Below, in pieces: positions 1 through 64,000 of a stretch of DNA of 64,000 nt. The stretch's first letter is position 1. Each line of letters opens with the position of its first letter. The stretch spans positions 1,224,530-1,288,529 of the forward strand of contig NZ_CP080572.1 of assembly GCF_023746595.1 (NCBI RefSeq), written 5' to 3'. Position numbers and translations under genes: made by a program. The notes below the pieces were generated by a model that saw only the letters and a program-made list of their open reading frames with translations, ran no database searches and was not told the DNA's origin. The stretch is from Thermococcus argininiproducens (GTDB lineage: Archaea; Methanobacteriota_B; Thermococci; Thermococcales; Thermococcaceae).

Positions 1-2220
1 ATGTTGCATTATAATATTTTAAGAAACAAAAAAGACTACGAATGGCTTTTAAAAAATCTCCGATATATTGTTGTTGATGAGCTCCACATATATCGAGGAG
101 TTTTTGGCACTAATGCGGCCTATCTTTTCAGGCGACTTTTCAAGACTCTTGAAAGATATGGAAAGAAGCCTCAAATAATAGCTCTCTCTGCAACTCTTAG
201 AAATCCCAAAGAATTTGCTGAGGAGTTTTTTGGAAAGAAATTTGAAAAGATAAGTAAAGCTACTAATCCATTTCCAAAGAGGTATCTAATAATGTTTGAA
301 CCAAGAAGATTTAATGAGATGCAACTCCTAAAGAAGATCGTTGAGAACTTAGCTGAAAATGGTATAAAGACCCTTGTATTCTTTGATTCTCGTAAAGGTA
401 CGGAAAAGCTAATGCGTTTCCTACTCTCTTCTCCTGCTGTTTACAAAACCACGACTTATAAAGGTACTCTTCCCAAGAATGTCCGCTGGAAAATTGAGCG
501 AGATTTCAAAGAGGGTAAGTTACTTGTGCTTTTAACTACAAATGCCTTGGAGTTAGGAATTGATATTGGGGATTTAGATGCTGTCTTAAACTATGGAATA
601 CCACCCGATGGTCTCTTCTCTCTTATTCAGCGCTTTGGGAGAGCAGGAAGAAAGGAGGAGAGAGAGGCGATAAATGCCATAATACTGAGAAAGAATGGTT
701 TAGATTACTATTACAAAGAAAATGTAGAAGAACTTGTGGAGAGGCTTGAAAAGGGGATAATAGAGTACATGCCTATAAACCTGAGGAACAAATTTGTTGC
801 CAAAAAACACCTCCACTACATGTTAAGCGAGCTTAAAATAATTGACTGGGAAGAGCTTAATGATTTCGAAAAAGATCTTGCAGAAGATCTCATAAAAGAA
901 AACGTGGCAAGACTCTATGATAATCCCCTTACGACCAAAAAGGAACTTCGTATTCTAAGGCCTGCTCTCAACTATTCCTCGATAAGAACAGCGAGTGACG
1001 AAAGTTACTTTCTTGTCTTGGATGAACCTTGGATAAGGTACAAGCTGATGGGAAAGTCTAGTATTGGGGATTTACTTCGTTTTATAAACTGGCTTAAGCT
1101 TAAGGGCTACGTTATAGAAGAGGTCGATAAACCAGAATATTATCGGTCTCTTCTACCTGGAATGGCATACTTTTCGAGGGGAGAACTTTATATGGCCAGA
1201 GACAAGTTGAGTATTGGAAAATTCCACTTTATCTTTGCATCTTCGCTTAATAAGTTCTGGGAGGTTGATACATTCCCATCTAAAAGAGAAGAGGTGGAAA
1301 TTCTTAATATCTCTGATAAAAAGACCTACAAAGGGGTTGAAATCTACGTAGGAAGGCTGAGGGTTAGACATTACTACTGGGGCTTCGCGGTGAAAGGAAA
1401 AGATGTTTCTCTTTACCTTCAGGAACTTTTAAAACTGAAAGAAGAAGGTGTTTTAAAGGCTGATATATACTCTCCTCTTGTTGGAGGAGAGATAAAAGGA
1501 GAGGAGTGGGATATTCTGAACTGGGAAAAATTTGTAAAGGTTGAGTTTGATGAACCTTTTATATGGGAATTTGAGACGGAGGGTATCTGGCTTATTTTTC
1601 CTGATGGTATAAGAGAGGTTGCAAATGAGGAATTTCACCATTTCTTTAAATTAACTGCTGAAAAGGGTTATGAAAAGATAGCTTTCTCTCTTTATGAAAA
1701 GTTTGATAGAAGGACTATTTTCCCAGAATTCCTTGGTGCGACAACACATTACTTACGGAAGAATATAAAAGAAAGCCTCAAGGGATTGAAGATTAGAGAT
1801 GAAGAACTTGAATTTGCAATAAAGAAGATGATAGATAGTAAAGATGGTATAGGTTCTGCCCTTCATGCGATAGAGCACAACATGATCAAAATAGCTCCAA
1901 TTTTTACTTATGTGGACTCTAGAGAACTGGGCGGCTATAGCTATGAGAGTTTTCCAAATCCTCCTTTTATAGGTAAGCCAATAATTTTCATATATGATGG
2001 AAATGAGGGCGGTTTTGGTTTAGCTGATATTTTATACAAAAATGCTGAGAACCTGATGGAGAAAAGTTTGGAACATTTAGATAAATGTGAGTGTAGGGAT
2101 GGATGTCCTCTTTGTGTGTACTCACCCAAATGTGGTACCTTTAACGAATTTCTCGACAAGTGGCAGGCTATACGAGTTTGGAAAATGTTACTAACATCTA
2201 TTGAAGATAATACTGGATAA
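1..2220 (+). CDS. DEAD/DEAH-box helicase with DUF1998-type C-terminus, 5' end cut off by window
   Basis: ATP-dependent superfamily 2 helicase of the MrfA/YprA-like kind, expected to unwind nucleic acid in DNA repair. Motif II (DELH, residues 26-29), motif III (SAT, 63-65) and motif VI (QRFGRAGR, about 210-217) are visible. Motif I (Walker A) must lie upstream, so the first ATG here is internal and the gene is truncated by the window edge. The C-terminus carries a cysteine cluster (CECRDGCPLC then PKCG), typical of DUF1998, which in related proteins binds metal. The last 23 bases overlap the convergent gene on the minus strand. Helicase assignment is certain; the subfamily is inferred. Confidence 0.9.
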   Translation: MLHYNILRNKKDYEWLLKNLRYIVVDELHIYRGVFGTNAAYLFRRLFKTLERYGKKPQIIALSATLRNPKEFAEEFFGKKFEKISKATNPFPKRYLIMFEPRRFNEMQLLKKIVENLAENGIKTLVFFDSRKGTEKLMRFLLSSPAVYKTTTYKGTLPKNVRWKIERDFKEGKLLVLLTTNALELGIDIGDLDAVLNYGIPPDGLFSLIQRFGRAGRKEEREAINAIILRKNGLDYYYKENVEELVERLEKGIIEYMPINLRNKFVAKKHLHYMLSELKIIDWEELNDFEKDLAEDLIKENVARLYDNPLTTKKELRILRPALNYSSIRTASDESYFLVLDEPWIRYKLMGKSSIGDLLRFINWLKLKGYVIEEVDKPEYYRSLLPGMAYFSRGELYMARDKLSIGKFHFIFASSLNKFWEVDTFPSKREEVEILNISDKKTYKGVEIYVGRLRVRHYYWGFAVKGKDVSLYLQELLKLKEEGVLKADIYSPLVGGEIKGEEWDILNWEKFVKVEFDEPFIWEFETEGIWLIFPDGIREVANEEFHHFFKLTAEKGYEKIAFSLYEKFDRRTIFPEFLGATTHYLRKNIKESLKGLKIRDEELEFAIKKMIDSKDGIGSALHAIEHNMIKIAPIFTYVDSRELGGYSYESFPNPPFIGKPIIFIYDGNEGGFGLADILYKNAENLMEKSLEHLDKCECRDGCPLCVYSPKCGTFNEFLDKWQAIRVWKMLLTSIEDNTG

Positions 2221-2593
2221 GCTTTCTTAATTCCACATTTCTTTCTATTTTCTTTCTTAAAAAGCGCTTTAACTGTAGGTTTTCTGCTAGAAGACCACTT
2301 AACTCTATTGCCAGGATTTTGTTGTCTTCGCTTACTCCATATGCTTTGTATCTTAATGGGGCCCATTCCTTTTCGAGACTCCCTACTTTCTTTTTGAGCT
2401 CTTCTATACTTTCTTCCAGCTTTTTTACATTCCCTTTAGGATTTTTAAACTCTCCAGAAAAAATTATCTCTAGGATTTTTTCCTCACTCACTTGATATCT
2501 TTTACTTAATTCTTTTATTTTTGTAATTAATGAGTTATTGAGTTCAGCTTCGATCTTTCCAAATCCTCTTTTAGGTTTTATTATTACTTTCAC
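2198..2593 (-). CDS. Hypothetical protein with coiled-coil segment
   Basis: 131-residue protein that I do not recognise. Residues about 20-50 look like a short helical DNA-binding-type region (SKRYQVSEEKILEIIF). Residues about 55-75 are heptad-like (KKLEESIEELKKKVGSLEK), and the C-terminus is helical and basic. It starts at a GTG preceded by GGAGGCG about 8 bases upstream, and its start overlaps the end of the next upstream gene, so the two are probably translated together. Its 3' end overlaps the convergent helicase gene. It is the last gene of a four-gene minus-strand run. Confidence 0.7.
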   Translation of the reverse strand: MKVIIKPKRGFGKIEAELNNSLITKIKELSKRYQVSEEKILEIIFSGEFKNPKGNVKKLEESIEELKKKVGSLEKEWAPLRYKAYGVSEDNKILAIELSGLLAENLQLKRFLRKKIERNVELRKLIQYYLQ

Positions 2594-2897
2594 GTTTTTT
2601 CGCCTCCAATTCTTTCTTAAGCTCTTTGTTTTCTGTTTGGAGCTTTTTTCTAATCTCTAGCATTAGTTCCTTATCTTCTAGGGCTTTTTTGTAGAACTTT
2701 CTTAACTCTTCCAGTTCAGCTTCAATTTCTTGTAGTTTTTCTTCAAGTTTTACTTTTGTTTTAAGAAGAAAAATCTCCCTCTCAGCTTGCAAAGTTCTTT
2801 CGGCTTTTGAAAGATTCTTTTTTATGAGTTCAGTAATATCGGCATTTTTTAATTCTTTAAACCTCTCCTTTTCAACGCGTATTTCTATTTTCTCCAC
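2571..2897 (-). CDS. Small coiled-coil protein
   Basis: 108 residues, almost wholly alpha-helical and highly charged; residues about 35-100 form a continuous coiled coil rich in Lys and Glu (for example EKLQEIEAELEELRKF). No enzymatic motif is visible. The GTG start is preceded by GGTGA lying inside the 3' end of the glycosylase gene, and the end overlaps the downstream gene, so it sits inside a tightly coupled operon. A scaffold or partner role for a neighbouring protein is possible, but that is inference only. Confidence 0.7.
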   Translation of the reverse strand: MEKIEIRVEKERFKELKNADITELIKKNLSKAERTLQAEREIFLLKTKVKLEEKLQEIEAELEELRKFYKKALEDKELMLEIRKKLQTENKELKKELEAKKRESNNKT

Positions 2898-3723
2898 GTT
2901 TTTTCACCATTTCAGTTTTTCTATCATAGCACAGAATATAAAATGCTAAAAGAGACCTCCATTTTCCATAGGGGTCAATTATCTCTCGCACGTCTTTTTC
3001 CTTTACTTCTTTGGGAGTTTTTCCAAATATTTTTGCTATTCCTCTTTTAAGCCCTAAGTCACTGGCAGGGTATGTGTTCTTTCCAAGGCCGTAAGCTAAG
3101 AAAAGCTCAGCACTCCATTTCCCAATTCCCCGGAACTTAATTAGATACTTTATTGCTTCTTCTTCGCTAAGGTTTTCAAGTTCTAACCTCAGCTTTCCTT
3201 TTACGTACTCTTGGGTTAGGTATTGTATGTAGTTTGCTCTATATCCCAGTTTGGTTTCCTTTAATTTTTCTTCGCTTAATCTAAGTATGTCATTAGGCTT
3301 TGGGAACAAGTAAAGATCTCCAATTTTTCTTCCTATTAATTTTACAAGATTTCTTATAGTCTGCATAGCGAACTCGAAACTCACTTGCTGCTGGGCAATA
3401 GTTTCAATCAAAGCTTGGTACTTCTCTGGGGCTTTTGGGACTGTAAGGCCATAAAATTCGTCTATGAGAAATGCGAACTTTGAGTCAGATATTTCAGAGT
3501 AAAACTCTTCTAGCTTAACGTCTAAACCAAGTATAAATTTAATCTTTTCTCGAGCTTTCTTTTGTTGCTTTTTAGAAAAATGCTCTGGGAAGTAGAAGTT
3601 TTCTCCATCAAATCCTATTATCCCATAATCCAGAGCCTGTCTAAAGATTCCATTTTTAAATTCCCATGTACCGTTTTTGATCATTTCATGAGTTATCTTA
3701 TTAAGATCAATCACTTTAACCAT
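2872..3723 (-). CDS. HhH-GPD DNA glycosylase, AlkA-like
   Basis: Base-excision repair glycosylase, expected to remove alkylated or otherwise damaged bases. The HhH-GPD core is clear: IAQQQVSFEFA opens the fold, and RGIGKWSAELF is the helix-hairpin-helix. The following ASDLGLKRG supplies the conserved aspartate of the GPD segment (compare DDLGLRRA of AlkA). 283 residues is normal for AlkA/OGG-like archaeal enzymes. No iron-sulfur cysteine cluster is seen at the C-terminus, unlike endonuclease III. Substrate specificity cannot be told from sequence. The ATG start overlaps the end of the upstream gene by 13 bases and lacks a strong ribosome-binding site, so a GTG three codons on is an alternative. 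Confidence 0.88.
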   Translation of the reverse strand: MVKVIDLNKITHEMIKNGTWEFKNGIFRQALDYGIIGFDGENFYFPEHFSKKQQKKAREKIKFILGLDVKLEEFYSEISDSKFAFLIDEFYGLTVPKAPEKYQALIETIAQQQVSFEFAMQTIRNLVKLIGRKIGDLYLFPKPNDILRLSEEKLKETKLGYRANYIQYLTQEYVKGKLRLELENLSEEEAIKYLIKFRGIGKWSAELFLAYGLGKNTYPASDLGLKRGIAKIFGKTPKEVKEKDVREIIDPYGKWRSLLAFYILCYDRKTEMVKKRGENRNTR

Positions 3724-3998
3724 CGGTCTAGCTTAATTGGGTTGTCCTTTATATCTTTTAGTGTTGAAACATATAACCTTTTACCGTCTATGGATCGGTG
3801 TATTTCAACTTCTCCTACCTGTTCCAAGAAACGCATGATCTCTTTAACATCCTTTTCCTTTATTCCAAAGTTTTCCTCTAAGAATTTCCAGAAAGGCCCA
3901 CTGTGAGAGTATTTAGCGACTTCCCTAACCAACTTCCATGCGGCCTTAATCTTTTCATCTCCTTTTGTTATTCTAAACTGTTTTATCTCCTTTTTCAT
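3711..3998 (-). CDS. Hypothetical protein, winged-helix-like
   Basis: 95-residue protein, first gene of the minus-strand run that includes the glycosylase. The order of predicted elements (KAAWKLVREVAKYS, EKDVKEIMRFLEQVGEVEIHR, then a short strand GKRLYVSTL) resembles a small winged-helix domain. I do not recognise the family. Translational coupling to the glycosylase suggests a related regulatory or accessory role, by inference. Confidence 0.65.
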   Translation of the reverse strand: MKKEIKQFRITKGDEKIKAAWKLVREVAKYSHSGPFWKFLEENFGIKEKDVKEIMRFLEQVGEVEIHRSIDGKRLYVSTLKDIKDNPIKLDRWLK

Positions 3999-4094
3999 AG
4001 TTCTCGAAGATATTATGTTCTAGATTCTTATTAACTTTTCTTGCAAGAGAAAACTTAATTAAGATTAGGAACTACATTTATACAGGTGGTAGTT

Positions 4095-5444
4095 ATGAGG
4101 AAAACTGTTGTACTAGTAGTTTTTCTACTTATTTTTCTAGCCCCTACTCTGGCAGAGGCCAAAGTGGTTTATGTGGCTCAAATAAAAGGTGAGATAACTT
4201 CTTATACTTATGATCAGTTTGATAGGTACATTAGCGAGGCGGAACAGGCAGACGCGAGTGCTATTATAATTCTCTTAGATACTCCCGGGGGAAGAGCGGA
4301 TGCAATGCAAAACATTATAGAGAGAATAAAGTCTGCAGAAGTACCGGTTATAACATATATCTATCCACCGGGAGCCATGGCGGCCTCTGCAGGCACATAT
4401 ATTGCGTTAGGGTCTCACTTAATAGCAATGGCTCCAGGCACAAGTCTTGGGGCTTGTAGGCCAATTATGGGATATTCCCAAAATGGGAGCATTATAGAGG
4501 CTCCTCCAAAAGTTGTTAATTTCTATATATCTTATATCAAAAGCCTAGCAAAAGCCAGTGGAAGAAATGAAACCATGGCAGAGAGATTTATAACTGAGGA
4601 TCTGGCTATAGATCAGGAAGAAGCTTTGAAATATGGTATAATTGAGGTTATTGCCGGCGATGTTGATGAGCTCATAGAGAAGGCTCATGGGATGAAGACA
4701 AAAGTTCCAGTTAGAGGGGAATACATAACTTTAGATCTAAAAGGAGCAGAATTGAGGTACTTAGAACCTAGTTTGAAAGATAAAGTAGTAACATACATAA
4801 CAGATCCAGCAATTGCGTATGTTCTCCTTACATTAGGGATATGGGCGTTAGTCCTAGGCTTTTTAAGTCCTGGATGGCACGTTCCAGAGACGATTGGAGC
4901 AATCATGATAGTATTGGCGATAATAGGCCTCGGATATTTTGGCTACAGAAGTGCAGGTCTATTATTGATTATTCTAGCAGTAATCTTCTTTATCGCAGAG
5001 GCGTTAACTCCCACATTTGGATTATTTACAGTTGCAGGTTTCATAACTTTTGTTTTGGGTAGTATAATGCTGTTTAGTGGAGGTGGTGGAGTGGATTACC
5101 TTATTTCTCGAGAGGTCTATTCAGAGATAAGAGTGATAATCATCACAATAGGGGCATTATTAGCATTATTCTTTGCCTTTGGGATGGCAGCGGTAATAAG
5201 AGCCCATAGAAGAAAAGCACAAACTGGAAAAGAAGAAATGATAGGCCTTTCAGGTGAAGTCGTTGAACCGTTAGCTCCAGAAGGGATGGTCAGGATTAGG
5301 GGAGAGCTATGGAAAGCAAAGAGCAAAGATGGAACGACAATAAATATTGGAGAGAAAGTGAAGGTTGTTGAAATGGAAGGTCTCAAGCTCATTGTTGTTA
5401 GGGAAAAAGAGAAATACTCTAAAGAAGAAAATGTTATGAGGTGA
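4095..5444 (+). CDS. NfeD-family membrane serine protease (1510-N type)
   Basis: Membrane-bound ClpP-fold protease. The P. horikoshii counterpart PH1510 cleaves the C-terminal hydrophobic part of its partner stomatin. A signal peptide lies at residues 1-22 and the protease domain at about 23-220 with the nucleophile in MAASAGT (Ser98); a lysine about 40 residues later is the expected partner. Several membrane segments follow (about 235-375) and then a soluble OB-like NfeD domain. A GTG at 4086 is in frame, but GGTGG at 4086-4090 is better read as the ribosome-binding site for the ATG at 4095. The stomatin gene follows after 6 bases, so the two form an operon. Confidence 0.92.
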   Translation: MRKTVVLVVFLLIFLAPTLAEAKVVYVAQIKGEITSYTYDQFDRYISEAEQADASAIIILLDTPGGRADAMQNIIERIKSAEVPVITYIYPPGAMAASAGTYIALGSHLIAMAPGTSLGACRPIMGYSQNGSIIEAPPKVVNFYISYIKSLAKASGRNETMAERFITEDLAIDQEEALKYGIIEVIAGDVDELIEKAHGMKTKVPVRGEYITLDLKGAELRYLEPSLKDKVVTYITDPAIAYVLLTLGIWALVLGFLSPGWHVPETIGAIMIVLAIIGLGYFGYRSAGLLLIILAVIFFIAEALTPTFGLFTVAGFITFVLGSIMLFSGGGGVDYLISREVYSEIRVIIITIGALLALFFAFGMAAVIRAHRRKAQTGKEEMIGLSGEVVEPLAPEGMVRIRGELWKAKSKDGTTINIGEKVKVVEMEGLKLIVVREKEKYSKEENVMR

Positions 5445-5450
5445 AAAGAA

Positions 5451-6248
5451 ATGGCATTTGAATGGGTTGTGTATGTGATAATTTTAGTTTTTGTACTGGT
5501 GTTTTTGGCATCGGCCATAAAAATAGTCAAGGAATATGAAAGAGCAGTGATCTTCAGACTGGGTAGGGTTGTGGGCCCAAGAGGACCTGGACTCTTCTTC
5601 ATAATCCCCATTTTCGAAAAGGCAGTAATCGTTGATTTAAGAACCCAAGTTTTAGATGTGCCTGTTCAAGAAACGATTACAAAGGATAATGTTCCAGTAA
5701 GGGTTAATGCGGTTGTTTATTTCAGAGTTGTTGACCCCGTGAAAGCAGTGACTCAGGTTAAGAACTTCATCATGGCCACTTCTCAAATCTCTCAGACAAC
5801 ATTGAGAAGTGTGATAGGCCAAGCACACTTAGATGAGCTTCTTAGTGAGAGAGAAAAGTTAAATAGAGAATTACAACGGATAATAGATGAAGCAACTGAC
5901 CCATGGGGGATAAAAGTTACTGCAGTGGAGATTAAAGACGTTGAGCTTCCAGCAGGAATGCAAAGGGCAATGGCAAGGCAAGCTGAGGCAGAAAGAGAAA
6001 GAAGAGCTAGGATCACGCTTGCAGAGGCTGAAAGACAAGCTGCAGAGAAACTTAGAGAAGCTGCAGAAATAATATCTGAACATCCAATGGCTCTACAACT
6101 TAGAACTCTTCAGACGATAAGTGATGTTGCTGGAGATAAGAGCAATGTTATAGTTCTAACACTCCCGATGGAAATGTTGAAGCTATTTAGAAGTTTGTCA
6201 GACACCGCTGAAGTTGCTAGGAAGAAGATGGAAGAAGAAAAGGAATAA
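5451..6248 (+). CDS. Stomatin/SPFH-domain membrane protein
   Basis: 265-residue stomatin. It has an N-terminal membrane segment (residues about 4-23), an SPFH domain (about 25-190, with EYERAVIFRLGR near its start), a charged helical region rich in Ala, Glu and Arg, and a C-terminal hydrophobic stretch containing VIVLTLPMEML. That last stretch corresponds to the part cut by the NfeD protease in P. horikoshii. Stomatins assemble into membrane rings that organise lipid domains. The gene lies directly behind the protease gene with GAGGTGA before the ATG, the classical partner arrangement. A T-rich run follows the stop. Confidence 0.93.
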   Translation: MAFEWVVYVIILVFVLVFLASAIKIVKEYERAVIFRLGRVVGPRGPGLFFIIPIFEKAVIVDLRTQVLDVPVQETITKDNVPVRVNAVVYFRVVDPVKAVTQVKNFIMATSQISQTTLRSVIGQAHLDELLSEREKLNRELQRIIDEATDPWGIKVTAVEIKDVELPAGMQRAMARQAEAERERRARITLAEAERQAAEKLREAAEIISEHPMALQLRTLQTISDVAGDKSNVIVLTLPMEMLKLFRSLSDTAEVARKKMEEEKE

Positions 6249-6292
6249 TTTCTTTCTTTTTGTTTTTCTGTCTATTTTCTTACTGTTTTATT
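6249..6292 (+). terminator. T-rich transcription terminator after stomatin gene
   Basis: Several runs of four or five T residues follow the stomatin stop codon on the coding strand. Archaeal RNA polymerase ends transcription at such oligo-T tracts without needing a hairpin. The next gene has its own AT-rich promoter region (AAATATAAAAG near 6331). Confidence 0.5.
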
Positions 6293-6418
6293 TGGGTGAA
6301 TGGTTGTTCTTTGTGACCTGCTTGAGTTAAATATAAAAGCTTAGACAGCGAAGTATAAGTAGTTACACCATTTACAGCTTTCGGACATTATTGTCAAAAT
6401 TCAAATGGAGGGACCAAA

Positions 6419-7201
6419 GTGGGAAGGTCAATTGTTTTCGCTTCTGGAAAAGGAGGCACTGGTAAAACCACGACAATAGCTAATGTTGGCGTTGCTTTGG
6501 CCCAATTTGGGAGGGAAGTTATAATCATAGATGCGGATATTACAATGGCAAATTTGAGTTTAATTTTAGGGATGGAAGATATACCAATAACTCTACATGA
6601 TGTTCTTTCTGGCGAAGCAGAACTCAACGATGCTATATATGAGGGACCAGCGGGTGTTAAGGTCATACCTGGTGGTTTAAGTTTAGAGAAGATTAAAAAA
6701 GCAAAAAATCCAGAGCGGTTAAGAGAACTTATGAGAGAAATTTCATCATTGGCAGATTTTATACTGATAGATGCCCCGGCAGGACTGGAGATGACCTCTA
6801 TAACGGCTTTGCTTATAGGGAAAGAACTTATTTTAGTCACTAATCCAGAGATATCAGCCATAACTGATTCTCTCAAAACAAAACTTGTGGCAGAGAAACT
6901 GGGTACTCTTCCACTAGGAGCAGTCCTAAATAGAGTAACTAGTGAAAAGACAGAGCTCTCTAAAGAAGATATTGAGACTATTCTAGACGTACCCGTGCTC
7001 ATGGTGATTCCAGAAGATCCGGAAGTAAAGAGGGCAAGTGCTTACGGTATACCGCTTGTAGTCAAAAACCCAACTTCTCCAGCAGCTATAGCATATAAAC
7101 AACTTGCTGCTAAGCTCGCTGGCATAAGGTACAGTCCTCCAAGGCCAGAGAGTCCGATAAAGAGGGTGTTTAGAGCTTTATTTGGAGGGGGCAGGAGATG
7201 A
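6419..7201 (+). CDS. MinD-like cell-division/positioning ATPase
   Basis: 260-residue deviant Walker ATPase. The P-loop GKGGTGKTTT contains the signature lysine, IIIDADI is switch I-like, and ILIDAPAGLE is the Walker B region. The C-terminal RVFRALFGGGRR is basic and amphipathic, as in MinD membrane-targeting helices. Archaeal MinD homologues position membrane-linked assemblies. The start is GTG at 6419, with GGAGGG at 6407-6412. The stop overlaps the start of the next gene (ATGA), so the two proteins are coupled. It is distinct from the two ferredoxin-containing MinD proteins at 17873-19626. Confidence 0.88.
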   Translation: MGRSIVFASGKGGTGKTTTIANVGVALAQFGREVIIIDADITMANLSLILGMEDIPITLHDVLSGEAELNDAIYEGPAGVKVIPGGLSLEKIKKAKNPERLRELMREISSLADFILIDAPAGLEMTSITALLIGKELILVTNPEISAITDSLKTKLVAEKLGTLPLGAVLNRVTSEKTELSKEDIETILDVPVLMVIPEDPEVKRASAYGIPLVVKNPTSPAAIAYKQLAAKLAGIRYSPPRPESPIKRVFRALFGGGRR

Positions 7202-7443
7202 GTGCTTTTACAACAATCCTTATAATATTCCTTCTGCTAATGAATATCTTTCTAATAATTTTGTACCTCTCAGAAAGGAGATCATCCTACTATGTGGCAT
7301 ATGATGAAGAAACCAGAAGCACCCTTAAACGGAGAGTGACACATCTAAAAGAGGAGTTAGAGTCCGAACTTGTAGATTTTGATATAGAGGAATGGGAGAG
7401 GGCTCTCGAAGAATCCCTTGAAGAAGAAATAAAGAACCTTTAA
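7198..7443 (+). CDS. Small membrane protein with acidic tail, coupled to MinD
   Basis: 81 residues: one N-terminal membrane helix (about 3-24, ILIIFLLLMNIFLIILY) followed by a cytoplasmic charged tail that ends in a very acidic helix (EEWERALEESLEEEI). No known family recognised. The ATGA overlap with the MinD-like gene points to a stoichiometric partner, perhaps an anchor or effector of the ATPase. That role is inference. Confidence 0.75.
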   Translation: MSAFTTILIIFLLLMNIFLIILYLSERRSSYYVAYDEETRSTLKRRVTHLKEELESELVDFDIEEWERALEESLEEEIKNL

Positions 7444-7531
7444 GTTCTTTTCTCTATATTTTTAGGTTTGAGAAAAGCTTAAGTATTTTTACAACATATT
7501 ATTTTTTCCCCAAAGCTGGGAGGTGAAAAAT

Positions 7532-9043
7532 ATGAAAGCGAAAGTGAGGATATTAGATATTGAGACAGGAAGGTTCTTGGTTTTTATTAGTGAAGAGGAT
7601 GCTAAAAATGCTAAGCTTCATCCTGAAGACTTGATAAAAGTGGAAACAGCAAAGAGAACAATATATGGGGATGTTGTTATAAGTAACATGGTTAAACCAG
7701 GCGAAATTGGAGTTACAAAAGATATACTAAGAGCTTACAGCTTTTCTGATGGAGAACTTGTGAATATTGTTCCTGGTGGGACACCGGAGAGTGTTCGTTA
7801 TATCAAGAAAAAGATGAACGGCCAGAAACTGAAAAAGGTCGAGATAGAAGCAATAATAAAGGATATTGTAGACAGAAAACTAAGAGATGTTGAGATAAGT
7901 TCTTTTGTCACGTCCTTAGAGATAAACGGACTTGACATGGATGAAATAGCATGGTTAACTACAGCAATGGCAGAAACTGGTGACATGTTAGATATCGATA
8001 GAAAACCAATTATGGACGTTCACAGCATTGGAGGAGTACCTGGCAACAAGACTAACATACTTGTAGTGCCAATCGTAGCCGCTGCAGGCTTAACAATTCC
8101 TAAGACCTCTTCCAGGGCAATAACAAGTGCTGCAGGAACTGCAGATGTTGTAGAAGTCCTCGCGCCAGTAACTCACTCTTTAGATGAAATTAAGAGAATA
8201 GTGGAGAAAATTGGAGCATGCTTGGTATGGGGTGGTGCCCTCAATTTGGCCCCTGCTGACGATCTAACAATAAAAGCCGAAAGAACTTTGAGTATTGATC
8301 CTAGAGGCTTAATGCTCGCTAGTATAATGTCAAAGAAATATGCAATGGGTTCTCAATATGTTCTGATTGATATTCCTACAGGAGAGGGGGTAAAAGTTGA
8401 AAAAATAGAAGACGCTAGGTCATTGGCAAAGGACTTTATAGAACTCGGAAAAAGACTTGGACAATATGTAGAAACTGCCATAACATATGGTGGACAACCC
8501 ATTGGACACACTATAGGGCCAGCCCTTGAAGCAAAAGAAGCTCTGGAGACGATAATAACAGGAAAGGGTCCAGGAAGTTTAGTAGAAAAGGCAACGGGAT
8601 TAGCAGGAATATTGCTTGAAATGGGTGGTGTTGCTCCAGCGGGCATGGGAAAGAAAATTGCTAGGGAGATTTTAGAGAGTGGTAAGGCATATGAGAAGCT
8701 TAAGGAAATAATAGCAGAGCAGGGTGGAGATCCAAATGTAAAACCAGGGGACATCCCAATAGGTGATAAAACGTACACCTTCGTGGCTCAGACTTCTGGA
8801 TATATAACTAGGATTGATAATAGGGCCATCACTACAATAGCTAGGGCTGCAGGTGCTCCTGAGGATAAAGGATCAGGAGTGATATTGCATGTAAAAGTGG
8901 GAGAAAAGGTAAAAGAGGGAGATCCACTTTTCACAATACATGCAGAAAGCGAAACACGACTAGATCAAGCTATAATACAAGCAAGAAGGATGGAGCCAAT
9001 AAGGATAGAGGGCATGGTTCTGCAAAGAATTGGAAACCTTTAG
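7532..9043 (+). CDS. deoA: AMP phosphorylase
   Basis: Converts AMP (also CMP and UMP) plus phosphate to ribose 1,5-bisphosphate and free base, the first step of the archaeal NMP degradation route that feeds type III RuBisCO through ribose-1,5-bisphosphate isomerase. The 503-residue length equals that of the characterised Thermococcus kodakarensis enzyme. The N-terminal domain (1-85) is specific to the archaeal group. The thymidine-phosphorylase-like core follows, with [13 protein letters not shown] as phosphate-binding region, [16 protein letters not shown] and [15 protein letters not shown] at 7523 is in frame but lies in the ribosome-binding site GGGAGGTG, so the ATG at 7532 is chosen. Downstream pathway genes are not in the window. 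Confidence 0.93.
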
Positions 9044-9417
9044 CGTTTTCTATGTCTCTCGTACCATCCCCACTCTTTTTTACTACCAAAACTTCTTACT
9101 CCTTCCTTTACAAGCTTTATACGGAGTTCTTTGGCAAATTCAGGAGTTATCTCCCCATGATCTTCCATCCAATTGATGATCTCTAAGGCTTCTTCATCAG
9201 TTTCACATCTTCTTATGAAGTCTATTACCGTAGGGTTATATCCTGAAAAGTCCATGGCCTCTTCTTCGTATTCTTCCTTGGTTCTATAACCTTCAATAAC
9301 TAGCTCTGCCCCCTCGTCTAACTCTTTAGCTAAATAAGGATATTTTTCCTTAAACTCCTCTTTGTCATATTCTTGCCAAGGAAATTCATCAACTGGACGT
9401 TTTTTCTTTTTGTCCAT
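9040..9417 (-). CDS. Conserved archaeal acidic protein, DUF2095-like
   Basis: 125-residue acidic protein beginning [18 protein letters not shown], with a helical C-terminus ending in [10 protein letters not shown]. It resembles the archaeal family DUF2095; the function is unknown. A GTG at 9426 is in frame but belongs to the ribosome-binding site GAGGTG, so the ATG at 9417 is preferred. It converges on the AMP phosphorylase gene with a 4-base overlap of stops. Confidence 0.7.
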
Positions 9418-9519
9418 ATTAAGCACCTCTTTTCAGAGTTTACTTTGGGAAAGGATTTATATAGTTTGTCTTTTGCTCTTTGCAAAGAACTTATATAACT
9501 CGACTCTAATTCTCTAACC

Positions 9520-9978
9520 ATGAGGGGAGGATATCTTCTTGTAATTTACCTTGAAAAAAACCAAAATATAAGGACTAAGGCTAGGAGATTTAACTTGAAG
9601 AAGGGGTATTATGTTTATGTAGGTTCTGCAATGAATTCTCTTGAAAAGAGAGTTTTAAGACATTTTAAAAAGGAGAAACGTTTTCATTGGCATATAGATT
9701 ATCTCCTTGATAAAGCCCAGCTTATCGAGGCTTATTTGATCCCCAGTAATGCGAGGATTGAAGAGAAACTGTCTCAGGCATTGAGTGACGTTGTTATAGG
9801 AATTGAAGGCTTTGGGGCGAGTGACATAGCTGTAAAAACAAATTTATATTACTTTGGAGATACTACTCCTTATGGGGTACTAGCTAACATCTTGAACTCT
9901 ATGAAATTAAGGTGGAAAAGGATTAAAAATCCTCAGGATATTATGGAGTGGGGGGAAGAGAATGCTGAAGATAGGTAA
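9520..9978 (+). CDS. GIY-YIG-like DUF123 family protein
   Basis: 152-residue member of the DUF123 group, whose fold is related to GIY-YIG nucleases. Visible features are the opening strand GGYLLVIYL, the segment KKGYYVYVGSA (YVYVGS corresponds to the YIG region), RHFKKEKRFHWHIDYLL, and the C-terminal FGASDI. The metal-binding glutamate is not obvious, so nuclease activity is not certain. A TATA-like stretch (ACTTATATAAC) lies just upstream at about 9488-9498. Its 3' end overlaps the GGGP synthase start, suggesting one operon. Confidence 0.8.
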   Translation: MRGGYLLVIYLEKNQNIRTKARRFNLKKGYYVYVGSAMNSLEKRVLRHFKKEKRFHWHIDYLLDKAQLIEAYLIPSNARIEEKLSQALSDVVIGIEGFGASDIAVKTNLYYFGDTTPYGVLANILNSMKLRWKRIKNPQDIMEWGEENAEDR

Positions 9979-10729
9979 GGTTGAGTCATATATTCACGAG
10001 AAACTTGAAAAAGAAAAGCTTCACTTTGTTTTACTTGATCCTGATGATGTTTCACCCGATTTGGCTTCAAAGCTTGCTCAAATGAGTGAGGAAGTTGGTG
10101 TCGACGCAATAATGGTTGGTGGTTCTACTGGGGCTGAAGGTGAGGTTTTAGACGGAGTTGTCAGAAGAATAAAGGAGAGTTCTAATCTTCCAGTTATTCT
10201 TTTTCCTGGGTCTCATGGAGGGATTAGCAAATATGCGGATGCTATATTCTTTATGAGTCTTTTAAATTCTACAAATCCATTCTTTATAACAGGGGCCCAA
10301 GCTTTGGGGGCTTTTACTGTAAAGCGTTATGGTATAGAGCCCATTCCAATGGCCTACCTCATAATTGAGCCTGGGGAAACTGTAGGCTGGGTGAGTGATG
10401 CGAAACCAATTCCCAGATATAAACCAAAAATAGCTGCGGCCTATGCGCTTGCTGGACAATACATGGGTATGCGTTTGGTATACCTCGAGGCAGGAAGTGG
10501 GGCACCAGAACATGTGCCTTCAGAGATGATAGGAGTTGTAAAAACTGTTGTAGAAGTTCCTCTTATAGTAGGTGGAGGGATTAGAAGTTACAAAGATGCA
10601 AAAGAAGTTGTTAAAAGTGGGGCAGATATAATCGTCACTGGCACTGCAATAGAAAAGGCCGGCTCTTTAGAAGAAGCAAGAAAAAGGCTTGAAAGCATAA
10701 TACGAGGAGTTAAAGAGATTAAGAAATAG
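9962..10729 (+). CDS. Geranylgeranylglyceryl phosphate synthase
   Basis: Joins geranylgeranyl diphosphate to sn-glycerol-1-phosphate to make the first ether bond of archaeal membrane lipids. TIM-barrel enzyme of 255 residues. Characteristic pieces are FVLLDPDD, MVGGSTGAEG, ILFPGSHGGIS, AYLIIEPG, YLEAGSGAPEHV and the phosphate-binding VGGGIRS and ADIIVTGTAIE. The ATG follows GGGGGAAG and overlaps the end of the GIY-YIG gene by 17 bases. It acts right after the G1P dehydrogenase at 47435 and before the DGGGP synthase at 31426. Confidence 0.95.
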   Translation: MLKIGKVESYIHEKLEKEKLHFVLLDPDDVSPDLASKLAQMSEEVGVDAIMVGGSTGAEGEVLDGVVRRIKESSNLPVILFPGSHGGISKYADAIFFMSLLNSTNPFFITGAQALGAFTVKRYGIEPIPMAYLIIEPGETVGWVSDAKPIPRYKPKIAAAYALAGQYMGMRLVYLEAGSGAPEHVPSEMIGVVKTVVEVPLIVGGGIRSYKDAKEVVKSGADIIVTGTAIEKAGSLEEARKRLESIIRGVKEIKK

Positions 10730-10774
10730 TGTGTATGGTATTGGTTTCAAGTATCTCTAGGTGTTTTTAAAACC

Positions 10775-10921
10775 TTATTTTTCGGATTGCTCGAATAAAC
10801 TTGCAGCAAATTCTGAAATACCTTCCCAAAAACCCTGAAGGAACCATAGTAAGAACACTATGACAACTATCCACGCTACAAAGCCCACAAGTAGCCTTAG
10901 GAACTCAGCAATTCTAGACAT
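10775..10921 (-). CDS. 48-residue single-pass membrane protein
   Basis: Short gene starting ATG at 10921 behind a strong ribosome-binding site (GAGGAGGATC, four bases from the ATG in reverse) and ending TAA at 10775. The product MSRIAEFLRLL... has a hydrophobic helix at about 9-29 (GFVAWIVVIVFLLWFL) and an amphipathic acidic C-terminus ending EQSEK. Family unknown. The clean ribosome-binding site and strong membrane helix support a real gene in an otherwise empty 300-base gap. Confidence 0.7.
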   Translation of the reverse strand: MSRIAEFLRLLVGFVAWIVVIVFLLWFLQGFWEGISEFAASLFEQSEK

Positions 10922-11047
10922 TGATCCTCCTCGTTTAAATGATGGTCTTTATTATACTTAATTGTTTTTGAAAGGTTGTCTGCTCAGAATGAATAGTTTT
11001 AAAAACATATTTAAACATTCAGTTTAATTTCTAAATGGTGATTCTCA

Positions 11048-11890
11048 ATGAGGGCTTTTATTTCTGTAGACTTAGAAGGGATGCCTTTTGTGGTAAGTCC
11101 CCAGCATTTAATTGAAAAAGGGATACTTTATACAGAGGCAAGGAAAATAGCGACTGAAATAACATTGACAGCAGCAGAAGCGCTTTACGGAGCGGGTTTT
11201 AATGAGATAGTAATAGCAGACAGTCATGGGCCTATGGTAAATATTCTCCCTGAAGAACTTCCTGAGTATGTTTACTTAGTTAGGGGATATCCAAGGCCGA
11301 TTGCAATGATTGCAGGGGCAGAAAACTGTGATGTGGCTTTATTTTTGGGATATCATGCAAAAGCTGGAACATTCCGTGCTATCTTTGACCACACGTATAG
11401 TGGAGCAAATGTAGGAAAGCTTGAGCTCAATGGAGTGGAAGTAAGCGAATATCTTCTCAATGCTTATGCAGTTGGCCATTATGGGATTCCCGCAGTTTTG
11501 GTGGGAGGTGATGAGAAACTGCTTGAGGATGATGTAAAAAGATTCACTCCTTGGGCTGAAAGGATATCTTTCAAAAGAGCTTTTTCAAGATATTCTGCCA
11601 TAAGCCCAAGCCTAAAAGTTTTGAAAAAAGATCTGAAAGACGGTATTTCCAAAGCAGTTGAAAAGTACAGGAAAGGTGAAACAAGACCTCTTAAGCTTGA
11701 GTATCCTATTAAAGTAAAGCTTACATTTAATAACAGTGGCATGGCTGATGTTGGCGAGTTATTGCCGGGAGCAAATAGGGTGGATGGGAAAACTGTAGAA
11801 TTTGAAGCAAAAGATATAATAGAAGCATACAAAGCTTTTCAACTTCTTGTATTTGCTGCCAGTGGAGTTACCTCCATATTTAGGCGTTAA
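11048..11890 (+). CDS. M55-family D-aminopeptidase (DppA-like)
   Basis: Zinc D-aminopeptidase, likely releasing N-terminal D-amino acids or processing small peptides in the cytoplasm. Metal-binding positions of the family are visible: Asp and Glu in SVDLEG (about residues 8 and 10), His in ADSHG (about 60), His in LGYHAKAG (about 104) and Glu in LNGVEVSE (about 133). The length of 280 is usual for DppA. It follows GGTGATTC, and TTTAAAAACATATTTAAAC upstream provides the promoter. The 3' end overlaps the convergent gene by 4 bases. Confidence 0.9.
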   Translation: MRAFISVDLEGMPFVVSPQHLIEKGILYTEARKIATEITLTAAEALYGAGFNEIVIADSHGPMVNILPEELPEYVYLVRGYPRPIAMIAGAENCDVALFLGYHAKAGTFRAIFDHTYSGANVGKLELNGVEVSEYLLNAYAVGHYGIPAVLVGGDEKLLEDDVKRFTPWAERISFKRAFSRYSAISPSLKVLKKDLKDGISKAVEKYRKGETRPLKLEYPIKVKLTFNNSGMADVGELLPGANRVDGKTVEFEAKDIIEAYKAFQLLVFAASGVTSIFRR

Positions 11891-12126
11891 GCCTCACTAA
11901 GGACTTTGAAGGTTATTTTTCCCTCTTTTACCATGTTCTTAAGGTGTGTGAGAAGCTCAGGGACGTTCTCTTCGGTTACCTCAATTCTTATTTCACTAAT
12001 GCCCTTGCTTGTAGGCGGGAGAAAGTGAATGTCTTTAATTTTTCCTCTAAGCTTACCCAAAACTTTAGTCAAAATTTTTCCTCTTTTTTCATAGGGCATT
12101 TTAATGTCGATTTCAACAATTTTCAT
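11887..12126 (-). CDS. Hypothetical 79-residue protein
   Basis: Small alternating strand/helix protein (KIVEIDIKM, KRGKILTKVLGKLRGKI, ISEIRIEVTE, ELLTHLKNMVKEG, ITFKVL), a ferredoxin-like ACT-type arrangement. No family recognised. A longer reading frame begins 12 bases upstream, but GGTGA at 12130-12134 is the ribosome-binding site, so ATG at 12126 is chosen. Confidence 0.65.
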   Translation of the reverse strand: MKIVEIDIKMPYEKRGKILTKVLGKLRGKIKDIHFLPPTSKGISEIRIEVTEENVPELLTHLKNMVKEGKITFKVLSEA

Positions 12127-12256
12127 AGTTGTCACCATTTTATTTTAGAAAACAAGGCCTATATAACCTTTTTCATAAACGAAGGTAATTCTTTAGAGGA
12201 ATTTTTATTCCCTATAGTTATGATAAAAGTTTTTGAGTTTATACTTCCAAAACTAA

Positions 12257-12326
12257 GTGCCCCGGGGAAACCGCGGGGGATAAGCTAACGGCGAGCTGTG
12301 AGTCCCCTTCGCTCCCCCGGGGTACA
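12257..12326 (+). ncRNA. H/ACA-type guide RNA candidate
   Basis: GC-rich island in an AT-rich gap. A lower stem of nine pairs (GCCCCGGGG at 12259-12267 with CCCCGGGGU at 12315-12323) is followed at once by ACA (12324-12326). Above it lie two 7-base loop strands (12268-12274 and 12308-12314), like a pseudouridylation pocket. An upper stem (GGGG with CCCC) comes next, and then a region that can form a kink-turn with tandem G-A pairs (GA at 12279-12280 with the GA of GTGAG). This is the layout of archaeal H/ACA RNAs, which guide rRNA pseudouridylation with Cbf5, L7Ae, Nop10 and Gar1. The target is not determined. Confidence 0.65.
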
Positions 12327-12366
12327 TTACAACTTGAAAGTTTGGTTTCTTCAGGACAAGAGGAAC

Positions 12367-12975
12367 TCAGTCCATTAGGGATTTTAATAGCTTGACTGTT
12401 GGAGGAGCACTTTCATTTTTTCCTATTCTCACTACTCTTGTGAATCCTTCTTCTAGAATTGGAAGTGCTGCAGGAGCAGCAATCTCTATTAGGTCTTGAT
12501 TTATGAAATAAAATGCTATTCTTCTTTTATTTCCAACATATTTCAAGATATCATGAAGGGAACTTAAAAATTCTTTTCTGTCTTGGAGTAAGAGTAAATA
12601 CTTGTCAAACCCTACTACAATATTTAGGAATCTCTCATGTGGCACTTTTTCAAAAACAGAGTCATATTCTTTTTGTAAAATAGTACTCTCACTAACTGAA
12701 ACCTTTCCTATGACATTTCCTACTTCTAAAATACCACCTAATTTTATTACCATTGCCGCTTTTATTGGCTTGGTTAGAAGACCAGAGAGTTTTATATGTT
12801 TTTCATACAAGTAGAGAGAATCCAAGAAATCATCAATGAGAACAGGATATGAATTTAGCTCCGCCCACTTTATAAGTTCATAAAAGAGGATATGAACTGG
12901 AGCGGTGGATGAGTGTTCTATCAATATGCTCTCCCCAAACTTTAGATTTTCCAACAATGTGCTAATGGTTGACAT
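12367..12975 (-). CDS. DUF257 family protein (first of two)
   Basis: 202-residue Thermococcales-specific protein of the DUF257 group, function unknown. It has an alpha/beta layout like KaiC/RecA-related domains but no Walker A: GESILIEHSS and LIKWAELNSYPVLIDDFLDSL near the start, VIKLGG in the middle and a C-terminal helical part. A paralogue sits at 58566-59201 with matching segments (IDDTLDTL, KIGGTLDVG, PLLEE). The ATG at 12975 follows GGAGG; a longer TTG-started frame includes that site and is rejected. Confidence 0.8.
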   Translation of the reverse strand: MSTISTLLENLKFGESILIEHSSTAPVHILFYELIKWAELNSYPVLIDDFLDSLYLYEKHIKLSGLLTKPIKAAMVIKLGGILEVGNVIGKVSVSESTILQKEYDSVFEKVPHERFLNIVVGFDKYLLLLQDRKEFLSSLHDILKYVGNKRRIAFYFINQDLIEIAAPAALPILEEGFTRVVRIGKNESAPPTVKLLKSLMD

Positions 12976-13039
12976 GTAAAAATCCTCCAATAATTATAGC
13001 TAGGCGGTTATATATGTAAACTTATATTTTAATTTTTCT

Positions 13040-15352
13040 CTATTTTTTCTCTTCATAAGGGGCAGTAATGACTTTTCTTATTTCTCTAGCTATTTTTTCA
13101 CCTATTCCCTCTACTTGGGTAAGTTCACTCTCTTTTGCAGTGAAAACTCGCTCTACACTCCCGAAATGCCGTAAAAGTCTTCTTGCAAGAACTGCAGACA
13201 CATAAGGGAGACCTTCTACTATTAGGCGTTGTCGATCTGCCAGAGTTAACGCTTTTTTCTCGCTTCTGACTGCAATCTCCTTTTTTCTTTCTTCTTGTTC
13301 CCGTTTTGCTATTAGGTATATGTAGTTTGCCACCTCACTTGGGTCTTTGGCAAATAGTATTGGGATATCCCAGTCTACGGTTAGAGCTGCTAGAGCCCCT
13401 CTAATGGCATTTGGATGAATATTTCTAATTCCGTAAAGCTCACCTTCGATGATAATTATGGGTTTTAAATAGCCCTCTTTCAAGCGTCTTGCTTGGTCAA
13501 AGAGTCGTCCATCTATTATTGACTGAATAAAGTCATTAGCAGCTTTTCTTTCTATGGCAACATCTTCACTAACTATGTAGTCTCCAATATCAAGCGTTTT
13601 GATTTCCAAGTGCACTCCGAGTTCCTTTAACATTTTAGGGACTTGACTTTTAAGCTCACGAGAGTCAACATACACTACAATACCCTTTGGTTTTCTTATA
13701 AAAATTGGTTTTATGGGAAGTTTTTCATAGACTTCCTCTTTTGACACTTCGATTTTTTCTTCTACCTCTTTTATAGTTGTTTCACTTTTTTTCTTCTCTT
13801 TTGACTTCACAAATCCAAGAAGGGAAGATTGTTTCTCTTTTTTAACCATATCTTCCACCTTCTTTAAAAGAGAAATCATCTGTTTTTCCTTATGACGGGA
13901 ACTCCAGTAATAGGCCTCATCTCTTGTCCCTTTTGCCATTAAAATAATAACTTTACCGGGTTTATGTCGTCCAGTTCTTCCCTTCCTTTGAATACTTCGA
14001 ATGGCAGAGGGTACAGGCTCGTAAAAAATCACTAGATCTACTTCTGGCACGTCTAAACCTTCCTCTCCAACACTGGTGGCAACTAAAACGTTGAACTCCC
14101 CCCTAGAAAAGAGGTCTAAAATCTGTTTTTGTTTTTTCTGAGTTAGACCTTTGTCATTTTCTCTGCTGGCTTGTCCAACAAAGCGCATAGCTTGAATGTG
14201 TTCTTTTAGAAGCTCTTCCACGATTTTCTTTGCAGTGTCACGGTAATTTGTAAAGACAATTATTTTTGAGGATGGTTTCTTATCTAGTTGTTCTTTTATA
14301 ATTTCCTTCAACTTATCGAGTTTTGGATGGTCAAGTCCAAGCTCCTTGGCCTGTACAAGAAGAGTTATTGCTTTCTTCATTCTTGGGTCTTGGATAATCT
14401 CTTTTGTAGATTTTGTTCTGCCTTTCCTCGCTTCCTCATAGAGCTTTTTTAAGTATCCCCTTAGTGCGGATAATCCTTGTGTCTCAAGCAATTCTATCGC
14501 GTGGTGAAGCTTTAAAGCCTTAGCTTGGTATAGCATAAGTTTTCCTACTTCGTAATTACCTTTTGCCATTTCGGTGTTTATTATTTGACCTACCTTTAGG
14601 ACTTCTTTCTTTGGTATGTCGGGGGAATAACTATCGAGTAACCCCGCTCCAGCAAGAGGTTTTAGAGAATCTTTGAGCATTTCACGCAAAAGTTTTCTAA
14701 CGTCTTTATAAATCTCGGGAAGGCCGACTTTGAGCCATTCAAACTTTATTCCTTGTACATAGGGCTTTACGTCAGGAGAATTTTCTGTTCTGAGCTCAAT
14801 ATGTTCTATGAATAGGTTTTTCACAATAGCTCTTATCTTTGTCTCGTCGCTTCCAGGGGAGGCAGTTAAGCCTAGAATGAGGGGGTGTTTTGATTCTCTC
14901 ATGTATTCTTTTGCGATATATACATATCCGTAGTTTCCAACAGCCCTATGGGCCTCGTCAAAGATAAGCAAAACCACATCTTCGAGACTTATTCTACCAA
15001 CAACAAGATCGTTCTCTATAGTTTGAGGAGTAGCGGTAATTATAATACTCCTTCTCCATATCTCTGCTCTTTTTTCGGGAGGAATCTCTCCCGTTAAAGT
15101 GTTTACTTTTTCTTCTGGGATGTTAAAGAGTCTCAGGAAACTCTCCCTATGTTGGAGGGCTAGGGGCTTTGTGGGAGCTAGCATTAGGACTTTTCCTCCA
15201 TATTTGGAGAGGCGGTAGTCTGCTATCATTTGAGCTATTAGAGTCTTTCCTAGCCCTGTTGGTAGAACAACTAGGCTATTTTTGTCTTTACACTTTGCGT
15301 AGATTACCTCTTGATAAAGCCTTGGCTGTATAAGGTCTTTTCGCAAATACAT
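13040..15352 (-). CDS. hef: Hef helicase/nuclease (FANCM/XPF-like)
   Basis: Processes stalled replication forks and branched DNA. The N-terminal helicase has Walker A PTGLGKT (about residue 32), DEAH in IFDEAHRAVG, LTASPGS, and motif VI QRKGRTGRH. A charged linker (about 500-550) follows. The C-terminal XPF nuclease has VYVDSRE, GDYIVS and the catalytic IERKAANDF, then tandem helix-hairpin-helix motifs (LPYVSAVLARRLL and VEGIGEKIAREI). The 770-residue length matches the P. furiosus type with no intein. The ATG sits behind a TTTATAATATAC promoter-like stretch. Both halves look intact, so full Hef activity is expected. Confidence 0.96.
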   Translation of the reverse strand: MYLRKDLIQPRLYQEVIYAKCKDKNSLVVLPTGLGKTLIAQMIADYRLSKYGGKVLMLAPTKPLALQHRESFLRLFNIPEEKVNTLTGEIPPEKRAEIWRRSIIITATPQTIENDLVVGRISLEDVVLLIFDEAHRAVGNYGYVYIAKEYMRESKHPLILGLTASPGSDETKIRAIVKNLFIEHIELRTENSPDVKPYVQGIKFEWLKVGLPEIYKDVRKLLREMLKDSLKPLAGAGLLDSYSPDIPKKEVLKVGQIINTEMAKGNYEVGKLMLYQAKALKLHHAIELLETQGLSALRGYLKKLYEEARKGRTKSTKEIIQDPRMKKAITLLVQAKELGLDHPKLDKLKEIIKEQLDKKPSSKIIVFTNYRDTAKKIVEELLKEHIQAMRFVGQASRENDKGLTQKKQKQILDLFSRGEFNVLVATSVGEEGLDVPEVDLVIFYEPVPSAIRSIQRKGRTGRHKPGKVIILMAKGTRDEAYYWSSRHKEKQMISLLKKVEDMVKKEKQSSLLGFVKSKEKKKSETTIKEVEEKIEVSKEEVYEKLPIKPIFIRKPKGIVVYVDSRELKSQVPKMLKELGVHLEIKTLDIGDYIVSEDVAIERKAANDFIQSIIDGRLFDQARRLKEGYLKPIIIIEGELYGIRNIHPNAIRGALAALTVDWDIPILFAKDPSEVANYIYLIAKREQEERKKEIAVRSEKKALTLADRQRLIVEGLPYVSAVLARRLLRHFGSVERVFTAKESELTQVEGIGEKIAREIRKVITAPYEEKK

Positions 15353-15566
15353 TGATGTATATTATAAACGAAGAGGTTTATAAAAGCGCCGCTTGGAAGT
15401 TGTTCTCTCCTCTCTTGAAACTAGTAGGGGACATAGGGGAGTTAGTGTGAGAATTTTGTGAGAATCAAAGGTGAGGAGTACTAAAAGATAATGAAAGCGG
15501 GAGTTGTTCCTTCTTACCGAAACTCTAAAAAGGGAAAGTTCTAAATGAATTCAGGTGAGAGAAGAA

Positions 15567-15902
15567 GTGCCCCGAGGAATGGGAAGAGGTAGGGGTCGGA
15601 GAAGGAAAATGCGTTTTATAGGTTTTATTCCTGAGGTTAGACACTTTTATCCAGCTAAGCCTCCATTTGGGCCTCCTCAACCTCCAATCTTCATGACGTA
15701 TGAGGAGTTTGAGGTATTGAGATTAGTTGATTATGAAGGATTAACGCAGGAAGAGGCTGGCCAAAGAATAGGTGTTTCGAGAGGAACAGTGTGGAGGGCA
15801 TTAACATCAGCGAGAAAAAAAGTCGCTCAAATGCTTGTTGAAGGGAGGGAGCTGATAATTCTTGCTCAAGGAAATGAAATTCCAAAAGGGGAATCACCTT
15901 AG
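15567..15902 (+). CDS. DUF134 family DNA-binding regulator
   Basis: 111-residue protein with a Gly/Arg-rich start (MPRGMGRGRGRRRK) and a C-terminal helix-turn-helix (LTQEEAGQRIGVSRGTVWRALTSAR). DUF134 proteins are predicted regulators that often occur beside NifX-like and MinD/ferredoxin genes, as here. A GTG start at 15567 is chosen over the GTG at 15555, because AGGTGA at 15553-15558 then becomes the ribosome-binding site. The resulting N-terminus also matches the small membrane protein at 20651. It is the best candidate to bind the shared operator at 19668 and 19976, by inference. Confidence 0.85.
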   Translation: MPRGMGRGRGRRRKMRFIGFIPEVRHFYPAKPPFGPPQPPIFMTYEEFEVLRLVDYEGLTQEEAGQRIGVSRGTVWRALTSARKKVAQMLVEGRELIILAQGNEIPKGESP

Positions 15903-16994
15903 GAGCCAGTAATTTTCTATGTAAACTTCTTTTATACCTTCCTCTTTAGCTGCATGGTAGACATCTTCCATTTGTTTTTTGCTTGTAGGCAGAACATCAT
16001 GCATTAAGTGCTGAGGAGCAAAACCGAGAAGAACATAAGGAATCTCTGGGTCTATTTTTGCAAGATATGTTGCTATTTTTCTGACCTCCTCCTCGTCAAT
16101 GTAATGGGGAACTACAAGGGTGCTCACGACTAACAGTGGGGGTTCGTCTCTTGTTTTCATTGAGGAAATAAGCTTTATGTTTCCCTTTATTCTTTGGAGG
16201 GCTTTTTCTCCGTTTATGCCCGTTAAGGCCTCATAAACTTGAGGTGTGTATGCTTTCCAGTCAATTTTTATTATTCCTCCGCTTTCAATGCTTAATTTGG
16301 CCATTTCTTTCATAATACTTGGGTTTTCGAGACCGTTTGTTTCCCAGCAAATCCTTTTTGTTGATTTGATATCTTTTGCTCGTTTGATGATTTCTCTTGA
16401 CGCTTTAATTGCATAAGGTGCGTGCGGTGTTGGATCTCCACCGAAGTAACATACACAAGAGACCTCCCTTTTCATAGCAACATTAGCAAGTTCTTTTGAG
16501 CTTATGATAATTCCCGCTAAAGGATCGATATTTCCATTTTTTATCATATATTTGTGTTCTATGTTTTGGCAAAAGAGACAATCTAAGTTACAACCGGCGA
16601 AAAAGACTGCCAAGTTACAAAATCCTCTGTGTCTTGCTTCGGGACAGACAGGTCGTGCAACACAGTTTGTGGGGTGGGGGTCAAGATACCAGTGGAGGTA
16701 TCCATAGTCAAAACTTCCAGTTATTGGTACCAATTTTCCTTTTTTGTTCCAGATTATCCCACAATAGCCAGGATTCCCTTCTAGAATTTGGCATTCATTA
16801 ACACAGATTTTACAGGAAATTTCTCCGGTTTGAGGAGGAAGGGAAGGCAAGTTTATTAACTCCCGCCATTTGAAATGGGATCTCATAACTTTTTTTAAAG
16901 CTTTTTGAGGGTTTTTCCTAAGGCAGTTAACACATACTCCGATTGCTTCACTAATTTCTTCAGACTCGTAACCACATAATTCACACTTTGTCAT
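15894..16994 (-). CDS. Radical SAM protein, PflX/AmmeMemoRadiSam-like
   Basis: 366 residues. The iron-sulfur motif C-x3-C-x2-C is in AGCNLDCLFCQN, followed by a glycine-rich SAM site (YFGGDPTPH) and WETNG. Extra cysteine groups precede it: CELCGYESEE and CVNC at the N-terminus, then CKICVNECQILEGNPGYCG. These are typical of the pyruvate-formate-lyase-activase-like COG1313 group. The substrate is unknown. It converges on the DUF134 gene with a 9-base overlap and opens a minus-strand row with the MinD/ferredoxin pair. Confidence 0.88.
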   Translation of the reverse strand: MTKCELCGYESEEISEAIGVCVNCLRKNPQKALKKVMRSHFKWRELINLPSLPPQTGEISCKICVNECQILEGNPGYCGIIWNKKGKLVPITGSFDYGYLHWYLDPHPTNCVARPVCPEARHRGFCNLAVFFAGCNLDCLFCQNIEHKYMIKNGNIDPLAGIIISSKELANVAMKREVSCVCYFGGDPTPHAPYAIKASREIIKRAKDIKSTKRICWETNGLENPSIMKEMAKLSIESGGIIKIDWKAYTPQVYEALTGINGEKALQRIKGNIKLISSMKTRDEPPLLVVSTLVVPHYIDEEEVRKIATYLAKIDPEIPYVLLGFAPQHLMHDVLPTSKKQMEDVYHAAKEEGIKEVYIENYWLLR

Positions 16995-16995
16995 C

Positions 16996-17814
16996 TCAAA
17001 GAGAGTCTGAAGATGTTTTATAAATAGTTTCTCTTATTAACAAACCCGTTGAAACTAAGCACACCAGTAACCTAAAAATAAGAAGGACCACAAATGCTAT
17101 TCCGCTGTTTGCTCCGAACACTGCTGCTATTACCCACCACAAAGGATTCTCGTTTAAGAGATACGCTAGCACAATCCCTACACTGTTTCTTGTTTTGTGA
17201 TAGACCCATGTAAATAGGAACCCAAAGAAAAGAATATCAACGGGATCAAGTTTTCCAGTTAGTAGTGGTGTATTATATAGTCCAGACCATAAAATTGCTA
17301 TCCAAAGTACTGCAAATCTAGGAGAAATGTCTCGTACGAGTTCATAAGGAAAAGCTTGCCAAAAAGCGAAGGCAACAGTACCAACTAAACCCCAGAATAA
17401 GACTGCGAATATTAAAATTCCTAACGAAATTGGAAAATTCACCCAAGACGGTTTAGCAGCAACTAATAATGTGTCAATACCTACAATTTGTATGCCAATG
17501 AGCCAAAACAACGGGATGGGTGTTGAAAGAGCTGTAGCTAATAGAAAGCTATTGCGTAGATTATCTCTTCTAATTCCAAAAATGGAAGGGAGTAATTTTT
17601 CGTCATTCAATTTTAGTATGAGGATAGTAACCAAAAATATTCCTGTGAATATAATCCCAATCGTGGCTGCAAGATCTAAAAGGATGTAAGAAGTTTTTAA
17701 ATAGTATTTTATAATAAGCGTGGAACCGTAAACAATTAGATAGACAAGCAAATAAAACATCACAACACTTTCTATTTTTCTGCTCCTTAAATTATTTGAG
17801 CGGTGCGGACTCAT
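16996..17814 (-). CDS. Multi-pass membrane protein, degenerate CPBP-like
   Basis: 272 residues with about eight hydrophobic helices. The arrangement and the segment FWQAFPYELVRD resemble CPBP (CAAX-like) membrane proteases, but the paired glutamates and the later histidine of the active site are not present (WSGLYNTPLL stands where a histidine would be expected). So a protease-derived, non-catalytic membrane protein is likely, or an unrelated one. It ends one base before the radical SAM gene, in the same direction, which suggests co-transcription. Confidence 0.65.
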   Translation of the reverse strand: MSPHRSNNLRSRKIESVVMFYLLVYLIVYGSTLIIKYYLKTSYILLDLAATIGIIFTGIFLVTILILKLNDEKLLPSIFGIRRDNLRNSFLLATALSTPIPLFWLIGIQIVGIDTLLVAAKPSWVNFPISLGILIFAVLFWGLVGTVAFAFWQAFPYELVRDISPRFAVLWIAILWSGLYNTPLLTGKLDPVDILFFGFLFTWVYHKTRNSVGIVLAYLLNENPLWWVIAAVFGANSGIAFVVLLIFRLLVCLVSTGLLIRETIYKTSSDSL

Positions 17815-17872
17815 AGTTATACACTCACAATAATATTATTTAAGAATTAGTGAGTGGGAAAAATAGAAAGTA

Positions 17873-18760
17873 CTATCTTAAAATCTCCTCTTCTACTATC
17901 TTTGCAATTTCTTTAAGAGCTTTAGACGCTTTAGACTGTGGAAATGCTTCATTAACTGGTTGAAGCATTGTCATACTTTTTGGAACTGCCCTGTCATACG
18001 GTATCTCGCCGATTATAGGTATATCCTCTTCCTCAGCAAACTCATGCAGTCTTCTAAACCCTGGATTTAGGTCTGCTTTATTGATTATTAGGTAAGCTGG
18101 TTCTCTAAAGTGCTGAACAACTTTGTAAACTCTCTTTACATCACTTAAGGAAGCAGGAGTTGGCTCCGCAATAAGTATTACTGCATCTGCACCTCCAAGA
18201 CTTGCTATTACTTGACATCCAATCCCCGCCGCTGAGTCCACTATCATGTGTTCTAGATTTTGTTCTTTCATAATTTTTTTGGCCCATTCTTTCTCTTCGG
18301 TAACAAGTTTTCCACTATTTGGTCTACCCACATCAAGCTGTGCTGAGATTAATGGAAAGTTGTATTTTGTCGTTGTTTTTCTAATTATGCCAGACCGAAC
18401 TTCTTCTAAAGTGATTACTCCTTTCACTGGACACACAAGTCTACAAACACCACAACCTTCACATGTTAATTCATTCACTACGTAATCTCCATCAATGAAG
18501 TTTATACAATCATAAGGACATCTCTCAGCACATATACCACATTGTATGCATGTTTCTGTGTTTATTTTGGCAATTTTTGCTCCTGTGAGTTCTTTTTCTT
18601 CTTCCCATTTCTCTACGTTAAAAAGTAGGTCCAGATTAGGTGCATCAGCATCAGCATCAATCGCTATTAGCTTATAAGTGTCTTTAAGAAGGTAAACTAG
18701 TGAAGCAGTAACACTTGACTTTCCAACTCCACCTTTTCCGCTTGCTATCGCGATCTGCAT
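17873..18760 (-). CDS. MinD-superfamily ATPase with inserted ferredoxin domain (second of pair)
   Basis: 295-residue P-loop ATPase: GKGGVGKSSV at the start, DADADAPNL switch, and MIVDSAAGIGC as Walker B. An inserted 2[4Fe-4S] ferredoxin domain sits at about residues 60-105 with CIQCGICAERCPYDC and CEGCGVCRLVCP, eight cysteines in all. Such proteins are predicted to couple ATP hydrolysis to iron-sulfur or metallocofactor handling. ATG at 18760 follows GGGGTGA; the in-frame GTG at 18769 lies within that site. It follows the sister gene without a gap and must be a functional partner. Confidence 0.9.
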   Translation of the reverse strand: MQIAIASGKGGVGKSSVTASLVYLLKDTYKLIAIDADADAPNLDLLFNVEKWEEEKELTGAKIAKINTETCIQCGICAERCPYDCINFIDGDYVVNELTCEGCGVCRLVCPVKGVITLEEVRSGIIRKTTTKYNFPLISAQLDVGRPNSGKLVTEEKEWAKKIMKEQNLEHMIVDSAAGIGCQVIASLGGADAVILIAEPTPASLSDVKRVYKVVQHFREPAYLIINKADLNPGFRRLHEFAEEEDIPIIGEIPYDRAVPKSMTMLQPVNEAFPQSKASKALKEIAKIVEEEILR

Positions 18761-18765
18761 CCTTT

Positions 18766-19626
18766 TCACCCCACATATTCTGCAACTTTTTTGGCAAGTT
18801 CTTTGAAGACCTCTGCCTCTTTATTCTCGCTTAACACTATCGGCTTCCCCTCAATGTAGCTATGGATTATATTCTCGCTATACGGAATTTCCGCAACTAT
18901 CTTTACTCCGTATTCTTTTGCCACTTTTTGCACTCCTTCCCTATTACCAAGGCTGCTTCGATTGAGCACTATCCAAGTCTCAATACCCATAAGATCTGCA
19001 AGCTTTAGTATGAGTTCGAGATCATGCAAACCCAATGGAGTTGGTTCTGTAACTGCAATTAACAGTTTTGAGTTTTCTAAAGCTTTGGAAACGGTGTTAC
19101 TTGTACCTGCAGCAGTATCTACTAGTAAAAGCTCCTTCTTGAGCTTTTGTGCTCTCTCTTTTGCTGCAACTACAATTGGCATAGCTCTCTCTTCCCCTTC
19201 CAAGAGTTTGCCTGTTATGAGGGGAAATCCATAGACAGTGTTTGTTAGGTATGTGTGCCCCATGGTTTTCTGTCTCTCCAATATTGCCTCTGGAACAGGG
19301 CATACTATCTCACATCCTCTACAACCAGAACATAAAGTTGGTATCAAGAAGGGAGTTCCATCCTTCATAGTGATTATTGCATTTTCTTCACAAATCTCAG
19401 CACACTTTTTACATTTGATGCACTTTGAATAGTCAAAATGGGGCATAAACATGTGAACAGGTTCTTCATTTTGAAGCTCAACATTAAGGAGTATGTGGTC
19501 ATTTGGTGCTTCAACATCTAAATCAGCCAATACAAGGTCAAAATATTCCTTCAGGGCTATTGCGAGGTTAATTGCAATTGTCGATTTTCCTGTTCCTCCT
19601 TTACCCCCACTCACTGCTATCTGCAT
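18766..19626 (-). CDS. MinD-superfamily ATPase with inserted ferredoxin domain (first of pair)
   Basis: 286 residues; sister of the next gene. The P-loop is GGKGGTGKSTI, ADLDVEAPN follows, and LLVDTAAGTSN is Walker B. The ferredoxin insert has CIKCKKCAEICEENA and CSGCRGCEIVCPVPEA. The two ATPases probably form a heterodimer, as in related cluster-assembly ATPases. ATG at 19626 follows GGAGGTGA; 51 bases of longer frame upstream are rejected. The promoter region carries the TTTTGTGCATATGC element shared with the NifX promoter. Confidence 0.9.
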   Translation of the reverse strand: MQIAVSGGKGGTGKSTIAINLAIALKEYFDLVLADLDVEAPNDHILLNVELQNEEPVHMFMPHFDYSKCIKCKKCAEICEENAIITMKDGTPFLIPTLCSGCRGCEIVCPVPEAILERQKTMGHTYLTNTVYGFPLITGKLLEGEERAMPIVVAAKERAQKLKKELLLVDTAAGTSNTVSKALENSKLLIAVTEPTPLGLHDLELILKLADLMGIETWIVLNRSSLGNREGVQKVAKEYGVKIVAEIPYSENIIHSYIEGKPIVLSENKEAEVFKELAKKVAEYVG

Positions 19627-19667
19627 GTGCTCACCTCCAGAGTTAGGGAGACCTAAAACTTTAAAAA

Positions 19668-19681
19668 TTTTGTGCATATGC
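19668..19681. promoter_or_regulatory. Shared operator-like element, copy 1
   Basis: TTTTGTGCATATGC, identical over 14 bases to copy 2 at 19976-19989. It lies between the MinD/ferredoxin operon (minus) and the decayed NifX-like gene (plus). A TTTAAAAATTTT stretch precedes it, which can serve as a TATA box in either direction. Likely bound by a common regulator. Confidence 0.55.
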
Positions 19682-19699
19682 TATAATGGTGATCTGGAA

Positions 19700-19915
19700 A
19701 TGAGAAAGCTTAGAGTTGCATTTGGTATGAAACTTTGCCAGACGCTCACTATGAGAATTCAAAATTTTCTCGATATGTGAAATCAGGAGTGATAGAAGTT
19801 TTGAATTAGTGAAAAAAAACTAAACGGGGCGTTAGAAATTGAGAAACTGGACGAAGGGCACGGTGACCTTAGAAAGTTTAAGGTTGTTATCGGGCACCTT
19901 AGCAGTGTTTGGAGA
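19700..19915 (+). pseudogene. Decayed NifX/dinitrogenase-cofactor-like gene
   Basis: An ATG with GGTGATC upstream starts MRKLRVAFGM..., which reads into a stop. Moving one frame, EFKIFSICEIRSDRSFELVKKN follows and ends at TAA. In the first frame again, EIEKLDEGHGDLRKFKVV continues. Joined, the three parts read like an N-terminal NifX-type domain (strand, HFG-like region, IYEI strand, helix). So at least two frameshifts and stops have broken the gene, and no C-terminal half remains. The promoter and operator layout equals that of the intact gene at 20020. Family assignment is by pattern, not by search. Confidence 0.6.
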
Positions 19916-19975
19916 AAAAATAGCAGAAAACTGATGTTCCGGCTAAATGTCAGATTAATCGAAAAGTTTTTAAGA

Positions 19976-19992
19976 TTTTGTGCATATGCACA
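19976..19992. promoter_or_regulatory. Shared operator-like element, copy 2, with perfect palindrome
   Basis: TTTTGTGCATATGC repeats copy 1. Here the centre extends to a 14-base perfect palindrome, TGTGCATATGCACA (19979-19992). A TATA-like GTTTTTAAG (19965-19973) lies just upstream, so the palindrome sits at the expected transcription start of the NifX-like gene, a repressor position. Confidence 0.6.
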
Positions 19993-20019
19993 TAACAGAA
20001 ATGTGGGGTGGTGACAAGA

Positions 20020-20619
20020 ATGAGGATTGGAATATCGAGTTCGACAAATGGGGGGTTGGAAGATACCATAGCTCCAGTATTTGCGCGGGCACCAGTGTTT
20101 ACAATAGTTGATGTGGAGAATGGAGAGATAAAGAATGTCAAAGTACTCCAAAATCAAGCTGCATACGCAGGAGGAGGAGCTGGCCCAATAGCTGTACAGA
20201 CACTCATAAACGAGGGGGTTGATACAATAATAGCATCACAAATAGGGCCAAATGCCATGGGTGCCATTCAAGCAGCTGGTATCAAATACTACACCTTTCC
20301 ACCTGGGACATCAATAAAGGAAGCTGTTGACAGAATTATAAAGGGAGAAACTCCTTCGCCACCATCAGAATTTCCACAAGCTCCATCCTATCCTCCTGTT
20401 CAAGTATCCTCCCAGAACCCACAGTATTATCCTCCTGTCCCACCGTATCCAGCGTACGGCTTTGGTTGGGGTGGAGGAAGAGGTAGAGGCATAGGAAGAG
20501 GATTTGGTAGAGGTTGGGGTAGAGGAGGACGTGGCTGGGGAGCAAGACTAGGCTACTGTCCATGGACTGGAATGCCAAATAGAAGAAACTGGATAGCCAG
20601 ATATTTCGGCTGGTGGTGA
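20020..20619 (+). CDS. NifX-like protein with Pro-rich linker and Gly/Arg-rich tail
   Basis: 199 residues. The N-terminal domain (1-100) is of the dinitrogenase iron-molybdenum cofactor type (MRIGISSS, APVFARAPVFTIVDVENGEIKNVKVL, GAGPIAVQTL, TIIASQIGPNA). Then comes a Pro-rich linker (about 108-145), then a tail of GRG/GWG repeats ending GYCPWTGMPNRRNW...GWW, which resembles stand-alone Gly-rich proteins of the DUF5320 kind. Organisms of this type lack nitrogenase, so the role is probably in handling an iron-sulfur or other metal cluster with the MinD/ferredoxin ATPases. The ATG follows GGGGTGGTGA; two in-frame GTG codons upstream are inside that site. Confidence 0.85.
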   Translation: MRIGISSSTNGGLEDTIAPVFARAPVFTIVDVENGEIKNVKVLQNQAAYAGGGAGPIAVQTLINEGVDTIIASQIGPNAMGAIQAAGIKYYTFPPGTSIKEAVDRIIKGETPSPPSEFPQAPSYPPVQVSSQNPQYYPPVPPYPAYGFGWGGGRGRGIGRGFGRGWGRGGRGWGARLGYCPWTGMPNRRNWIARYFGWW

Positions 20620-20650
20620 AGTTTTCTCTTTAATTTTTGGAGGATTAAAA

Positions 20651-20863
20651 ATGCCACGAGGAATGGGACGGGGCTATAGAAGACAAAGCTTCTTTAACTA
20701 TCGTCTGAGAGAACCTTATTATTTGATTGACATGCTTTTGCTGATTGGGATTATTTACTTTTTCATAAGGCTACTTCTTGTGGCCCTTCCTTATGCCTTG
20801 GGCTTCATAGTGCTTCTTATTATCAGAGGTTTCCTGAGGCCAAATAGAGGTGGAGTTTTTTGA
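20651..20863 (+). CDS. Small membrane protein with Gly/Arg start
   Basis: 70 residues: MPRGMGRGYRRQ, then two hydrophobic stretches (about 25-45 and 45-60, LLLIGIIYFFIRLLLVALPYA then FIVLLIIRGF), then a short PNRGGVF tail. The ATG follows GGAGG. The first eight residues equal those of the DUF134 regulator at 15567. No family recognised; its place between two NifX-like genes suggests it anchors their products to the membrane. Confidence 0.8.
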   Translation: MPRGMGRGYRRQSFFNYRLREPYYLIDMLLLIGIIYFFIRLLLVALPYALGFIVLLIIRGFLRPNRGGVF

Positions 20864-20916
20864 GCTTATGCAAACTTTTTTAAATTCGGTTTCCCTAATT
20901 CTTTGGGGTGATAATC

Positions 20917-21369
20917 ATGAAAATAGTGGTAGCAACTGCGAAAGGTGGATTGAAGGATTTCGTTAACCAAGCTTTTGGAAGAGCTCCAATGTTCACAATA
21001 GTGGATATTGAAGAAGAGCAAATAAAAAATATTAAAGTAGCTCCTAATCCTGGTGCAAGTGCTTCAAGGGGAGCTGGTGTTCAGGCGGCCCAATTTTGTA
21101 TAAATGAAAATGCAAATGTTGTCATAGCTGGTCAATTTGGGCCCAACTCTTCCCAAATACTTCAAGCATCAAGCATAAAGTTTGTTTCGGCCCCTCCAAC
21201 TATGACTGTAGAAGAAGCTGTGAGAGCATTTTTACGTGGTGAATTAACTCAAGCAATTCTAGGTCCTGAAGGGGGGATGGGCCCTGGAAAGGGCAGTAGC
21301 CGAAGGATGGGCCGTAGAAGAGGCCAAGGAATGGGACACAGAAGGGGACAAGACAAAGGTGCCTGGTGA
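20917..21369 (+). CDS. NifX-like protein with basic Gly/Arg tail
   Basis: 150 residues. NifX-type domain in residues 1-110 (MKIVVATAKGG, NQAFGRAPMFTIVDIEEEQIKNIKV, NVVIAGQFGPNS), closely similar to the protein at 20020. It is followed by a tail rich in Gly, Arg and Met (GGMGPGKGSSRRMGRRRGQGMG...). ATG after GGGGTGA. The upstream stretch TTATGCAAACTTTTTTAAA contains a TATA box and a weaker relative of the operator. A paralogue that arose by duplication is likely. Confidence 0.85.
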   Translation: MKIVVATAKGGLKDFVNQAFGRAPMFTIVDIEEEQIKNIKVAPNPGASASRGAGVQAAQFCINENANVVIAGQFGPNSSQILQASSIKFVSAPPTMTVEEAVRAFLRGELTQAILGPEGGMGPGKGSSRRMGRRRGQGMGHRRGQDKGAW

Positions 21370-21442
21370 CTTTTCTTTTTATCCTCTACTTAAGAGAAAT
21401 CCGTTTATACTTCATTTACCTAATAATTGTTTGGTGAACCTC

Positions 21443-22345
21443 ATGAAATATAGCAAATTAGCTGTAAAAATTTTGGAGTATGAAGAGAGGGAAATATACT
21501 ATGACCCTGTTTACCATGGAAGGAGCTTGAAAATTTTTGGGATCGACGATGATCCAACCAAAGTGATTGAGTACATTGGGGATAGATTCTTCGAGAAGGA
21601 ATATGGATTGGTTTTCTTTGATACGAGAGGAAAATATTCAAAGGAGAAGTTTGATACAATAGTAAAAATAGAAGACAATAAACCAACTGGTCTGGATCCA
21701 ATAAAAATGGCAAAGGAAGGTATTTTAAAGGATTTTTACACAGCAGCAACTATAATCCAGACAATTTATGGATTAGATCGTTCCCTTACAGATAAACTTT
21801 ACTCTGATATACTAACAGGAAAAATAAAAAGTGTTCCAGAGGCCGCAGTGTCTAAAGAGAAGTATGGTGAAGTGATACGAGAAACCTATACTACTCTTGA
21901 TGAGGTTTTCTTTAAGGGCAAACCTCCAGAGCTTGGAAAAAGTGTTCTCATAGACTTTGGTAACGCTTACAGCATAACTCTTGTAGGAATGGCGTTCTTA
22001 ATTCTTGCAGCAGCAGTGAAAGATAGGAGAAATACCTTAATAGGTATTGATGATGCAGCAGTTCTTTTCTATACTACTCCAGGAAGTGCCGCTATTCCTT
22101 TATTGACCCAGCCCATGAGGGGAAGAGTTACTCTTTTAGCGTCGAGATATGTAGCAGAGAACCTTCTTAATGCTCCGGGTCCGACACTTATCCTTTACAA
22201 TGATCCCGATCTGCAGAGCATGATTTATGAAGCAAATGGGGTTCCACAAGGAGCCATGAGAAAGCATGTTCTCAAAGGAGAAGGGGCTTTCGTATGGAGA
22301 ACGACACAGACCTTAGAAGTTGAGTTTGGTAAACTGTCGATTTGA
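21443..22345 (+). CDS. HerA/VirB4-like ATPase fold lacking a P-loop
   Basis: 300 residues. The pattern GLDPIKMAKEG...FYTAATIIQTIYG...SVPEAA, then VLIDFGNAYSITLVGMAFLILAAAV, LIGIDDAAVLF and RGRVTLLASRYV, matches the order of HerA/VirB4/FtsK-type ATPases. These have a helix after the P-loop, a strand, an Asp-rich Walker B-like strand and a sensor region. No GxxGxGK(S/T) is visible, so the protein is probably catalytically dead. ATG at 21443 follows GGTGAACC; 28 residues of longer frame upstream are not used. It is in the same transcription direction as the NifX genes. Confidence 0.6.
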   Translation: MKYSKLAVKILEYEEREIYYDPVYHGRSLKIFGIDDDPTKVIEYIGDRFFEKEYGLVFFDTRGKYSKEKFDTIVKIEDNKPTGLDPIKMAKEGILKDFYTAATIIQTIYGLDRSLTDKLYSDILTGKIKSVPEAAVSKEKYGEVIRETYTTLDEVFFKGKPPELGKSVLIDFGNAYSITLVGMAFLILAAAVKDRRNTLIGIDDAAVLFYTTPGSAAIPLLTQPMRGRVTLLASRYVAENLLNAPGPTLILYNDPDLQSMIYEANGVPQGAMRKHVLKGEGAFVWRTTQTLEVEFGKLSI

Positions 22346-22356
22346 GGGAGTCAGAG

Positions 22357-23166
22357 ATGAGAATTACCGTACTTTTTGAGAATCATGCAGGATTTAAAAA
22401 GGGCCTTTTGGGGTACCATGGTTTTTCTCTTTTTATTGAATACGATGAGAGGAGAATTTTAGTGGATGTTGGAACGGAGGGGAAAATTCTCCTTCATAAC
22501 ATGAAAGCCTTGGAAATAGATCCAGAAAAAATCGATGCAGTTATTTTAACTCACGGTCATTATGATCACACTGGAGGGCTGAAGGAGTTTCTTAGAGCTA
22601 GGAGAAGCGCTATAGATGTTTATGCTCACCCTGAGATCTTTCTACAGCGGATAGCCCTAAAACCCAAGCGAAGGGATATAGGGATTCCATATCTCCAAGA
22701 AGAATTGGAAAATCTTGGAGCAAACTTTATTCTTGATAAGAAGCCATTAAAGATTTTTGATGGAGTTTGGACTAGCGGAGAGATCAAGAGAGTAACTTGG
22801 GATAGAAGAGTTGGATATATTGTGGAAGATAATGGCCTCATCAAAGATCCTGTTAGGGATGATATAGCACTAGTTGTAGAAGATGGAAAGAGTGCCATTG
22901 TAATAACAGGTTGTGGTCACAGTGGGATCTTAAATATAGTCGCTCAAAGTTCGTTGAATAAACCTGTTAAGGCTCTAATAGGGGGTTTTCATCTGATGGG
23001 CTCTAACGAGAAATTGCGGAGGGATGCAATAAGAGGTCTAAAAGACTTAGGCGTTCAAAAACTTTATGCAGGCCATTGCACGGGTTTTGAAGCAATGGCA
23101 TCATTTATGTACACTTTTGGAAAAAACTTTGAGCCCCTATATGTTGGAAAGGTGATAGAGCTTTAG
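22357..23166 (+). CDS. Metallo-beta-lactamase-fold enzyme, COG1237 (pterin phosphate synthase-like)
   Basis: 269 residues with metal motifs ILTHGHYDHTGG, TGCGHSG, GGFHL and AGHCTG. These are typical of the family annotated as 7,8-dihydropterin-6-methyl-4-(beta-D-ribofuranosyl)-aminobenzene 5'-phosphate synthase, a step in methanopterin-type cofactor formation. Thermococcales make related pterins in small amounts, so the exact reaction here is uncertain. The ATG at 22357 follows GAGGGAG; the TTG at 22342 belongs to the overlap with the upstream stop. It is part of the plus-strand run. Confidence 0.82.
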   Translation: MRITVLFENHAGFKKGLLGYHGFSLFIEYDERRILVDVGTEGKILLHNMKALEIDPEKIDAVILTHGHYDHTGGLKEFLRARRSAIDVYAHPEIFLQRIALKPKRRDIGIPYLQEELENLGANFILDKKPLKIFDGVWTSGEIKRVTWDRRVGYIVEDNGLIKDPVRDDIALVVEDGKSAIVITGCGHSGILNIVAQSSLNKPVKALIGGFHLMGSNEKLRRDAIRGLKDLGVQKLYAGHCTGFEAMASFMYTFGKNFEPLYVGKVIEL

Positions 23167-23180
23167 GCATGGTGATCCTC

Positions 23181-24143
23181 GTGAGAACCTTAATTGCCTT
23201 TGGGCCTGTTCCTTCTCGCAGACTTGGGAGAAGTCTTGGAGTAAACAACATTCCCAACAAGTTTTGTTCTTATGCTTGTGTTTACTGCCAAGTTGGGAAG
23301 ACCCTAAAGATGGAAATTAAAAGAAAGGAATTTTATGATCCAGAGGCTATTTTTGAAGATGTTAAGAAAAAAATTGAAGAAGCAAAGGCAAGGAATGAGA
23401 GAATTGATTATATTACTTTCGCCCCTGATGGAGAGCCAACATTAGATGTAAACCTTGGAAAGGAGACTGAGCTTTTAACAGAACTTGAAATTCCCCTTGC
23501 AATTTTAACAAACTCCTCTCTAATCTGGTGTGATGATGTTAGAGAAGAATTGCTAAGGTTTAATTTCGTTTCTTTAAAGGTTGATGCTGTTAGTGAAGAG
23601 CTGTGGAGAAAAATAGACAGGCCTCATAAAAGCTTGAAGCTTGATATGATTTTGGAGGGTATGCTAGAATTTAGAAAAGAGTTCAGAGGTGAACTTGTAA
23701 CTGAAACTATGCTAATTGATGGAATGAATTATGGGGATGAGTTTGAGAAAATAGCAGAATTCTTGAAAGAGCTAAAGCCGGATATAGCGTATATCTCAAT
23801 TCCCACCAGGCCCCCAACGGAAAAATGGGTTAAGCCAGCAAAAGAAGAAATTATCAACCAAGCATTTCAAATCTTTGCAAAAGTTGTTGATAGAGTTGAA
23901 TATTTAATTGGCTATGAAGGAAATGCCTTCACTTTTACGGGAAACATTGAAGAAGACTTGTTAGGTATTACAAGCGTCCATCCGATGAGAGAAGATGCTG
24001 TGAATGAACTTTTAAGGAAAGCAAATGCTAACTGGGGGATCATTGAAAAGCTTTTGAATGAGGGAAAGCTTATTGAACTTGAGTATGAAGGGAAAAGGTT
24101 CTACATGAGGAGATTACCCAGTAGAGACTCTTCAAGAAAATGA
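23181..24143 (+). CDS. Radical SAM protein, COG0731-like
   Basis: 320 residues. FGPVPSRRLGRSLGVNN precedes the cluster motif CSYACVYCQ (C-x3-C-x2-C), then TFAPDGEPTLD and ILTNSS, all hallmarks of the COG0731 radical SAM group. The C-terminus (about 240-320) looks like a winged-helix extension. The substrate is unknown. GTG at 23181 is preferred over ATG at 23169, because GGTGATCC lies between them as the ribosome-binding site. It is the second radical SAM protein of the cluster. Confidence 0.85.
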   Translation: MRTLIAFGPVPSRRLGRSLGVNNIPNKFCSYACVYCQVGKTLKMEIKRKEFYDPEAIFEDVKKKIEEAKARNERIDYITFAPDGEPTLDVNLGKETELLTELEIPLAILTNSSLIWCDDVREELLRFNFVSLKVDAVSEELWRKIDRPHKSLKLDMILEGMLEFRKEFRGELVTETMLIDGMNYGDEFEKIAEFLKELKPDIAYISIPTRPPTEKWVKPAKEEIINQAFQIFAKVVDRVEYLIGYEGNAFTFTGNIEEDLLGITSVHPMREDAVNELLRKANANWGIIEKLLNEGKLIELEYEGKRFYMRRLPSRDSSRK

Positions 24144-24195
24144 TGGTTGTGAAAACTTTATAATTCTTTAAGAATGAAATTTTAGTGGTGATATT

Positions 24196-24984
24196 ATGGA
24201 GATAAGACTGAATGGAAAGTTAGCTTTTACAACTGCTTCTTCTAAAGGGATTGGCTTTGGTGTTGCAAAAGTTCTAGCAATGGCTGGAGCTGATGTTATA
24301 CTACTTTCAAGAAGCGAGGAAAATTTGAAAAAGGCTCAAGCAAGGATTGAAGAGCTTACTGGAAGAAAGCCCTTTTATATTGTTGCAGACCTAACAAAGA
24401 GGGAAGATTTGGAGAAAAGCGTGAAAGAAATAGCAGATATCGGAGATGTAGATATTTTCTTCTTCTCAACTGGTGGTCCTAAACCCGGCTACTTTATGGA
24501 GATGGAAATGGAGGATTGGGAAAAGGCTGTAAACCTACTTCTCTATCCTGCTGTTTACCTAACAAAAGCACTTTTGCCAAAAATGATTGAGAAGAAATGG
24601 GGGAGAATAATTTATTCTACAAGTGTTGCCATAAAAGAGCCAATTCCAAACATAGCATTAAGCAACGTTGTTAGAATATCAATGGCTGGGCTTGTAAAAA
24701 CTTTAGCTAAAGAAGTTGGAAAATATGGAATAACCGTAAATGGCATACTGCCAGGTATAATAAGAACAGATAGGGTAGTACAATTAGCAAAGGATAGAGC
24801 AGTAAGGGAAGGAAAAACACTCGAGGAAGCATTAAGCGAATATACTAAGTCTATACCCCTTGCTCGTTTGGGGGAGCCAGAAGAAATTGGCTATCTTGTG
24901 GCTTTCTTGGCAAGTGAATACGGCTCGTACATAAATGGTGCAATGATACCCGTTGATGGTGGTAGATTGAATTCTGTCTTTTAA
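24196..24984 (+). CDS. SDR-family protein with altered active site
   Basis: 262-residue Rossmann protein of the short-chain dehydrogenase/reductase family. The nucleotide loop is TTASSKGIGFG in place of TGxxxGIG, and VILLSRS and STGGP follow. The serine region is YSTSVA. The usual YxxxK appears as SNVVR at the aligned place, so catalytic Tyr and Lys are missing. The C-terminal NGAMIPVDGG is normal. This fits the atypical subgroup described as BKR-like SDR-like. Catalysis by the usual mechanism is unlikely, though binding of a nucleotide remains plausible. Confidence 0.85.
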   Translation: MEIRLNGKLAFTTASSKGIGFGVAKVLAMAGADVILLSRSEENLKKAQARIEELTGRKPFYIVADLTKREDLEKSVKEIADIGDVDIFFFSTGGPKPGYFMEMEMEDWEKAVNLLLYPAVYLTKALLPKMIEKKWGRIIYSTSVAIKEPIPNIALSNVVRISMAGLVKTLAKEVGKYGITVNGILPGIIRTDRVVQLAKDRAVREGKTLEEALSEYTKSIPLARLGEPEEIGYLVAFLASEYGSYINGAMIPVDGGRLNSVF

Positions 24985-25048
24985 GGTTTCACTTTTAAAA
25001 ACGAGAAGTTTATTAAAATTTGAAGATGAAAATAAATAGGTGAGCTCA

Positions 25049-25237
25049 ATGCGAGGTCCTTTTCCTGACCAGAAAACCATTAAAGATTCTGAAATAATGT
25101 CGAAGGTAAAACAGAAAGAATTTCTGAGTCAGAGTAGGGAGCTTAGAGACTACTCAAAACTTGAGAGTGCAATAGTGATACTCCTTGGGTTAATTGTTGT
25201 AGGTTTTGTACTCTTTGTGCTGAGCAATTATTTTTAA
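25049..25237 (+). CDS. Small C-terminally anchored membrane protein
   Basis: 62 residues: a charged N-terminal half (DYSKLESAI precedes the membrane part) and a C-terminal helix ILLGLIVVGFVLFVLS, a tail-anchor layout. No family recognised. The ATG follows GGTGAGCTCA; the in-frame GTG at 25040 is inside it. It lies in its own short unit, with TTTATTAAAATTTG upstream as promoter. Confidence 0.65.
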   Translation: MRGPFPDQKTIKDSEIMSKVKQKEFLSQSRELRDYSKLESAIVILLGLIVVGFVLFVLSNYF

Positions 25238-25264
25238 CATGGTCATGAGAGTAATAGAGAAACT

Positions 25265-25433
25265 CTAAAGTTCATCCTCATCGAATATAAAGAGCTCCTG
25301 CTATCGTCGTGTTTAGGCCTTTTGCTATTTTATAAGCCAGTTTGAGCGATGGGTTATATTTCCCCTTCTCAAGGAAAACTATTGTTTCCCTTCTCACGCC
25401 TACCATCTTTGCAAGCTCCGCCTGTGTTAAGTT
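25265..25433 (-). pseudogene. Decayed XRE-type helix-turn-helix regulator
   Basis: The minus strand reads [15 protein letters not shown], then [29 protein letters not shown], a typical small XRE regulator. It then loses frame: one inserted base changes the expected EELF... into AGALYIR and stop. In the shifted frame [10 protein letters not shown] and a stop follow. Upstream, the N-terminal helix is missing or out of frame. So the gene is broken at both ends. Confidence 0.75.
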
Positions 25434-25529
25434 CTAAAAATTAACTTTGATTCCAATTGCTCTTTTTTAGATTGTTTCTTTGATTGGCTATAAATTCTGT
25501 CCTCCAACTGTTGTTTTGAGTTTTTGATA

Positions 25530-25670
25530 TTAAAAAAAGCTTGTCACAAGAAATGCCGTTAGGATAATCGTCATAAAGCTCCCGTCCACAAGGATGAGCC
25601 ACGCTTCAAAGAGGATAATGTTTTTTCAAGCTGTAAAAATTCACAATCGTTATAACAGTCAAGATTACTA
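25530..25670 (-). pseudogene. Remnant of a small membrane protein next to the XRE remnant
   Basis: The minus strand encodes VILTVITIVNFYSLKK in one frame and IILFEAWLILVDGSFMTI...FLVTSFF with a stop in another. Both are hydrophobic and together look like the last helices of a small membrane protein. Small XRE regulators of this kind often sit beside a short membrane protein (DUF2178 type). No start or ribosome-binding site remains. Confidence 0.5.
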
Positions 25671-25687
25671 GTCAGTTAGGTGATACC

Positions 25688-26470
25688 ATGAACGAACAAT
25701 ATATATTCAGCCATGAGTATCCCACATATTTTTCAAAACTCAATGGCCTGCGCTCAAAAATTGCAAAAGATTTGCCAATTAAACCAGGAATGAAAATATT
25801 AGACCTAGCAACGGGCTATGGATTTTTTGCTGTAGAGATAGCAAAGTGTGAGGGGACGGTTAGAATCACCGGAATTGATATTGCCCAAAATGATATCATA
25901 AAGGCAAAGGACAACATCAAGAAACATGGCCTCGATAATCGCATACGGGTTGTTCAAATGGATGCCACTAGCATGACTTTTCCTGATGAAAGCTTTGACA
26001 TGGTAGTTAATTTTCTGGGATTAGAAGACATCCATATGACAAGAGGAAAAGAAGGCGTTCGTAAGACATTTCATGAGGTCAGCCGCATTCTGAAGCCAGA
26101 GGGATACTTTTGCTTTGTTGCAATGCCTCCAGAGGAAATGGAGAGCGATGCCCAAAAGCTGGAAAATGAAGTGTTTTCCTATATCTGCAGTGCTACATGG
26201 CTAAGTGCAAAAGAATACGAAGAGATGCTCAAAGAGGCAGGGCTTAAGCTCCTCACGAAAAAGGCATATTATACTGGCAAAAAACTCACTCCAGAGCAGG
26301 CCAAGGAGGAAATAGAGTTCGCATGTGAGAATGTTCCAAAGATATATGGTATTGGTACTCCATCCTTTGATGAGGTTTGGGAGAAATTTAGAGAGAGAAT
26401 AGAAAAGCATGGAATGGGACACTATTCCAAAGTCGTACTGTTTATCGCACAAAAAGCAGTCAAAGGGTAG
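25688..26470 (+). CDS. Class I SAM-dependent methyltransferase
   Basis: 260-residue Rossmann methyltransferase. Motif I is ILDLATGYGFFA, motif II GIDIAQND, motif III MDATSMTFPDESFDMVVN, and post-III FHEVSRILKPEGYF. The C-terminal half (about 170-260) is probably the substrate-binding cap. The substrate is unknown. ATG follows AGGTGATACC. A roughly 450-base region of decayed genes lies upstream. Confidence 0.88.
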   Translation: MNEQYIFSHEYPTYFSKLNGLRSKIAKDLPIKPGMKILDLATGYGFFAVEIAKCEGTVRITGIDIAQNDIIKAKDNIKKHGLDNRIRVVQMDATSMTFPDESFDMVVNFLGLEDIHMTRGKEGVRKTFHEVSRILKPEGYFCFVAMPPEEMESDAQKLENEVFSYICSATWLSAKEYEEMLKEAGLKLLTKKAYYTGKKLTPEQAKEEIEFACENVPKIYGIGTPSFDEVWEKFRERIEKHGMGHYSKVVLFIAQKAVKG

Positions 26471-26598
26471 AAAATCCCACATTGTTTCGTTTTTATCCGT
26501 GTCTTACTCTCATACCCATAACCCTCTTATATGTCAAAAACTCATAAAGTAAAAAAAAGAGGTAGCGTGAAAAAGAGTTGGTGAGTTGTGGGGGTGAA

Positions 26599-27561
26599 AT
26601 GGTGAGAAGACCCTTTTTCTGGCTCATCATTGCTTCATTCTCAGCTTTCTTTGGTGAAGTTACGATAGGAGCAACTCTTTATCCTTTCCTTACTTCCTGG
26701 GGACTGCTCGTAATTCTTCCCCTTTATGGACTCCACACTCTAATTTTAAGCTCAGTTGTTTACCGCTTCGGGAGACCAAGATTCGAAACACTCTACTTAG
26801 CAGGCGTTATTTTCGGTCTTTATGAGGCATACATAACGAAAGTTATATGGAATCCTGGGTGGGAGTCACCAATTCACATTGCAGGCATAGGCATCTTTGA
26901 GATTCTTGTAATAGTACTCTTTTGGCACCCATTTATGTCTTTTATACTCCCTATAGGCTTTGCTGAACTACTAACATCTAAAAGGAAGGTGTTACCCAGC
27001 CCACTACTCAAAAGACCCTATCTTTTTGCCTTTATATTTGGGATGCTCGAAAGCTCTAACTCTCCATCACCATTTGCATCTTTCACATCTGCTGTGAGTA
27101 CACTTGGAGTTATTCTTCTTTTAATCTACATTTGGAGGCAAAAATTTGATAGAGACGATGAGATGGAAGGACTCCTTCCTACAAAGAGGGAGCTTAGGTT
27201 CTTAATTCCCGTGTTGTTGTTATACTATGTAGTTCTAGGTTTTGGGATAAATCCAGCAGCAATACCGGAAATAGGGCCTCAGGCTGTTATTTGGTTACTC
27301 TATGCTTTGACATTCTATTTAATCTACAGAGCACTGGAGAAGTCAAAGAGGGAGGATATAGAAAGACTTGAGTGTGGGCTTGATTTTTACCAACTGTTTG
27401 TTTTTTCTCTTATTTTCACGATCTCAGCAGTGTTGTTCTCAATCCTTGAAGTGCAATTTCATGAGCTCAAGTTCCTTATACTCGCTGTTCTTTGGCTTGT
27501 TGGAAGCGGTATAGGGATAACCAGCTTTTGGAAAAGTGCTAAATGGGCATTGAAAGCATGA
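26599..27561 (+). CDS. Multi-pass membrane protein, unknown
   Basis: 320 residues with about nine membrane helices separated by short loops; no transporter motif recognised. ATG at 26599 follows GGGGGTGAA; the TTG at 26578 opens the same frame but is unlikely. It stands alone between the methyltransferase and a monooxygenase-like gene. Confidence 0.7.
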   Translation: MVRRPFFWLIIASFSAFFGEVTIGATLYPFLTSWGLLVILPLYGLHTLILSSVVYRFGRPRFETLYLAGVIFGLYEAYITKVIWNPGWESPIHIAGIGIFEILVIVLFWHPFMSFILPIGFAELLTSKRKVLPSPLLKRPYLFAFIFGMLESSNSPSPFASFTSAVSTLGVILLLIYIWRQKFDRDDEMEGLLPTKRELRFLIPVLLLYYVVLGFGINPAAIPEIGPQAVIWLLYALTFYLIYRALEKSKREDIERLECGLDFYQLFVFSLIFTISAVLFSILEVQFHELKFLILAVLWLVGSGIGITSFWKSAKWALKA

Positions 27562-27616
27562 TCGGATGGTAAGATTATCAGAACTCCAGTTTAGCAATCC
27601 TATTATTTGAATGCAC

Positions 27617-27644
27617 AATGTTCATATATCATGGAATGTTCATA
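27617..27644. repeat. Direct repeat of a 10-base element upstream of ABM-like gene
   Basis: AATGTTCATA occurs at 27617-27626 and again at 27635-27644, 18 bases apart, just before the ribosome-binding site of the next gene. That spacing puts both copies on one side of the helix only roughly. It may be an operator. Confidence 0.4.
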
Positions 27645-27665
27645 GAGTAAAGAGGAGGTGATATT

Positions 27666-27974
27666 TTGGCAATTATGAGGTTGTGGCATGGCAAAGTTCC
27701 TATTGAGAAAGCTGATGAGTACGAGAAGTTCTTAATTGAAAGGGCAGTACCGGATTATAACTCTGTTGATGGTTTACTAAAACTATACTTCACACGAAAA
27801 GATGAAGACACAGTGGCTCATTTCCTTCTCGTGACTATCTGGGATTCTATGGAGTCTATTAAGAAATTCGCTGGTGAAAATCCAGAAATTGCGAAGTATT
27901 ATCCAGAAGACGACGAATTCTTACTGGAAAAGGAGAAATACGTTTCCATATATCATGTGTTTTATGAGAACTGA
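27666..27974 (+). CDS. Antibiotic-biosynthesis-monooxygenase-like (ABM) small protein
   Basis: 102 residues with the dimeric ferredoxin-like ABM layout: RLWHGKVPIEKADEYEKFLIERAVPDY at the start, then FLLVTIWDSMESIKKFAG and YVSIYHVFYEN at the end. TTG at 27666 is taken as start because GGAGGTGATA ends just before it; ATG at 27675 is an alternative. Such proteins handle small oxidisable molecules or heme, but the substrate is unknown. Confidence 0.72.
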   Translation: MAIMRLWHGKVPIEKADEYEKFLIERAVPDYNSVDGLLKLYFTRKDEDTVAHFLLVTIWDSMESIKKFAGENPEIAKYYPEDDEFLLEKEKYVSIYHVFYEN

Positions 27975-27977
27975 CTT

Positions 27978-28010
27978 CCTTCCCGCTCCAAAGAACGAGG
28001 CTTTCAAGAG
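27978..28010 (-). repeat. Orphan IS200/IS605-like end
   Basis: CGAGGCTTTCAAGAG (27996-28010) repeats exactly, on the opposite strand, the start of the GC-rich element at 37782-37796. The adjoining bases (CCTTCCCGCTCC) also resemble its end hairpin. It may be a scar of an excised or truncated element. Confidence 0.35.
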
Positions 28011-28087
28011 GTAACTAATGCGAAACCAATATAAAATGTAAAGAATAATACAATATTAATTCTGAAATATCTCTCTAGGTGATGATC

Positions 28088-28660
28088 ATGGGGTTAATTG
28101 AGGACAAGGCTCTAGTTGAGGCTGCTTTATTCGTATCTGGTAGGCCACTGAGCGTGAAAGAGATTTCGAAGGCTTTGGGAATAAAATCCCTTGACTATAT
28201 CGAGAAGCTTATTGAGCTTATAGCAGCGGAATATGCAGAAAGAAACAGTGCTATAGAGGTAGTGAGGGTTTTAGGAGACAAATATGTAATGCAGGTTAAG
28301 CAAGAGTATTCTCAAAGGGTAGTTCAGTTAATGCCAAGGCCAGATCTGAGAACAGGAGAACTTAAAACACTAGCATTGATAGCATATCTTCAGCCAATAG
28401 AGCAAAGCAAATTAGTGAAGCTCAGAGGAAGCCAGGTGTATGAACATATAAAACGTCTGCTGGAAATGGGTTTGGTGTATGCGGAGCCCTATGAAAGAAC
28501 AAAAATCCTTGGAACAACCCAAAAGTTTGCTGAGCTTTATGGGTTCCCGGAGAATGATCCTCTCATAATTAAAGAGGCCTTTAAAAAAGTTGTTCATGCG
28601 GAGTATTCTGACTTGATATCTAAGATAGAGAAGGAACAAAAAAACGAAAACAGAGAGTAG
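28088..28660 (+). CDS. scpB: Segregation and condensation protein B
   Basis: Winged-helix subunit of the SMC condensin complex, two tandem domains: LVEAALFVSGRPLSVKEISKALGI then ELKTLALIAYLQPIEQSKLVKLRG with the second winged-helix and KILGTTQKFAELYGFPEN. 190 residues. ATG at 28088 follows GGTGATGATC. It lies about 12 kb from smc and scpA, whose products it joins. ScpB makes dimers that bind the ScpA middle region, by family knowledge. Confidence 0.9.
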   Translation: MGLIEDKALVEAALFVSGRPLSVKEISKALGIKSLDYIEKLIELIAAEYAERNSAIEVVRVLGDKYVMQVKQEYSQRVVQLMPRPDLRTGELKTLALIAYLQPIEQSKLVKLRGSQVYEHIKRLLEMGLVYAEPYERTKILGTTQKFAELYGFPENDPLIIKEAFKKVVHAEYSDLISKIEKEQKNENRE

Positions 28661-28778
28661 TAATTCTTTATGTTGCTTATTTTTTCTTTTTCAGAGATAT
28701 AGGGAAATATTAAGGGTTTATTACGAATTCAAAAACTTTAAATACCTGTTCTATTAATTACTATCTAGGTGAGTGTAT

Positions 28779-29840
28779 ATGGTAGTTATAACTAAAGATG
28801 AGATTGTAAAAAGAATACGGCAAAAAACAGGTATGAGTATGGAGGAGATAGAAGCTAAAATCAATGAGATTGCACGGGCTAATGAGATCTCTGAGCATGC
28901 CGCTGCCCTGTTACTGGCAGAAGAACTCGGGATAAAAACTGAAGAAGAGGAAGCTCCACTTATGCATCTTGCTGATTTGGTCCCAGGAATGAGAGGAGTT
29001 AATATAGTCGGAAGAGTTCTCCGAAAATATCCTGTTAGGGAATACAAGAAGAAAGATGGTTCTTTAGGAAGGGTAGCAGGACTTCTAATTTATGATAATA
29101 CTGGGAAGGCGAGAGTTGTGTTGTGGGATTCTGAAATTGCAAAGTATTACAATGAAATACAAGTTGGAAGTGTGGTTAAGATAATAAACGCCGATGTAAG
29201 GGAAAGTCTTAGAGGTCTTCCAGAGCTTCATGTAAGCTTCAGGAGCAGACTCATTTTAAATCCGGACGACCCGAGAGTAAGTGAGATTCCACCTATTGAG
29301 GAGGTTAGGAGCTATAATTACACAAGAAAGAAGATTGGGGAGTTAATGGGTGGAGAGAAATTTGTAGAAGTTAGGGGCACAATAGCCAAACTTTACAGAG
29401 TCATTGCTTATGATGCATGTCCTCAATGTAGGAGAAAAGTTGATTATGATCCAGCGACAAACGTATGGATATGCATAGAACATGGCGAAGTAAAACCAAT
29501 AACTGCTACGATTCTTGACTTTGGTCTGGATGATTCCACAGGTTACATTAGAGTCACTTTATTTGGAGATGACGTGGTAGAAATTCTCGGTGTAGAACCT
29601 GAAGAAATAGGTGGGAAACTTAAGGAACTGATAAAAACAGGCATGACTACAAGGGAAGCTGGTAGAAAGCTAGCAGAGGATGAATTTTACCATGTGCTTG
29701 GTAAAGAGATAGTAGTTAGAGGAAACGTTGTTGAAGATCGCTTCTTAGGCTTGATATTGAAGGCTTCATCTTGGGATGATGTGGATTGTAAAAGAGAAAT
29801 TGAAAGAGTTAGGAGAGAGCTTTTGGAGGAGGTAGAGTGA
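28779..29840 (+). CDS. Replication factor A, large subunit (RPA41)
   Basis: Single-strand DNA-binding protein for replication and repair. 353 residues with OB domains (about 65-160, and a second about 190-330), and a zinc-type ribbon CPQCRRKVDYDPATNVWICIEHG, in which C-x2-C and C-x2-H are visible. ATG at 28779 follows AGGTGA. It begins the RPA41-RPA14-RPA32 operon known from P. furiosus. Confidence 0.93.
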   Translation: MVVITKDEIVKRIRQKTGMSMEEIEAKINEIARANEISEHAAALLLAEELGIKTEEEEAPLMHLADLVPGMRGVNIVGRVLRKYPVREYKKKDGSLGRVAGLLIYDNTGKARVVLWDSEIAKYYNEIQVGSVVKIINADVRESLRGLPELHVSFRSRLILNPDDPRVSEIPPIEEVRSYNYTRKKIGELMGGEKFVEVRGTIAKLYRVIAYDACPQCRRKVDYDPATNVWICIEHGEVKPITATILDFGLDDSTGYIRVTLFGDDVVEILGVEPEEIGGKLKELIKTGMTTREAGRKLAEDEFYHVLGKEIVVRGNVVEDRFLGLILKASSWDDVDCKREIERVRRELLEEVE

Positions 29841-29841
29841 T

Positions 29842-30213
29842 ATGGAAGAGATGCCAGTTAGGATTAAAAGACGCAGACCTGCTGTGGAAAGAAAAATCTC
29901 TGAAATTACTCTTGATGATCTTAGAGTCTCTCTTATTGGTAAAGTTGTCAAGGTGGATAAGATAGACTATATTTTCTGGCTTGATGACGGAACTGGAGTT
30001 GTCCCAATTGAATGTGAAGAGAACATCTTACCAAAAATTGGTCAGACAGTGAGGATAATTGGTAGAGTCATTAGAAATGAAGAAATGCACATTTACGGTG
30101 AGGTTGTTCAGGACTTTAGCAATGTGGACATAGAATATCTAGAGGAAGTGCAAGAACTCGAAAAAAAGCTTCTCCCGAAAATTAAAAATGCTCTTGCAGG
30201 GTGGTTAGAATGA
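29842..30213 (+). CDS. Replication factor A, RPA14 subunit
   Basis: 123-residue OB-fold protein (KVVKVDKIDYIFWLDDGTGVVPIEC, VRIIGRVIRNEEMHIYGE), the small subunit of heterotrimeric RPA. It starts directly after the RPA41 stop; the RPA32 start overlaps its end. A second ATG three codons later is possible. Confidence 0.9.
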   Translation: MEEMPVRIKRRRPAVERKISEITLDDLRVSLIGKVVKVDKIDYIFWLDDGTGVVPIECEENILPKIGQTVRIIGRVIRNEEMHIYGEVVQDFSNVDIEYLEEVQELEKKLLPKIKNALAGWLE

Positions 30214-31010
30214 AAAAGAGGTTACCTTCAACTAGGGTTTATATAAAGGATATACTTGAAGGATTTTATGTAAAAAGTGAGGGGGATTTCGAACCTAATT
30301 ATTTAATCACAAAGGATGCAAGGAAAGTTTACAGAGCAAAAATTGTAGGGACTGTAGTCAGAGAACCGATTATTGCAGAGGATGAAACTTATGGTAAGTT
30401 CCAGATTGATGACGGAACTGGAGTGATATGGGTTCTTGGGTTTAGGGATGATACGAGGTTTATTCGTTTAGTGAAAAAAGGAGACATGGTTCAGCTAATT
30501 GGTAAAATTACAGAATGGAGAGACGATAAGCAAGTGCTGATTGAAGGAGTGACCAAAGTAGACCCAAACATGTGGATATTACATCGCTATGAGACCTTAA
30601 GAGATAAAGTGGAGCACATAAAGAAAGCAAGACTTGCCTTTGAGATATACAATACGTATGGAATAACAGCAAAAGCTAGAGTAATAGCTAAGAACAAAGG
30701 AATATCCGAAGATTTACTTGCTACCATTGATGAACTGTATGCTGTGATAATGGAGCAAAAAGCTGAGGAGTCTGCATTTGAGGAAGAATTCTTTGAAGAG
30801 GCCGAAAAAGTTAAGGAAGGTTTGGAAGAAGTTAAGAGAGCGGTACTTGAGATTCTTCGATCAAAGGGAATGGCTGTTTCACTTAAGTTTATCCAAAGAA
30901 AACTGCAAGACAAGTACGATATAGAAACCATTGAAGAGGCCATTAGGACCCTTTTGGCAGAGGGCGAAATCTTTGAACCAGAGATAGGCTATTATCAGAT
31001 TCTTGAATGA
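30210..31010 (+). CDS. Replication factor A, RPA32 subunit
   Basis: 266 residues: OB fold (about 25-120, with FQIDDGTGVIWVLG), a helical linker, and a C-terminal winged-helix (about 205-266, AVLEILRSKGMAVSLKFIQRKL), the protein-docking part in RPA32 proteins. ATG at 30210 follows GGGTGGT and overlaps the RPA14 stop. A T-rich run follows the gene. Confidence 0.92.
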   Translation: MKKRLPSTRVYIKDILEGFYVKSEGDFEPNYLITKDARKVYRAKIVGTVVREPIIAEDETYGKFQIDDGTGVIWVLGFRDDTRFIRLVKKGDMVQLIGKITEWRDDKQVLIEGVTKVDPNMWILHRYETLRDKVEHIKKARLAFEIYNTYGITAKARVIAKNKGISEDLLATIDELYAVIMEQKAEESAFEEEFFEEAEKVKEGLEEVKRAVLEILRSKGMAVSLKFIQRKLQDKYDIETIEEAIRTLLAEGEIFEPEIGYYQILE

Positions 31011-31024
31011 TTTTCCCTTTTTAA
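31010..31024 (+). terminator. T-rich terminator after RPA operon
   Basis: TTTTCCCTTTTT directly behind the RPA32 stop. It separates this plus-strand operon from the convergent minus-strand genes. Confidence 0.4.
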
Positions 31025-31041
31025 AATATTAAAAAGTGGTG

Positions 31042-31422
31042 TTAATATTGTTCTCTCATAGTTCTAATAACTGGATCGTGTATTAGTGTTGATGTAATTC
31101 CGTCTACTAGTCTGTAGAACTCATTTTTACCCTTTTCTAAGTCTAGGTTCTCGATTTTAAGAAGTTCACACTTGCTTCCAAGTATCCATCTCCCCAAGAT
31201 TATTTTCTCTCGACCCTCATGTTCTGCATCTAATCTAATTACCCCATATGGAATGTCTGCAGTCCACCAATTTGCTTTAAAGGTGATTTTCCATCCCAGT
31301 TCTTCAAGAAGATTTGCTAGTTGATCCATGGTTTCACCGGGTCCATATGGGGTTTTAAATGTGATGAGAGTCCAAAGTTTAGGATTAGCCAACTCTTTTT
31401 CGATTACATCTCTAAATTCCAT
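31042..31422 (-). CDS. Hypothetical protein next to DGGGP synthase
   Basis: 126 residues with a mixed alpha/beta pattern: EFRDVIEKELANPKLWTLITF, then TMDQLANLLEELGWKITFKANWW and GVIRLDAEHEG. No family recognised. ATG follows GGAGGTGTAATAA. It is transcribed after the lipid gene, 3 bases behind its stop, so it shares an operon with it. Confidence 0.7.
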   Translation of the reverse strand: MEFRDVIEKELANPKLWTLITFKTPYGPGETMDQLANLLEELGWKITFKANWWTADIPYGVIRLDAEHEGREKIILGRWILGSKCELLKIENLDLEKGKNEFYRLVDGITSTLIHDPVIRTMREQY

Positions 31423-31425
31423 TTA

Positions 31426-32265
31426 TTACACCTCCCTTGTTATTGATCCTAGTAAAAAACTGAGCACTGCCAAATATATGGCAATTTTCAGCTTTCTTTG
31501 AACCTTCCCGGCAGTTGTAGGAGAAGGGCTTTTTAAAACTTCGTAACTTGCCCATAAAATTATTCCATCTACAAAGATTATGGGGAAGTATCCAAGGCCT
31601 ATTCCTGCTCTTACAGGAAGGAACGACGCCATAATGGTAGTTATGTTGAACAAAACTCCAATCATGGAAGCCCTCTTAATACCCCAAATAATAGGGATAG
31701 TCTTTGCACCTTGGGTTTTGTCACCTTCTATGTCTTCGACATCTTTGAAAATTTCTCTGGCAACGTTTACCAAGAATGCACAGAGAGCGAGATAACCTGC
31801 TAGCCCTATTTTCTCAACAGCGATTGCGCCGTAAATAGGCGTTGCCCCAGTTAAGGTTGCAACGGCTAAGTTCCCGATGAATGGCAGGGGTTTGAGTTTC
31901 CATGCATAGAGGAACATCAATAAATATGCACCTAATGCAAAGAGAAATGCTTCAATGCCAATTAAATATGCTATAAAAAGGCCTGAAAGTGCCAGAGAGA
32001 GACCATAAATGAGGGCAGTATTTCTGGAAAAGGCTCCTCTCGGAAGAGGTCTTTTTGGTCTGTTAATTTTATCAATTTCATAATCAAAATAATCATTTAT
32101 TGTGTTTCCCCAGCTACATCCCAAGAAAACTACTAAAAATATCAGCAAACTTGTTTTGTTAGGGGGTAAACTACCTAAGGCTACAGTAGCGCCAAGGATA
32201 CCTACTAAACCTGCGATAATACAATTAGCTGGTCTTACAATTTCAATGAGTCCTTTGAGTTCCAT
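31426..32265 (-). CDS. Digeranylgeranylglyceryl phosphate synthase (UbiA family)
   Basis: Adds the second geranylgeranyl chain to GGGP in the membrane, giving the archaeal diether lipid precursor. 279 residues with about eight membrane helices and the two UbiA aspartate motifs (NDYFDYEIDKINRP and DVEDIEGDKTQGAKT). The N-terminus IEIVRPANCIIAG is typical of the archaeal enzyme. ATG at 32265 follows GGTGCTCC. It acts after the enzyme at 9962. Confidence 0.93.
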   Translation of the reverse strand: MELKGLIEIVRPANCIIAGLVGILGATVALGSLPPNKTSLLIFLVVFLGCSWGNTINDYFDYEIDKINRPKRPLPRGAFSRNTALIYGLSLALSGLFIAYLIGIEAFLFALGAYLLMFLYAWKLKPLPFIGNLAVATLTGATPIYGAIAVEKIGLAGYLALCAFLVNVAREIFKDVEDIEGDKTQGAKTIPIIWGIKRASMIGVLFNITTIMASFLPVRAGIGLGYFPIIFVDGIILWASYEVLKSPSPTTAGKVQRKLKIAIYLAVLSFLLGSITREV

Positions 32266-32312
32266 TAGGAGCACCTAATACTACCAGACACTTTTTGGTT
32301 AAAAATGTTTCT

Positions 32313-33383
32313 CTAAAGGGCTTCTCTAGGGAGGAGGCCGAGCTCTTCCCCGTCTTCCCTAACTCTAATTCTGCCTAACCTTATTTCCGTAATTTTTTCA
32401 AGTTCTTCTTTATTTAGGGGAGTCATTAAGTGAGCTTTAAGCTCGTTGAAATTTATGAACTTGAGAATCCCTAATCCCAAACAAAATCCCTTCCTGTCTA
32501 TAAGGCCAACGATAAGATTGCTTAAGTTTTCGAAATCACAGGCCATGAGCGTGTTTCGATCAAAACTTCTGGGAAAGTTTCCAATATTTGCTTTTACCAC
32601 GAAATACTTATTGGAAATTTTTCTTCCATGAAATATTATCCATCTAAAAAGACTCTCTAACATATTTTTCTCTTCTTCAGTGATTTTTGTTCCTTGGAAC
32701 ATTAGCGTGCCACTTATGTTTATCTGTTGCAGGTCAATCTCCCATTCATGGGATTCTTTGAAATATCTTTTCCACTTGTCTCGTCTTATTTTTCTTCTTT
32801 CTTCTCTGGTGTGAATTCTCACGTTTTCACTAATTTTTAATTTGAATATTCTTATTTTGCCCTCAAAAGGCTGAATAATATTTCCAAGCTCGTCTTTTTT
32901 CTGAAGGGCAATAATAATGTCGGGATTAGTTACCTCGATTTTCATTCGTTTCAATTCTACACCTGGGCCATGTACTAGGCCAGTAGTGTCTATGAGAATA
33001 ACATCCGCCCTTTTAATGGCTTCATTAACGAGAAGTTTTACTCCAGTTATCATCTCCCCAAAGAACTGATTAGGAGTAATAGTACCTACAAAATAATGTT
33101 TTTTGGCTTTTATCTCATCTAGAGAGGTAAACACTTCCTCTGGAAATCCAAGGCTAATGACTGCTGGAGGAAGAATTCCCTTTTGACCTATATCACTATC
33201 AATTATTCCTACTCTAAGGCCCTCTTTTAACAGTTCGTTTGCTAAAAAAACTGTGAGCGTGGTCTTTCCGCTATCCACGCTCCCTATTATCATGATCTTT
33301 ACAGGTTTTTTGAGCTTTCTGATGACCTCGACAACTTCTTTTCTATCTTCTGGAACTCTGTTCGTGTACTTGGCTTTATTCAT
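32313..33383 (-). CDS. Polynucleotide 5'-hydroxyl kinase, Clp1/Grc3 family
   Basis: GTP- or ATP-dependent RNA 5'-kinase. The archaeal member from P. horikoshii (PH0197) phosphorylates 5'-OH ends. It has a P-loop GSVDSGKTTL (about residue 34), IIDSDIGQKGILPP, and LIDTTGLVHG (Walker B region); the C-terminal half has beta domains. 356 residues. ATG at 33383 is chosen over an upstream in-frame start; no Shine-Dalgarno is seen, so a leaderless transcript is possible. Confidence 0.88.
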   Translation of the reverse strand: MNKAKYTNRVPEDRKEVVEVIRKLKKPVKIMIIGSVDSGKTTLTVFLANELLKEGLRVGIIDSDIGQKGILPPAVISLGFPEEVFTSLDEIKAKKHYFVGTITPNQFFGEMITGVKLLVNEAIKRADVILIDTTGLVHGPGVELKRMKIEVTNPDIIIALQKKDELGNIIQPFEGKIRIFKLKISENVRIHTREERRKIRRDKWKRYFKESHEWEIDLQQINISGTLMFQGTKITEEEKNMLESLFRWIIFHGRKISNKYFVVKANIGNFPRSFDRNTLMACDFENLSNLIVGLIDRKGFCLGLGILKFINFNELKAHLMTPLNKEELEKITEIRLGRIRVREDGEELGLLPREAL

Positions 33384-33535
33384 AGTTAAAATTAAAAAGG
33401 AAGTAATTAAAAAATTAACCCTGAGCATTGGATGGCAATAAGTAGTGGGATTTGTTTACAAAGACCAAAAGATTTATTAAACTCTCAAACGTATTGGTTT
33501 ATGATGGCAAAGAAAATAGTAAGGGGTGATTGAAA

Positions 33536-34000
33536 ATGAATAATGAAACTGCACTTACATCAAGGCAGATAGAATTGCTTAAGAAGCTTTACAAAGAGGG
33601 GAAAACTATAGAGGTACACACAGTTGAGAAAACACAAGATGAAATTGCAGATGAGCTTGGAATAACGAGACAAGCTCTGAGCAATCATCTTAAGACTCTC
33701 AAAGAGCTTGGATATATAAGAACTGGAAGAGGGTTTATCGATCTTACAGATAGAGCATTAGAATTCCTTGGGGAGAAGAAAGGGGATGTGTTTATTTTTG
33801 TTAGAATTGAACCCACAAAAAGAAAACAAGTTTATGAGTCCATTAGAAAGCTTAAAATTAAACGGATTCACAGAGTTACTGGTGACATAGATCTTATTGT
33901 GGAAGCAGACAAGACAAGACTTGATGAGATTTTAGAAGAAGTAGCTTCTCTTGACGGTGTTAGGGAAACTATAACCCACGTTGTTCTTGAGACCTTTTGA
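33536..34000 (+). CDS. Lrp/AsnC-like transcription regulator
   Basis: 154 residues: a winged helix-turn-helix (about 5-75, TQDEIADELGITRQALSNHLKTLKELGYI) followed by a ferredoxin-like RAM domain (VFIFVRIEPTKRKQVYESI, HRVTGDIDLIVEAD). ATG at 33536 follows GGGGTGAT. A ten-codon ATG frame (33501-33533) precedes it but is judged spurious. The effector is unknown. The 3' end overlaps the convergent engB-like gene by 32 bases. Confidence 0.85.
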   Translation: MNNETALTSRQIELLKKLYKEGKTIEVHTVEKTQDEIADELGITRQALSNHLKTLKELGYIRTGRGFIDLTDRALEFLGEKKGDVFIFVRIEPTKRKQVYESIRKLKIKRIHRVTGDIDLIVEADKTRLDEILEEVASLDGVRETITHVVLETF

Positions 34001-34544
34001 TCTTTTCTTCTATTAATTTTCTGAGTTCCTCGAGATTTGTACCAAATTTTGCTGAAATTGGTATAAAAGTATCTTTATGATCATCCCAACTACCGGAAAG
34101 TCCAAATTTCTCTATAAGCTTGTTTATTGTAGCACGAATATTTTTCATTTTGTCCATCTTATTAACAGCTACAATGGTTGGAATCTCTAGCTCTTGAAGA
34201 AACTGGAAGAATTCGACATCTATTGGGATTTCTCCTCGTTTTTCCCAGCGTTCGATAATTTCGAGGGCACTTTTACCATCTATGACAAGAACAGCTAGGT
34301 CAATTTTATCAGCATTGTTTTCAATAAATCTCACTATTTCAGTTTTTATTTTCTCTTGAACATGTTTTGGTACTCCGCTCATAAATCCAAATCCAGGCAT
34401 ATCTACTATTGTCTTGCCCCTCCAACCGAGTTCGATAGGTTTTCTGGTAACTCCCGGTCTCTTTCCTCGCTTGACGTATTTGCCTGTGAGCCTAAATATG
34501 AGGGTACTTTTTCCAACATTTGAACGACCTACAAAGACTATCAT
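33969..34544 (-). CDS. engB: EngB/YihA-family GTP-binding protein
   Basis: TRAFAC GTPase for late ribosome assembly. Motifs: G1 GRSNVGKSTL, G2-G3 TRKPIELGW and DMPGFG, G4 NKMDK, G5 ISAKFG. 191 residues. ATG at 34544 follows AAGGTGAAG. It is read away from the coiled-coil gene at 34616, so the two share a divergent promoter region. Confidence 0.92.
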   Translation of the reverse strand: MIVFVGRSNVGKSTLIFRLTGKYVKRGKRPGVTRKPIELGWRGKTIVDMPGFGFMSGVPKHVQEKIKTEIVRFIENNADKIDLAVLVIDGKSALEIIERWEKRGEIPIDVEFFQFLQELEIPTIVAVNKMDKMKNIRATINKLIEKFGLSGSWDDHKDTFIPISAKFGTNLEELRKLIEEKIKRSQEQRGL

Positions 34545-34615
34545 GATCTTCACCTTTTTAACTTCGAGAAAGGCTTAAGTATAGTAACTTCAAAAATCTT
34601 TCTTAGGTGAATGCC

Positions 34616-35275
34616 ATGGCCGAAAGTCAACAGGCAAATCAACTTGTTAATAAGTTCGTGGTGTCGTTAACCGAGGGACAAATACTGGGTTATGTAACGG
34701 ACATTAATGTTGAAGTGGATCATGACCAGTTCTATTTTATATTTAAAATTAAGACTCTAGAAAACCTTGCTAAAACTGGTGAAGTTCAAACAGGAATGTT
34801 TTCAAGCGAAAGAAAAATAAGAATCCGCCCTTCAGATATAGTGAATGTTGGACCTGATGTAATAATCCTTGGAAATGGGCAAGTTCCCCCCATAAGGGAG
34901 ATTGAGCAACTTCACAATATTGCTTCGGAATATAATGCACTCGTAAAAGAACTTGAGCATAAAGAAAGAGTTATTGCAGAATTGAAAGAGGAAAACTCTA
35001 AGTTAATAAAACAAATGGATGAACTTACAAGAGAATTAAAGAGGCTTCAAGTGATTAAGGAAGATTTTGAACATTTAAAGGAGCAACTTATAAAACAAGA
35101 GGGGCAACTTGAAATGGCCAAGGAATACATAAGACTTCTCGAGGGATTAAGGCATGATATTGATCAGATAAAGGCTGATGTTGAAACCCTTCTCAAAGGG
35201 TATATTGAAGATGCCATTAGAAGGATAGTGAATGAGGAATTAAATGCAAGAGGGTTGAAGAAAACACTCCTTTAA
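34616..35275 (+). CDS. Beta-domain plus coiled-coil protein, unknown
   Basis: 219 residues. N-terminal beta domain (10-95: VSLTEGQILGYVTDINVEVD, QFYFIFKI, RIRPSDIVNVG), like a small barrel, followed by a long coiled coil (about 105-195). No family recognised. ATG at 34616 follows AGGTGA. The last two bases of the stop codon are shared with the secG stop on the other strand. Confidence 0.7.
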   Translation: MAESQQANQLVNKFVVSLTEGQILGYVTDINVEVDHDQFYFIFKIKTLENLAKTGEVQTGMFSSERKIRIRPSDIVNVGPDVIILGNGQVPPIREIEQLHNIASEYNALVKELEHKERVIAELKEENSKLIKQMDELTRELKRLQVIKEDFEHLKEQLIKQEGQLEMAKEYIRLLEGLRHDIDQIKADVETLLKGYIEDAIRRIVNEELNARGLKKTLL

Positions 35276-35442
35276 CTGAAGATTTGGCTTCCAAAGACGT
35301 TAAGGAGTATTTCAATGGCAATGAAAATCAATACTATTGCTATGGCCCCCTTGGGGCTTATTTTTATTGCTCTTGTATCTTCATCGAAAAACCTCATTAA
35401 GCCTGCACCGGTTGGTGGAAGAGTCGTTTTTTCCTTCGCCAT
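35272..35442 (-). CDS. secG: Preprotein translocase Sec61-beta/SecG subunit
   Basis: 56-residue small subunit of the archaeal Sec translocon. The motif PPTGAGLMRFFDEDTRAIKI precedes the single membrane helix (IAIVLIFIAIEILLNVF). This sequence pattern is highly conserved in Thermococcales Sec61-beta. ATG at 35442 follows AGAGGTGAG. It is too short for most gene finders. Confidence 0.93.
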   Translation of the reverse strand: MAKEKTTLPPTGAGLMRFFDEDTRAIKISPKGAIAIVLIFIAIEILLNVFGSQIFS

Positions 35443-35621
35443 TTTTCTCACCTCTTTGTTGAAGAGGTAAGTAAAGGTATATAAAAAAGTTTTGATATTA
35501 AACTGAATTATTCGAGAGTTTCCAGTATTGTGATATTGTATGGGTTTATAAAGATTTGATGATAGATTTAATGCTCTAAGTAAAATTAAATGTTACTTAA
35601 CTTTTGATTTGATTATGGAAA

Positions 35622-35788
35622 TCTTTAAATATAACAAGAACACTAGCCATAATTGAAAAAATTCAGCTAGGAAGAGGAGTAACTAATTGATTAGAGCACC
35701 ATGAACGCCTTGGACAATTCTTCCTCTCCCTTGTGTGCTCCTCTAACGCCATGAGAGATCTCAGGGAGTTATTTTGGAGGTGTAGAAA
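35622..35788 (+). promoter_or_regulatory. Promoter and structured 5' leader with competing hairpins
   Basis: A TATA-type box (CTTTAAATATAAC at 35622-35634) predicts a start near 35655-35660, leaving a leader of about 130 bases before the gene at 35789. AGGAAGAGGAG (35669-35679) can pair with CTTCCT (35720-35725) or with CTCCTCT (35738-35744). TTAGAGCAC (35691-35699) pairs with GTGCTCCTCTAA (35735-35746). Alternative folds around a 17-codon reading frame (35701-35754) suggest an attenuation or riboswitch-like control. No known class matches. Confidence 0.45.
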
Positions 35789-36112
35789 TTGCCGATGTAT
35801 ATCATAACCCATAAGTGGAACCCTGAAGAAGGCATAGCTGCAACAAAGGAAGCCGCTAGATTCTTTGAATCTTTTTTGGTTGAAGGTGTAGACCTTCCCA
35901 AAGGGGTAGAGTTCTTAGCCAGCTATAACTTTGCATATGGTTCGTATACTATCTGGAATGCACCAAATAAGGAGATACTCGAAAGTATTATGGAAGACTT
36001 TCCAGTTTTTAAAAAGAGAGCAGAGACTGTTGAAGTTACACAAAGTTATCCACCTACCACAGAGTATGTTGTGAGGATATGGAAGATGGTTATTAGCCTT
36101 GCCGATAAGTGA
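35789..36112 (+). CDS. Small ABM-like/DUF3303-type protein
   Basis: 107 residues with alpha/beta dimeric-barrel pattern: MYIITHKWNPE, FFESFLVEGVDLPKGVEFLASYNF, YGSYTIWNAPN, VFKKRAETVEVTQSYPP. Function unknown. The TTG at 35789 is 6 bases behind GGAGGTG, the better spacing; ATG at 35795 is an alternative. It stands behind the structured leader. Confidence 0.68.
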   Translation: MPMYIITHKWNPEEGIAATKEAARFFESFLVEGVDLPKGVEFLASYNFAYGSYTIWNAPNKEILESIMEDFPVFKKRAETVEVTQSYPPTTEYVVRIWKMVISLADK

Positions 36113-36116
36113 GTTG

Positions 36117-36141
36117 AGTTTTTATTTTCTTTTTAATTTTC
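36117..36141 (+). terminator. T-rich terminator
   Basis: TTTTTATTTTCTTTTTAATTTT follows the gene stop closely; an oligo-T terminator on the plus strand. Confidence 0.45.
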
Positions 36142-36173
36142 TCGCTATTGTGGTTTTTTTGTCGTTGAAGAAA

Positions 36174-36206
36174 GTTTTATATATTACTAGTATATTACTG
36201 TTAATA
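36174..36206. promoter_or_regulatory. TATA box and operator candidate of the ArsR-like gene
   Basis: TTTTATATAT (36175-36184) is a TATA box. The stretch TATTACTAGTATATTACTG (36182-36200) contains two TATTACT copies and an ACTAGT palindrome centre, placed where a repressor would block the start. Autoregulation by the encoded repressor is inferred. Confidence 0.45.
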
Positions 36207-36229
36207 ACTATAGAATTGTGGTGATTCAC

Positions 36230-36574
36230 ATGTGTAATGATGGCTCATGCAAACCCCCAGAAGACGTGCCCCCAAACTGGCTTCAGCTTCGTAATTTTGT
36301 TAGGGCTTTACGCTTTCCAACTAGATGGCTGATAATTAGATATATTGGCAATGAGAGTAGAAGTACAAGGGAAATTTATGAATATCTAATTAAAAAAGGA
36401 GAACAATTAACAAGATCTGGATTATATTATCATCTTTCTGAACTTAAAAATGCAGGTATCATAGAAGTTGCTGGATATATAGAAGAGGGTGGCGGAGCGC
36501 CAGAAAAGGTATGGAGATTAAAGACGAAAAAAATAGTAATAAATCTGTTGGAAACGGAGGGGGAAGGTGATTAA
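36230..36574 (+). CDS. ArsR/PadR-like transcription regulator
   Basis: 114 residues. Winged-helix: LRFPTRWLIIRYIGNESRSTREIYEYLI, then LTRSGLYYHLSELKNAGIIEVAGY. The N-terminus has C-x4-C (MCNDGSCKPPEDVPP), which could bind a metal or metalloid. ATG at 36230 follows GGTGATTC. It sits directly before two permease genes (abutting stop and start), so it likely controls them. Confidence 0.82.
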   Translation: MCNDGSCKPPEDVPPNWLQLRNFVRALRFPTRWLIIRYIGNESRSTREIYEYLIKKGEQLTRSGLYYHLSELKNAGIIEVAGYIEEGGGAPEKVWRLKTKKIVINLLETEGEGD

Positions 36575-37057
36575 ATGAATATCACTGCACTCATTATTAA
36601 TACTATGGCTATCTTTGGCCTTTTGATAGCATTTGCTAAGGACAAGGATAAAGCTATACAATCTCTCAAAATAGCCGGGAAGTCTTTCATTAGAGTGCTT
36701 CCGATGGTCTTTATAATTATAATTGTCATTGGTTTACTTCTCGGATTTGTGCCACCTGAACAAATATCGGGATTTATAGGTGAGCAATCAGGAATTAAAG
36801 GAATATTGCTTGTTGGTGTACTTGGAGCATTAATGCACATCCCTGCTTTATTGTCATTCCCTTTGGCAGCCTCTCTTCTTGAGAATGGTGCATCAGTTAG
36901 TGCAGTGGTTGCATTTATAACTACATTAACCATGATTGGAACAGTGACACTCCCCTTAGAGATAAAAGAACTAGGAAAGAGGATAGCGTTTCTCCGGAAT
37001 GGATTGAGTTTTATCATCGCAATTATTATTGCCTTGATTATGGGGGCAATCTTATGA
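36575..37057 (+). CDS. ArsP/DUF318-like permease, half 1
   Basis: 160-residue membrane protein with about four or five helices; LLGFVPPEQISGFIGEQSGIKGILLVGVLGALMHIPALLSFPLA is a permease-family feature. In most organisms this family (ArsP_1, for organoarsenical or metal efflux) is one roughly 300-residue protein; here two half-length proteins lie in tandem. The gene abuts the regulator stop and overlaps half 2 (ATGA). Confidence 0.8.
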   Translation: MNITALIINTMAIFGLLIAFAKDKDKAIQSLKIAGKSFIRVLPMVFIIIIVIGLLLGFVPPEQISGFIGEQSGIKGILLVGVLGALMHIPALLSFPLAASLLENGASVSAVVAFITTLTMIGTVTLPLEIKELGKRIAFLRNGLSFIIAIIIALIMGAIL

Positions 37058-37569
37058 AAAAGGAAAGGGAAATGATTCGAGATTGGATTCTGTTAGGATT
37101 AATTTCAATACTCCTTGTAGGCCTTCTATCAATTTTTCCAGATAAAAAGGAAGTGGTACTCAGTACATCATGGGAGTTTTTTATTGAGATGGTGTGGATA
37201 CTTCCTGCAGTGATGGTAATATTAGGTCTTTTTGCAGTATGGGTCCCAAAGGATATTGTTGTGAAGTATCTTGGAAGCACATCTGGTATGAAGGGTATCC
37301 TCTTCGCGATAGTCCTTGGTACATTACCGACTGGGCCCCTTTATATTGCCTTTCCAATAGCCGCTACCCTACTTAAGAAAGGTGCTAAAATATCAAATAT
37401 CATCGTTTTTCTTTCGTCATGGGCGTGTATAAAACTCCCACAAGAGATGGTAGAACTTCAATTTCTTGGACTAAAATTTATGGCAATAAGGCTCATTTTG
37501 ACAATTATCTTTGTAGTCATTATGGGAGTGTTTATAGAAAAATTAATCGAATGGAGTAATAAAAAATAA
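37054..37569 (+). CDS. ArsP/DUF318-like permease, half 2
   Basis: 171 residues, again a set of membrane helices: WILPAVMVILGLFAVWVPKDIVVKYLGSTSGMKGILFAIVLGTLPTGPLYIAFPIAATLL. The repeated GSTSGMKGIL and GEQSGIKGIL segments show that the two halves are homologous. They probably pair in the membrane to make one transporter. Substrate unknown; arsenicals or metal ions are the likely class. Confidence 0.8.
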   Translation: MKKEREMIRDWILLGLISILLVGLLSIFPDKKEVVLSTSWEFFIEMVWILPAVMVILGLFAVWVPKDIVVKYLGSTSGMKGILFAIVLGTLPTGPLYIAFPIAATLLKKGAKISNIIVFLSSWACIKLPQEMVELQFLGLKFMAIRLILTIIFVVIMGVFIEKLIEWSNKK

Positions 37570-37781
37570 CTGCCATTTTTCCTTCGTGAGTACCAAGTCT
37601 TTTAAAAGTAAAAGATAATCCATGGCCTACCCTACCGTAAAACGACAAGGTTTTCGAGGAGAACATATAGGAGATGAAGAAGATATAAGTGTTTGATCCC
37701 AAGACGATATTATCTGCCATACGGGGGAGATTTAAAACAACGTCACTTAACAGTGCGCATGCGGTTTGTTTCAGCATTTTT

Positions 37782-38144
37782 CTCTTGAAAGCCTCGCCGT
37801 TCACGGCAGGGATGTGGTAATTGGAATCTAGCCTGTTGTGAGTCGAAACCCTTTTAAATTCAACAACGTAGTAAGGCCTCGAGGGGGCCACTCAAAAACA
37901 ACTCCTCTCAAAGGGGTTTCATTGTGTCCCTCCGCCCTCGGAGGGAAGACGCCGTTAGGCGTCCTTTCAAGAACCGCCTTCAAGTGGTTGAAAACTCTTG
38001 GAGTGGCCTTTGAAGCAATAACCCCGAACCGCTTTGCGGTAGGGGTAACTGGCCGAAGACCCGGCCCTCGGGCTGAACCGAAAGCGGTAACGCGAGTAAG
38101 TGATGAGCCCGCAAACCTCCCCGCTGTAACGGGGAGGAGGTCAG
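37782..38144 (+). mobile_element. IS200/IS605-like element without transposase genes (candidate)
   Basis: Left end: CTCTTGAAAGCCTCG, with a hairpin CCTCGCCG/TTCA/CGGCAGGG (37792-37811). Right end: a perfect 8-base hairpin CCTCCCCG/CGGGGAGG (38116-38137) followed by AGGTCAG. Subterminal hairpins and the GGGGAGGAGGTCA ending are typical for this family. Only about 360 bases lie between the ends and no tnpA or tnpB codon pattern is left. A GC-rich structured RNA fills the interior. A non-autonomous derivative that depends on TnpA/TnpB elsewhere would fit. Confidence 0.45.
37844..37860 (+). promoter_or_regulatory. Promoter of the GC-rich RNA
   Basis: CGAAACCCTTTTAAATT combines a purine-rich BRE and TATA box. 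Transcription should start near 37877 just where the GC-rich sequence begins. Confidence 0.6.
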
Positions 38145-38150
38145 TTAGCC
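37877..38150 (+). ncRNA. GC-rich structured RNA, omega-RNA-like
   Basis: An island far richer in GC than its surroundings, with a chain of clear hairpins: CCCUCCG/CGGAGGG, GACGCC/GGCGUC, AACCGC/GUGGUU, CCCC..ACCGC/GCGGU..GGGG, ACCG/CGGU, and the terminal CCUCCCCG/CGGGGAGG. Such islands in hyperthermophiles mark stable RNAs. The 3' part resembles the TnpB-associated guide RNA ends of IS605-type elements. Open frames on both strands are a by-product of few A/T-rich stops. The 3' end is not known and may reach 38188; S6e follows. RNase P and SRP RNA signatures were looked for and not found. Confidence 0.6.
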
Positions 38151-38209
38151 CATGGTGGACAAGGGGTTTACCCAATGAATCCCGCTAATGAACGTGGAGG
38201 TGGGAGGAA

Positions 38210-38590
38210 ATGGCCACATTCAAGCTTGTAATATCTGACACAAAAAGTGGAGTCGCAAAACAAGTTGAGATTACCGGAGCGGAAGCAGAGAAGCTTATAG
38301 GATTAAGAATAGGAGACGAAATTGAACCAAAAGAGCTTGGGCTTAATTTGAGTGAAATCTTTGGGAATGAAATTCCTGCTGAGGTTAAGCTCAAAATAAC
38401 TGGTGGGACAGATAAAGATGGATTTCCAATGAGACCAGATGTTCACGGCCCAAGGAGGGTTAGAATACTCCTCTCCAGAGGTCCTGGATTCAGACCTCAA
38501 GAAAGAGGGGAAAGAAGGAAGAAGACTGTTAGGGGCAATACAATAAGCCACGAAATTGCCCAAATAAACGTTAAAATAGTGTATCCATGA
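38210..38590 (+). CDS. rps6e: Ribosomal protein S6e
   Basis: 126-residue small-subunit protein; [59 protein letters not shown] and [11 protein letters not shown] are strongly conserved family parts. ATG follows GGAGGTGGGAGG. The downstream neighbour is aIF2-gamma, the usual Thermococcales order. Confidence 0.96.
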
Positions 38591-38695
38591 GGTTTTCTCC
38601 CTTTTATTTAATTTCTGTTCCATCGATTAATTTTAAAAGCTCTTGTGGCAAGGTTAATAAGGGAGAATGAATCCTTACTTTTGGAGGCGAGGGAA

Positions 38696-39928
38696 ATGGC
38701 GAAGAAAAAGTTTAAGCAAGCCGAGGTTAATATTGGTATGGTAGGTCACGTTGATCATGGTAAGACTACATTGACGAGGGCCCTAACTGGCATTTGGACA
38801 GATACTCATAGTGAGGAACTTAGGAGGGGTATTACAATTAAAATAGGGTTTGCTGACGCTGAAATAAGAAAATGCCCAAGCTGTGGCAAATATTCAACTT
38901 CTCCAAAGTGTCCGTATTGTGGTGCTGAAACTGAATTTGAAAGAAGGGTTTCGTTTATTGATTCTCCAGGTCACGAGGCTTTGATGACTACTATGCTTGC
39001 AGGTGCTTCTTTAATGGATGGGGCCATTTTAGTTATTGCTGCAAATGAACCATGTCCACGACCACAGACAAGAGAACATTTGATGGCTCTCCAAATAGTA
39101 GGTAACAAAAATATAATAATTGCCCAAAACAAAATAGAGCTTGTTAAAAAAGAGCAGGCTATAGAAAACTATGAGCAAATTAAAGAGTTTGTTAAGGGTA
39201 CCGTAGCTGAGAATGCTCCGATAATTCCGATATCGGCCCTCCATGGTGCTAATGTTGATATTTTATTAAACGCAATAGAGGATATAATCTCAACGCCCAA
39301 GAGAGATCCAAATAAACCTCCTAGGATGCTTGTTCTGAGAAGTTTTGATGTCAATAAACCTGGAACAGCCCCAGAGAAACTTGTGGGTGGAGTTATTGGA
39401 GGTTCAATTATCCAAGGAAAGTTACAAGTTGGAGATGAAATCGAAATAAGGCCAGGGGTCCCCTATGAAGAGCATGGTAGAATAAAGTATGAACCAATAA
39501 CGACGGAAATTATATCGCTCCAAGCAGGGGGTAGGTTCGTAGAAGAGGCTTATCCAGGTGGATTAGTGGGTGTTGGAACTAAATTAGATCCGTTTCTCAC
39601 AAAGGGAGATCTTATGGCAGGCAACGTTGTAGGAAAACCTGGGAATCTTCCACCTGTATGGCAAGAGCTTCGATTAGAGGTTCACTTGTTAGAAAGGGTT
39701 GTAGGAACCGAGGAAGAACTTAGAGTGGAACCAATAAAAAGAAGAGAAGTGCTGTTATTAAATGTGGGAACAGCTAGAACAATGGGTCTAGTTACAGGAT
39801 TGGGCAAAGATGAGATAGAACTAAAGCTTCAGATACCAATATGTGCAGAGCCTGGAGAGAGAGTTGCTATAAGTAGACAAGTAGGCTCAAGATGGAGACT
39901 CATTGGTTATGGTTTCATAAGGGAGTAA
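38696..39928 (+). CDS. eif2g: Translation initiation factor aIF2, gamma subunit
   Basis: GTPase that carries initiator Met-tRNA to the small subunit. 410 residues: G1 [11 protein letters not shown]3 DSPGH, G4 NKIE (AQNKIELV), and the zinc ribbon CPSCGKY..CPYCG. The domain 2-3 beta-barrels follow. ATG at 38696 behind GGAGGCGAGGG gives the usual N-terminus ([17 protein letters not shown]); a longer in-frame start 17 codons upstream is rejected. Confidence 0.97.
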
Positions 39929-39963
39929 TAACTTTATTTTTCAATTTCTTAATGGTGGACTTC

Positions 39964-40368
39964 ATGAGAAAGTGGATTGTAGTGCCGGATACAAATTTTC
40001 TCTTAGTTCCGGGACAATTCGGAGTTGATATAGTGGGTGAACTCCAACGTATTCTTGACGTAAATTTTGAGATTGCTATCCCAAATGTCGTTCTTAATGA
40101 GCTGGATTTGATAGAGCGTAAAGTTAAAGGAAGAGACCTTATAGCAGTTAGGATGGCCAAGAAGCTGGCTGAAAAGTTTATTACACTTGAAATTGGTAGG
40201 TTTGGAGAGAAACCTATAGATCAACAAATATTGGAATTCGCATTAAATATGCCAAATGTAATCGTATGCACTAATGATAAGGCTTTAAAGAAAAAGCTTC
40301 GTGAAAATGGCATTCCCGTAATATATCTGCGTCAGAAGAAGATTTTAGAGCTTGAGGGCATGGTTTAA
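39964..40368 (+). CDS. PIN-domain RNase, FCF1/UTP24-like
   Basis: 134 residues with acidic PIN residues: PDTNFLL (Asp at about 9), NELD, RDLIAVRMAKKL, and VCTNDKALKKKL near the end. It is likely an endoribonuclease for rRNA or mRNA; the position behind aIF2-gamma is the usual Thermococcales place. ATG at 39964 follows GGTGG. No antitoxin gene is adjacent. Confidence 0.82.
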   Translation: MRKWIVVPDTNFLLVPGQFGVDIVGELQRILDVNFEIAIPNVVLNELDLIERKVKGRDLIAVRMAKKLAEKFITLEIGRFGEKPIDQQILEFALNMPNVIVCTNDKALKKKLRENGIPVIYLRQKKILELEGMV

Positions 40369-40433
40369 TAATCCCGCTCTAATGGGAAAGATATATAACT
40401 ACATTTCACCTTAATTTCGCTCAGGTGTTAAAT

Positions 40434-43400
40434 ATGCCCTATGTAGAGAAGCTTGAAATGAAGGGTTTCAAATCATATGGAAGTAGAAAAATCGTAGTTC
40501 CTTTTTCTCGTGGATTCACGGCTATAGTGGGAGCTAATGGGAGTGGGAAGAGCAATATTGGTGATGCTATTCTTTTCGTCCTTGGTGGGTTATCTGCAAA
40601 AGCCATGCGTGCGACTAGGATTGGGGATTTAATCTTCGCTGGAACTAAGGATGAACCTCCAGCTAAATATGCTGAAGTTGCAATGTACTTTAACAATGAA
40701 GATCGTGGATTTCCAATCGATGAGGATGAGGTAGTAATCAAAAGACGGGTTTATCCTGATGGTAGGAGTGCTTATTGGTTAAATGGAAAGAGGACAAGCA
40801 GGAGTGATATTCTTGATGTTCTAAGTGCAGCCATGATATCTCCAGATGGATACAATCTTGTTCTTCAGGGAGACATAACTAAGTTCATCAAAATGAGTCC
40901 CACAGAAAGGAGAATGATAATAGATGAAATCTCGGGGATAGCTGAATATGATGAGAAAAAGAAAAAAGCAATGGAAGAACTTAAGCAAGCAGAGGAGAAT
41001 CTGGCAAGAGTTGACCTTCTAATTAGAGAGGTTAAGACACAACTCGATAAGCTTGAAAAAGAAAGAAATGATGCGTTGAGGTACCTTGACTTAAAAGAGA
41101 AACTCGAAATTGCAAAGACCACTCTCCTTGTGGGAGAAGTTAGGAGATTGGAAAATCTTATTGCCACAAGTCAAGAGAGAGACAAAGAGATAGAGTCTGA
41201 AATAGAGCGTATAAACGAAGAACTGGAGAAAATTGCAAAAACAATACTTGAGAAGGAGAAAACTCTGAGTCAGGTGGAAAGGGAGCTTGAAGAGAAGAGT
41301 GAAGATGGAATACTTGATGTCACGAAAAAGATAAGCGAGGTCACTTCTCAAATAGAGCTAGCTAAAAAGAACATAGAGCTTGCTCGCAAGGAAATAAATG
41401 AGAGCAAAAGGCGCCTTACAAAAGTGAAAGAGGAATTAAAAACTGTTTCTGAAGAAATTGAAAAAGGTAAATCTGCTATTGAGAGATGGAAGAAAAGGCG
41501 GGAAAAACTTCTTGGTGAGATTCAGAAAAAGGAGAAAGAGAGAAATGAACTAATACTAAAGCTCGCTGAAATAGATAAAAACTTCACTATTGCAAAACAA
41601 GAACTAGATAAGGTCGAAGAGGATCTTGAGAATGCAAAGAAAGAACAATATTTCAAAGAAAGCGAAATTACAAAAATGACAGAAGAGATAGAGCGAATTA
41701 AAGCTAGGAATTCCCAGAATTCCACTAGAAGACTTGTTCTGAAGAATAAAATTGAAGAGCTCAAAGAGGAAATAAATTCTAAGAAATCTGAGCTTTCAGA
41801 AATAGACTCGAAGATAGAAAGAGCTGGTGCAAGAGTACGAAAAATCGAAAAAGAGCTAGAAGAGGTTCAAAGGAAATTAGAAAAAATAACTCCCGAAATC
41901 AAAAAGCTCAACGAAGAACTCATCAAGGCCGAGGCCCGAAAGGAAATCAGCCAAAATAGGACACTTGAAGCTCTTAAAAAGGCCAATATCCCTGGAATTT
42001 ATGGTTCTTTGGCTGAGCTCATTAAGGTTAGGGATGATACCTATCTTACAGCTGTAGAAGTTGCTTTAGGTTCACACGCGGATAATGTTGTAGTAAAAGA
42101 TGATAAAGTAGCTGAAAAGGCTATAAACTTCTTAAAACGGAATAAGCTGGGAAGACTGACATTTTTACCTCTTAATAAAATAAGGCCAAGAAAACTGAAT
42201 GGTACTTCTAAAGGGATTCCAGTCATGGATGTTATTGAATATGATCCACAGTTTAGGAATGCCGTTTCATTTGCCGTTGGAGATACATTAATAGTTAATG
42301 ATATGGATGAGGCAAGAGAGGTAGGTATTGGTAAGGTTAGAATGGTCACGCTCGAAGGTGAGCTTTTGGAGAGAAGTGGCGCTATTGTTGGAGGATATTA
42401 CCGACCAAGAACGAAGCTTGCTGTTAACACTGATGAGATACGGATGGCATTAGAAGCACGTGAGAGGGAGAAAGAACAACTTGAATCTAAAATAAATGCT
42501 CTAAAGCTTGAGCAAAGAGGATTGGAGAGAGAACTATTTGAACTTAGAATGAAAAAGAGTGATGTGTCTAAGGACTTGCAAATGTTACAGAAAGACATGG
42601 AGAGATTCTTAAATGAAGATAAAGGTTTGAAAGAAGAAATTGAGATGGGAGAACAGAGATTAAAAGAATTGGAAGAACGGATTCATCAGACAAAAGGTGA
42701 TCTTGCAAAACTCAGTGGAAGAATAGAGAGACTTGAAAAGATGAGGAATAAGCTTAGAAAAGCATTAGATAATCCAGAAGCTAGAGAACTCAACCAGAAG
42801 ATAAGAGAAGTTGAACATGAAATAAGTGGTCTTAGAGAGGAACTCAGCAAAATAGAGTCAAGGCTTGAGAATCTTGATATAAGAATCAACGATGAGCTTA
42901 TCCCAAGAAAAGCAAATCTTGAGGAAGAAATTGAGGGGCTTATCAACAGAATAAACGCTTTCAAAGCTAGCATTGTGCAGAATGAAGAGGATATTAAGTC
43001 ACTACAAGAGCGGCTTAAAGAACTCCAAGAGAAAGAACAGGAAGTAAAAGATGAACTTAAATCCCTAAGAGATGAGAGAGAGAAACTTAGAGAGGAGATC
43101 TCTCAAATGAGAGAAGAAAAAGAGAAGTTGAGAGATGTCCTGCAAAAACTTAGGTTAGAAGCCAATTCTATTAAGATAAGAATGGCCCAATATGAGGCAC
43201 AACTTAAAGAAAAGACCAGTGAATTGAAACATCACGACGTTAAAGTTGTTAAAGAAATACCAGAGGATCTTGAAAAGCTTAGGGAAGAGATTGAACAAAT
43301 GGAAGATGAGATTAGAAAACTTGAACCAGTAAACATGAAAGCCATTGAGGATTATGAAGTCGTTGAGAGGAGATATCTAGAGCTTAAGTCAAAGAGAGAA

Positions 43401-43967
43401 CGCCTTGAAGCTGAGAAAGAGAGTATTGTTGAATTCATAAATGAAATAGAGAGTCAAAAGAGGAATGTATTTATGCAAACGCTAAATGCAATAGCGAAGA
43501 ACTTTTCAGAACTTTTTGCAAAACTTTCTCCGGGAGGAGAGGCAAAGCTTGTCCTTGAGAATGAAGAGGATCCATTTAGTGGAGGTTTGGACATAGAAGC
43601 AAAGCCAGCTGGAAAGGAAGTAAAGAGAATCGAAGCTATGAGTGGTGGAGAGAAGGCATTAACTGCATTGGCCTTTGTCTTTGCTATACAGCACTTTAAG
43701 CCAGCTCCATTCTACCTCTTTGATGAGATTGACGCTCACCTTGACGATGCAAACGTTAAAAGAGTAGCGGATTTAATAAAGGAAGCTTCAAAAGACAGTC
43801 AGTTCATAGTTATTACATTAAGGGATGTTATGATGTCGAACGCTGATAAAATAATTGGTGTCTCAATGCGTAGAGGAGTTTCAAGGGTTGTCAGTTTAAG
43901 CCTTGAAAAGGCCATGCAGTACTTGGAGAAAGCAAGGGCAAAAAATGCAAATGCCCTTGGTCTGTAG
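40434..43967 (+). CDS. smc: Chromosome partition protein SMC
   Basis: 1177-residue SMC ATPase (the length of the P. furiosus protein). The N-terminal head has Walker A GANGSGKSN (about residue 33). Two long coiled coils flank a hinge at about residues 510-670 (KANIPGIYGSLAELI to AIVGGYYR). The C-terminal head has signature SGGEKALTA (about 1070) and Walker B FYLFDEIDAHLDD. The ATG at 40434 follows AGGTG. The next gene is scpA, with an AGGTGAAATAAG site between them. Confidence 0.97.
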   Translation: MPYVEKLEMKGFKSYGSRKIVVPFSRGFTAIVGANGSGKSNIGDAILFVLGGLSAKAMRATRIGDLIFAGTKDEPPAKYAEVAMYFNNEDRGFPIDEDEVVIKRRVYPDGRSAYWLNGKRTSRSDILDVLSAAMISPDGYNLVLQGDITKFIKMSPTERRMIIDEISGIAEYDEKKKKAMEELKQAEENLARVDLLIREVKTQLDKLEKERNDALRYLDLKEKLEIAKTTLLVGEVRRLENLIATSQERDKEIESEIERINEELEKIAKTILEKEKTLSQVERELEEKSEDGILDVTKKISEVTSQIELAKKNIELARKEINESKRRLTKVKEELKTVSEEIEKGKSAIERWKKRREKLLGEIQKKEKERNELILKLAEIDKNFTIAKQELDKVEEDLENAKKEQYFKESEITKMTEEIERIKARNSQNSTRRLVLKNKIEELKEEINSKKSELSEIDSKIERAGARVRKIEKELEEVQRKLEKITPEIKKLNEELIKAEARKEISQNRTLEALKKANIPGIYGSLAELIKVRDDTYLTAVEVALGSHADNVVVKDDKVAEKAINFLKRNKLGRLTFLPLNKIRPRKLNGTSKGIPVMDVIEYDPQFRNAVSFAVGDTLIVNDMDEAREVGIGKVRMVTLEGELLERSGAIVGGYYRPRTKLAVNTDEIRMALEAREREKEQLESKINALKLEQRGLERELFELRMKKSDVSKDLQMLQKDMERFLNEDKGLKEEIEMGEQRLKELEERIHQTKGDLAKLSGRIERLEKMRNKLRKALDNPEARELNQKIREVEHEISGLREELSKIESRLENLDIRINDELIPRKANLEEEIEGLINRINAFKASIVQNEEDIKSLQERLKELQEKEQEVKDELKSLRDEREKLREEISQMREEKEKLRDVLQKLRLEANSIKIRMAQYEAQLKEKTSELKHHDVKVVKEIPEDLEKLREEIEQMEDEIRKLEPVNMKAIEDYEVVERRYLELKSKRERLEAEKESIVEFINEIESQKRNVFMQTLNAIAKNFSELFAKLSPGGEAKLVLENEEDPFSGGLDIEAKPAGKEVKRIEAMSGGEKALTALAFVFAIQHFKPAPFYLFDEIDAHLDDANVKRVADLIKEASKDSQFIVITLRDVMMSNADKIIGVSMRRGVSRVVSLSLEKAMQYLEKARAKNANALGL

Positions 43968-43977
43968 GTGAAATAAG

Positions 43978-44637
43978 ATGGAATATAGAAGAGAAGAAGA
44001 AATAACCCCAATTGATATACTCTTGCAACTTGTCACTATGGGTAAAGTTGACCCGTGGAACATTGATATAGTGGATATTACTGAAAAATACATTGAACGT
44101 ATAAGAGAAATGAGAGACTTAGATTTGAGAATCTCAGCAAGGGCCATTCTAGCGGCCTCTATTCTCCTTAGAATGAAAACTGAGGCTCTGCTCTATGCTA
44201 AGGATGAAGAAGAAGAGGAACAGAAGGAAGAGGAAAGAATAAGGGTAGATGTTGATCCATACATTCCACCTCTTAGGAGAGCGGAAAGGTATTATACTTT
44301 GGATGATTTAATAGAGGCTTTAATGGATGCCCTTGAAGAGACTGAGAAAAGAAAACCTAAAAAGAAAAAGAAAGTACAAATTGAAGAAGAAATATTCGTT
44401 GTCGATGATTTTCGTGTGGACATTGAAAAGCATGTTAATAAGCTGTATGAAATAGTGAAAGAGCTCTACAATAATACTAAGGACAAAATAACTTTTTGGG
44501 AGCTTATATTTGATCCTAGTCCCAAAATAGTGGCAAGGACTTTTCTGTATCTGTTGTTCCTGGCAAATATGGGGAAAATAGAGCTCATTCAGGAAGAACC
44601 ATTTGGAGAGATATTTGTAGTACCTATAGAGAACTGA
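43978..44637 (+). CDS. scpA: Segregation and condensation protein A
   Basis: 219-residue kleisin that joins the SMC heads. The N-terminal part (PIDILLQLVTMGKVDPWNIDIVDITEKYI...) binds the SMC neck, and the C-terminal winged-helix (about 160-219, ITFWELIFDPSPKIVARTFLYLLFLANMGKIEL) binds the cap. Between them lies a highly charged linker with poly-Glu and poly-Lys. The ATG is 10 bases after the smc stop. Its partner scpB is at 28088. Confidence 0.93.
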   Translation: MEYRREEEITPIDILLQLVTMGKVDPWNIDIVDITEKYIERIREMRDLDLRISARAILAASILLRMKTEALLYAKDEEEEEQKEEERIRVDVDPYIPPLRRAERYYTLDDLIEALMDALEETEKRKPKKKKKVQIEEEIFVVDDFRVDIEKHVNKLYEIVKELYNNTKDKITFWELIFDPSPKIVARTFLYLLFLANMGKIELIQEEPFGEIFVVPIEN

Positions 44638-44645
44638 GGATTTCA

Positions 44646-45089
44646 TCATGCTTTGAGACTTATAAATAGGTTTCTCTCATCTTTTTTCGCTGGTCTGAAT
44701 GTTATAGCTAATAGTGGTTGAGTGCTTCCGATATAAAGGACTTTTTTCTCCCGATTGAGATAGAAATAAAATCCCTCTTCTGTGATACTATTTAGGAACT
44801 TCTTTGGAGTTGTGACACGAGCAAACTTTTCTTTTCCCCAGAAAATGCACTCATAACTATCTTCTATTTTCTTTATTTTCTCAGTTTCATTCTTAGTTAG
44901 AATCTTGGAGGGCAATTTAGTGCACACAAGAGACTTCTTCCCATCAGTAAAAATAATAATCTTTTCGTTTATCTTTATTTCATTTGCACTTTCTAGAAAC
45001 TTTAGAATGGAGGAGTAGACTAGATCGAGTCTCCGTCGTTTTGAAAGTCTTTTAATGATCCTTTCTTTTGCGTGGTTTGTGAGCAACAT
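44646..45089 (-). CDS. Hypothetical protein
   Basis: 147 residues, Lys-rich; starts LLTNHAKERIIKRLSKRRRLDLVYSSI, which resembles the front of small toxin-like or DUF4258 domains, then a beta-rich half (KIIIFTDGKKSLVCTKLP, FYFYLNREKKVLYIGSTQ). No antitoxin gene is next to it. ATG follows GGTGTTACA. It lies between scpA and tRNA-Met. Confidence 0.6.
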   Translation of the reverse strand: MLLTNHAKERIIKRLSKRRRLDLVYSSILKFLESANEIKINEKIIIFTDGKKSLVCTKLPSKILTKNETEKIKKIEDSYECIFWGKEKFARVTTPKKFLNSITEEGFYFYLNREKKVLYIGSTQPLLAITFRPAKKDERNLFISLKA

Positions 45090-45114
45090 TGTAACACCTA
45101 GAAAAGACTTTTAA

Positions 45115-45222
45115 TGGTGCCGGGGGCGGGCTTTGAACCCGCGACCTCCCGGTTTCTCAGGCTCCCCCAAGAGGGAGCGGCCCTATGAGCCGGGCGCTCT
45201 GACCAGGCTGAGCCACCCCGGC
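45115..45222 (-). tRNA. tRNA-Met (CAU), elongator, with 30-base intron
   Basis: GCCGGGG acceptor strand at the 5' end, TTCAA in the T loop and an encoded CCA. The anticodon loop is CTCATAA, so the anticodon is CAU. A 30-base intron sits after position 37 (in the minus-strand reading GGGCCGCTCCCTC...CTGAGAA) and can form the bulge-helix-bulge cut by the splicing endonuclease. An elongator tRNA-Met with an intron at this place is known in Thermococcales. Confidence 0.93.
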
Positions 45223-45249
45223 ACTTCCGCATATACCTCTTTGTGATTT

Positions 45250-45264
45250 ATTTTTAAATCTTTC
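45250..45264 (-). promoter_or_regulatory. Promoter of tRNA-Met
   Basis: Reverse strand reads CGAAAGATTTAAAAA, a textbook BRE plus TATA box, about 28 bases from the tRNA 5' end. Confidence 0.75.
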
Positions 45265-45319
45265 GCCCGTTTGAATCTTCTGGTTTTCTTATATTTTTTA
45301 GTCTAATAATTGATCACAT

Positions 45320-45731
45320 TATAATTATTTTAGAGGAGATACTTTTCATATTAATGAAGCAATACTTGTCAAATATTCAAATATTCCTAGGCAATTCCTG
45401 CAATTCTTTTTAGCTGACAATGTAATGGGTAAATACATCAATCGCACTATAGAAGGAGGGGAGAAACATAATACTCTTTCAGAAGTGAAGGTCGTAGTTC
45501 AAGAGGAGCAAAGGGGTATTCATATTGTCTTAATCACATATGAAAAAGGTGAGGAGTGGCAATATTTTGAGTAATGTATATCATGGAACCTATTAGGGGA
45601 TATGGAGTCAATGAAGAATAATATGGGGTAGCCATACCTGCTGAAGAATACGTCTTAATCTGCATAGACAACGTAGGAAATTACTTCATGAAAGTCTCGT
45701 CCTTTAGGGTGGAAGGAGGTCCGGTGATTTG
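45320..45731 (+). pseudogene. Decayed 3' part of a secreted-protein gene
   Basis: An open frame without start codon runs ...NYFRGDTFHINEAILVKYSN, then ADNVMGKYINRTIEGGEKHN, and stops at 45574. A second frame continues MEPIRGYGVNEE, a stop, then YGVAIPAEEYVLICIDNVG and FRVEGGPVI with a stop at 45731. The strand-rich, NYT-type pattern suits the C-terminal domains of exported proteins. It carries one frameshift and at least one stop, with the front part missing. An ATG at 45425 opens a 49-codon frame, which could be misread as a gene. The rest of the 500-base gap is featureless. Confidence 0.5.
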
Positions 45732-45774
45732 AGAGAGTTGAGTACTTTTGTTGTTTTTCATTTTTTAGTTTAAG

Positions 45775-46530
45775 TTAGATCTCTTCGAGTATCAGTTTGA
45801 GAAGTCTCTTGTCGTTTACAGCTATTATATTCAATTTCTCTGATGCACTAAGATCAAATCTAATTTCTTTTCCACTGTCGTCGGTTATAATGGCTCCGGC
45901 TTCCTTTGCGATTATGTAACCGGCAGCTATATCAGTGGGTCTAACGTAGTTTCTTATGTCCACAACCCCATCAAGAGAGCCTCTAGCAAGATATCCTAGC
46001 TCTATCGCAATGGCTCCCAATACCCTAGTTCTTCTAACTTTTTCAACTAGTTTTGCTCCCCTTCTCCTTGTATAAAAGCTTATTGAGATCGATTTTTCAT
46101 TTAGCGTTTTTACTCTTATTCTATCTCCATTTAGGTATGCCCCCTCTCCTGGAATTCCTTCATAAACATTTTTAGGTATGAACTCGTATAACATGGAATA
46201 CACTGGCTTTTTCTCTTTAAAAACTGCAAAGCTGAATCCAAAGATTGGGATTCCATGAATAAAATTGAAAGAACCATCAATGGGATCAACGATGACAGAG
46301 TACTCGCTCCCGGTATCTATGCTTCCAATTTCCTCACTTATGATGTTCACTCCAAGGGGTTTAAGATACTCTAAAACTATATCTTCAGCTATTTTGTCAA
46401 CAAACTTTGTTTTATCACCACTTGGGCTGAATCCAATAAATTCTCCAGCTTTTTTTGTGCCAAAAAGTGGCATAATTTCCCTTTCAATATCCTTTGCAAG
46501 ATTAAGTGCTATCTCATTCCACTCATACAT
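45775..46530 (-). CDS. suhB: Inositol-1-monophosphatase / fructose-1,6-bisphosphatase
   Basis: 251-residue Mg-dependent lithium-sensitive phosphatase; archaeal members act on both substrates. Motifs: metal site ISEEIG, IVDPIDGSFNFIHG and the later RPTDIAAGYIIAKEAGA. ATG follows GGGGGT. It helps make di-myo-inositol phosphate, a heat-protective solute, and serves gluconeogenesis, by family knowledge. The upstream neighbour ends 2 bases before. Confidence 0.92.
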   Translation of the reverse strand: MYEWNEIALNLAKDIEREIMPLFGTKKAGEFIGFSPSGDKTKFVDKIAEDIVLEYLKPLGVNIISEEIGSIDTGSEYSVIVDPIDGSFNFIHGIPIFGFSFAVFKEKKPVYSMLYEFIPKNVYEGIPGEGAYLNGDRIRVKTLNEKSISISFYTRRRGAKLVEKVRRTRVLGAIAIELGYLARGSLDGVVDIRNYVRPTDIAAGYIIAKEAGAIITDDSGKEIRFDLSASEKLNIIAVNDKRLLKLILEEI

Positions 46531-46532
46531 AT

Positions 46533-47339
46533 CTAAACCCCCATGAGCATTCTCAAAAGGTTCCTAGTACCAGGAGCAAAACCAAGAATGAACATTACCA
46601 TTTTTATGAAATCCATGAGCTCTTTATCACTTTCACTTTCTTCCAGCTTCTCCATGAGATATAAAGCGATAATTAGTACAGCAAACTTCAATAAATACAT
46701 CACTGCAGCAGTTCCTGTAAGTTCCATCAGGTATCTTGGGACTACATGTTGCTCCCAGTAACCCAAAAAGTCAACGCCTACAAATGTTGTTGTGGCATCA
46801 TAGAAATGGGCATAGAAGAGGTAAGAGTTTTCTTTAACCAGCCAGATCTTTTTTGAAAGTAGATATATTGTTATAAGGGCTATCGTCGCAAGTGGAATAA
46901 AGTATTTTAAGACTGTGAGGTTAAAATCGACTTTATCAATGTTGAATAATAGAAGTAACCCCTCTATCCCAACGAGACTCCAACCAAAGTATAAGAAGAC
47001 CTTTTGCCAATCTTCAAAAAGTTTGTGGGTTATTAATAAAGCAGAGAACGTTATTGTAAATACAAGAATATAAATCCCCGGCGTGACTGTGAGATACGTT
47101 CTAGGTATTATGGTTGCATCAGTTAAGGCTCGTCCAAAGGCTCCCAGGATCATGTAGGGCATAAGGGCCCTAAAGAAAGCGTTATCATACTTTATATTGA
47201 GCTTTTTTAAAATTTTATAAACCCCTAAAGAGGCTAATCCAAGAATTAGGGCATATGTTAATGTGTTAACGATATTATATCCTTGGTTGTATTTTATTGG
47301 ATCTATAAAGTATCTCTGAAAGACTTCCGCAATTCCCAT
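46533..47339 (-). CDS. DUF63 membrane protein
   Basis: 268 residues with about seven or eight membrane helices; the conserved DUF63 order is seen (FRALMPYMILGAFGRALTDA, HFYDATTTFVG, HVVPRYLMELTGTAAVMYLLK). It has the Asp/His-rich pattern of an unknown membrane enzyme. ATG follows GGGTGATCAA. In archaea it is often beside inositol phosphatase, as here. Confidence 0.86.
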   Translation of the reverse strand: MGIAEVFQRYFIDPIKYNQGYNIVNTLTYALILGLASLGVYKILKKLNIKYDNAFFRALMPYMILGAFGRALTDATIIPRTYLTVTPGIYILVFTITFSALLITHKLFEDWQKVFLYFGWSLVGIEGLLLLFNIDKVDFNLTVLKYFIPLATIALITIYLLSKKIWLVKENSYLFYAHFYDATTTFVGVDFLGYWEQHVVPRYLMELTGTAAVMYLLKFAVLIIALYLMEKLEESESDKELMDFIKMVMFILGFAPGTRNLLRMLMGV

Positions 47340-47434
47340 TTGATCACCCAGAGGAATATTGTGAGAAAGGTTAAAGCTTTTTCTTCCAATTATTTTTTAA
47401 GCTTTGAAACCCTAAGAATAGGATGGTGAGTCTC

Positions 47435-48475
47435 ATGCATTTAATGGAGTTACCTCGGGAAGTTCTTCTCGGAGAAGACTTGAAGGATAAAGTCAGTCAA
47501 GTAGCTAGAAGGTTAAAATTAGGGGAAAATGCCCTGATTCTTTATGGGCCCAAAACAAAGGAGATAGCAGGAAAGGATGTTGAAAAACATTTGAAAAATT
47601 CATTTAATGTAAGAAATATGGTGATAAAAGAGGCCTCAATGAGAGAAGTGCAAAAAACCTTAGAGCTTATTGAAAATGAGAATATTAACTGGCTTCTGGG
47701 GGTAGGTGGTGGAAGTATAATCGATGTTGCTAAACTTGCCTCATTTAAAGCAGACATTCCCTTCATAAGCTTCCCAACAACAGCTTCTCATGATGGGATA
47801 GCGAGTGCAAATGCGTCAATAAAGGATCTTAATGCCAAGACGTCTATAAAAGCACGTCCACCTGTGGCTATTATTGCGGATGTTAATGTTATAAAGACTG
47901 CCCCCTATCGGTATCTTGCAGCAGGAGTTGGAGATATGATAAGCAACCTGACTGCAGTGAAAGACTGGGAACTTGCACATAAGATAAAGGGAGAATATTT
48001 CAGTGAGTATGCTGCTTCTTTGTCTCTTATGAGTGCCAAAATGGTAATTAAGAATGCTAACATAATAAGATTAGGTAACGAAGAGAGTGTTCGGAAAGTC
48101 ATAAAAGGCCTCATCTCGAGTGGTGTTGCAATGAGCATAGCAGGTTCATCAAGGCCTGCCAGTGGAGCTGAACATCTATTTAGCCATGCATTGGATGCAA
48201 TAGCTCCAAAACCCGCATTACATGGAGAACAATGTGGAGTTGGAACAATAATAATGGCATACTTACATGGCTTGAAATGGCAAAAAATTAGAGAAACATT
48301 AAAGAGGGTTGGGGCACCAACTAATGCATATGAACTAGGAATTGACCCGGAGTTTATAATAGAGGCTTTGACTATTGCTCATACTATACGACCTGAAAGG
48401 TATACTATCTTGGGCAAAGATGGATTAACAAAAGAGGCTGCTGAAAAAGCAGCCAAGGTAACTGGAGTAATATGA
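47435..48475 (+). CDS. egsA: sn-Glycerol-1-phosphate dehydrogenase
   Basis: Reduces dihydroxyacetone phosphate to sn-glycerol-1-phosphate, the stereospecific backbone of archaeal lipids. 346-residue NAD(P)/zinc enzyme: LGVGGGSIIDVAK (nucleotide), ISFPTTASHDGIASAN, ASGAEHLFSHALDAIAP and LHGEQCGVG (zinc histidines). ATG at 47435 behind GGATGGTGAG; an ATG four codons upstream lies within that site. It is the first step for the enzymes at 9962 and 31426. Confidence 0.95.
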   Translation: MHLMELPREVLLGEDLKDKVSQVARRLKLGENALILYGPKTKEIAGKDVEKHLKNSFNVRNMVIKEASMREVQKTLELIENENINWLLGVGGGSIIDVAKLASFKADIPFISFPTTASHDGIASANASIKDLNAKTSIKARPPVAIIADVNVIKTAPYRYLAAGVGDMISNLTAVKDWELAHKIKGEYFSEYAASLSLMSAKMVIKNANIIRLGNEESVRKVIKGLISSGVAMSIAGSSRPASGAEHLFSHALDAIAPKPALHGEQCGVGTIIMAYLHGLKWQKIRETLKRVGAPTNAYELGIDPEFIIEALTIAHTIRPERYTILGKDGLTKEAAEKAAKVTGVI

Positions 48476-48499
48476 TCATATTTCATAGGAGGTGTTAAA

Positions 48500-48928
48500 A
48501 TGACAATCACGTTGGTTGGGGAAAAGCTTGCAAAACCAGGAGTTGAATTCATTTATTATGGGCCAGCTGATCCCTGCAAAAGTTGTAGACTTGCAAGAGT
48601 TTGTGTAGGAAATTTGGAGCCAGGAAGGAGGTACAAGGTTGTACGGGTTAGAAACATAGAGCACTCATGCCCACTGCACGAAGGTAAGGTTAGAGTGGTC
48701 GAGGTTATTGAACCAGCAATAGAAGTAGCGATGGAACCACGAGTTGCAATAGTGGGTTCGAAAATAAAATTAAGCTTTGTTGAATGCAGTGATCCTGAAA
48801 AACAAACCCTTACTAGGCCAGAAGGCCTCTTTGAGGGTGATATTGTCAAGATTCTTGAAATTTTAGATGATTTTGAATGTGATGGAAAGCACTACAAAGT
48901 TGCTCGTGTTATGCGGGAGAAAGAATGA
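48500..48928 (+). CDS. UPF0179 family protein
   Basis: 142 residues. Cysteine pattern: [22 protein letters not shown] and SCPLHEG, likely metal-binding, conserved in UPF0179. ATG behind GGAGGTGTTAAA. Function unknown; a redox or RNA-related role is possible. Confidence 0.88.
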
Positions 48929-49930
48929 TCACTTCTTCTTTTCCACTTTTGTGAAGGCTATCACCTCTTCTTCAGAGACTCTCAATTTGTATGCTCTAAG
49001 TTCTCCCTTGAGAAAAAGCTTTACTGCTTTCATCATTTGTTCTCTTTTTCTCAAAGCATCTTGAGCCTCTTCAACACTAACTGTTCTAAATCTAATCTTC
49101 TCATTAGGCCTTGTTTGGGCTACTCGGGGGATGTCAACTCTTGTCACAACACCAATCTTTGCATACCCTCCAGTAGTCTGTCTATCTGCAAGCATTATTA
49201 TGGGTTTTCCATTTTTTGGTACTTGAATTGACCCAAGAGGAATTGCATCAGTTATTATGTCTGCTCCTTTATCAGAGTGCTCTATCTTTGGCCCTTCCAG
49301 GCGGTAACCCATTCTATCGGATTCAGAAGTTACAGTATATTCTGATGTTAGGAAGGTTTCTATGCCTCTTTTGGTGAAGTGTTCCTCTTGAGGACCAAGG
49401 GTAACTCTAACTATATTTTCCTTTTCATATTTTGGAACAAATTCTTTTGGCAGTTGTTTTCCTTCTTTACCAGTTAAAATTGCATAACCAAGTTTAAGCT
49501 TATCTTCAGAACTTAGAGCCTTTCCAAATTTTGCTCTTAAGTATGTGGAGCAACTACCTAAAATTGGTTCACATGCAATTCCTCCGGCAAACGCTATATA
49601 GCCATACATTCCGGATTTAAGGGTGCCTATCTCAAGTATATCTCCTCTTTTTGCCCAATAGCTCCTCCATGCTTTTATTGGCTGGCCATTAAGCTTTACT
49701 TCTACATCTCCACCTACTGCAAAAACCGTCGAGGAATGGAACTTTATGGTGGGCCCTTTTAATACGAACTCTAGAAGTGGAGTGTTATCTTCATTACCTA
49801 CAAGATAGTTTGCTAGTCTTGCAGAAACCTCATCCATCACGCCACTAACGGGAACTCCAAAACTCTGGTATTTTCTTCTTCCTAAGTCCTGCACTGTAAT
49901 TAAAGAAGGCACATTGACGAGTTCTATCAT
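48929..49930 (-). CDS. pxpC: 5-oxoprolinase subunit C
   Basis: 333-residue biotin-dependent-carboxylase-like subunit; LVNVPSLITVQDLGRRKYQSFGVPVSGVMDE and NTPLLEFVLKGPTIKF are family markers. With PxpA and PxpB it hydrolyses 5-oxoproline in an ATP-dependent way. ATG at 49930 follows GAGAGGAAAG and overlaps the pxpB stop. Confidence 0.92.
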   Translation of the reverse strand: MIELVNVPSLITVQDLGRRKYQSFGVPVSGVMDEVSARLANYLVGNEDNTPLLEFVLKGPTIKFHSSTVFAVGGDVEVKLNGQPIKAWRSYWAKRGDILEIGTLKSGMYGYIAFAGGIACEPILGSCSTYLRAKFGKALSSEDKLKLGYAILTGKEGKQLPKEFVPKYEKENIVRVTLGPQEEHFTKRGIETFLTSEYTVTSESDRMGYRLEGPKIEHSDKGADIITDAIPLGSIQVPKNGKPIIMLADRQTTGGYAKIGVVTRVDIPRVAQTRPNEKIRFRTVSVEEAQDALRKREQMMKAVKLFLKGELRAYKLRVSEEEVIAFTKVEKKK

Positions 49931-50619
49931 CTTTCCTCTCCCCATTCATCTTTGTAAATCTCTTGAAATTCCTCTTCACTTATAGGAACAAACTTCACAT
50001 AATCTCCAGCTTTTACAATGCTTGGAGGTTTTTTACGGGGGTCAAACGTTTTTAAGGGAGTTCTGCCAATGAGTCTCCATCCTCCAGGGCTTTCTATTGC
50101 GTACCACCCCGTTTGTTTTCCAGCTATACCCACACTTCCAGCAGGGACTTTTAAACGGGGTTTTTCAAGTCTAGGCGTTGCTATTCTATCGTCCATGCCA
50201 CCCAGATACGCAAATCCAGGGAGAAATCCGAGCATATAAACTCGATATAGGGGTTTTGAGTGAATCTCTATAACTTCATCTATGGTGAGATTGTTGTATT
50301 GAGCAACGAACTCTATGTCCGGGCCAAAGCTTCCTCCATAGACAACGGGTATTTTAACTATTCTTTTTTCCTCTTTCTTAGGTTCGGCTGATAAAAAAGG
50401 CTTCAGGACCTCTGCTATCTCAGAGTAGGAAATTTTAATAGGATCATAATACACATAAACGCTTGTATATGTGGGAACAACTTCAACTAGCCATTCTGGA
50501 GAAGTATGTTCTATTGTTTCCGCCACAGCATGCACTTTTTTGTTTATCTCTTCGCTAATTTCACTGCCGAAGATTATGGCTATTGCTGAATCACCAGCAG
50601 GTTTGAACTTAGGGAACAT
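49927..50619 (-). CDS. pxpB: 5-oxoprolinase subunit B
   Basis: 230 residues of the KipI family; GDSAIAIIFG, YNLTIDEVIEIHS-type segment and GFLPGFAYLGGMDDRIATPRL are characteristic, followed by PAGSVGIAGKQTGWYAIESPGGWRLIG. ATG follows GGTGATCAA. Its stop overlaps pxpC's start and it follows pxpA by 4 bases. Confidence 0.92.
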   Translation of the reverse strand: MFPKFKPAGDSAIAIIFGSEISEEINKKVHAVAETIEHTSPEWLVEVVPTYTSVYVYYDPIKISYSEIAEVLKPFLSAEPKKEEKRIVKIPVVYGGSFGPDIEFVAQYNNLTIDEVIEIHSKPLYRVYMLGFLPGFAYLGGMDDRIATPRLEKPRLKVPAGSVGIAGKQTGWYAIESPGGWRLIGRTPLKTFDPRKKPPSIVKAGDYVKFVPISEEEFQEIYKDEWGEER

Positions 50620-50623
50620 TTGA

Positions 50624-51391
50624 TCACCGCATCAACTCTTTCATTGCAACTATTTTAATTCCTTCATCTTCGAGGCGTTTTCTTATGTAGGCTGTTATCT
50701 CTACAGCTTTTGGATTATCCCCATGGACGCAGATTGTATCTGCTTTGAGTTCAACCCACTCCCCATTGATCGCTTTTACTCCACCATCCTTTACCATGGA
50801 GATAACTCTCTCGGCTATCTCCTCTTTATTATGGATTACCGCTCCTGATTTCCTTCGTGAAACGAGGGTTCCATCAGGATTGTAAGCTCTATCTGCAAAA
50901 ACTTCATGAGCAACTTTTAGTCCCATTTCCTCTGCAATTTCTAAGGGTTTTGACAGAGAAAGCCCGACGAAGATTATGTTTTTATCAAAATCAGCTATTC
51001 CTTCAAGAACACCTCTTGTAAGTTCTTCATCTCTAACGAGAGCATTATAAAGAGCTCCATGTGGTTTGACATGCTGTAATGTTAATCCTTCAGCTCTCAC
51101 AAATGCATATAAGGCCCCAATCTGATACAGGATATAGTTTTTGGCCTCTTCTCTTGTAAGGCTCATATATCTTCTTCCAAATCCCATAAGATCAGGATAT
51201 CCTGGATGAGCGCCAACTTCAACGTTCATGTCTTTTGCAAGTCTCACAGTATTCCTCATTACTAGGGGATCTCCTGCGTGCCATCCGCAGGCAATGTTGG
51301 CTGAGGTTATGTACTTCATAACCTCCTCATCGAGACCTAGCTTATACCTCCCAAAACTTTCCCCAAGATCTGAATTAAGGTCAATTTTCAT
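50624..51391 (-). CDS. pxpA: 5-oxoprolinase subunit A (LamB/YcsF)
   Basis: 255 residues; [48 protein letters not shown] and [17 protein letters not shown] are the family core. ATG behind GGTGAAAAACT. First gene of pxpABC in transcription order; 5-oxoproline forms spontaneously from glutamine/glutamate at high temperature, which explains the need in a hyperthermophile. Confidence 0.94.
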
Positions 51392-51453
51392 AGTTTTTCA
51401 CCACTTCATAGATGAGACGATAAACCTTTAACTCTTTCTTCTAATTAAATCCC

Positions 51454-51939
51454 ATGTTGATTATAGATGCGGCCATATTTATTCAGGGTATTGATGTAGA
51501 GGGCATTACAACCCCAAAAGTAATTGAGGAGGTTAAAGACCCAGAATCAAGACTTTTACTGGAAAGCCTCATTAGTGCAGGCAAAGTTAGAGTTATGGTA
51601 CCTTCAAAGGATAGCATTGAAAAAATTAAAGAAAAGGCTATTGAAACTGGTGAACTTGGAGAATTAAGTGATGCTGACATTGAAATACTGGCTCTAGCCT
51701 ATGAACTTAAAGGAGAACTTTTTACTGATGATTATAACCTTCAGAACATTGCCACCCTTCTAGGGCTTAAGTTTAGGACTTTGAAAAAAGGTATAAGAAG
51801 AGTGATAAAGTGGCGTTATGTCTGCGTAGGTTGTGGGAAAAAGTTTGAAACTCAGCCTCCTGACGATGTTTGTCCTGATTGTGGGAGTAAGGTTAGGCTT
51901 CTTCCTAAAAAGAAGAGAAAAAGGCGTCAGCGCTCATAG
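51454..51939 (+). CDS. nob1: Nob1 endoribonuclease
   Basis: Cuts the 3' end of 16S rRNA precursor. 161 residues: PIN domain (1-115) with DAAIF, DADIE and [11 protein letters not shown] (acidic residues), then a zinc ribbon [16 protein letters not shown] and a basic tail [10 protein letters not shown]. The ATG at 51454 has no Shine-Dalgarno, so a leaderless mRNA is likely. Confidence 0.93.
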
Positions 51940-51978
51940 GGTTCTTCATCAATCAGGTTTGATTCATCATCATCCGCT
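51924..51978 (-). ncRNA. Box C/D RNA candidate (weak)
   Basis: Reverse strand, in order: ATGATGA (box C, 51967-51973), CTGA (box D', 51953-51956), TTGATGA (C', 51946-51952) and CTGA (D, 51927-51930). The spacers of 10 and 15 bases are not the usual 12, and the terminal stem is poor. It overlaps the Nob1 3' end antisense. Confidence 0.3.
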
Positions 51979-52020
51979 ATTATATTATCTTCTTCTTGCC
52001 TTTTAACTTTCCCTCAAAAG

Positions 52021-52065
52021 CTTTATAAGTAATGGGGCCATTACTAAATAATGGGGGCATTACCT
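52021..52065. promoter_or_regulatory. TATA box and two tandem inverted repeats
   Basis: CTTTATAAG (TATA) is followed by AGTAATGGGGCCATTACT (52028-52045) and by ATAATGGGGGCATTACC (52049-52064 region), the second shifted by 19 bases. Both are near-palindromes sharing AATGGGG and CATTAC. They cover the expected transcription start of the ATPase gene. Confidence 0.55.
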
Positions 52066-53160
52066 ATGTTGTTTGACCCAAGACCAAAGGAAAAGAGGAA
52101 AGACATATTTGACAGAGAACAAGAGATAGAAATGATAAAGAATTCTGCTAAGGAATATCCGATTACCCTTATTCTGGGGATAAGGCGGGTAGGAAAATCC
52201 TCTTTACTCAAAGTTGTGCTAAATGAGTTAAAAAGTGGAATATACATAGATGTGAGAAAGCTTCATTTTGAGTCTGGAGGGTGGATAACAAATGAGTCTT
52301 TGCTAAAAGCTTTTGAGAATGGATTAAACTCCCTTAACCATCCTATAAAAAGGGAACTCTTTCAGTACCTGAAAAGAGTGAAGGGAGTATCAATTGCAGG
52401 GGTTCAATTGAACTTTGAACCTGAAGTCTCACTCTCGGAGATTTTGGAGGCATTAAATAAACGCAGTAAGATTGTCATAGCCTTTGATGAGGCCCAATAT
52501 TTGAGGTTCTACGGACGGAGAGGAGGAAAAGAGTTCTTAACCCTCGTGGCCTATGCATATGACAATCTGCCAAATATAAGTTTTATCTTCACAGGTTCTG
52601 AAATAGGACTTTTGCATGATCTTATTGGCGTTTCAGATTATGAATCTCCACTGTATGGTAGGATATATAATGAGATCACTATCTCTCCCTTTTCCAGAGA
52701 ACTCTCAATTGAATTCTTGAGACAAGGATTTGTTGAGGCGAGAATAAAAATAAGGGAAGAAGAAATAGAACACGCTGCCGAGATTTTAGGAGGAATTCCT
52801 GGTTGGTTAGTTGAGTTTGGATACAATTACATAAAAACAAAAAGTTTTGAAAATGCTATAAAAGGAGTAATGAGAAAAGCAGAAAAATTCCTTGAAGGCG
52901 AGTTAAGAGAACTTGAAAAGCGGAGCCCTAGATATATCTTGGTGTTAAGAGCTATTTCGATGGGGTTTGATAGATGGACACTCATAAAAGAATTCTTGGA
53001 ATCTAGAAGTGGTAAAATACCAAATTCACGACTGGCTGCTATTTTAGAGGCCCTTCAAAAGATGAGTTGGATTAGTACAGAATATAGGGATGGGGGAAAG
53101 AGATATAAGATAATTGATCCAGTTATTGAGAGGGTTATTAAAGAGCGTTTTAACCTCTAA
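52051..53160 (+). CDS. Archaeal ATPase (AAA) with C-terminal winged helix
   Basis: 369-residue STAND-like archaeal ATPase: GIRRVGKSSLLK (Walker A), IVIAFDEAQYLR (Walker B), FIFTGSEIG (sensor), GGIPGWL, then a winged-helix C-terminus (about 285-369). Role unknown; members often accompany mobile regions. The start is 52051 if the mRNA is leaderless (the TATA box at 52021 fits); ATG at 52066 is equally possible. Tandem inverted repeats overlap the start. Confidence 0.85.
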   Translation: MGALPMLFDPRPKEKRKDIFDREQEIEMIKNSAKEYPITLILGIRRVGKSSLLKVVLNELKSGIYIDVRKLHFESGGWITNESLLKAFENGLNSLNHPIKRELFQYLKRVKGVSIAGVQLNFEPEVSLSEILEALNKRSKIVIAFDEAQYLRFYGRRGGKEFLTLVAYAYDNLPNISFIFTGSEIGLLHDLIGVSDYESPLYGRIYNEITISPFSRELSIEFLRQGFVEARIKIREEEIEHAAEILGGIPGWLVEFGYNYIKTKSFENAIKGVMRKAEKFLEGELRELEKRSPRYILVLRAISMGFDRWTLIKEFLESRSGKIPNSRLAAILEALQKMSWISTEYRDGGKRYKIIDPVIERVIKERFNL

Positions 53161-53596
53161 GAGTTGCTATTAGTCTTTTTTCATTTAACAGCAGATTGAT
53201 TGCATCTTTAATGTCTTTAACTACGATATCACTAGCCAGAAGGGCCTCAATACTTGCTCCTTCTTCTCCTATTACACAAATAGCAAGTTCAGCGTTTTCA
53301 AGCATTCTAACGTCGTTGTTTCCATTGCCTACACCAATGTAAGGCTCATATTCAAGGGCCTTCTGAAGCTTTTCATTGCCATCTTTAACCCTTTCTATCT
53401 TTATATCAAGTTCGTTGAATTCATCTTTCAAGGTTCCGAATGTGTCGGAGCTTAATACCACGATTTCATATTTTTCACTAAGTTCTTTTAAGAGTTCTTT
53501 AACGTCTGCTTTTACTTTTCCTTCAACTCCCAGTGTTCCATTCAAATCAAATACAACTGTCCTTGCCATTATTTTTCCATAGTTCGGGATTTCCAT
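53150..53596 (-). CDS. HAD-family hydrolase with DLNGT motif
   Basis: 148 residues. Motif I reads FDLNGTLGVEG, keeping the nucleophile Asp but with Asn where the second Asp is usual; VLSSDTFG is motif II and GNGNNDVRML is motif III/IV. Similar proteins are annotated as soluble P-type-ATPase-like phosphatases. ATG at 53596 follows GGTGGTGAAG; a longer frame runs 35 codons upstream without support. The last 11 bases overlap the ATPase gene end. Confidence 0.82.
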   Translation of the reverse strand: MEIPNYGKIMARTVVFDLNGTLGVEGKVKADVKELLKELSEKYEIVVLSSDTFGTLKDEFNELDIKIERVKDGNEKLQKALEYEPYIGVGNGNNDVRMLENAELAICVIGEEGASIEALLASDIVVKDIKDAINLLLNEKRLIATLRG

Positions 53597-53665
53597 ATTC
53601 TTCACCACCTGGGATTTGGCAAAAATACTTAAAACTTTGTTCTCGAACTTTGGATGGTGACAACG

Positions 53666-54190
53666 TTGAGAATTGCGTGGGGGATCAGCGGTGCAGGACA
53701 TTTGCTTCTAGAAAGTGTTGATGTACTGGAACGCTTAAGGGATCACCATGAGCTTAAAGTGTTCCTTTCTTCAGCGGGTGAGGAAGTGGCCAGGATTTAT
53801 GGAGTTCTTGAAAGAATAGGGGATTTCCCCATTGTAAGGGAGTCAAAACAAGGACATGCATTTCCATCATGCGGTTCGTTCAATCTAGGTAAGTTTGACG
53901 TTTTTGTAATCTCTCCAGCGACATCGAATACGGTGGCCAAAATAAGACTTGGAATTGCGGATTCTCTTCTTTCATGCTGTGCTTCACAGGCCTTAAAAAG
54001 CAGAGTTCCTTTGATAATGGTCCCCACAGATTCAAAACCTGTTGTCGAGACAAAGGCACCTAATGGCAAAGTTTTCAAAATATATCCGAGGAAAGTCGAT
54101 CTTGAGCATATTAAGGCCTTGAAAGAGGAGGGAGTGATAATTTTAGAGCATCCCTACGAAGTAGAGAATATTTTGGAACGATTTCTGTGA
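53666..54190 (+). CDS. Archaeoflavoprotein AfpA-like
   Basis: 174-residue FMN-binding flavoprotein: RIAWGISGAGHLLLES at the start, ISPATSNTVAKIRLGIADSLL (flavin site), and PLIMVPTD. Accepts electrons from ferredoxin in related archaea. TTG at 53666 is preferred, because GGTGACA then serves as ribosome-binding site; ATG at 53654 is an alternative. It is divergent from the HAD gene across 70 bases, and its 3' end overlaps the large secreted-protein gene by 37 bases. Confidence 0.8.
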   Translation: MRIAWGISGAGHLLLESVDVLERLRDHHELKVFLSSAGEEVARIYGVLERIGDFPIVRESKQGHAFPSCGSFNLGKFDVFVISPATSNTVAKIRLGIADSLLSCCASQALKSRVPLIMVPTDSKPVVETKAPNGKVFKIYPRKVDLEHIKALKEEGVIILEHPYEVENILERFL

Positions 54191-56211
54191 ACATAATAAA
54201 ATTTCCCATCTTTTGTAACTGTAACGTAATCTGGCGTATATTTAGATCCGTAATAGAGATTACGTCCATCGAGCCTGTACCATAAACCTCTTGCTGCTTC
54301 AAGTTTATTTAAATCTTCGAGTACACTTAAGTCTCCCTCTTGTATTTTTTCTAAGAGACCCTGTACGTAGTCTCTGCTTATGTTAAACGTTACGTAAGAA
54401 GCAAAAAACTCGTAGCCGGTGATGAGTTCTTTCATGAGATTTTTATATGGATATGCAGGAGTTACGCGGAGGTTAAAACGTCTGTAGAAGTCTTCAACAG
54501 AGACCATATCTGGCCTGTATGGAAGTATTCCAAGGACCATCATCTCTACGGTGTCATCATAATATGTAGAAAACCAATCAGGATCGTAAGGATAGAAGAG
54601 ATTATCATTCTGAATATAGGGGTCTTTTCCCAATACATAAACTCCTTTGTAATTGCTTCCTACCAGAAGGGGAACCTCCCATATAACAATGACCTCTGAG
54701 TGGTCTAGTCGCCAGCCACTTATACTTGCAGGTACCTGAAGGCCCCATGCTTTGAGATTAAAGTCCAGGAAAAGGTTGTTCATAAGTACTACTTGCGTTT
54801 CTCCATCATATCCACATATGGAGGATCTTAATGTTTTTATGTAGGGCATGTTGTATGAGTGTACATAACTGTTTACAAAGTACACAATATGAAGGGGAGT
54901 TATCGAATAGAAGGGGAGAGGCTTGTGATAGAATTTGAAAAGATCCCTTTTTGCTTTCTCGTAAAAGAACTCCATTGCACCATCAAATTTTACTTTTCCA
55001 TATCTGTCAAACCCTAGGTATGGATAAACGATCTTGTAAATCTGCAGTGGTTTGTATTTGGCCGCATAGCGCCACATCTTTGTGAGCTCTTCTTTGGTGT
55101 AAAGCTGAGCATTCTGGAATTCCTCGCCACTCTCATCGAACTTTATTTCAAATATTTCAGGGTAATGAGAGAACTCAATTTTTGCAGATTGTTTGTTTCC
55201 TTTTGTATCCATACCTGTGATTGTTATATTATACTCTCCCCATTCTTGTTCAAACTCTATGGCACTGCTATATGTAAGGGAATTGGTAGAAATCGGAAGA
55301 GTAATTACTTTTGCTCCTATTTCGATGATTACTTCTTTTGGAACATTTACATTGTCTTTTATCGTGAAGCTTACTCTGATATTTTTTCCTTCACTTGTTA
55401 CAACACCCCATATCTTTGGAGGCGTTGTATCTTTTTGGCTTTCTTGTACAAATTTATCCCAGCTTGCTTCGATGTTAGTTGCATCAAAGTATCTTGAATT
55501 TTCAACGAACCACTCCCTAAACGTTTGGTTCATAAAAAATCTTTCTTTAATCGAGTTAAGACTCTCTAGAAATTCTTCTATCTCATGGGGTTCAAAGCCA
55601 TCTAGAATGCCTTGAGTATTGTCTATTGCTGTTATAATGTCAGGTGGAAGTTCATATATATTCATGTAGAGTAGCTTTACTATGGCTATATAATCTTGGA
55701 GTGTGTTTACTTCGTAAATGTTTTTTGAGTTCTCTATCCCATTCTTAATTCTTGGGGGTAATTTCTCATAAGTCTTGAGAAACTCACTTACTTGAGACTT
55801 AAATATCATCACTCTGTTTGAAAAGTCCTCAAGGGTATATGGACTCTCGGAGAACAGAAAGCGGACCATGTCATCTTGGAGAGGAAGGGGGACTCTTTCT
55901 AATATCTCACTAATTTGTTCGCTTAGATTTGCGAGGAGTAAGGGGTTATCAGTCTCCACCTCATCAAAGAGAGTTGTACGATATTTATAGAGAGGGTAAA
56001 TTTTGATTGCTATGCTCTTTTCGTCTTCACTTAACTTACCATCTTTGAGAAAACCAAGTTTTTCGGCAATAACCATAATCTCTTGCTCCTCTTCTGGCGG
56101 TGGATGGGGAGGGGGCTGAACTGCTCTCATACTCCAGAAAAGAAATGCTAAGTATGCTAAAAACAGGATAATAATGAGCTTTCCAGCATCCAGTTTAAAC
56201 TTTTTTTGCAT
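54154..56211 (-). CDS. Large membrane-anchored extracellular protein, unknown
   Basis: 685 residues. N-terminal signal anchor (about 10-30, KLIIILFLAYLAFLFW), a Pro-rich link (PPPHPPPEEEQE), a long helical part (about 50-255), a beta domain resembling Ig/cadherin-like folds (about 256-350, DTTPPKIWGVVTSEG...), then a large C-terminal part rich in Tyr, Phe and Trp (about 380-685). No catalytic motif was recognised. ATG at 56211 lies after a weak AAGGAAAAA site. Convergent and overlapping with AfpA. It looks Thermococcales-specific. Confidence 0.72.
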   Translation of the reverse strand: MQKKFKLDAGKLIIILFLAYLAFLFWSMRAVQPPPHPPPEEEQEIMVIAEKLGFLKDGKLSEDEKSIAIKIYPLYKYRTTLFDEVETDNPLLLANLSEQISEILERVPLPLQDDMVRFLFSESPYTLEDFSNRVMIFKSQVSEFLKTYEKLPPRIKNGIENSKNIYEVNTLQDYIAIVKLLYMNIYELPPDIITAIDNTQGILDGFEPHEIEEFLESLNSIKERFFMNQTFREWFVENSRYFDATNIEASWDKFVQESQKDTTPPKIWGVVTSEGKNIRVSFTIKDNVNVPKEVIIEIGAKVITLPISTNSLTYSSAIEFEQEWGEYNITITGMDTKGNKQSAKIEFSHYPEIFEIKFDESGEEFQNAQLYTKEELTKMWRYAAKYKPLQIYKIVYPYLGFDRYGKVKFDGAMEFFYEKAKRDLFKFYHKPLPFYSITPLHIVYFVNSYVHSYNMPYIKTLRSSICGYDGETQVVLMNNLFLDFNLKAWGLQVPASISGWRLDHSEVIVIWEVPLLVGSNYKGVYVLGKDPYIQNDNLFYPYDPDWFSTYYDDTVEMMVLGILPYRPDMVSVEDFYRRFNLRVTPAYPYKNLMKELITGYEFFASYVTFNISRDYVQGLLEKIQEGDLSVLEDLNKLEAARGLWYRLDGRNLYYGSKYTPDYVTVTKDGKFYYVHRNRSKIFSTS

Positions 56212-56299
56212 ATTTTATTTTTCCTTAACCTTCCTTATCTATTTTTCCTTTCTCAAAATTTAAATATTAGAGGCGATTATTTTACAACGGTGGTGAAGT

Positions 56300-56716
56300 A
56301 TGAAAATAATCCGCTTTGGAGTTTCAATGCCTGAGGATTTGCTTGGAAAATTTGATGCAATAATAGAGGAAAAAGGTTATGCAAATAGAAGTGAGGCTAT
56401 AAGAGATTTGGTTAGGGACTTTATAGTGAGGCACGAGTGGGAAGAAGGGAATAAAGAAGTAGCAGGCACTATAACAATAGTCTACAACCATGATGAGGCC
56501 GATGTGGTGAAAGAGCTTCTTGAGATGCAACATGACTATGTGAATGAAATCATTTCAAGTCTTCATGTTCACATGGATGAGCACAACTGTCTTGAAGTGA
56601 TAGTGGTGAAGGGCGAAGCCAGCAGGGTGAAAAAGATAGCGGAACGATTGATAAGTTTAAAGGGGGTAAAACACGGAAAGCTGGTAATGACTACCACAGG
56701 CAAGGAACTAGTATGA
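56300..56716 (+). CDS. nikR: Nickel-responsive regulator NikR
   Basis: 138 residues: ribbon-helix-helix (1-45, [17 protein letters not shown]...NRSEAIRDL), then an ACT-like nickel domain with His and Cys in [22 protein letters not shown], the H-H-H-C nickel site. ATG behind GGTGGTGAAG. No nickel transporter is adjacent, so it acts on a distant operon. Confidence 0.94.
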
Positions 56717-56787
56717 AAAAGCTTATAAATTTCTCTTTTATTTGTTTTGGGCGGGAAGACCTTTTCCGAAAGAAGGGGATGAGAGCC

Positions 56788-56802
56788 CGAAAGGTTTAAA
56801 TA
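56788..56802 (+). promoter_or_regulatory. Strong promoter for structured RNA and tRNA-Thr
   Basis: CGAAAGGTTTAAATA is a near-ideal BRE-TATA pair. The start should lie near 56822-56827, ahead of a GC-rich RNA and tRNA-Thr. Confidence 0.7.
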
Positions 56803-56826
56803 CTCTTGCCAATAGTAATGAGTGAT

Positions 56827-56992
56827 TCAATACATTTAAGAGGTAGCCGGCGATTCCTCCGTTGGGAGGATAGCCGGTAATGGCCGCGTGAACCGGCCGG
56901 TGGGAGTGAGGCTATCGGTAACGGGATGCCAAATGAACTCTCACGAAGCCCGTCCACAAGGGCAGGGCAGTTCACCAACATCCTTGGGACGT
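56827..56992 (+). ncRNA. GC-rich structured RNA upstream of tRNA-Thr
   Basis: A strong BRE-TATA precedes. Hairpins: CCGGC/GCCGG with an inner CCTCC/GGAGG (about 56848-56880), GGCCG/CGGCC (about 56883-56900), and near the end TGAACT/AGTTCA enclosing GCCC/GGGC (about 56934-56975) followed by ACCAACATCC, which has an ACA-like end. The last hairpin could be H/ACA-like. It is probably co-transcribed with tRNA-Thr. Family unknown. Confidence 0.55.
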
Positions 56993-57069
56993 GCCGGGGT
57001 AGCCTAGCTCGGTAGGGCGGCGGACTCGTAATCCGCAGGTCCCGGGTTCAAATCCCGGTCCCGGCTCCA
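56993..57069 (+). tRNA. tRNA-Thr (CGU)
   Basis: GCCGGGG acceptor strand, anticodon stem GCGGA/TCCGC with loop CTCGTAA (anticodon CGU), T arm CCGGGTTCAAATCCCGG, encoded CCA, and discriminator U. No intron. No second copy of its 3' end was found in the window. Confidence 0.95.
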
Positions 57070-57204
57070 ATCTTTCTAGTTTTTTGAGTCAGCTGCTAAA
57101 CAATATATTATTCCCTTCTTAGAGACATTAAATATTAGTTCACGATATTTGTGATAATCTTTAATTATCCCTTCATACCGATACATATATGGGTAACTAA
57201 CTCG

Positions 57205-58440
57205 ATGAAACTGGATCCGAATTTATGTATACTCTGCAGAGGTAGAGGATGGTGTGGTCTTGCATATTGTCCTGTAATAGCTAGGGCCAGGGCCACCTTA
57301 ATGGTTAAACGACGCGTTTCCTCAAAAATTATAGAGGGTTCTAGCCCTCCATCGATTTTTATAGGTAGGATAGGATATCCTTACGTGAGGATAGGGCCAG
57401 CTGCACCACCTTTAGTTGGAGACACCCAAGTGTTTGACTATCCTGAGCTGTGGATTGAGAAGAAAATAGAGGATATCCTTGAGTATCGATGGAGTCTTAT
57501 AACTGGCATTAAAATAGCAGATGTGAAAAAACCCGAAGATAAGCTTATTGATGAGTTGAGACTTTTGGCAATGAGTTCTAAACCTGTGGATGTGCAGATT
57601 GCTCTTAAAAAGCCTCCTAGGCCTTTTATGACATTTAGTGAGCATGAACCACCACAGGGCCCCCGTTCTCCTCTTACTAAAATGAAGATTCTTGGAAATC
57701 CATCAATCCCTAGACCTGTGGAAAAGGCTCATGATGACACTGACCTACCTGCACTTGAGGCAGTTACATATCTCTACGAGTCTGGTGTGCCGGTTTCACA
57801 CATACAGAAGATATTTAGTACTGGTGCATTTGGTGTTAAAGGTAGGAGAAGACTTGTCCCCACGAGATGGAGCATCACTGCGGTGGACAGCATACTTTCG
57901 AGGAAACTCATCAAAGAGATAAAAGAATACGATCCCTTGAACGAGATTTTGGTCTTCAGGTATCGCCTTCATGATAATCTGTTTATAGCAATACTATATC
58001 CAGCCAAATGGAGTTACGAATGGATGGAAGCATGGTGGCCCGGATCCACATGGAACCCTGGGTTAGATAATGTGGTTATTGAGGGGGATTATGAGGGTTA
58101 TCATGGAAGGACAACCTACCCAGGCATAGGTGGATGCTACTATGCAAGCATGCTTGCAACACTTGAGTATTTAAAGAGAATAAAAAGACAAGCCACCGCT
58201 ATACTCCTTAGGGAGATTTACCCCGGATTTAAAATCCCCGTAGGAGTCTGGTTTGTTAGAGAAAGTGTTAGGGCAATGTTCAATTCTCCACCAGTTTTAA
58301 AGACAGACAACTTGGATGAGGTCATGGAGCTTTTGGACAATGAGACAAAGCTTGGCAGTGGTAAGTGGCTTTCATCATCGGCACTTTTGAGGAGAATAAA
58401 GTTCACAAAGACCATAGATGAGTTTTTGAAAAGGAGCTGA
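57205..58440 (+). CDS. nreA: NreA-type DNA repair protein with PCNA-interacting tail
   Basis: 411 residues of the DUF650/651 family: N-terminal cysteines LCILCRGRGWCGLAYCPVIARA, then a long conserved core (HEPPQGPRSP, FSTGAFGVKGRRRLVPTRWSITAVD). The C-terminus KTIDEFLKRS is a PIP-like peptide that binds the PCNA clamp. Archaeal Nre proteins act in the response to DNA damage. ATG at 57205 after GGGTAA; the frame upstream (18 codons) is not used. Confidence 0.9.
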   Translation: MKLDPNLCILCRGRGWCGLAYCPVIARARATLMVKRRVSSKIIEGSSPPSIFIGRIGYPYVRIGPAAPPLVGDTQVFDYPELWIEKKIEDILEYRWSLITGIKIADVKKPEDKLIDELRLLAMSSKPVDVQIALKKPPRPFMTFSEHEPPQGPRSPLTKMKILGNPSIPRPVEKAHDDTDLPALEAVTYLYESGVPVSHIQKIFSTGAFGVKGRRRLVPTRWSITAVDSILSRKLIKEIKEYDPLNEILVFRYRLHDNLFIAILYPAKWSYEWMEAWWPGSTWNPGLDNVVIEGDYEGYHGRTTYPGIGGCYYASMLATLEYLKRIKRQATAILLREIYPGFKIPVGVWFVRESVRAMFNSPPVLKTDNLDEVMELLDNETKLGSGKWLSSSALLRRIKFTKTIDEFLKRS

Positions 58441-58565
58441 AAGAAAATCATCTCTAACCAATCAATAAGTATTATTCCAATAATCTTTGATGGATGTGCT
58501 TAAAAATATTCTAAAAGAAAATCCTTTTATAAAACAAATGCCATATCGAAAACCAGGTGATGTTT

Positions 58566-59201
58566 ATGAATGCCAATATTCTTAAAGGGTTTATGAAGAA
58601 CTTCCCTCAACTTTTTGAGGAAGTAAGAGAGGGAGAAACGGTGTTAATTGAATATTCTCCAATTATCAATTCTGCCATTATTTTGTACGAGTTAATCATC
58701 TGGGCCAAAGAAAATGGCTACCAGGTGATAATAGATGATACCCTTGACACTCTGCCTATTTATAAGATTAAAATGGACTTGAAGGGCTTAAATAGTGAGA
58801 TACTGAATGACATTAAAGTAGTAAAAATTGGAGGGACATTGGACGTAGGGGATGTTATCGGACGCTTGGCCCTTAAGGAGCCCCATATAAGAGTAAAAGA
58901 GTACTTAGAAGTTGCACTCCCACACTTGGATAGTGAAAAACGAATAATTAACCCTGTTTTGGGATTTGAAAAACTTTTAATATTAAGTGAATCACCAAGG
59001 GAAGTTTTCGCTACTTTATCAATGATACTCTCATTTACCTCGAGCTTTCAGAGAACAGCATTTTATTTTGTGAATGTTAATGCGCTTGAAGAGGCTATCC
59101 CATGGGCTCTACCGCTTCTTGAAGAGATTGCAACTACTGTGGTTGAGCTAGGGAGAGTAAACAATGGTCTTGGTTTTAGTGTTAAGAACTATGAGTTTTA
59201 A
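58566..59201 (+). CDS. DUF257 family protein (second of two)
   Basis: 211 residues, paralogue of the protein at 12367: GETVLIEYSP, LIIWAKENGYQVIIDDTLDTLPIY, KIGGTLDVGDVIG and WALPLLEE. No P-loop motif. ATG at 58566 behind AGGTGATG. The TTTTATAAAAC upstream is a TATA box. Function unknown, restricted to Thermococcales. Confidence 0.8.
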   Translation: MNANILKGFMKNFPQLFEEVREGETVLIEYSPIINSAIILYELIIWAKENGYQVIIDDTLDTLPIYKIKMDLKGLNSEILNDIKVVKIGGTLDVGDVIGRLALKEPHIRVKEYLEVALPHLDSEKRIINPVLGFEKLLILSESPREVFATLSMILSFTSSFQRTAFYFVNVNALEEAIPWALPLLEEIATTVVELGRVNNGLGFSVKNYEF

Positions 59202-59318
59202 GTTTTGTTTTATCATTACATTATTAGTTTGATTGACGTTGAATCTATGTTAGAGCTTTTCAGCCCATTTAAAGGCTTCTAGAATCTTTGAATAACTAAG
59301 TACGGCAATTTTTAATTT

Positions 59319-59434
59319 CAATAATTATTTAATTATTGTATTCTTTAACTCAATTTTATTTTGAATTTCATCAATTGTAAGAGAAAAAGTATTCCCTAAT
59401 ATAAAACAACAATAAAATAATAAAATAATTATTG
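59319..59434. repeat. AT-rich partition repeats, downstream pair
   Basis: CAATAATTATTTAAT at 59319-59333 and, inverted with one change, ATAAAATAATTATTG at 59420-59434, both downstream of the parB-like gene. Same core as three copies upstream of parA. The inner AATAATTATT is a perfect palindrome. Confidence 0.65.
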
Positions 59435-59444
59435 TATTATTTTA

Positions 59445-59783
59445 TCACTTAAACTCAAGCCGTCGCTTTATCTTTTCGATTTCCTTCTTTTCGGCCAGCT
59501 TTACCAATCTTCTAAATTCTTCCTCTGGTAGAACTTCCCTAAGGGCCCAGTACAGTTTTATGGCTTTTTCAAAGATCTCATTCTGTTTGCCTTCTCCCTC
59601 AGCATAAAGTAGTCTTAACAGCTTATCCGCGTCTACGCTTATGTATAGGGTTTTCATCTTCTTCTCGGTATCTTTCCTCGCATTTGTTCTGTTGTTTTTT
59701 GGTTCTTCTGTTAGGGTTCTCACGACCTCGCTGCTCATGGAAGGGAGCTTGGGCAAAGTTTTCTTTCTACTTTTACCTGACAT
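59445..59783 (-). CDS. ParB/ParG-like ribbon-helix-helix centromere-binding protein
   Basis: 112 residues: a basic, unstructured N-terminus (KSRKKTLPKL, KNNRTNARKDTEKK), then KTLYISVDADKLLRLLYAEGEGKQNEIFEKAIKL, a strand plus two helices like a ribbon-helix-helix, then a charged helix. Its start overlaps the parA stop by 11 bases. With ParA it forms a type Ib-like partition cassette and is the expected binder of the flanking repeats. Confidence 0.75.
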   Translation of the reverse strand: MSGKSRKKTLPKLPSMSSEVVRTLTEEPKNNRTNARKDTEKKMKTLYISVDADKLLRLLYAEGEGKQNEIFEKAIKLYWALREVLPEEEFRRLVKLAEKKEIEKIKRRLEFK

Positions 59784-60555
59784 TTCTAATCACACTCTCC
59801 GCAAGTTTTAAGAAAGCCTTGGATACCCTATTGTTTGGTTCGAACTCAAAAACTGGCTTACCCTCTTCTTGAGACTTCTCAACTGCAACTGCTCTTGGCA
59901 AAATTGCAACTATCGGTAAGTCAGGATATGCCTCTTTTAGCTGATCTAACCTCACCTGGGGGACTTTGCTTTGACGTGTAAATTTGTTTGCAACGATACC
60001 CATGATTTCCAAGTCTGGGTTGAGTTCAGTAGACTTTATCTCCCTGATGACATCAAGCGTTAATTGCACACCCATGACACTAAAGTACCCCAACTCAGTT
60101 GGGATTAAGACATAATCTGAGGCTCCAAGAGAGTTGATTAAGAATATTCCTAGACTTGGTGGGTTGTCAATTATTATAAAGTCATATTCATCCTCTATTT
60201 TCTCTAAAACTCTTTTGAGTCTCTGTTCACGCATGTATGCTGTCATGAGCAATCTTTCGATCGCAGAAACTTTTAGGTGGGAGGGTATGAGAGATAGATT
60301 CTCATCTATGTGGACTATGGCATCCTCAATTTGAGTCTTTTTTACTGAATTCTCTATGAGAAGTGTACCTATGTTGTTGTCGCTGTAATTTATTATATTC
60401 ATGCCGATTAGAGCAAACGTAAGGTTGAATTGGGGATCAGTATCGATTATTAAGGTATCATAACCCTTTTTAGCAAGTGCATGGGCTAAATTGAGACTTA
60501 TTGTAGTCTTTCCAACACCACCCTTTTGATTAGCAATACTGATTATAATCGCCAT
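59773..60555 (-). CDS. parA: ParA partition ATPase
   Basis: 260 residues. Deviant Walker A NQKGGVGKTTIS, IIDTDPQ, Walker B FIIIDNPPSLGI; no N-terminal helix-turn-helix. MAIIISIANQKGG is typical of Soj/ParA. ATG behind GGTGATCAA. Co-transcribed with the ribbon-helix-helix gene. A repeat copy sits in its promoter (60579). Confidence 0.92.
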   Translation of the reverse strand: MAIIISIANQKGGVGKTTISLNLAHALAKKGYDTLIIDTDPQFNLTFALIGMNIINYSDNNIGTLLIENSVKKTQIEDAIVHIDENLSLIPSHLKVSAIERLLMTAYMREQRLKRVLEKIEDEYDFIIIDNPPSLGIFLINSLGASDYVLIPTELGYFSVMGVQLTLDVIREIKSTELNPDLEIMGIVANKFTRQSKVPQVRLDQLKEAYPDLPIVAILPRAVAVEKSQEEGKPVFEFEPNNRVSKAFLKLAESVIRNVR

Positions 60556-60578
60556 TTGATCACCATAATTAAATAATG

Positions 60579-61255
60579 CAATAATTATTTAATAATTTTG
60601 CTGAATATTGGGATTCTAGTGTGAGGTTTCATTTTAAGAGACACAAAAATGTAGCTGGACTTTTGTCTGTTTGTTGAAGACAATTAATCTTCCTAATATT
60701 GATTTAAAGGATCAAGAATGGAGTTTCAGTTGCTATTTTTAGATATCTATCTTATTGTTTTATAATAGTAAAATAAAAGGTGCTCTTTCAACTCTCAAAC
60801 TTTGACTTAATTTTTTACTTAAATATATAGTTATAAATCAATTACTATAAATAATTCTCAATTACAAAATAAAATTTTTTCACAATTATTATACTTTATT
60901 GGTTTATTCTTAAGAACAAATGAATATATTATAACTAATAAAATAAACTATAGTAAAAAATACCAAATTTTTATTATTCTTGATAGTAGATAATTTATAC
61001 AAACATGTATTGATCTTCTCTGATAGGGCCGCATCTCCTGGAAAAAATGCATCACATTATTAAATAATACAATAATTATTTAATTACTTTATTATTTAAA
61101 AAGGAGAGAAAGTCAAGGGGTGAGAGAGGATTAAATTGCCATTAACATACATGACTCCTAGTGAAGATGTAGTGACAGTTCTATTGATTCTCGTTTAAAC
61201 ATCTAGGACAGGGAACAGTCGATCAATGTACCAGGAATTACAATAATTATTTAAT
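60579..61255. repeat. AT-rich partition repeats upstream of parA (parS-like candidate)
   Basis: CAATAATTATTTAAT occurs at 60579-60593 (parA promoter), 61070-61084 and 61241-61255, each with similar flanks (TTATTATTT follows copies at 61070 and 61241). The roughly 880-base gap 60556-61436 has no gene and is strongly AT-rich, so it is a candidate centromere/operator region. Nothing like an origin-recognition box was seen. Confidence 0.65.
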
Positions 61256-61436
61256 TATGTTATTATTTTATTCCTTAAGCCAGCGACATAGTAAAATACA
61301 CACTTGGGCCCATGTATGAAAAAAGCCTCAAAGAAACTTCCTATAGATGAGAATACTATCCCACCTTCTGGAAGACTCATGACATATTAGATATGCTTTT
61401 AAAGTTTAAATGCGTTATAATATGAGGTGATAAAAT

Positions 61437-61766
61437 ATGCTGGATATACTTGGGTTCATTTTCTATGCTGGAGCATCCCTTGTGATACTGTTTATAGCAG
61501 CATTCTCTGGAGGTATTTCGCGGCTATTAGCACTTCCAGCAGCACTGGGTTATATATTGCTTGCCTTTTGGTCGATAGAGCAAGCCAGTTCTGATATAAG
61601 GAGACAAGATAAACAGAAGGATGAAAGACTAATGCTTCTCTTGAACGTAGCATCATTCGGCCTGGGGGCAACATCATTTTACCTATATATGCACAGTGTC
61701 GTGACTCCAATTCTCCTGCTCGCACCAGCCTTTGTCATCGGTCTCTGGAGGTCTTGGAAGGGATGA
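61437..61766 (+). CDS. Small multi-pass membrane protein
   Basis: 109 residues with about four membrane helices (5-27, 30-47, 67-85, 87-104) and a charged loop (EQASSDIRRQDKQKDER). Not recognised. ATG behind AGGTGATAAAAT and TTTAAAGTTTAAA promoter-like sequence. It borders the partition repeats. Confidence 0.65.
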   Translation: MLDILGFIFYAGASLVILFIAAFSGGISRLLALPAALGYILLAFWSIEQASSDIRRQDKQKDERLMLLLNVASFGLGATSFYLYMHSVVTPILLLAPAFVIGLWRSWKG

Positions 61767-61820
61767 TTGTTCTCTCTTTCCCACTTTTCTCAATTGTTTT
61801 GATGATCATTTCTGTACATA

Positions 61821-61852
61821 ATTTTAGATATAATGTGCCTTATATCTAAAAT
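61821..61852. repeat. Perfect 13-base inverted repeat
   Basis: ATTTTAGATATAA / TGTGCC / TTATATCTAAAAT: two perfect 13-base arms around a 6-base loop. It could be a protein-binding site or a remnant end of a mobile element. Confidence 0.6.
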
Positions 61853-62900
61853 TCTCCACAAATATATATAACAATGAACAAAATATTATCTAGTAACTAT
61901 CTAAATATACCTATCAATCGAACCTTCTTTGTGGACTTAAATCAATTATAATTCCTTATCGTGACCTTGAGGGATACATTCAGGAAAAGACATGGTCTTG
62001 GGAGACAAAGACTCTCTCCCCTTGCCACATACTCGAAATGATGTGAATAGAATTGTGTTATAATAAAGGAAAAGGTGTTTGAACCTGAGGAGCGTGATGG
62101 GTAATGGTCGGGGTTATTATTAGAGGTTCTGAAAATGTAATAAATCCTCATCATATCAAAGATAGTGATCTTGGGTTAGCCCAGGAGATAATTAGTGCCT
62201 ATAACAAACTCTTAGAAGAGAGCTGTATTGGACCGTGCTACAAGTATAGAGTCGACCAGCTTTAATTAATAGCATAAAATTGAGTTTTAATGATATTTAT
62301 TGGTATTTATCCCTTGTTTTCTTTAAATTTCTCCTCAGCACCCGTTAACATATGTGGAAGTGGGACAAATTTTAGTTACCTGTCCATCCAAAATCTTCCC
62401 TATATTTGCCTTAATTTATATACTTCCTCTGATACATGGAATAATTGGCAGTAAAGTAGAGAGGTACTTTCTAATTATTACCACCTTGGCTTGTAATCAT
62501 AAAAATTGTTTGAGATGCCGGCTTATTCAATACTTATTTGCAAATTCTTGGAGAGACTGCATAAGCAGGGGTTAAGTTCAATCAATTGTTCCGTGAGCTC
62601 AGAACAACTCAATATAGTAAAAAATACATATTTTGTAATTTTCTATAATAGTAATAATTAGAATCAAATAATATTATAGTATAGGATATATCATATAATT
62701 TTAATAGTCATTAATCGTGGACAATATTGTTAAGATATTATATAGGATTTTAATTAAAACTATATAATTTATCGTAATAATTTGAAGTAAAAGTTGAGGG
62801 AGAAAGGAAATAAATGCACACTGAAATACTACTAACCAGAGTAAGTATTTCCCAAGGTTATTTATACTTTGTGGGATATATGTATTCACGGTGAGAGAGT
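61853..62900. other. AT-rich region with few features
   Basis: No confident gene except the small frame at 62104. The sequence is AT-rich and shows no repeat of the partition type. It appears to be a decayed or non-coding accessory stretch between the partition locus and the zinc-finger gene. Confidence 0.4.
62104..62265 (+). CDS. 53-codon open frame, uncertain
   Basis: Starts MVGVIIRGSENVINPHHIKD, then LGLAQEIISAYNKLLEESC. The preceding GAGGAG is a weak ribosome-binding site. Its helix looks protein-like, perhaps the tail of a decayed gene. No family recognised. Confidence 0.3.
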   Translation: MVGVIIRGSENVINPHHIKDSDLGLAQEIISAYNKLLEESCIGPCYKYRVDQL

Positions 62901-63041
62901 ATGAGGGAGACTCAAAATTTTGTATGTCCTTTTTGTGGCTATAGAGCAAAAAGTCTTGAAGAATTGAAAAAACACATCTTAGAGGAACATACGCTGAATA
63001 GAGGGGATATAAGAGGTATTAAGCATGGCCAAAAAGATTAA
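62901..63041 (+). CDS. 46-residue C2H2 zinc-finger protein
   Basis: ATG behind GGTGAGAG. FVCPFCGYRAKSLEELKKHILEEH has the pattern C-x2-C-x12-H-x4-H, a single C2H2 finger, followed by a basic tail (NRGDIRGIKHGQKD). Single-finger small proteins exist in archaea and may bind DNA or RNA. It is too short for most gene finders. Confidence 0.75.
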   Translation: MRETQNFVCPFCGYRAKSLEELKKHILEEHTLNRGDIRGIKHGQKD

Positions 63042-63077
63042 TAAGTCTATTTTTCGTTCTTGATTATGGTGGGATTC

Positions 63078-63536
63078 ATGAGATTCAAGATTGTTGAGAG
63101 AAAAATTGGATGGCATAAGGATTTTGATAGTTCCCACTTCTTGGTGCTTCCATATGAGAGTAAGTGTCTTAGGATTCATGGACACACATATAACGTAGAT
63201 GTAGAGATATGGGGAGATCTTAATAAAAATGGGATGATTTTTGACTTTAACCACCTTAGTAGCTTAATAAAGCTCCTAGATCATAAGATTCTGGTAAGCG
63301 AGGAGTGGATAACTGAAAAAAAAGGTTCTTATATAATAATCGAGAGAAATGGCAAGCGATTAGAGTTGCCGGAAGATGAGGTAGTAGTTCTCAACAAGCC
63401 AAATGTAACTGCTGAACTCATAGCGGAGTGGTTTGCTGAAAGGATATCTGAAAAGGCTGGGGAAAATGTGAAAAAAATCAGGGTAAAGATATGGGAAGAT
63501 CCAAGGAGTTATGCAGAGGTAGTCTTAGAATATTAA
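63078..63536 (+). CDS. 6-pyruvoyl-tetrahydropterin synthase/QueD family protein
   Basis: 152 residues. Zinc histidines are in DSSHFL and IHGHTYN (His-x-His), and IFDFNHL follows; LDHKIL and PNVTAELIAEWF are usual. Acts in archaeosine/queuosine or pterin synthesis. ATG at 63078 behind GGTGGGATTC; an upstream in-frame start (63060) is less good. Confidence 0.88.
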   Translation: MRFKIVERKIGWHKDFDSSHFLVLPYESKCLRIHGHTYNVDVEIWGDLNKNGMIFDFNHLSSLIKLLDHKILVSEEWITEKKGSYIIIERNGKRLELPEDEVVVLNKPNVTAELIAEWFAERISEKAGENVKKIRVKIWEDPRSYAEVVLEY

Positions 63537-63645
63537 CCCTTTAATTTTGTAAAGTAGTGGTTTTCCGTATCTTTTCTAATTTGTAGAATAGATTTAAATA
63601 TTTCTTTCTCCAATTTAATATAGTAAATTACTGAAGGTGAGTATT

Positions 63646-64000
63646 ATGAAGTGGGTAACACGTGAACATGTTCATGTGGATAGAGTTGCTTGCCCGTGGC
63701 TTATAAAACGATTTATAGATCCTGAAGCCGAGTTTATTTTTGTGCCGCGTGATACGGATCCCGCAACTATAACTGAAGGGATACCATTTGATTTTAAGGG
63801 GGTTGAACTAGGTCACCATAATGGAAAATGCTCCTTTGACGCATTTATAGAGAAGTACAATATAACGGACCCTGCAGTGTTAAAGATAGCTGAAATAGTT
63901 AGAGAAGCAGACACTCACGTTGAGAACCCCTCTCCCTTGGCCATAGCTCTTGATATTATTGCTAGAGGCTATAGGATGATCTGTAAGGATGACTATGAGA
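63646..64000 (+). CDS. ChrB-like chromate-resistance family protein, 3' end cut off by window
   Basis: The first 118 codons of a gene that runs past the window. MKWVTREHVHVDRVACPWLIKRFI, then GHHNGKCSFDAFIEKYNI and AEIVREADTH match the ChrB C-terminal-type domain that regulates or supports chromate efflux in bacteria. ATG behind AAGGTGAG. The chrA transporter would have to be outside the window. Confidence 0.85.
   Translation, partial: MKWVTREHVHVDRVACPWLIKRFIDPEAEFIFVPRDTDPATITEGIPFDFKGVELGHHNGKCSFDAFIEKYNITDPAVLKIAEIVREADTHVENPSPLAIALDIIARGYRMICKDDYE

Follow-up and report, generated by a model that had tools for sequence, protein, structure and literature searches.

The window, by which we mean the whole 64,000-nucleotide stretch of Thermococcus argininiproducens DNA analysed here, carries a parA gene and, downstream of it in the same operon, a small partner gene overlapping it by 11 bp, the two set among five arrays of a short repeat (Table 1). 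The ParA protein contains a deviant Walker A motif (KGGVGKTT) and a Walker B motif (IIIDNPPSLG), matched Pfam AAA_31 at 6e-53 and, against the PDB, retrieved ParA/Soj relatives (best 1e-33). As its Walker motif begins at residue 10 and the AAA_31 match covers residues 4-184, it lacks an N-terminal HTH domain. Alignment of the partner family (A1) showed an N-terminal tail that is basic and conserved (LPKLPSMSSEVV.TLTEEP), then a strand resembling KTLYIS and a pair of predicted helices, the right order for a ribbon-helix-helix (RHH) protein. A Pfam search with the window's 112-residue protein gave no match, and the sole PDB match of the family profile was the RHH region of the omega repressor (1irq), at a non-significant E value of 0.5. 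One relative of the partner matched an Arc-like repressor PHROG (6e-4), one family member matched RHH_1 at an E value of 0.25, and hhalign aligned the partner with omega weakly; an AlphaFold2 model built from two sequences was poor (mean pLDDT 57), too poor for a fold search. On the strand-helix-helix order and the omega and Arc-like matches we regard an RHH fold as likely. Of the gene pair originally described from the sequence, the ParA and the 112-residue reading frame are real, but direct matches to RHH proteins are weak. Both genes are open frames in five species and are under purifying selection, with dN/dS values of 0.035/0.99 (about 0.035) for ParA and 0.062/0.93 (about 0.07) for the partner.

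Table 1. Genes, repeats and other features discussed in the text (window coordinates unless a contig is named)
Feature	Position	Strand	Description
parA	59773..60555	-	260-aa small ParA ATPase
Partner gene	59445..59783	-	112-aa putative ribbon-helix-helix centromere-binding protein
Core CAATAATTATTTAAT, exact	59319, 60579, 61070, 61241	+	
Core CAATAATTATTTAAT, one mismatch	59420	-	
Distal downstream octad array	59319..59350		CAATAATT ATTTAATT ATTGTATT CTTTAACT
Octad array directly 3' of the small gene	59408..59445		contains the inverted one-mismatch core copy; lag 8 z 3.9
parA-promoter octad array	60567..60601		begins 12 bp 5' of the parA start codon; on the minus strand, AAATTATT AAATAATT ATTGCATT ATTTAATT
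Upstream octad array	61054..61099		lag 8 z 3.4
Distal upstream octad array	61235..61272		CAATAATT ATTTAATT ATGTTATT ATTTTATT; lag 8 z 3.0
Conserved block	60792-60823		CTCTCAAACTTTGACTTAATTTTTTACTT, about 30 bp
DUF257 gene	58557-59201		beside the pair in some genomes
SegAB locus (L085)	G000:C1:1482103-1483148		separate locus of the same genome

The 15-base core was found where the sequence-only reading had placed it, as four exact copies and one inverted copy with a single mismatch, and the five array positions confirmed that copies lie on both sides of the operon and in the parA promoter. When up to two mismatches were allowed, the window contained six matches, against 0.64 expected and a maximum of 3 in 100 dinucleotide shuffles. 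A count over the whole genome had been named as the result that could overturn the proposal, and it upheld it: in 1,946,248 bp, all matches with no or one mismatch were the five copies at the locus, which lie within 2 kb. The remaining matches carry two mismatches and represent background, since a reversed-pattern control yielded 11 hits. The repeat therefore exists, but the 15-mer is not its unit. Alignment with relatives revealed tandem 8-bp units (octads) approximating ATTNNATT that run outward on both strands from a palindrome, AATAATTATT, and the 15-mer corresponds to about two octads at the centre of an array. Of the five arrays, one occupies the parA promoter, two follow the small gene and the other two are upstream. 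Autocorrelation at lag 8 was raised in four of the five copies (z 1.8 to 3.9; only 0.9 for the copy at 59319), and Tandem Repeats Finder reported period 8 in four arrays. Octads were scored by a fixed-phase count, a PWM that mixed both octad phases having been dropped as too blurred for the window; by this count the longest octad run in the window alone was not above that in shuffles. An Rfam scan of the locus gave no match.

Comparison of four species showed arrays that were nearly invariant and spacers that had diverged; at the promoter array, all four were identical over the 40 bp immediately preceding parA. In one species the distal downstream array was longer by exactly one octad, and in one species the upstream array was longer by exactly 8 bp; such a change, by one complete unit, speaks for the octad as the functional unit. 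Conservation was lowest in the distal downstream array, which was degraded or missing in one genome (G084). These comparisons bear on the idea that the repeats arose by chance in AT-rich DNA or are the termini of a mobile element. The region is indeed AT-rich, and an identical 17-mer occurs in five other genomes, within one IS-like element, but the core is unique genome-wide, the arrays show footprint conservation and exact 8-bp steps, and they are internal to the locus and in a promoter rather than terminal. That explanation, which we considered extremely improbable, is refuted. The 17-mer matches in the five other genomes have near-identical flanks and are unrelated to the cassette.

The pair was present in 5 of 13 genomes of the genus, and the search of related genomes for the pair with repeats, proposed as a check, found both in these five. 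A 17-bp version of the motif (≤1 mismatch) occurred in 3-6 copies in each of them, all at the pair with the exception of one stray, and in 0 copies in all eight pair-less genomes, some of which are incomplete assemblies. In three pair-less genomes (G075, G077 and G081) an nreA-like gene and a small membrane-protein gene adjoin each other, and these are the genes that flank the pair in the species that carry it. The shorter intergenic region of pair-less species keeps a conserved block common to the parA upstream region, so insertion of one clean-ended block does not account for the difference. The AT-rich, gene-poor surroundings had earlier been taken to favour a plasmid remnant. However, a GC content as low as 23% is confined to the 0.5 kb upstream of parA, and the adjoining genes are unremarkable and syntenic; decay is likewise contradicted by the intact genes, purifying selection in five species and conserved arrays. 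Plasmid genes (replication, integrase or other) were not found near the pair, the flanks of which are syntenic with pair-less species apart from the DUF257 gene, an extra gene in some genomes. The pair lies ~660 kb from the Cdc6 gene and is therefore not origin-proximal. A scan of genome contigs returned one member of the genus together with distant ParAs; viral contigs yielded only distant ParAs and no relative of the partner. The ~30-bp block listed in Table 1, in the parA upstream region, was conserved with and without the pair and matched nothing in Rfam. In G082, three CRISPR-like repeats (GTTTCAGAAGCACTATGTAGTATGG) with ~70-bp spacing were seen downstream of the pair (L081/L054, around 1515-1680).

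Most other Thermococcales carry one homologous pair directly behind ftsZ2, in canonical loci (L089-L103) where a cdrS-like RHH gene comes before ftsZ2; the window's genus keeps ftsZ2 without parA and partner there. The canonical operon has a homologous ParA (48-60%), a homologous partner (28-41%) and the same gene order as the window cassette, but sits behind cdrS-ftsZ2 and has no octads nearby, so partner and octads are not always together. Octads were also considered as the centromere of the canonical pair, and rejected, the three-octad matches in other genomes being scattered, several of them intragenic, and not syntenic across genera. A pattern scan of the region upstream of ftsZ2 found no conserved box as a partner site. 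On a Pyrococcus-like contig (G011:C3, L171, 6058-6097 and 7239-7374), we observed long contiguous octad arrays of 10 units that are perfect or nearly so (17 under a laxer score), which adjoin a DDE transposase fragment and have no ParA nearby.

Among 72,556 plasmids, the best match to the window's ParA (58.5% identical) was on pDSM2661_1 of Methanocaldococcus jannaschii, where the neighbouring gene product was also the best plasmid match of the partner (34%). This pair, MJ_RS09090/09095, is the closest outside the order and has the same 11-bp gene overlap. Scored with a consensus drawn in knowledge of both the Thermococcus and the plasmid arrays, pDSM2661_1 contains 19 runs of at least four octads (shuffle mean 2, maximum 4), the longest being 10 units compared with 5 in shuffles. 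Runs are found, among other places, in the parA promoter and in an intergenic stretch ~1.2 kb past the pair; the arrays occupy about six places over 20-42 kb. The words ATTTTATT, ATTTAATT, ATTGTATT, ATTGCATT and ATGTTATT are common in the arrays of both. Given how the consensus was drawn, two observations can fairly be counted as independent: the lag-8 signal (z 4.2 and 5.5) and the shared dinucleotides at the two variable octad positions, where TT and TG lead in Thermococcus and TG, GT and TT on pDSM2661_1. The plasmid thus resembles the window locus in its pair, its overlap and the octad words around the pair; it differs in being a genuine plasmid with arrays at about six places, whereas the window cassette is chromosomal and its arrays are local. 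No published description of octad arrays on pDSM2661_1 was found in the literature searched. The shared octad words suggest that the octads are a previously undescribed euryarchaeal centromere common to Thermococcus and pDSM2661_1, and extends the predicted octad code to a classic M. jannaschii plasmid.

Taken together, the locus is probably a complete and functional type Ib-like partition cassette composed of a ParA, an RHH-like partner and five octad arrays. The type Ib architecture put forward in the sequence-only reading is supported by a small ParA with a deviant Walker A motif and no N-terminal HTH domain, by iterated sites (the five arrays) that include the operon promoter, and by the comparative evidence; the partner fits in its small size, downstream position and 11-bp overlap, its RHH matches (E 0.5, 6e-4 and 0.25) being weak. 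Two bacterial systems offer models. In pSM19035 one 7-bp repeat accommodates one omega dimer, and the ParA ATPase is activated only when four or more repeats are contiguous (PMC9499535). The delta/omega system resembles the window locus in its small ParA, small putative RHH partner and several iterated, promoter-overlapping arrays, and its short direct and inverted repeats can be likened to the octads; it differs in the repeat itself (7 bp, WATCACW, against the 8-bp unit here), and the match to omega is weak (E 0.5) and the cassette here lies on an archaeal chromosome. In TP228 the RHH protein ParG has flexible N-terminal tails that stimulate the ParF ATPase and represses its own operon, and the parH centromere consists of degenerate boxes arrayed with AT-rich spacers between them (PMC7308502). 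A small ParA (ParF), a small tailed partner, an array of boxes and autorepression, the last proposed for the window locus, are the points of likeness; the box sequence differs and the searches run found no similarity between ParG and the partner.

By analogy with these systems we infer DNA binding by the partner, stimulation of the ParA ATPase and a role in segregation. Dimers of the 112-residue protein would bind octads cooperatively and side by side, at about one dimer per octad, and binding would spread both ways from the palindromic centre to coat each array. This coating would repress the parA promoter and would present the N-terminal tails of the partner to nucleoid-bound ParA-ATP; the tails may then stimulate ATP hydrolysis, and the resulting ParA gradient could carry or position the array-bearing DNA. 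Counting against a partition role are the weakness of the RHH assignment (no Pfam match, a pLDDT of 57 and the weak hhalign result), the order-wide relatives without octads and Pyrococcus octad arrays without a nearby ParA, and a longest run in the window not above shuffles. RHH proteins are commonly repressors, and the octads might be operators only, through which the partner autoregulates the operon and represses its neighbours, with ParA having another task such as the positioning of a protein complex. The overlap of one array with the parA promoter would fit this, as would the place of the canonical relatives in a cdrS-ftsZ2 operon, but an operator does not need two arrays past the last gene and two more 0.5-0.7 kb upstream, and the arrays on pDSM2661_1 spread over some 21 kb. 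We therefore consider operators alone an unlikely explanation and prefer the partition cassette.

With regard to where the cassette came from, its sites are purely local, as on plasmids, which makes it likely that it derives from a plasmid module or moves as one does. Trees grouped the window ParAs with the ParA of pDSM2661_1 (support 95/83 and 97/100), and in alignment A1 the C-terminal part of the partner was closer to the plasmid protein than to the canonical one. Capture from a plasmid is plausible because plasmid exchange between Thermococcales and Methanocaldococcus has been documented (PMC3543421). The alternative, which is compatible with a partition mechanism, is vertical descent: the pair would be the order-wide ftsZ2-parA-partner module, moved to a new place in this genus and not imported. 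Nearly all other Thermococcales do carry the pair beside ftsZ2, the window's genus having ftsZ2 without it; moreover, the plasmid ParA branch is long, and a topology in which the ParAs of the order form a clade that excludes the plasmid ParA was not rejected (p-AU 0.21). The tree support, the C-terminal part of the partner and the lack of octads at canonical loci speak against relocation, which we regard as possible, if rather doubtful. A plasmid origin is mildly favoured. The fuller proposal, that a captured plasmid-type module acts as an active second chromosomal partition system and that ATTNNATT defines a new family of octad centromeres shared with Methanocaldococcus plasmids, is made tentatively, as falling somewhat short of probable.

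The same genome, like others of the genus (L096, L095, L102 and L181-L185), contains a separate SegAB locus (Table 1), the SegB of which matched a solved SegB at 9e-12. The window cassette is like SegAB in joining a ParA to a small DNA-binding partner in an archaeon, but its partner is not a SegB homologue, the A1 profile giving no match to SegB, and its octad cores lie at the pair locus only, without the dispersion over the chromosome looked for as a mark of SegAB. Since a separate SegAB locus with 7-bp arrays of its own exists in the genome, the cassette is, by these sequence comparisons, not SegAB. The locus is best read as a plasmid-like cassette, complete in itself, that the chromosome retains as a second system beside SegAB; it may benefit the host as a second segregation site or by interfering with incoming plasmids that use the same site. 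The characteristics and positions of archaeal centromeres were listed as an open question in a 2016 review (PMC5120986), and with archaeal centromeres almost unknown the locus offers an exact, short candidate sequence, with an ATPase and a probable binder, in hyperthermophiles. One genome would then present two patterns, octads confined to one locus and heptads scattered around segAB. A 2025 study did not find SegB sites near segAB in T. sibiricus (PMC12284271). Among the Thermococcales genera compared, SegB occurred in the window's genus alone. In the nine genomes viewed, tandem 7-bp repeats (AASTTNN) lie on both sides of segAB. Arrays of up to seven units recur at several sites on the chromosome of each genome, grouped around segAB (L210-L227) and spread over some hundreds of kilobases; on G000:C1 there are seven such places, at about 1308.7, 1483.2, 1499.5, 1538.5, 1549.7, 1657.1 and 1714.0 kb. 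A reversed heptad control gave 0-2 matches. One listed place (L216) contains no run, and at the stray site, 821 kb, the run is short. The heptad arrays are candidate SegB sites of Thermococcus. The SegB-like partner begins KKKALGRGLEA, which we take to resemble the N-terminal motif of bacterial ParB, and some of the heptad arrays (L210, L218 and L225) look orthologous between species.
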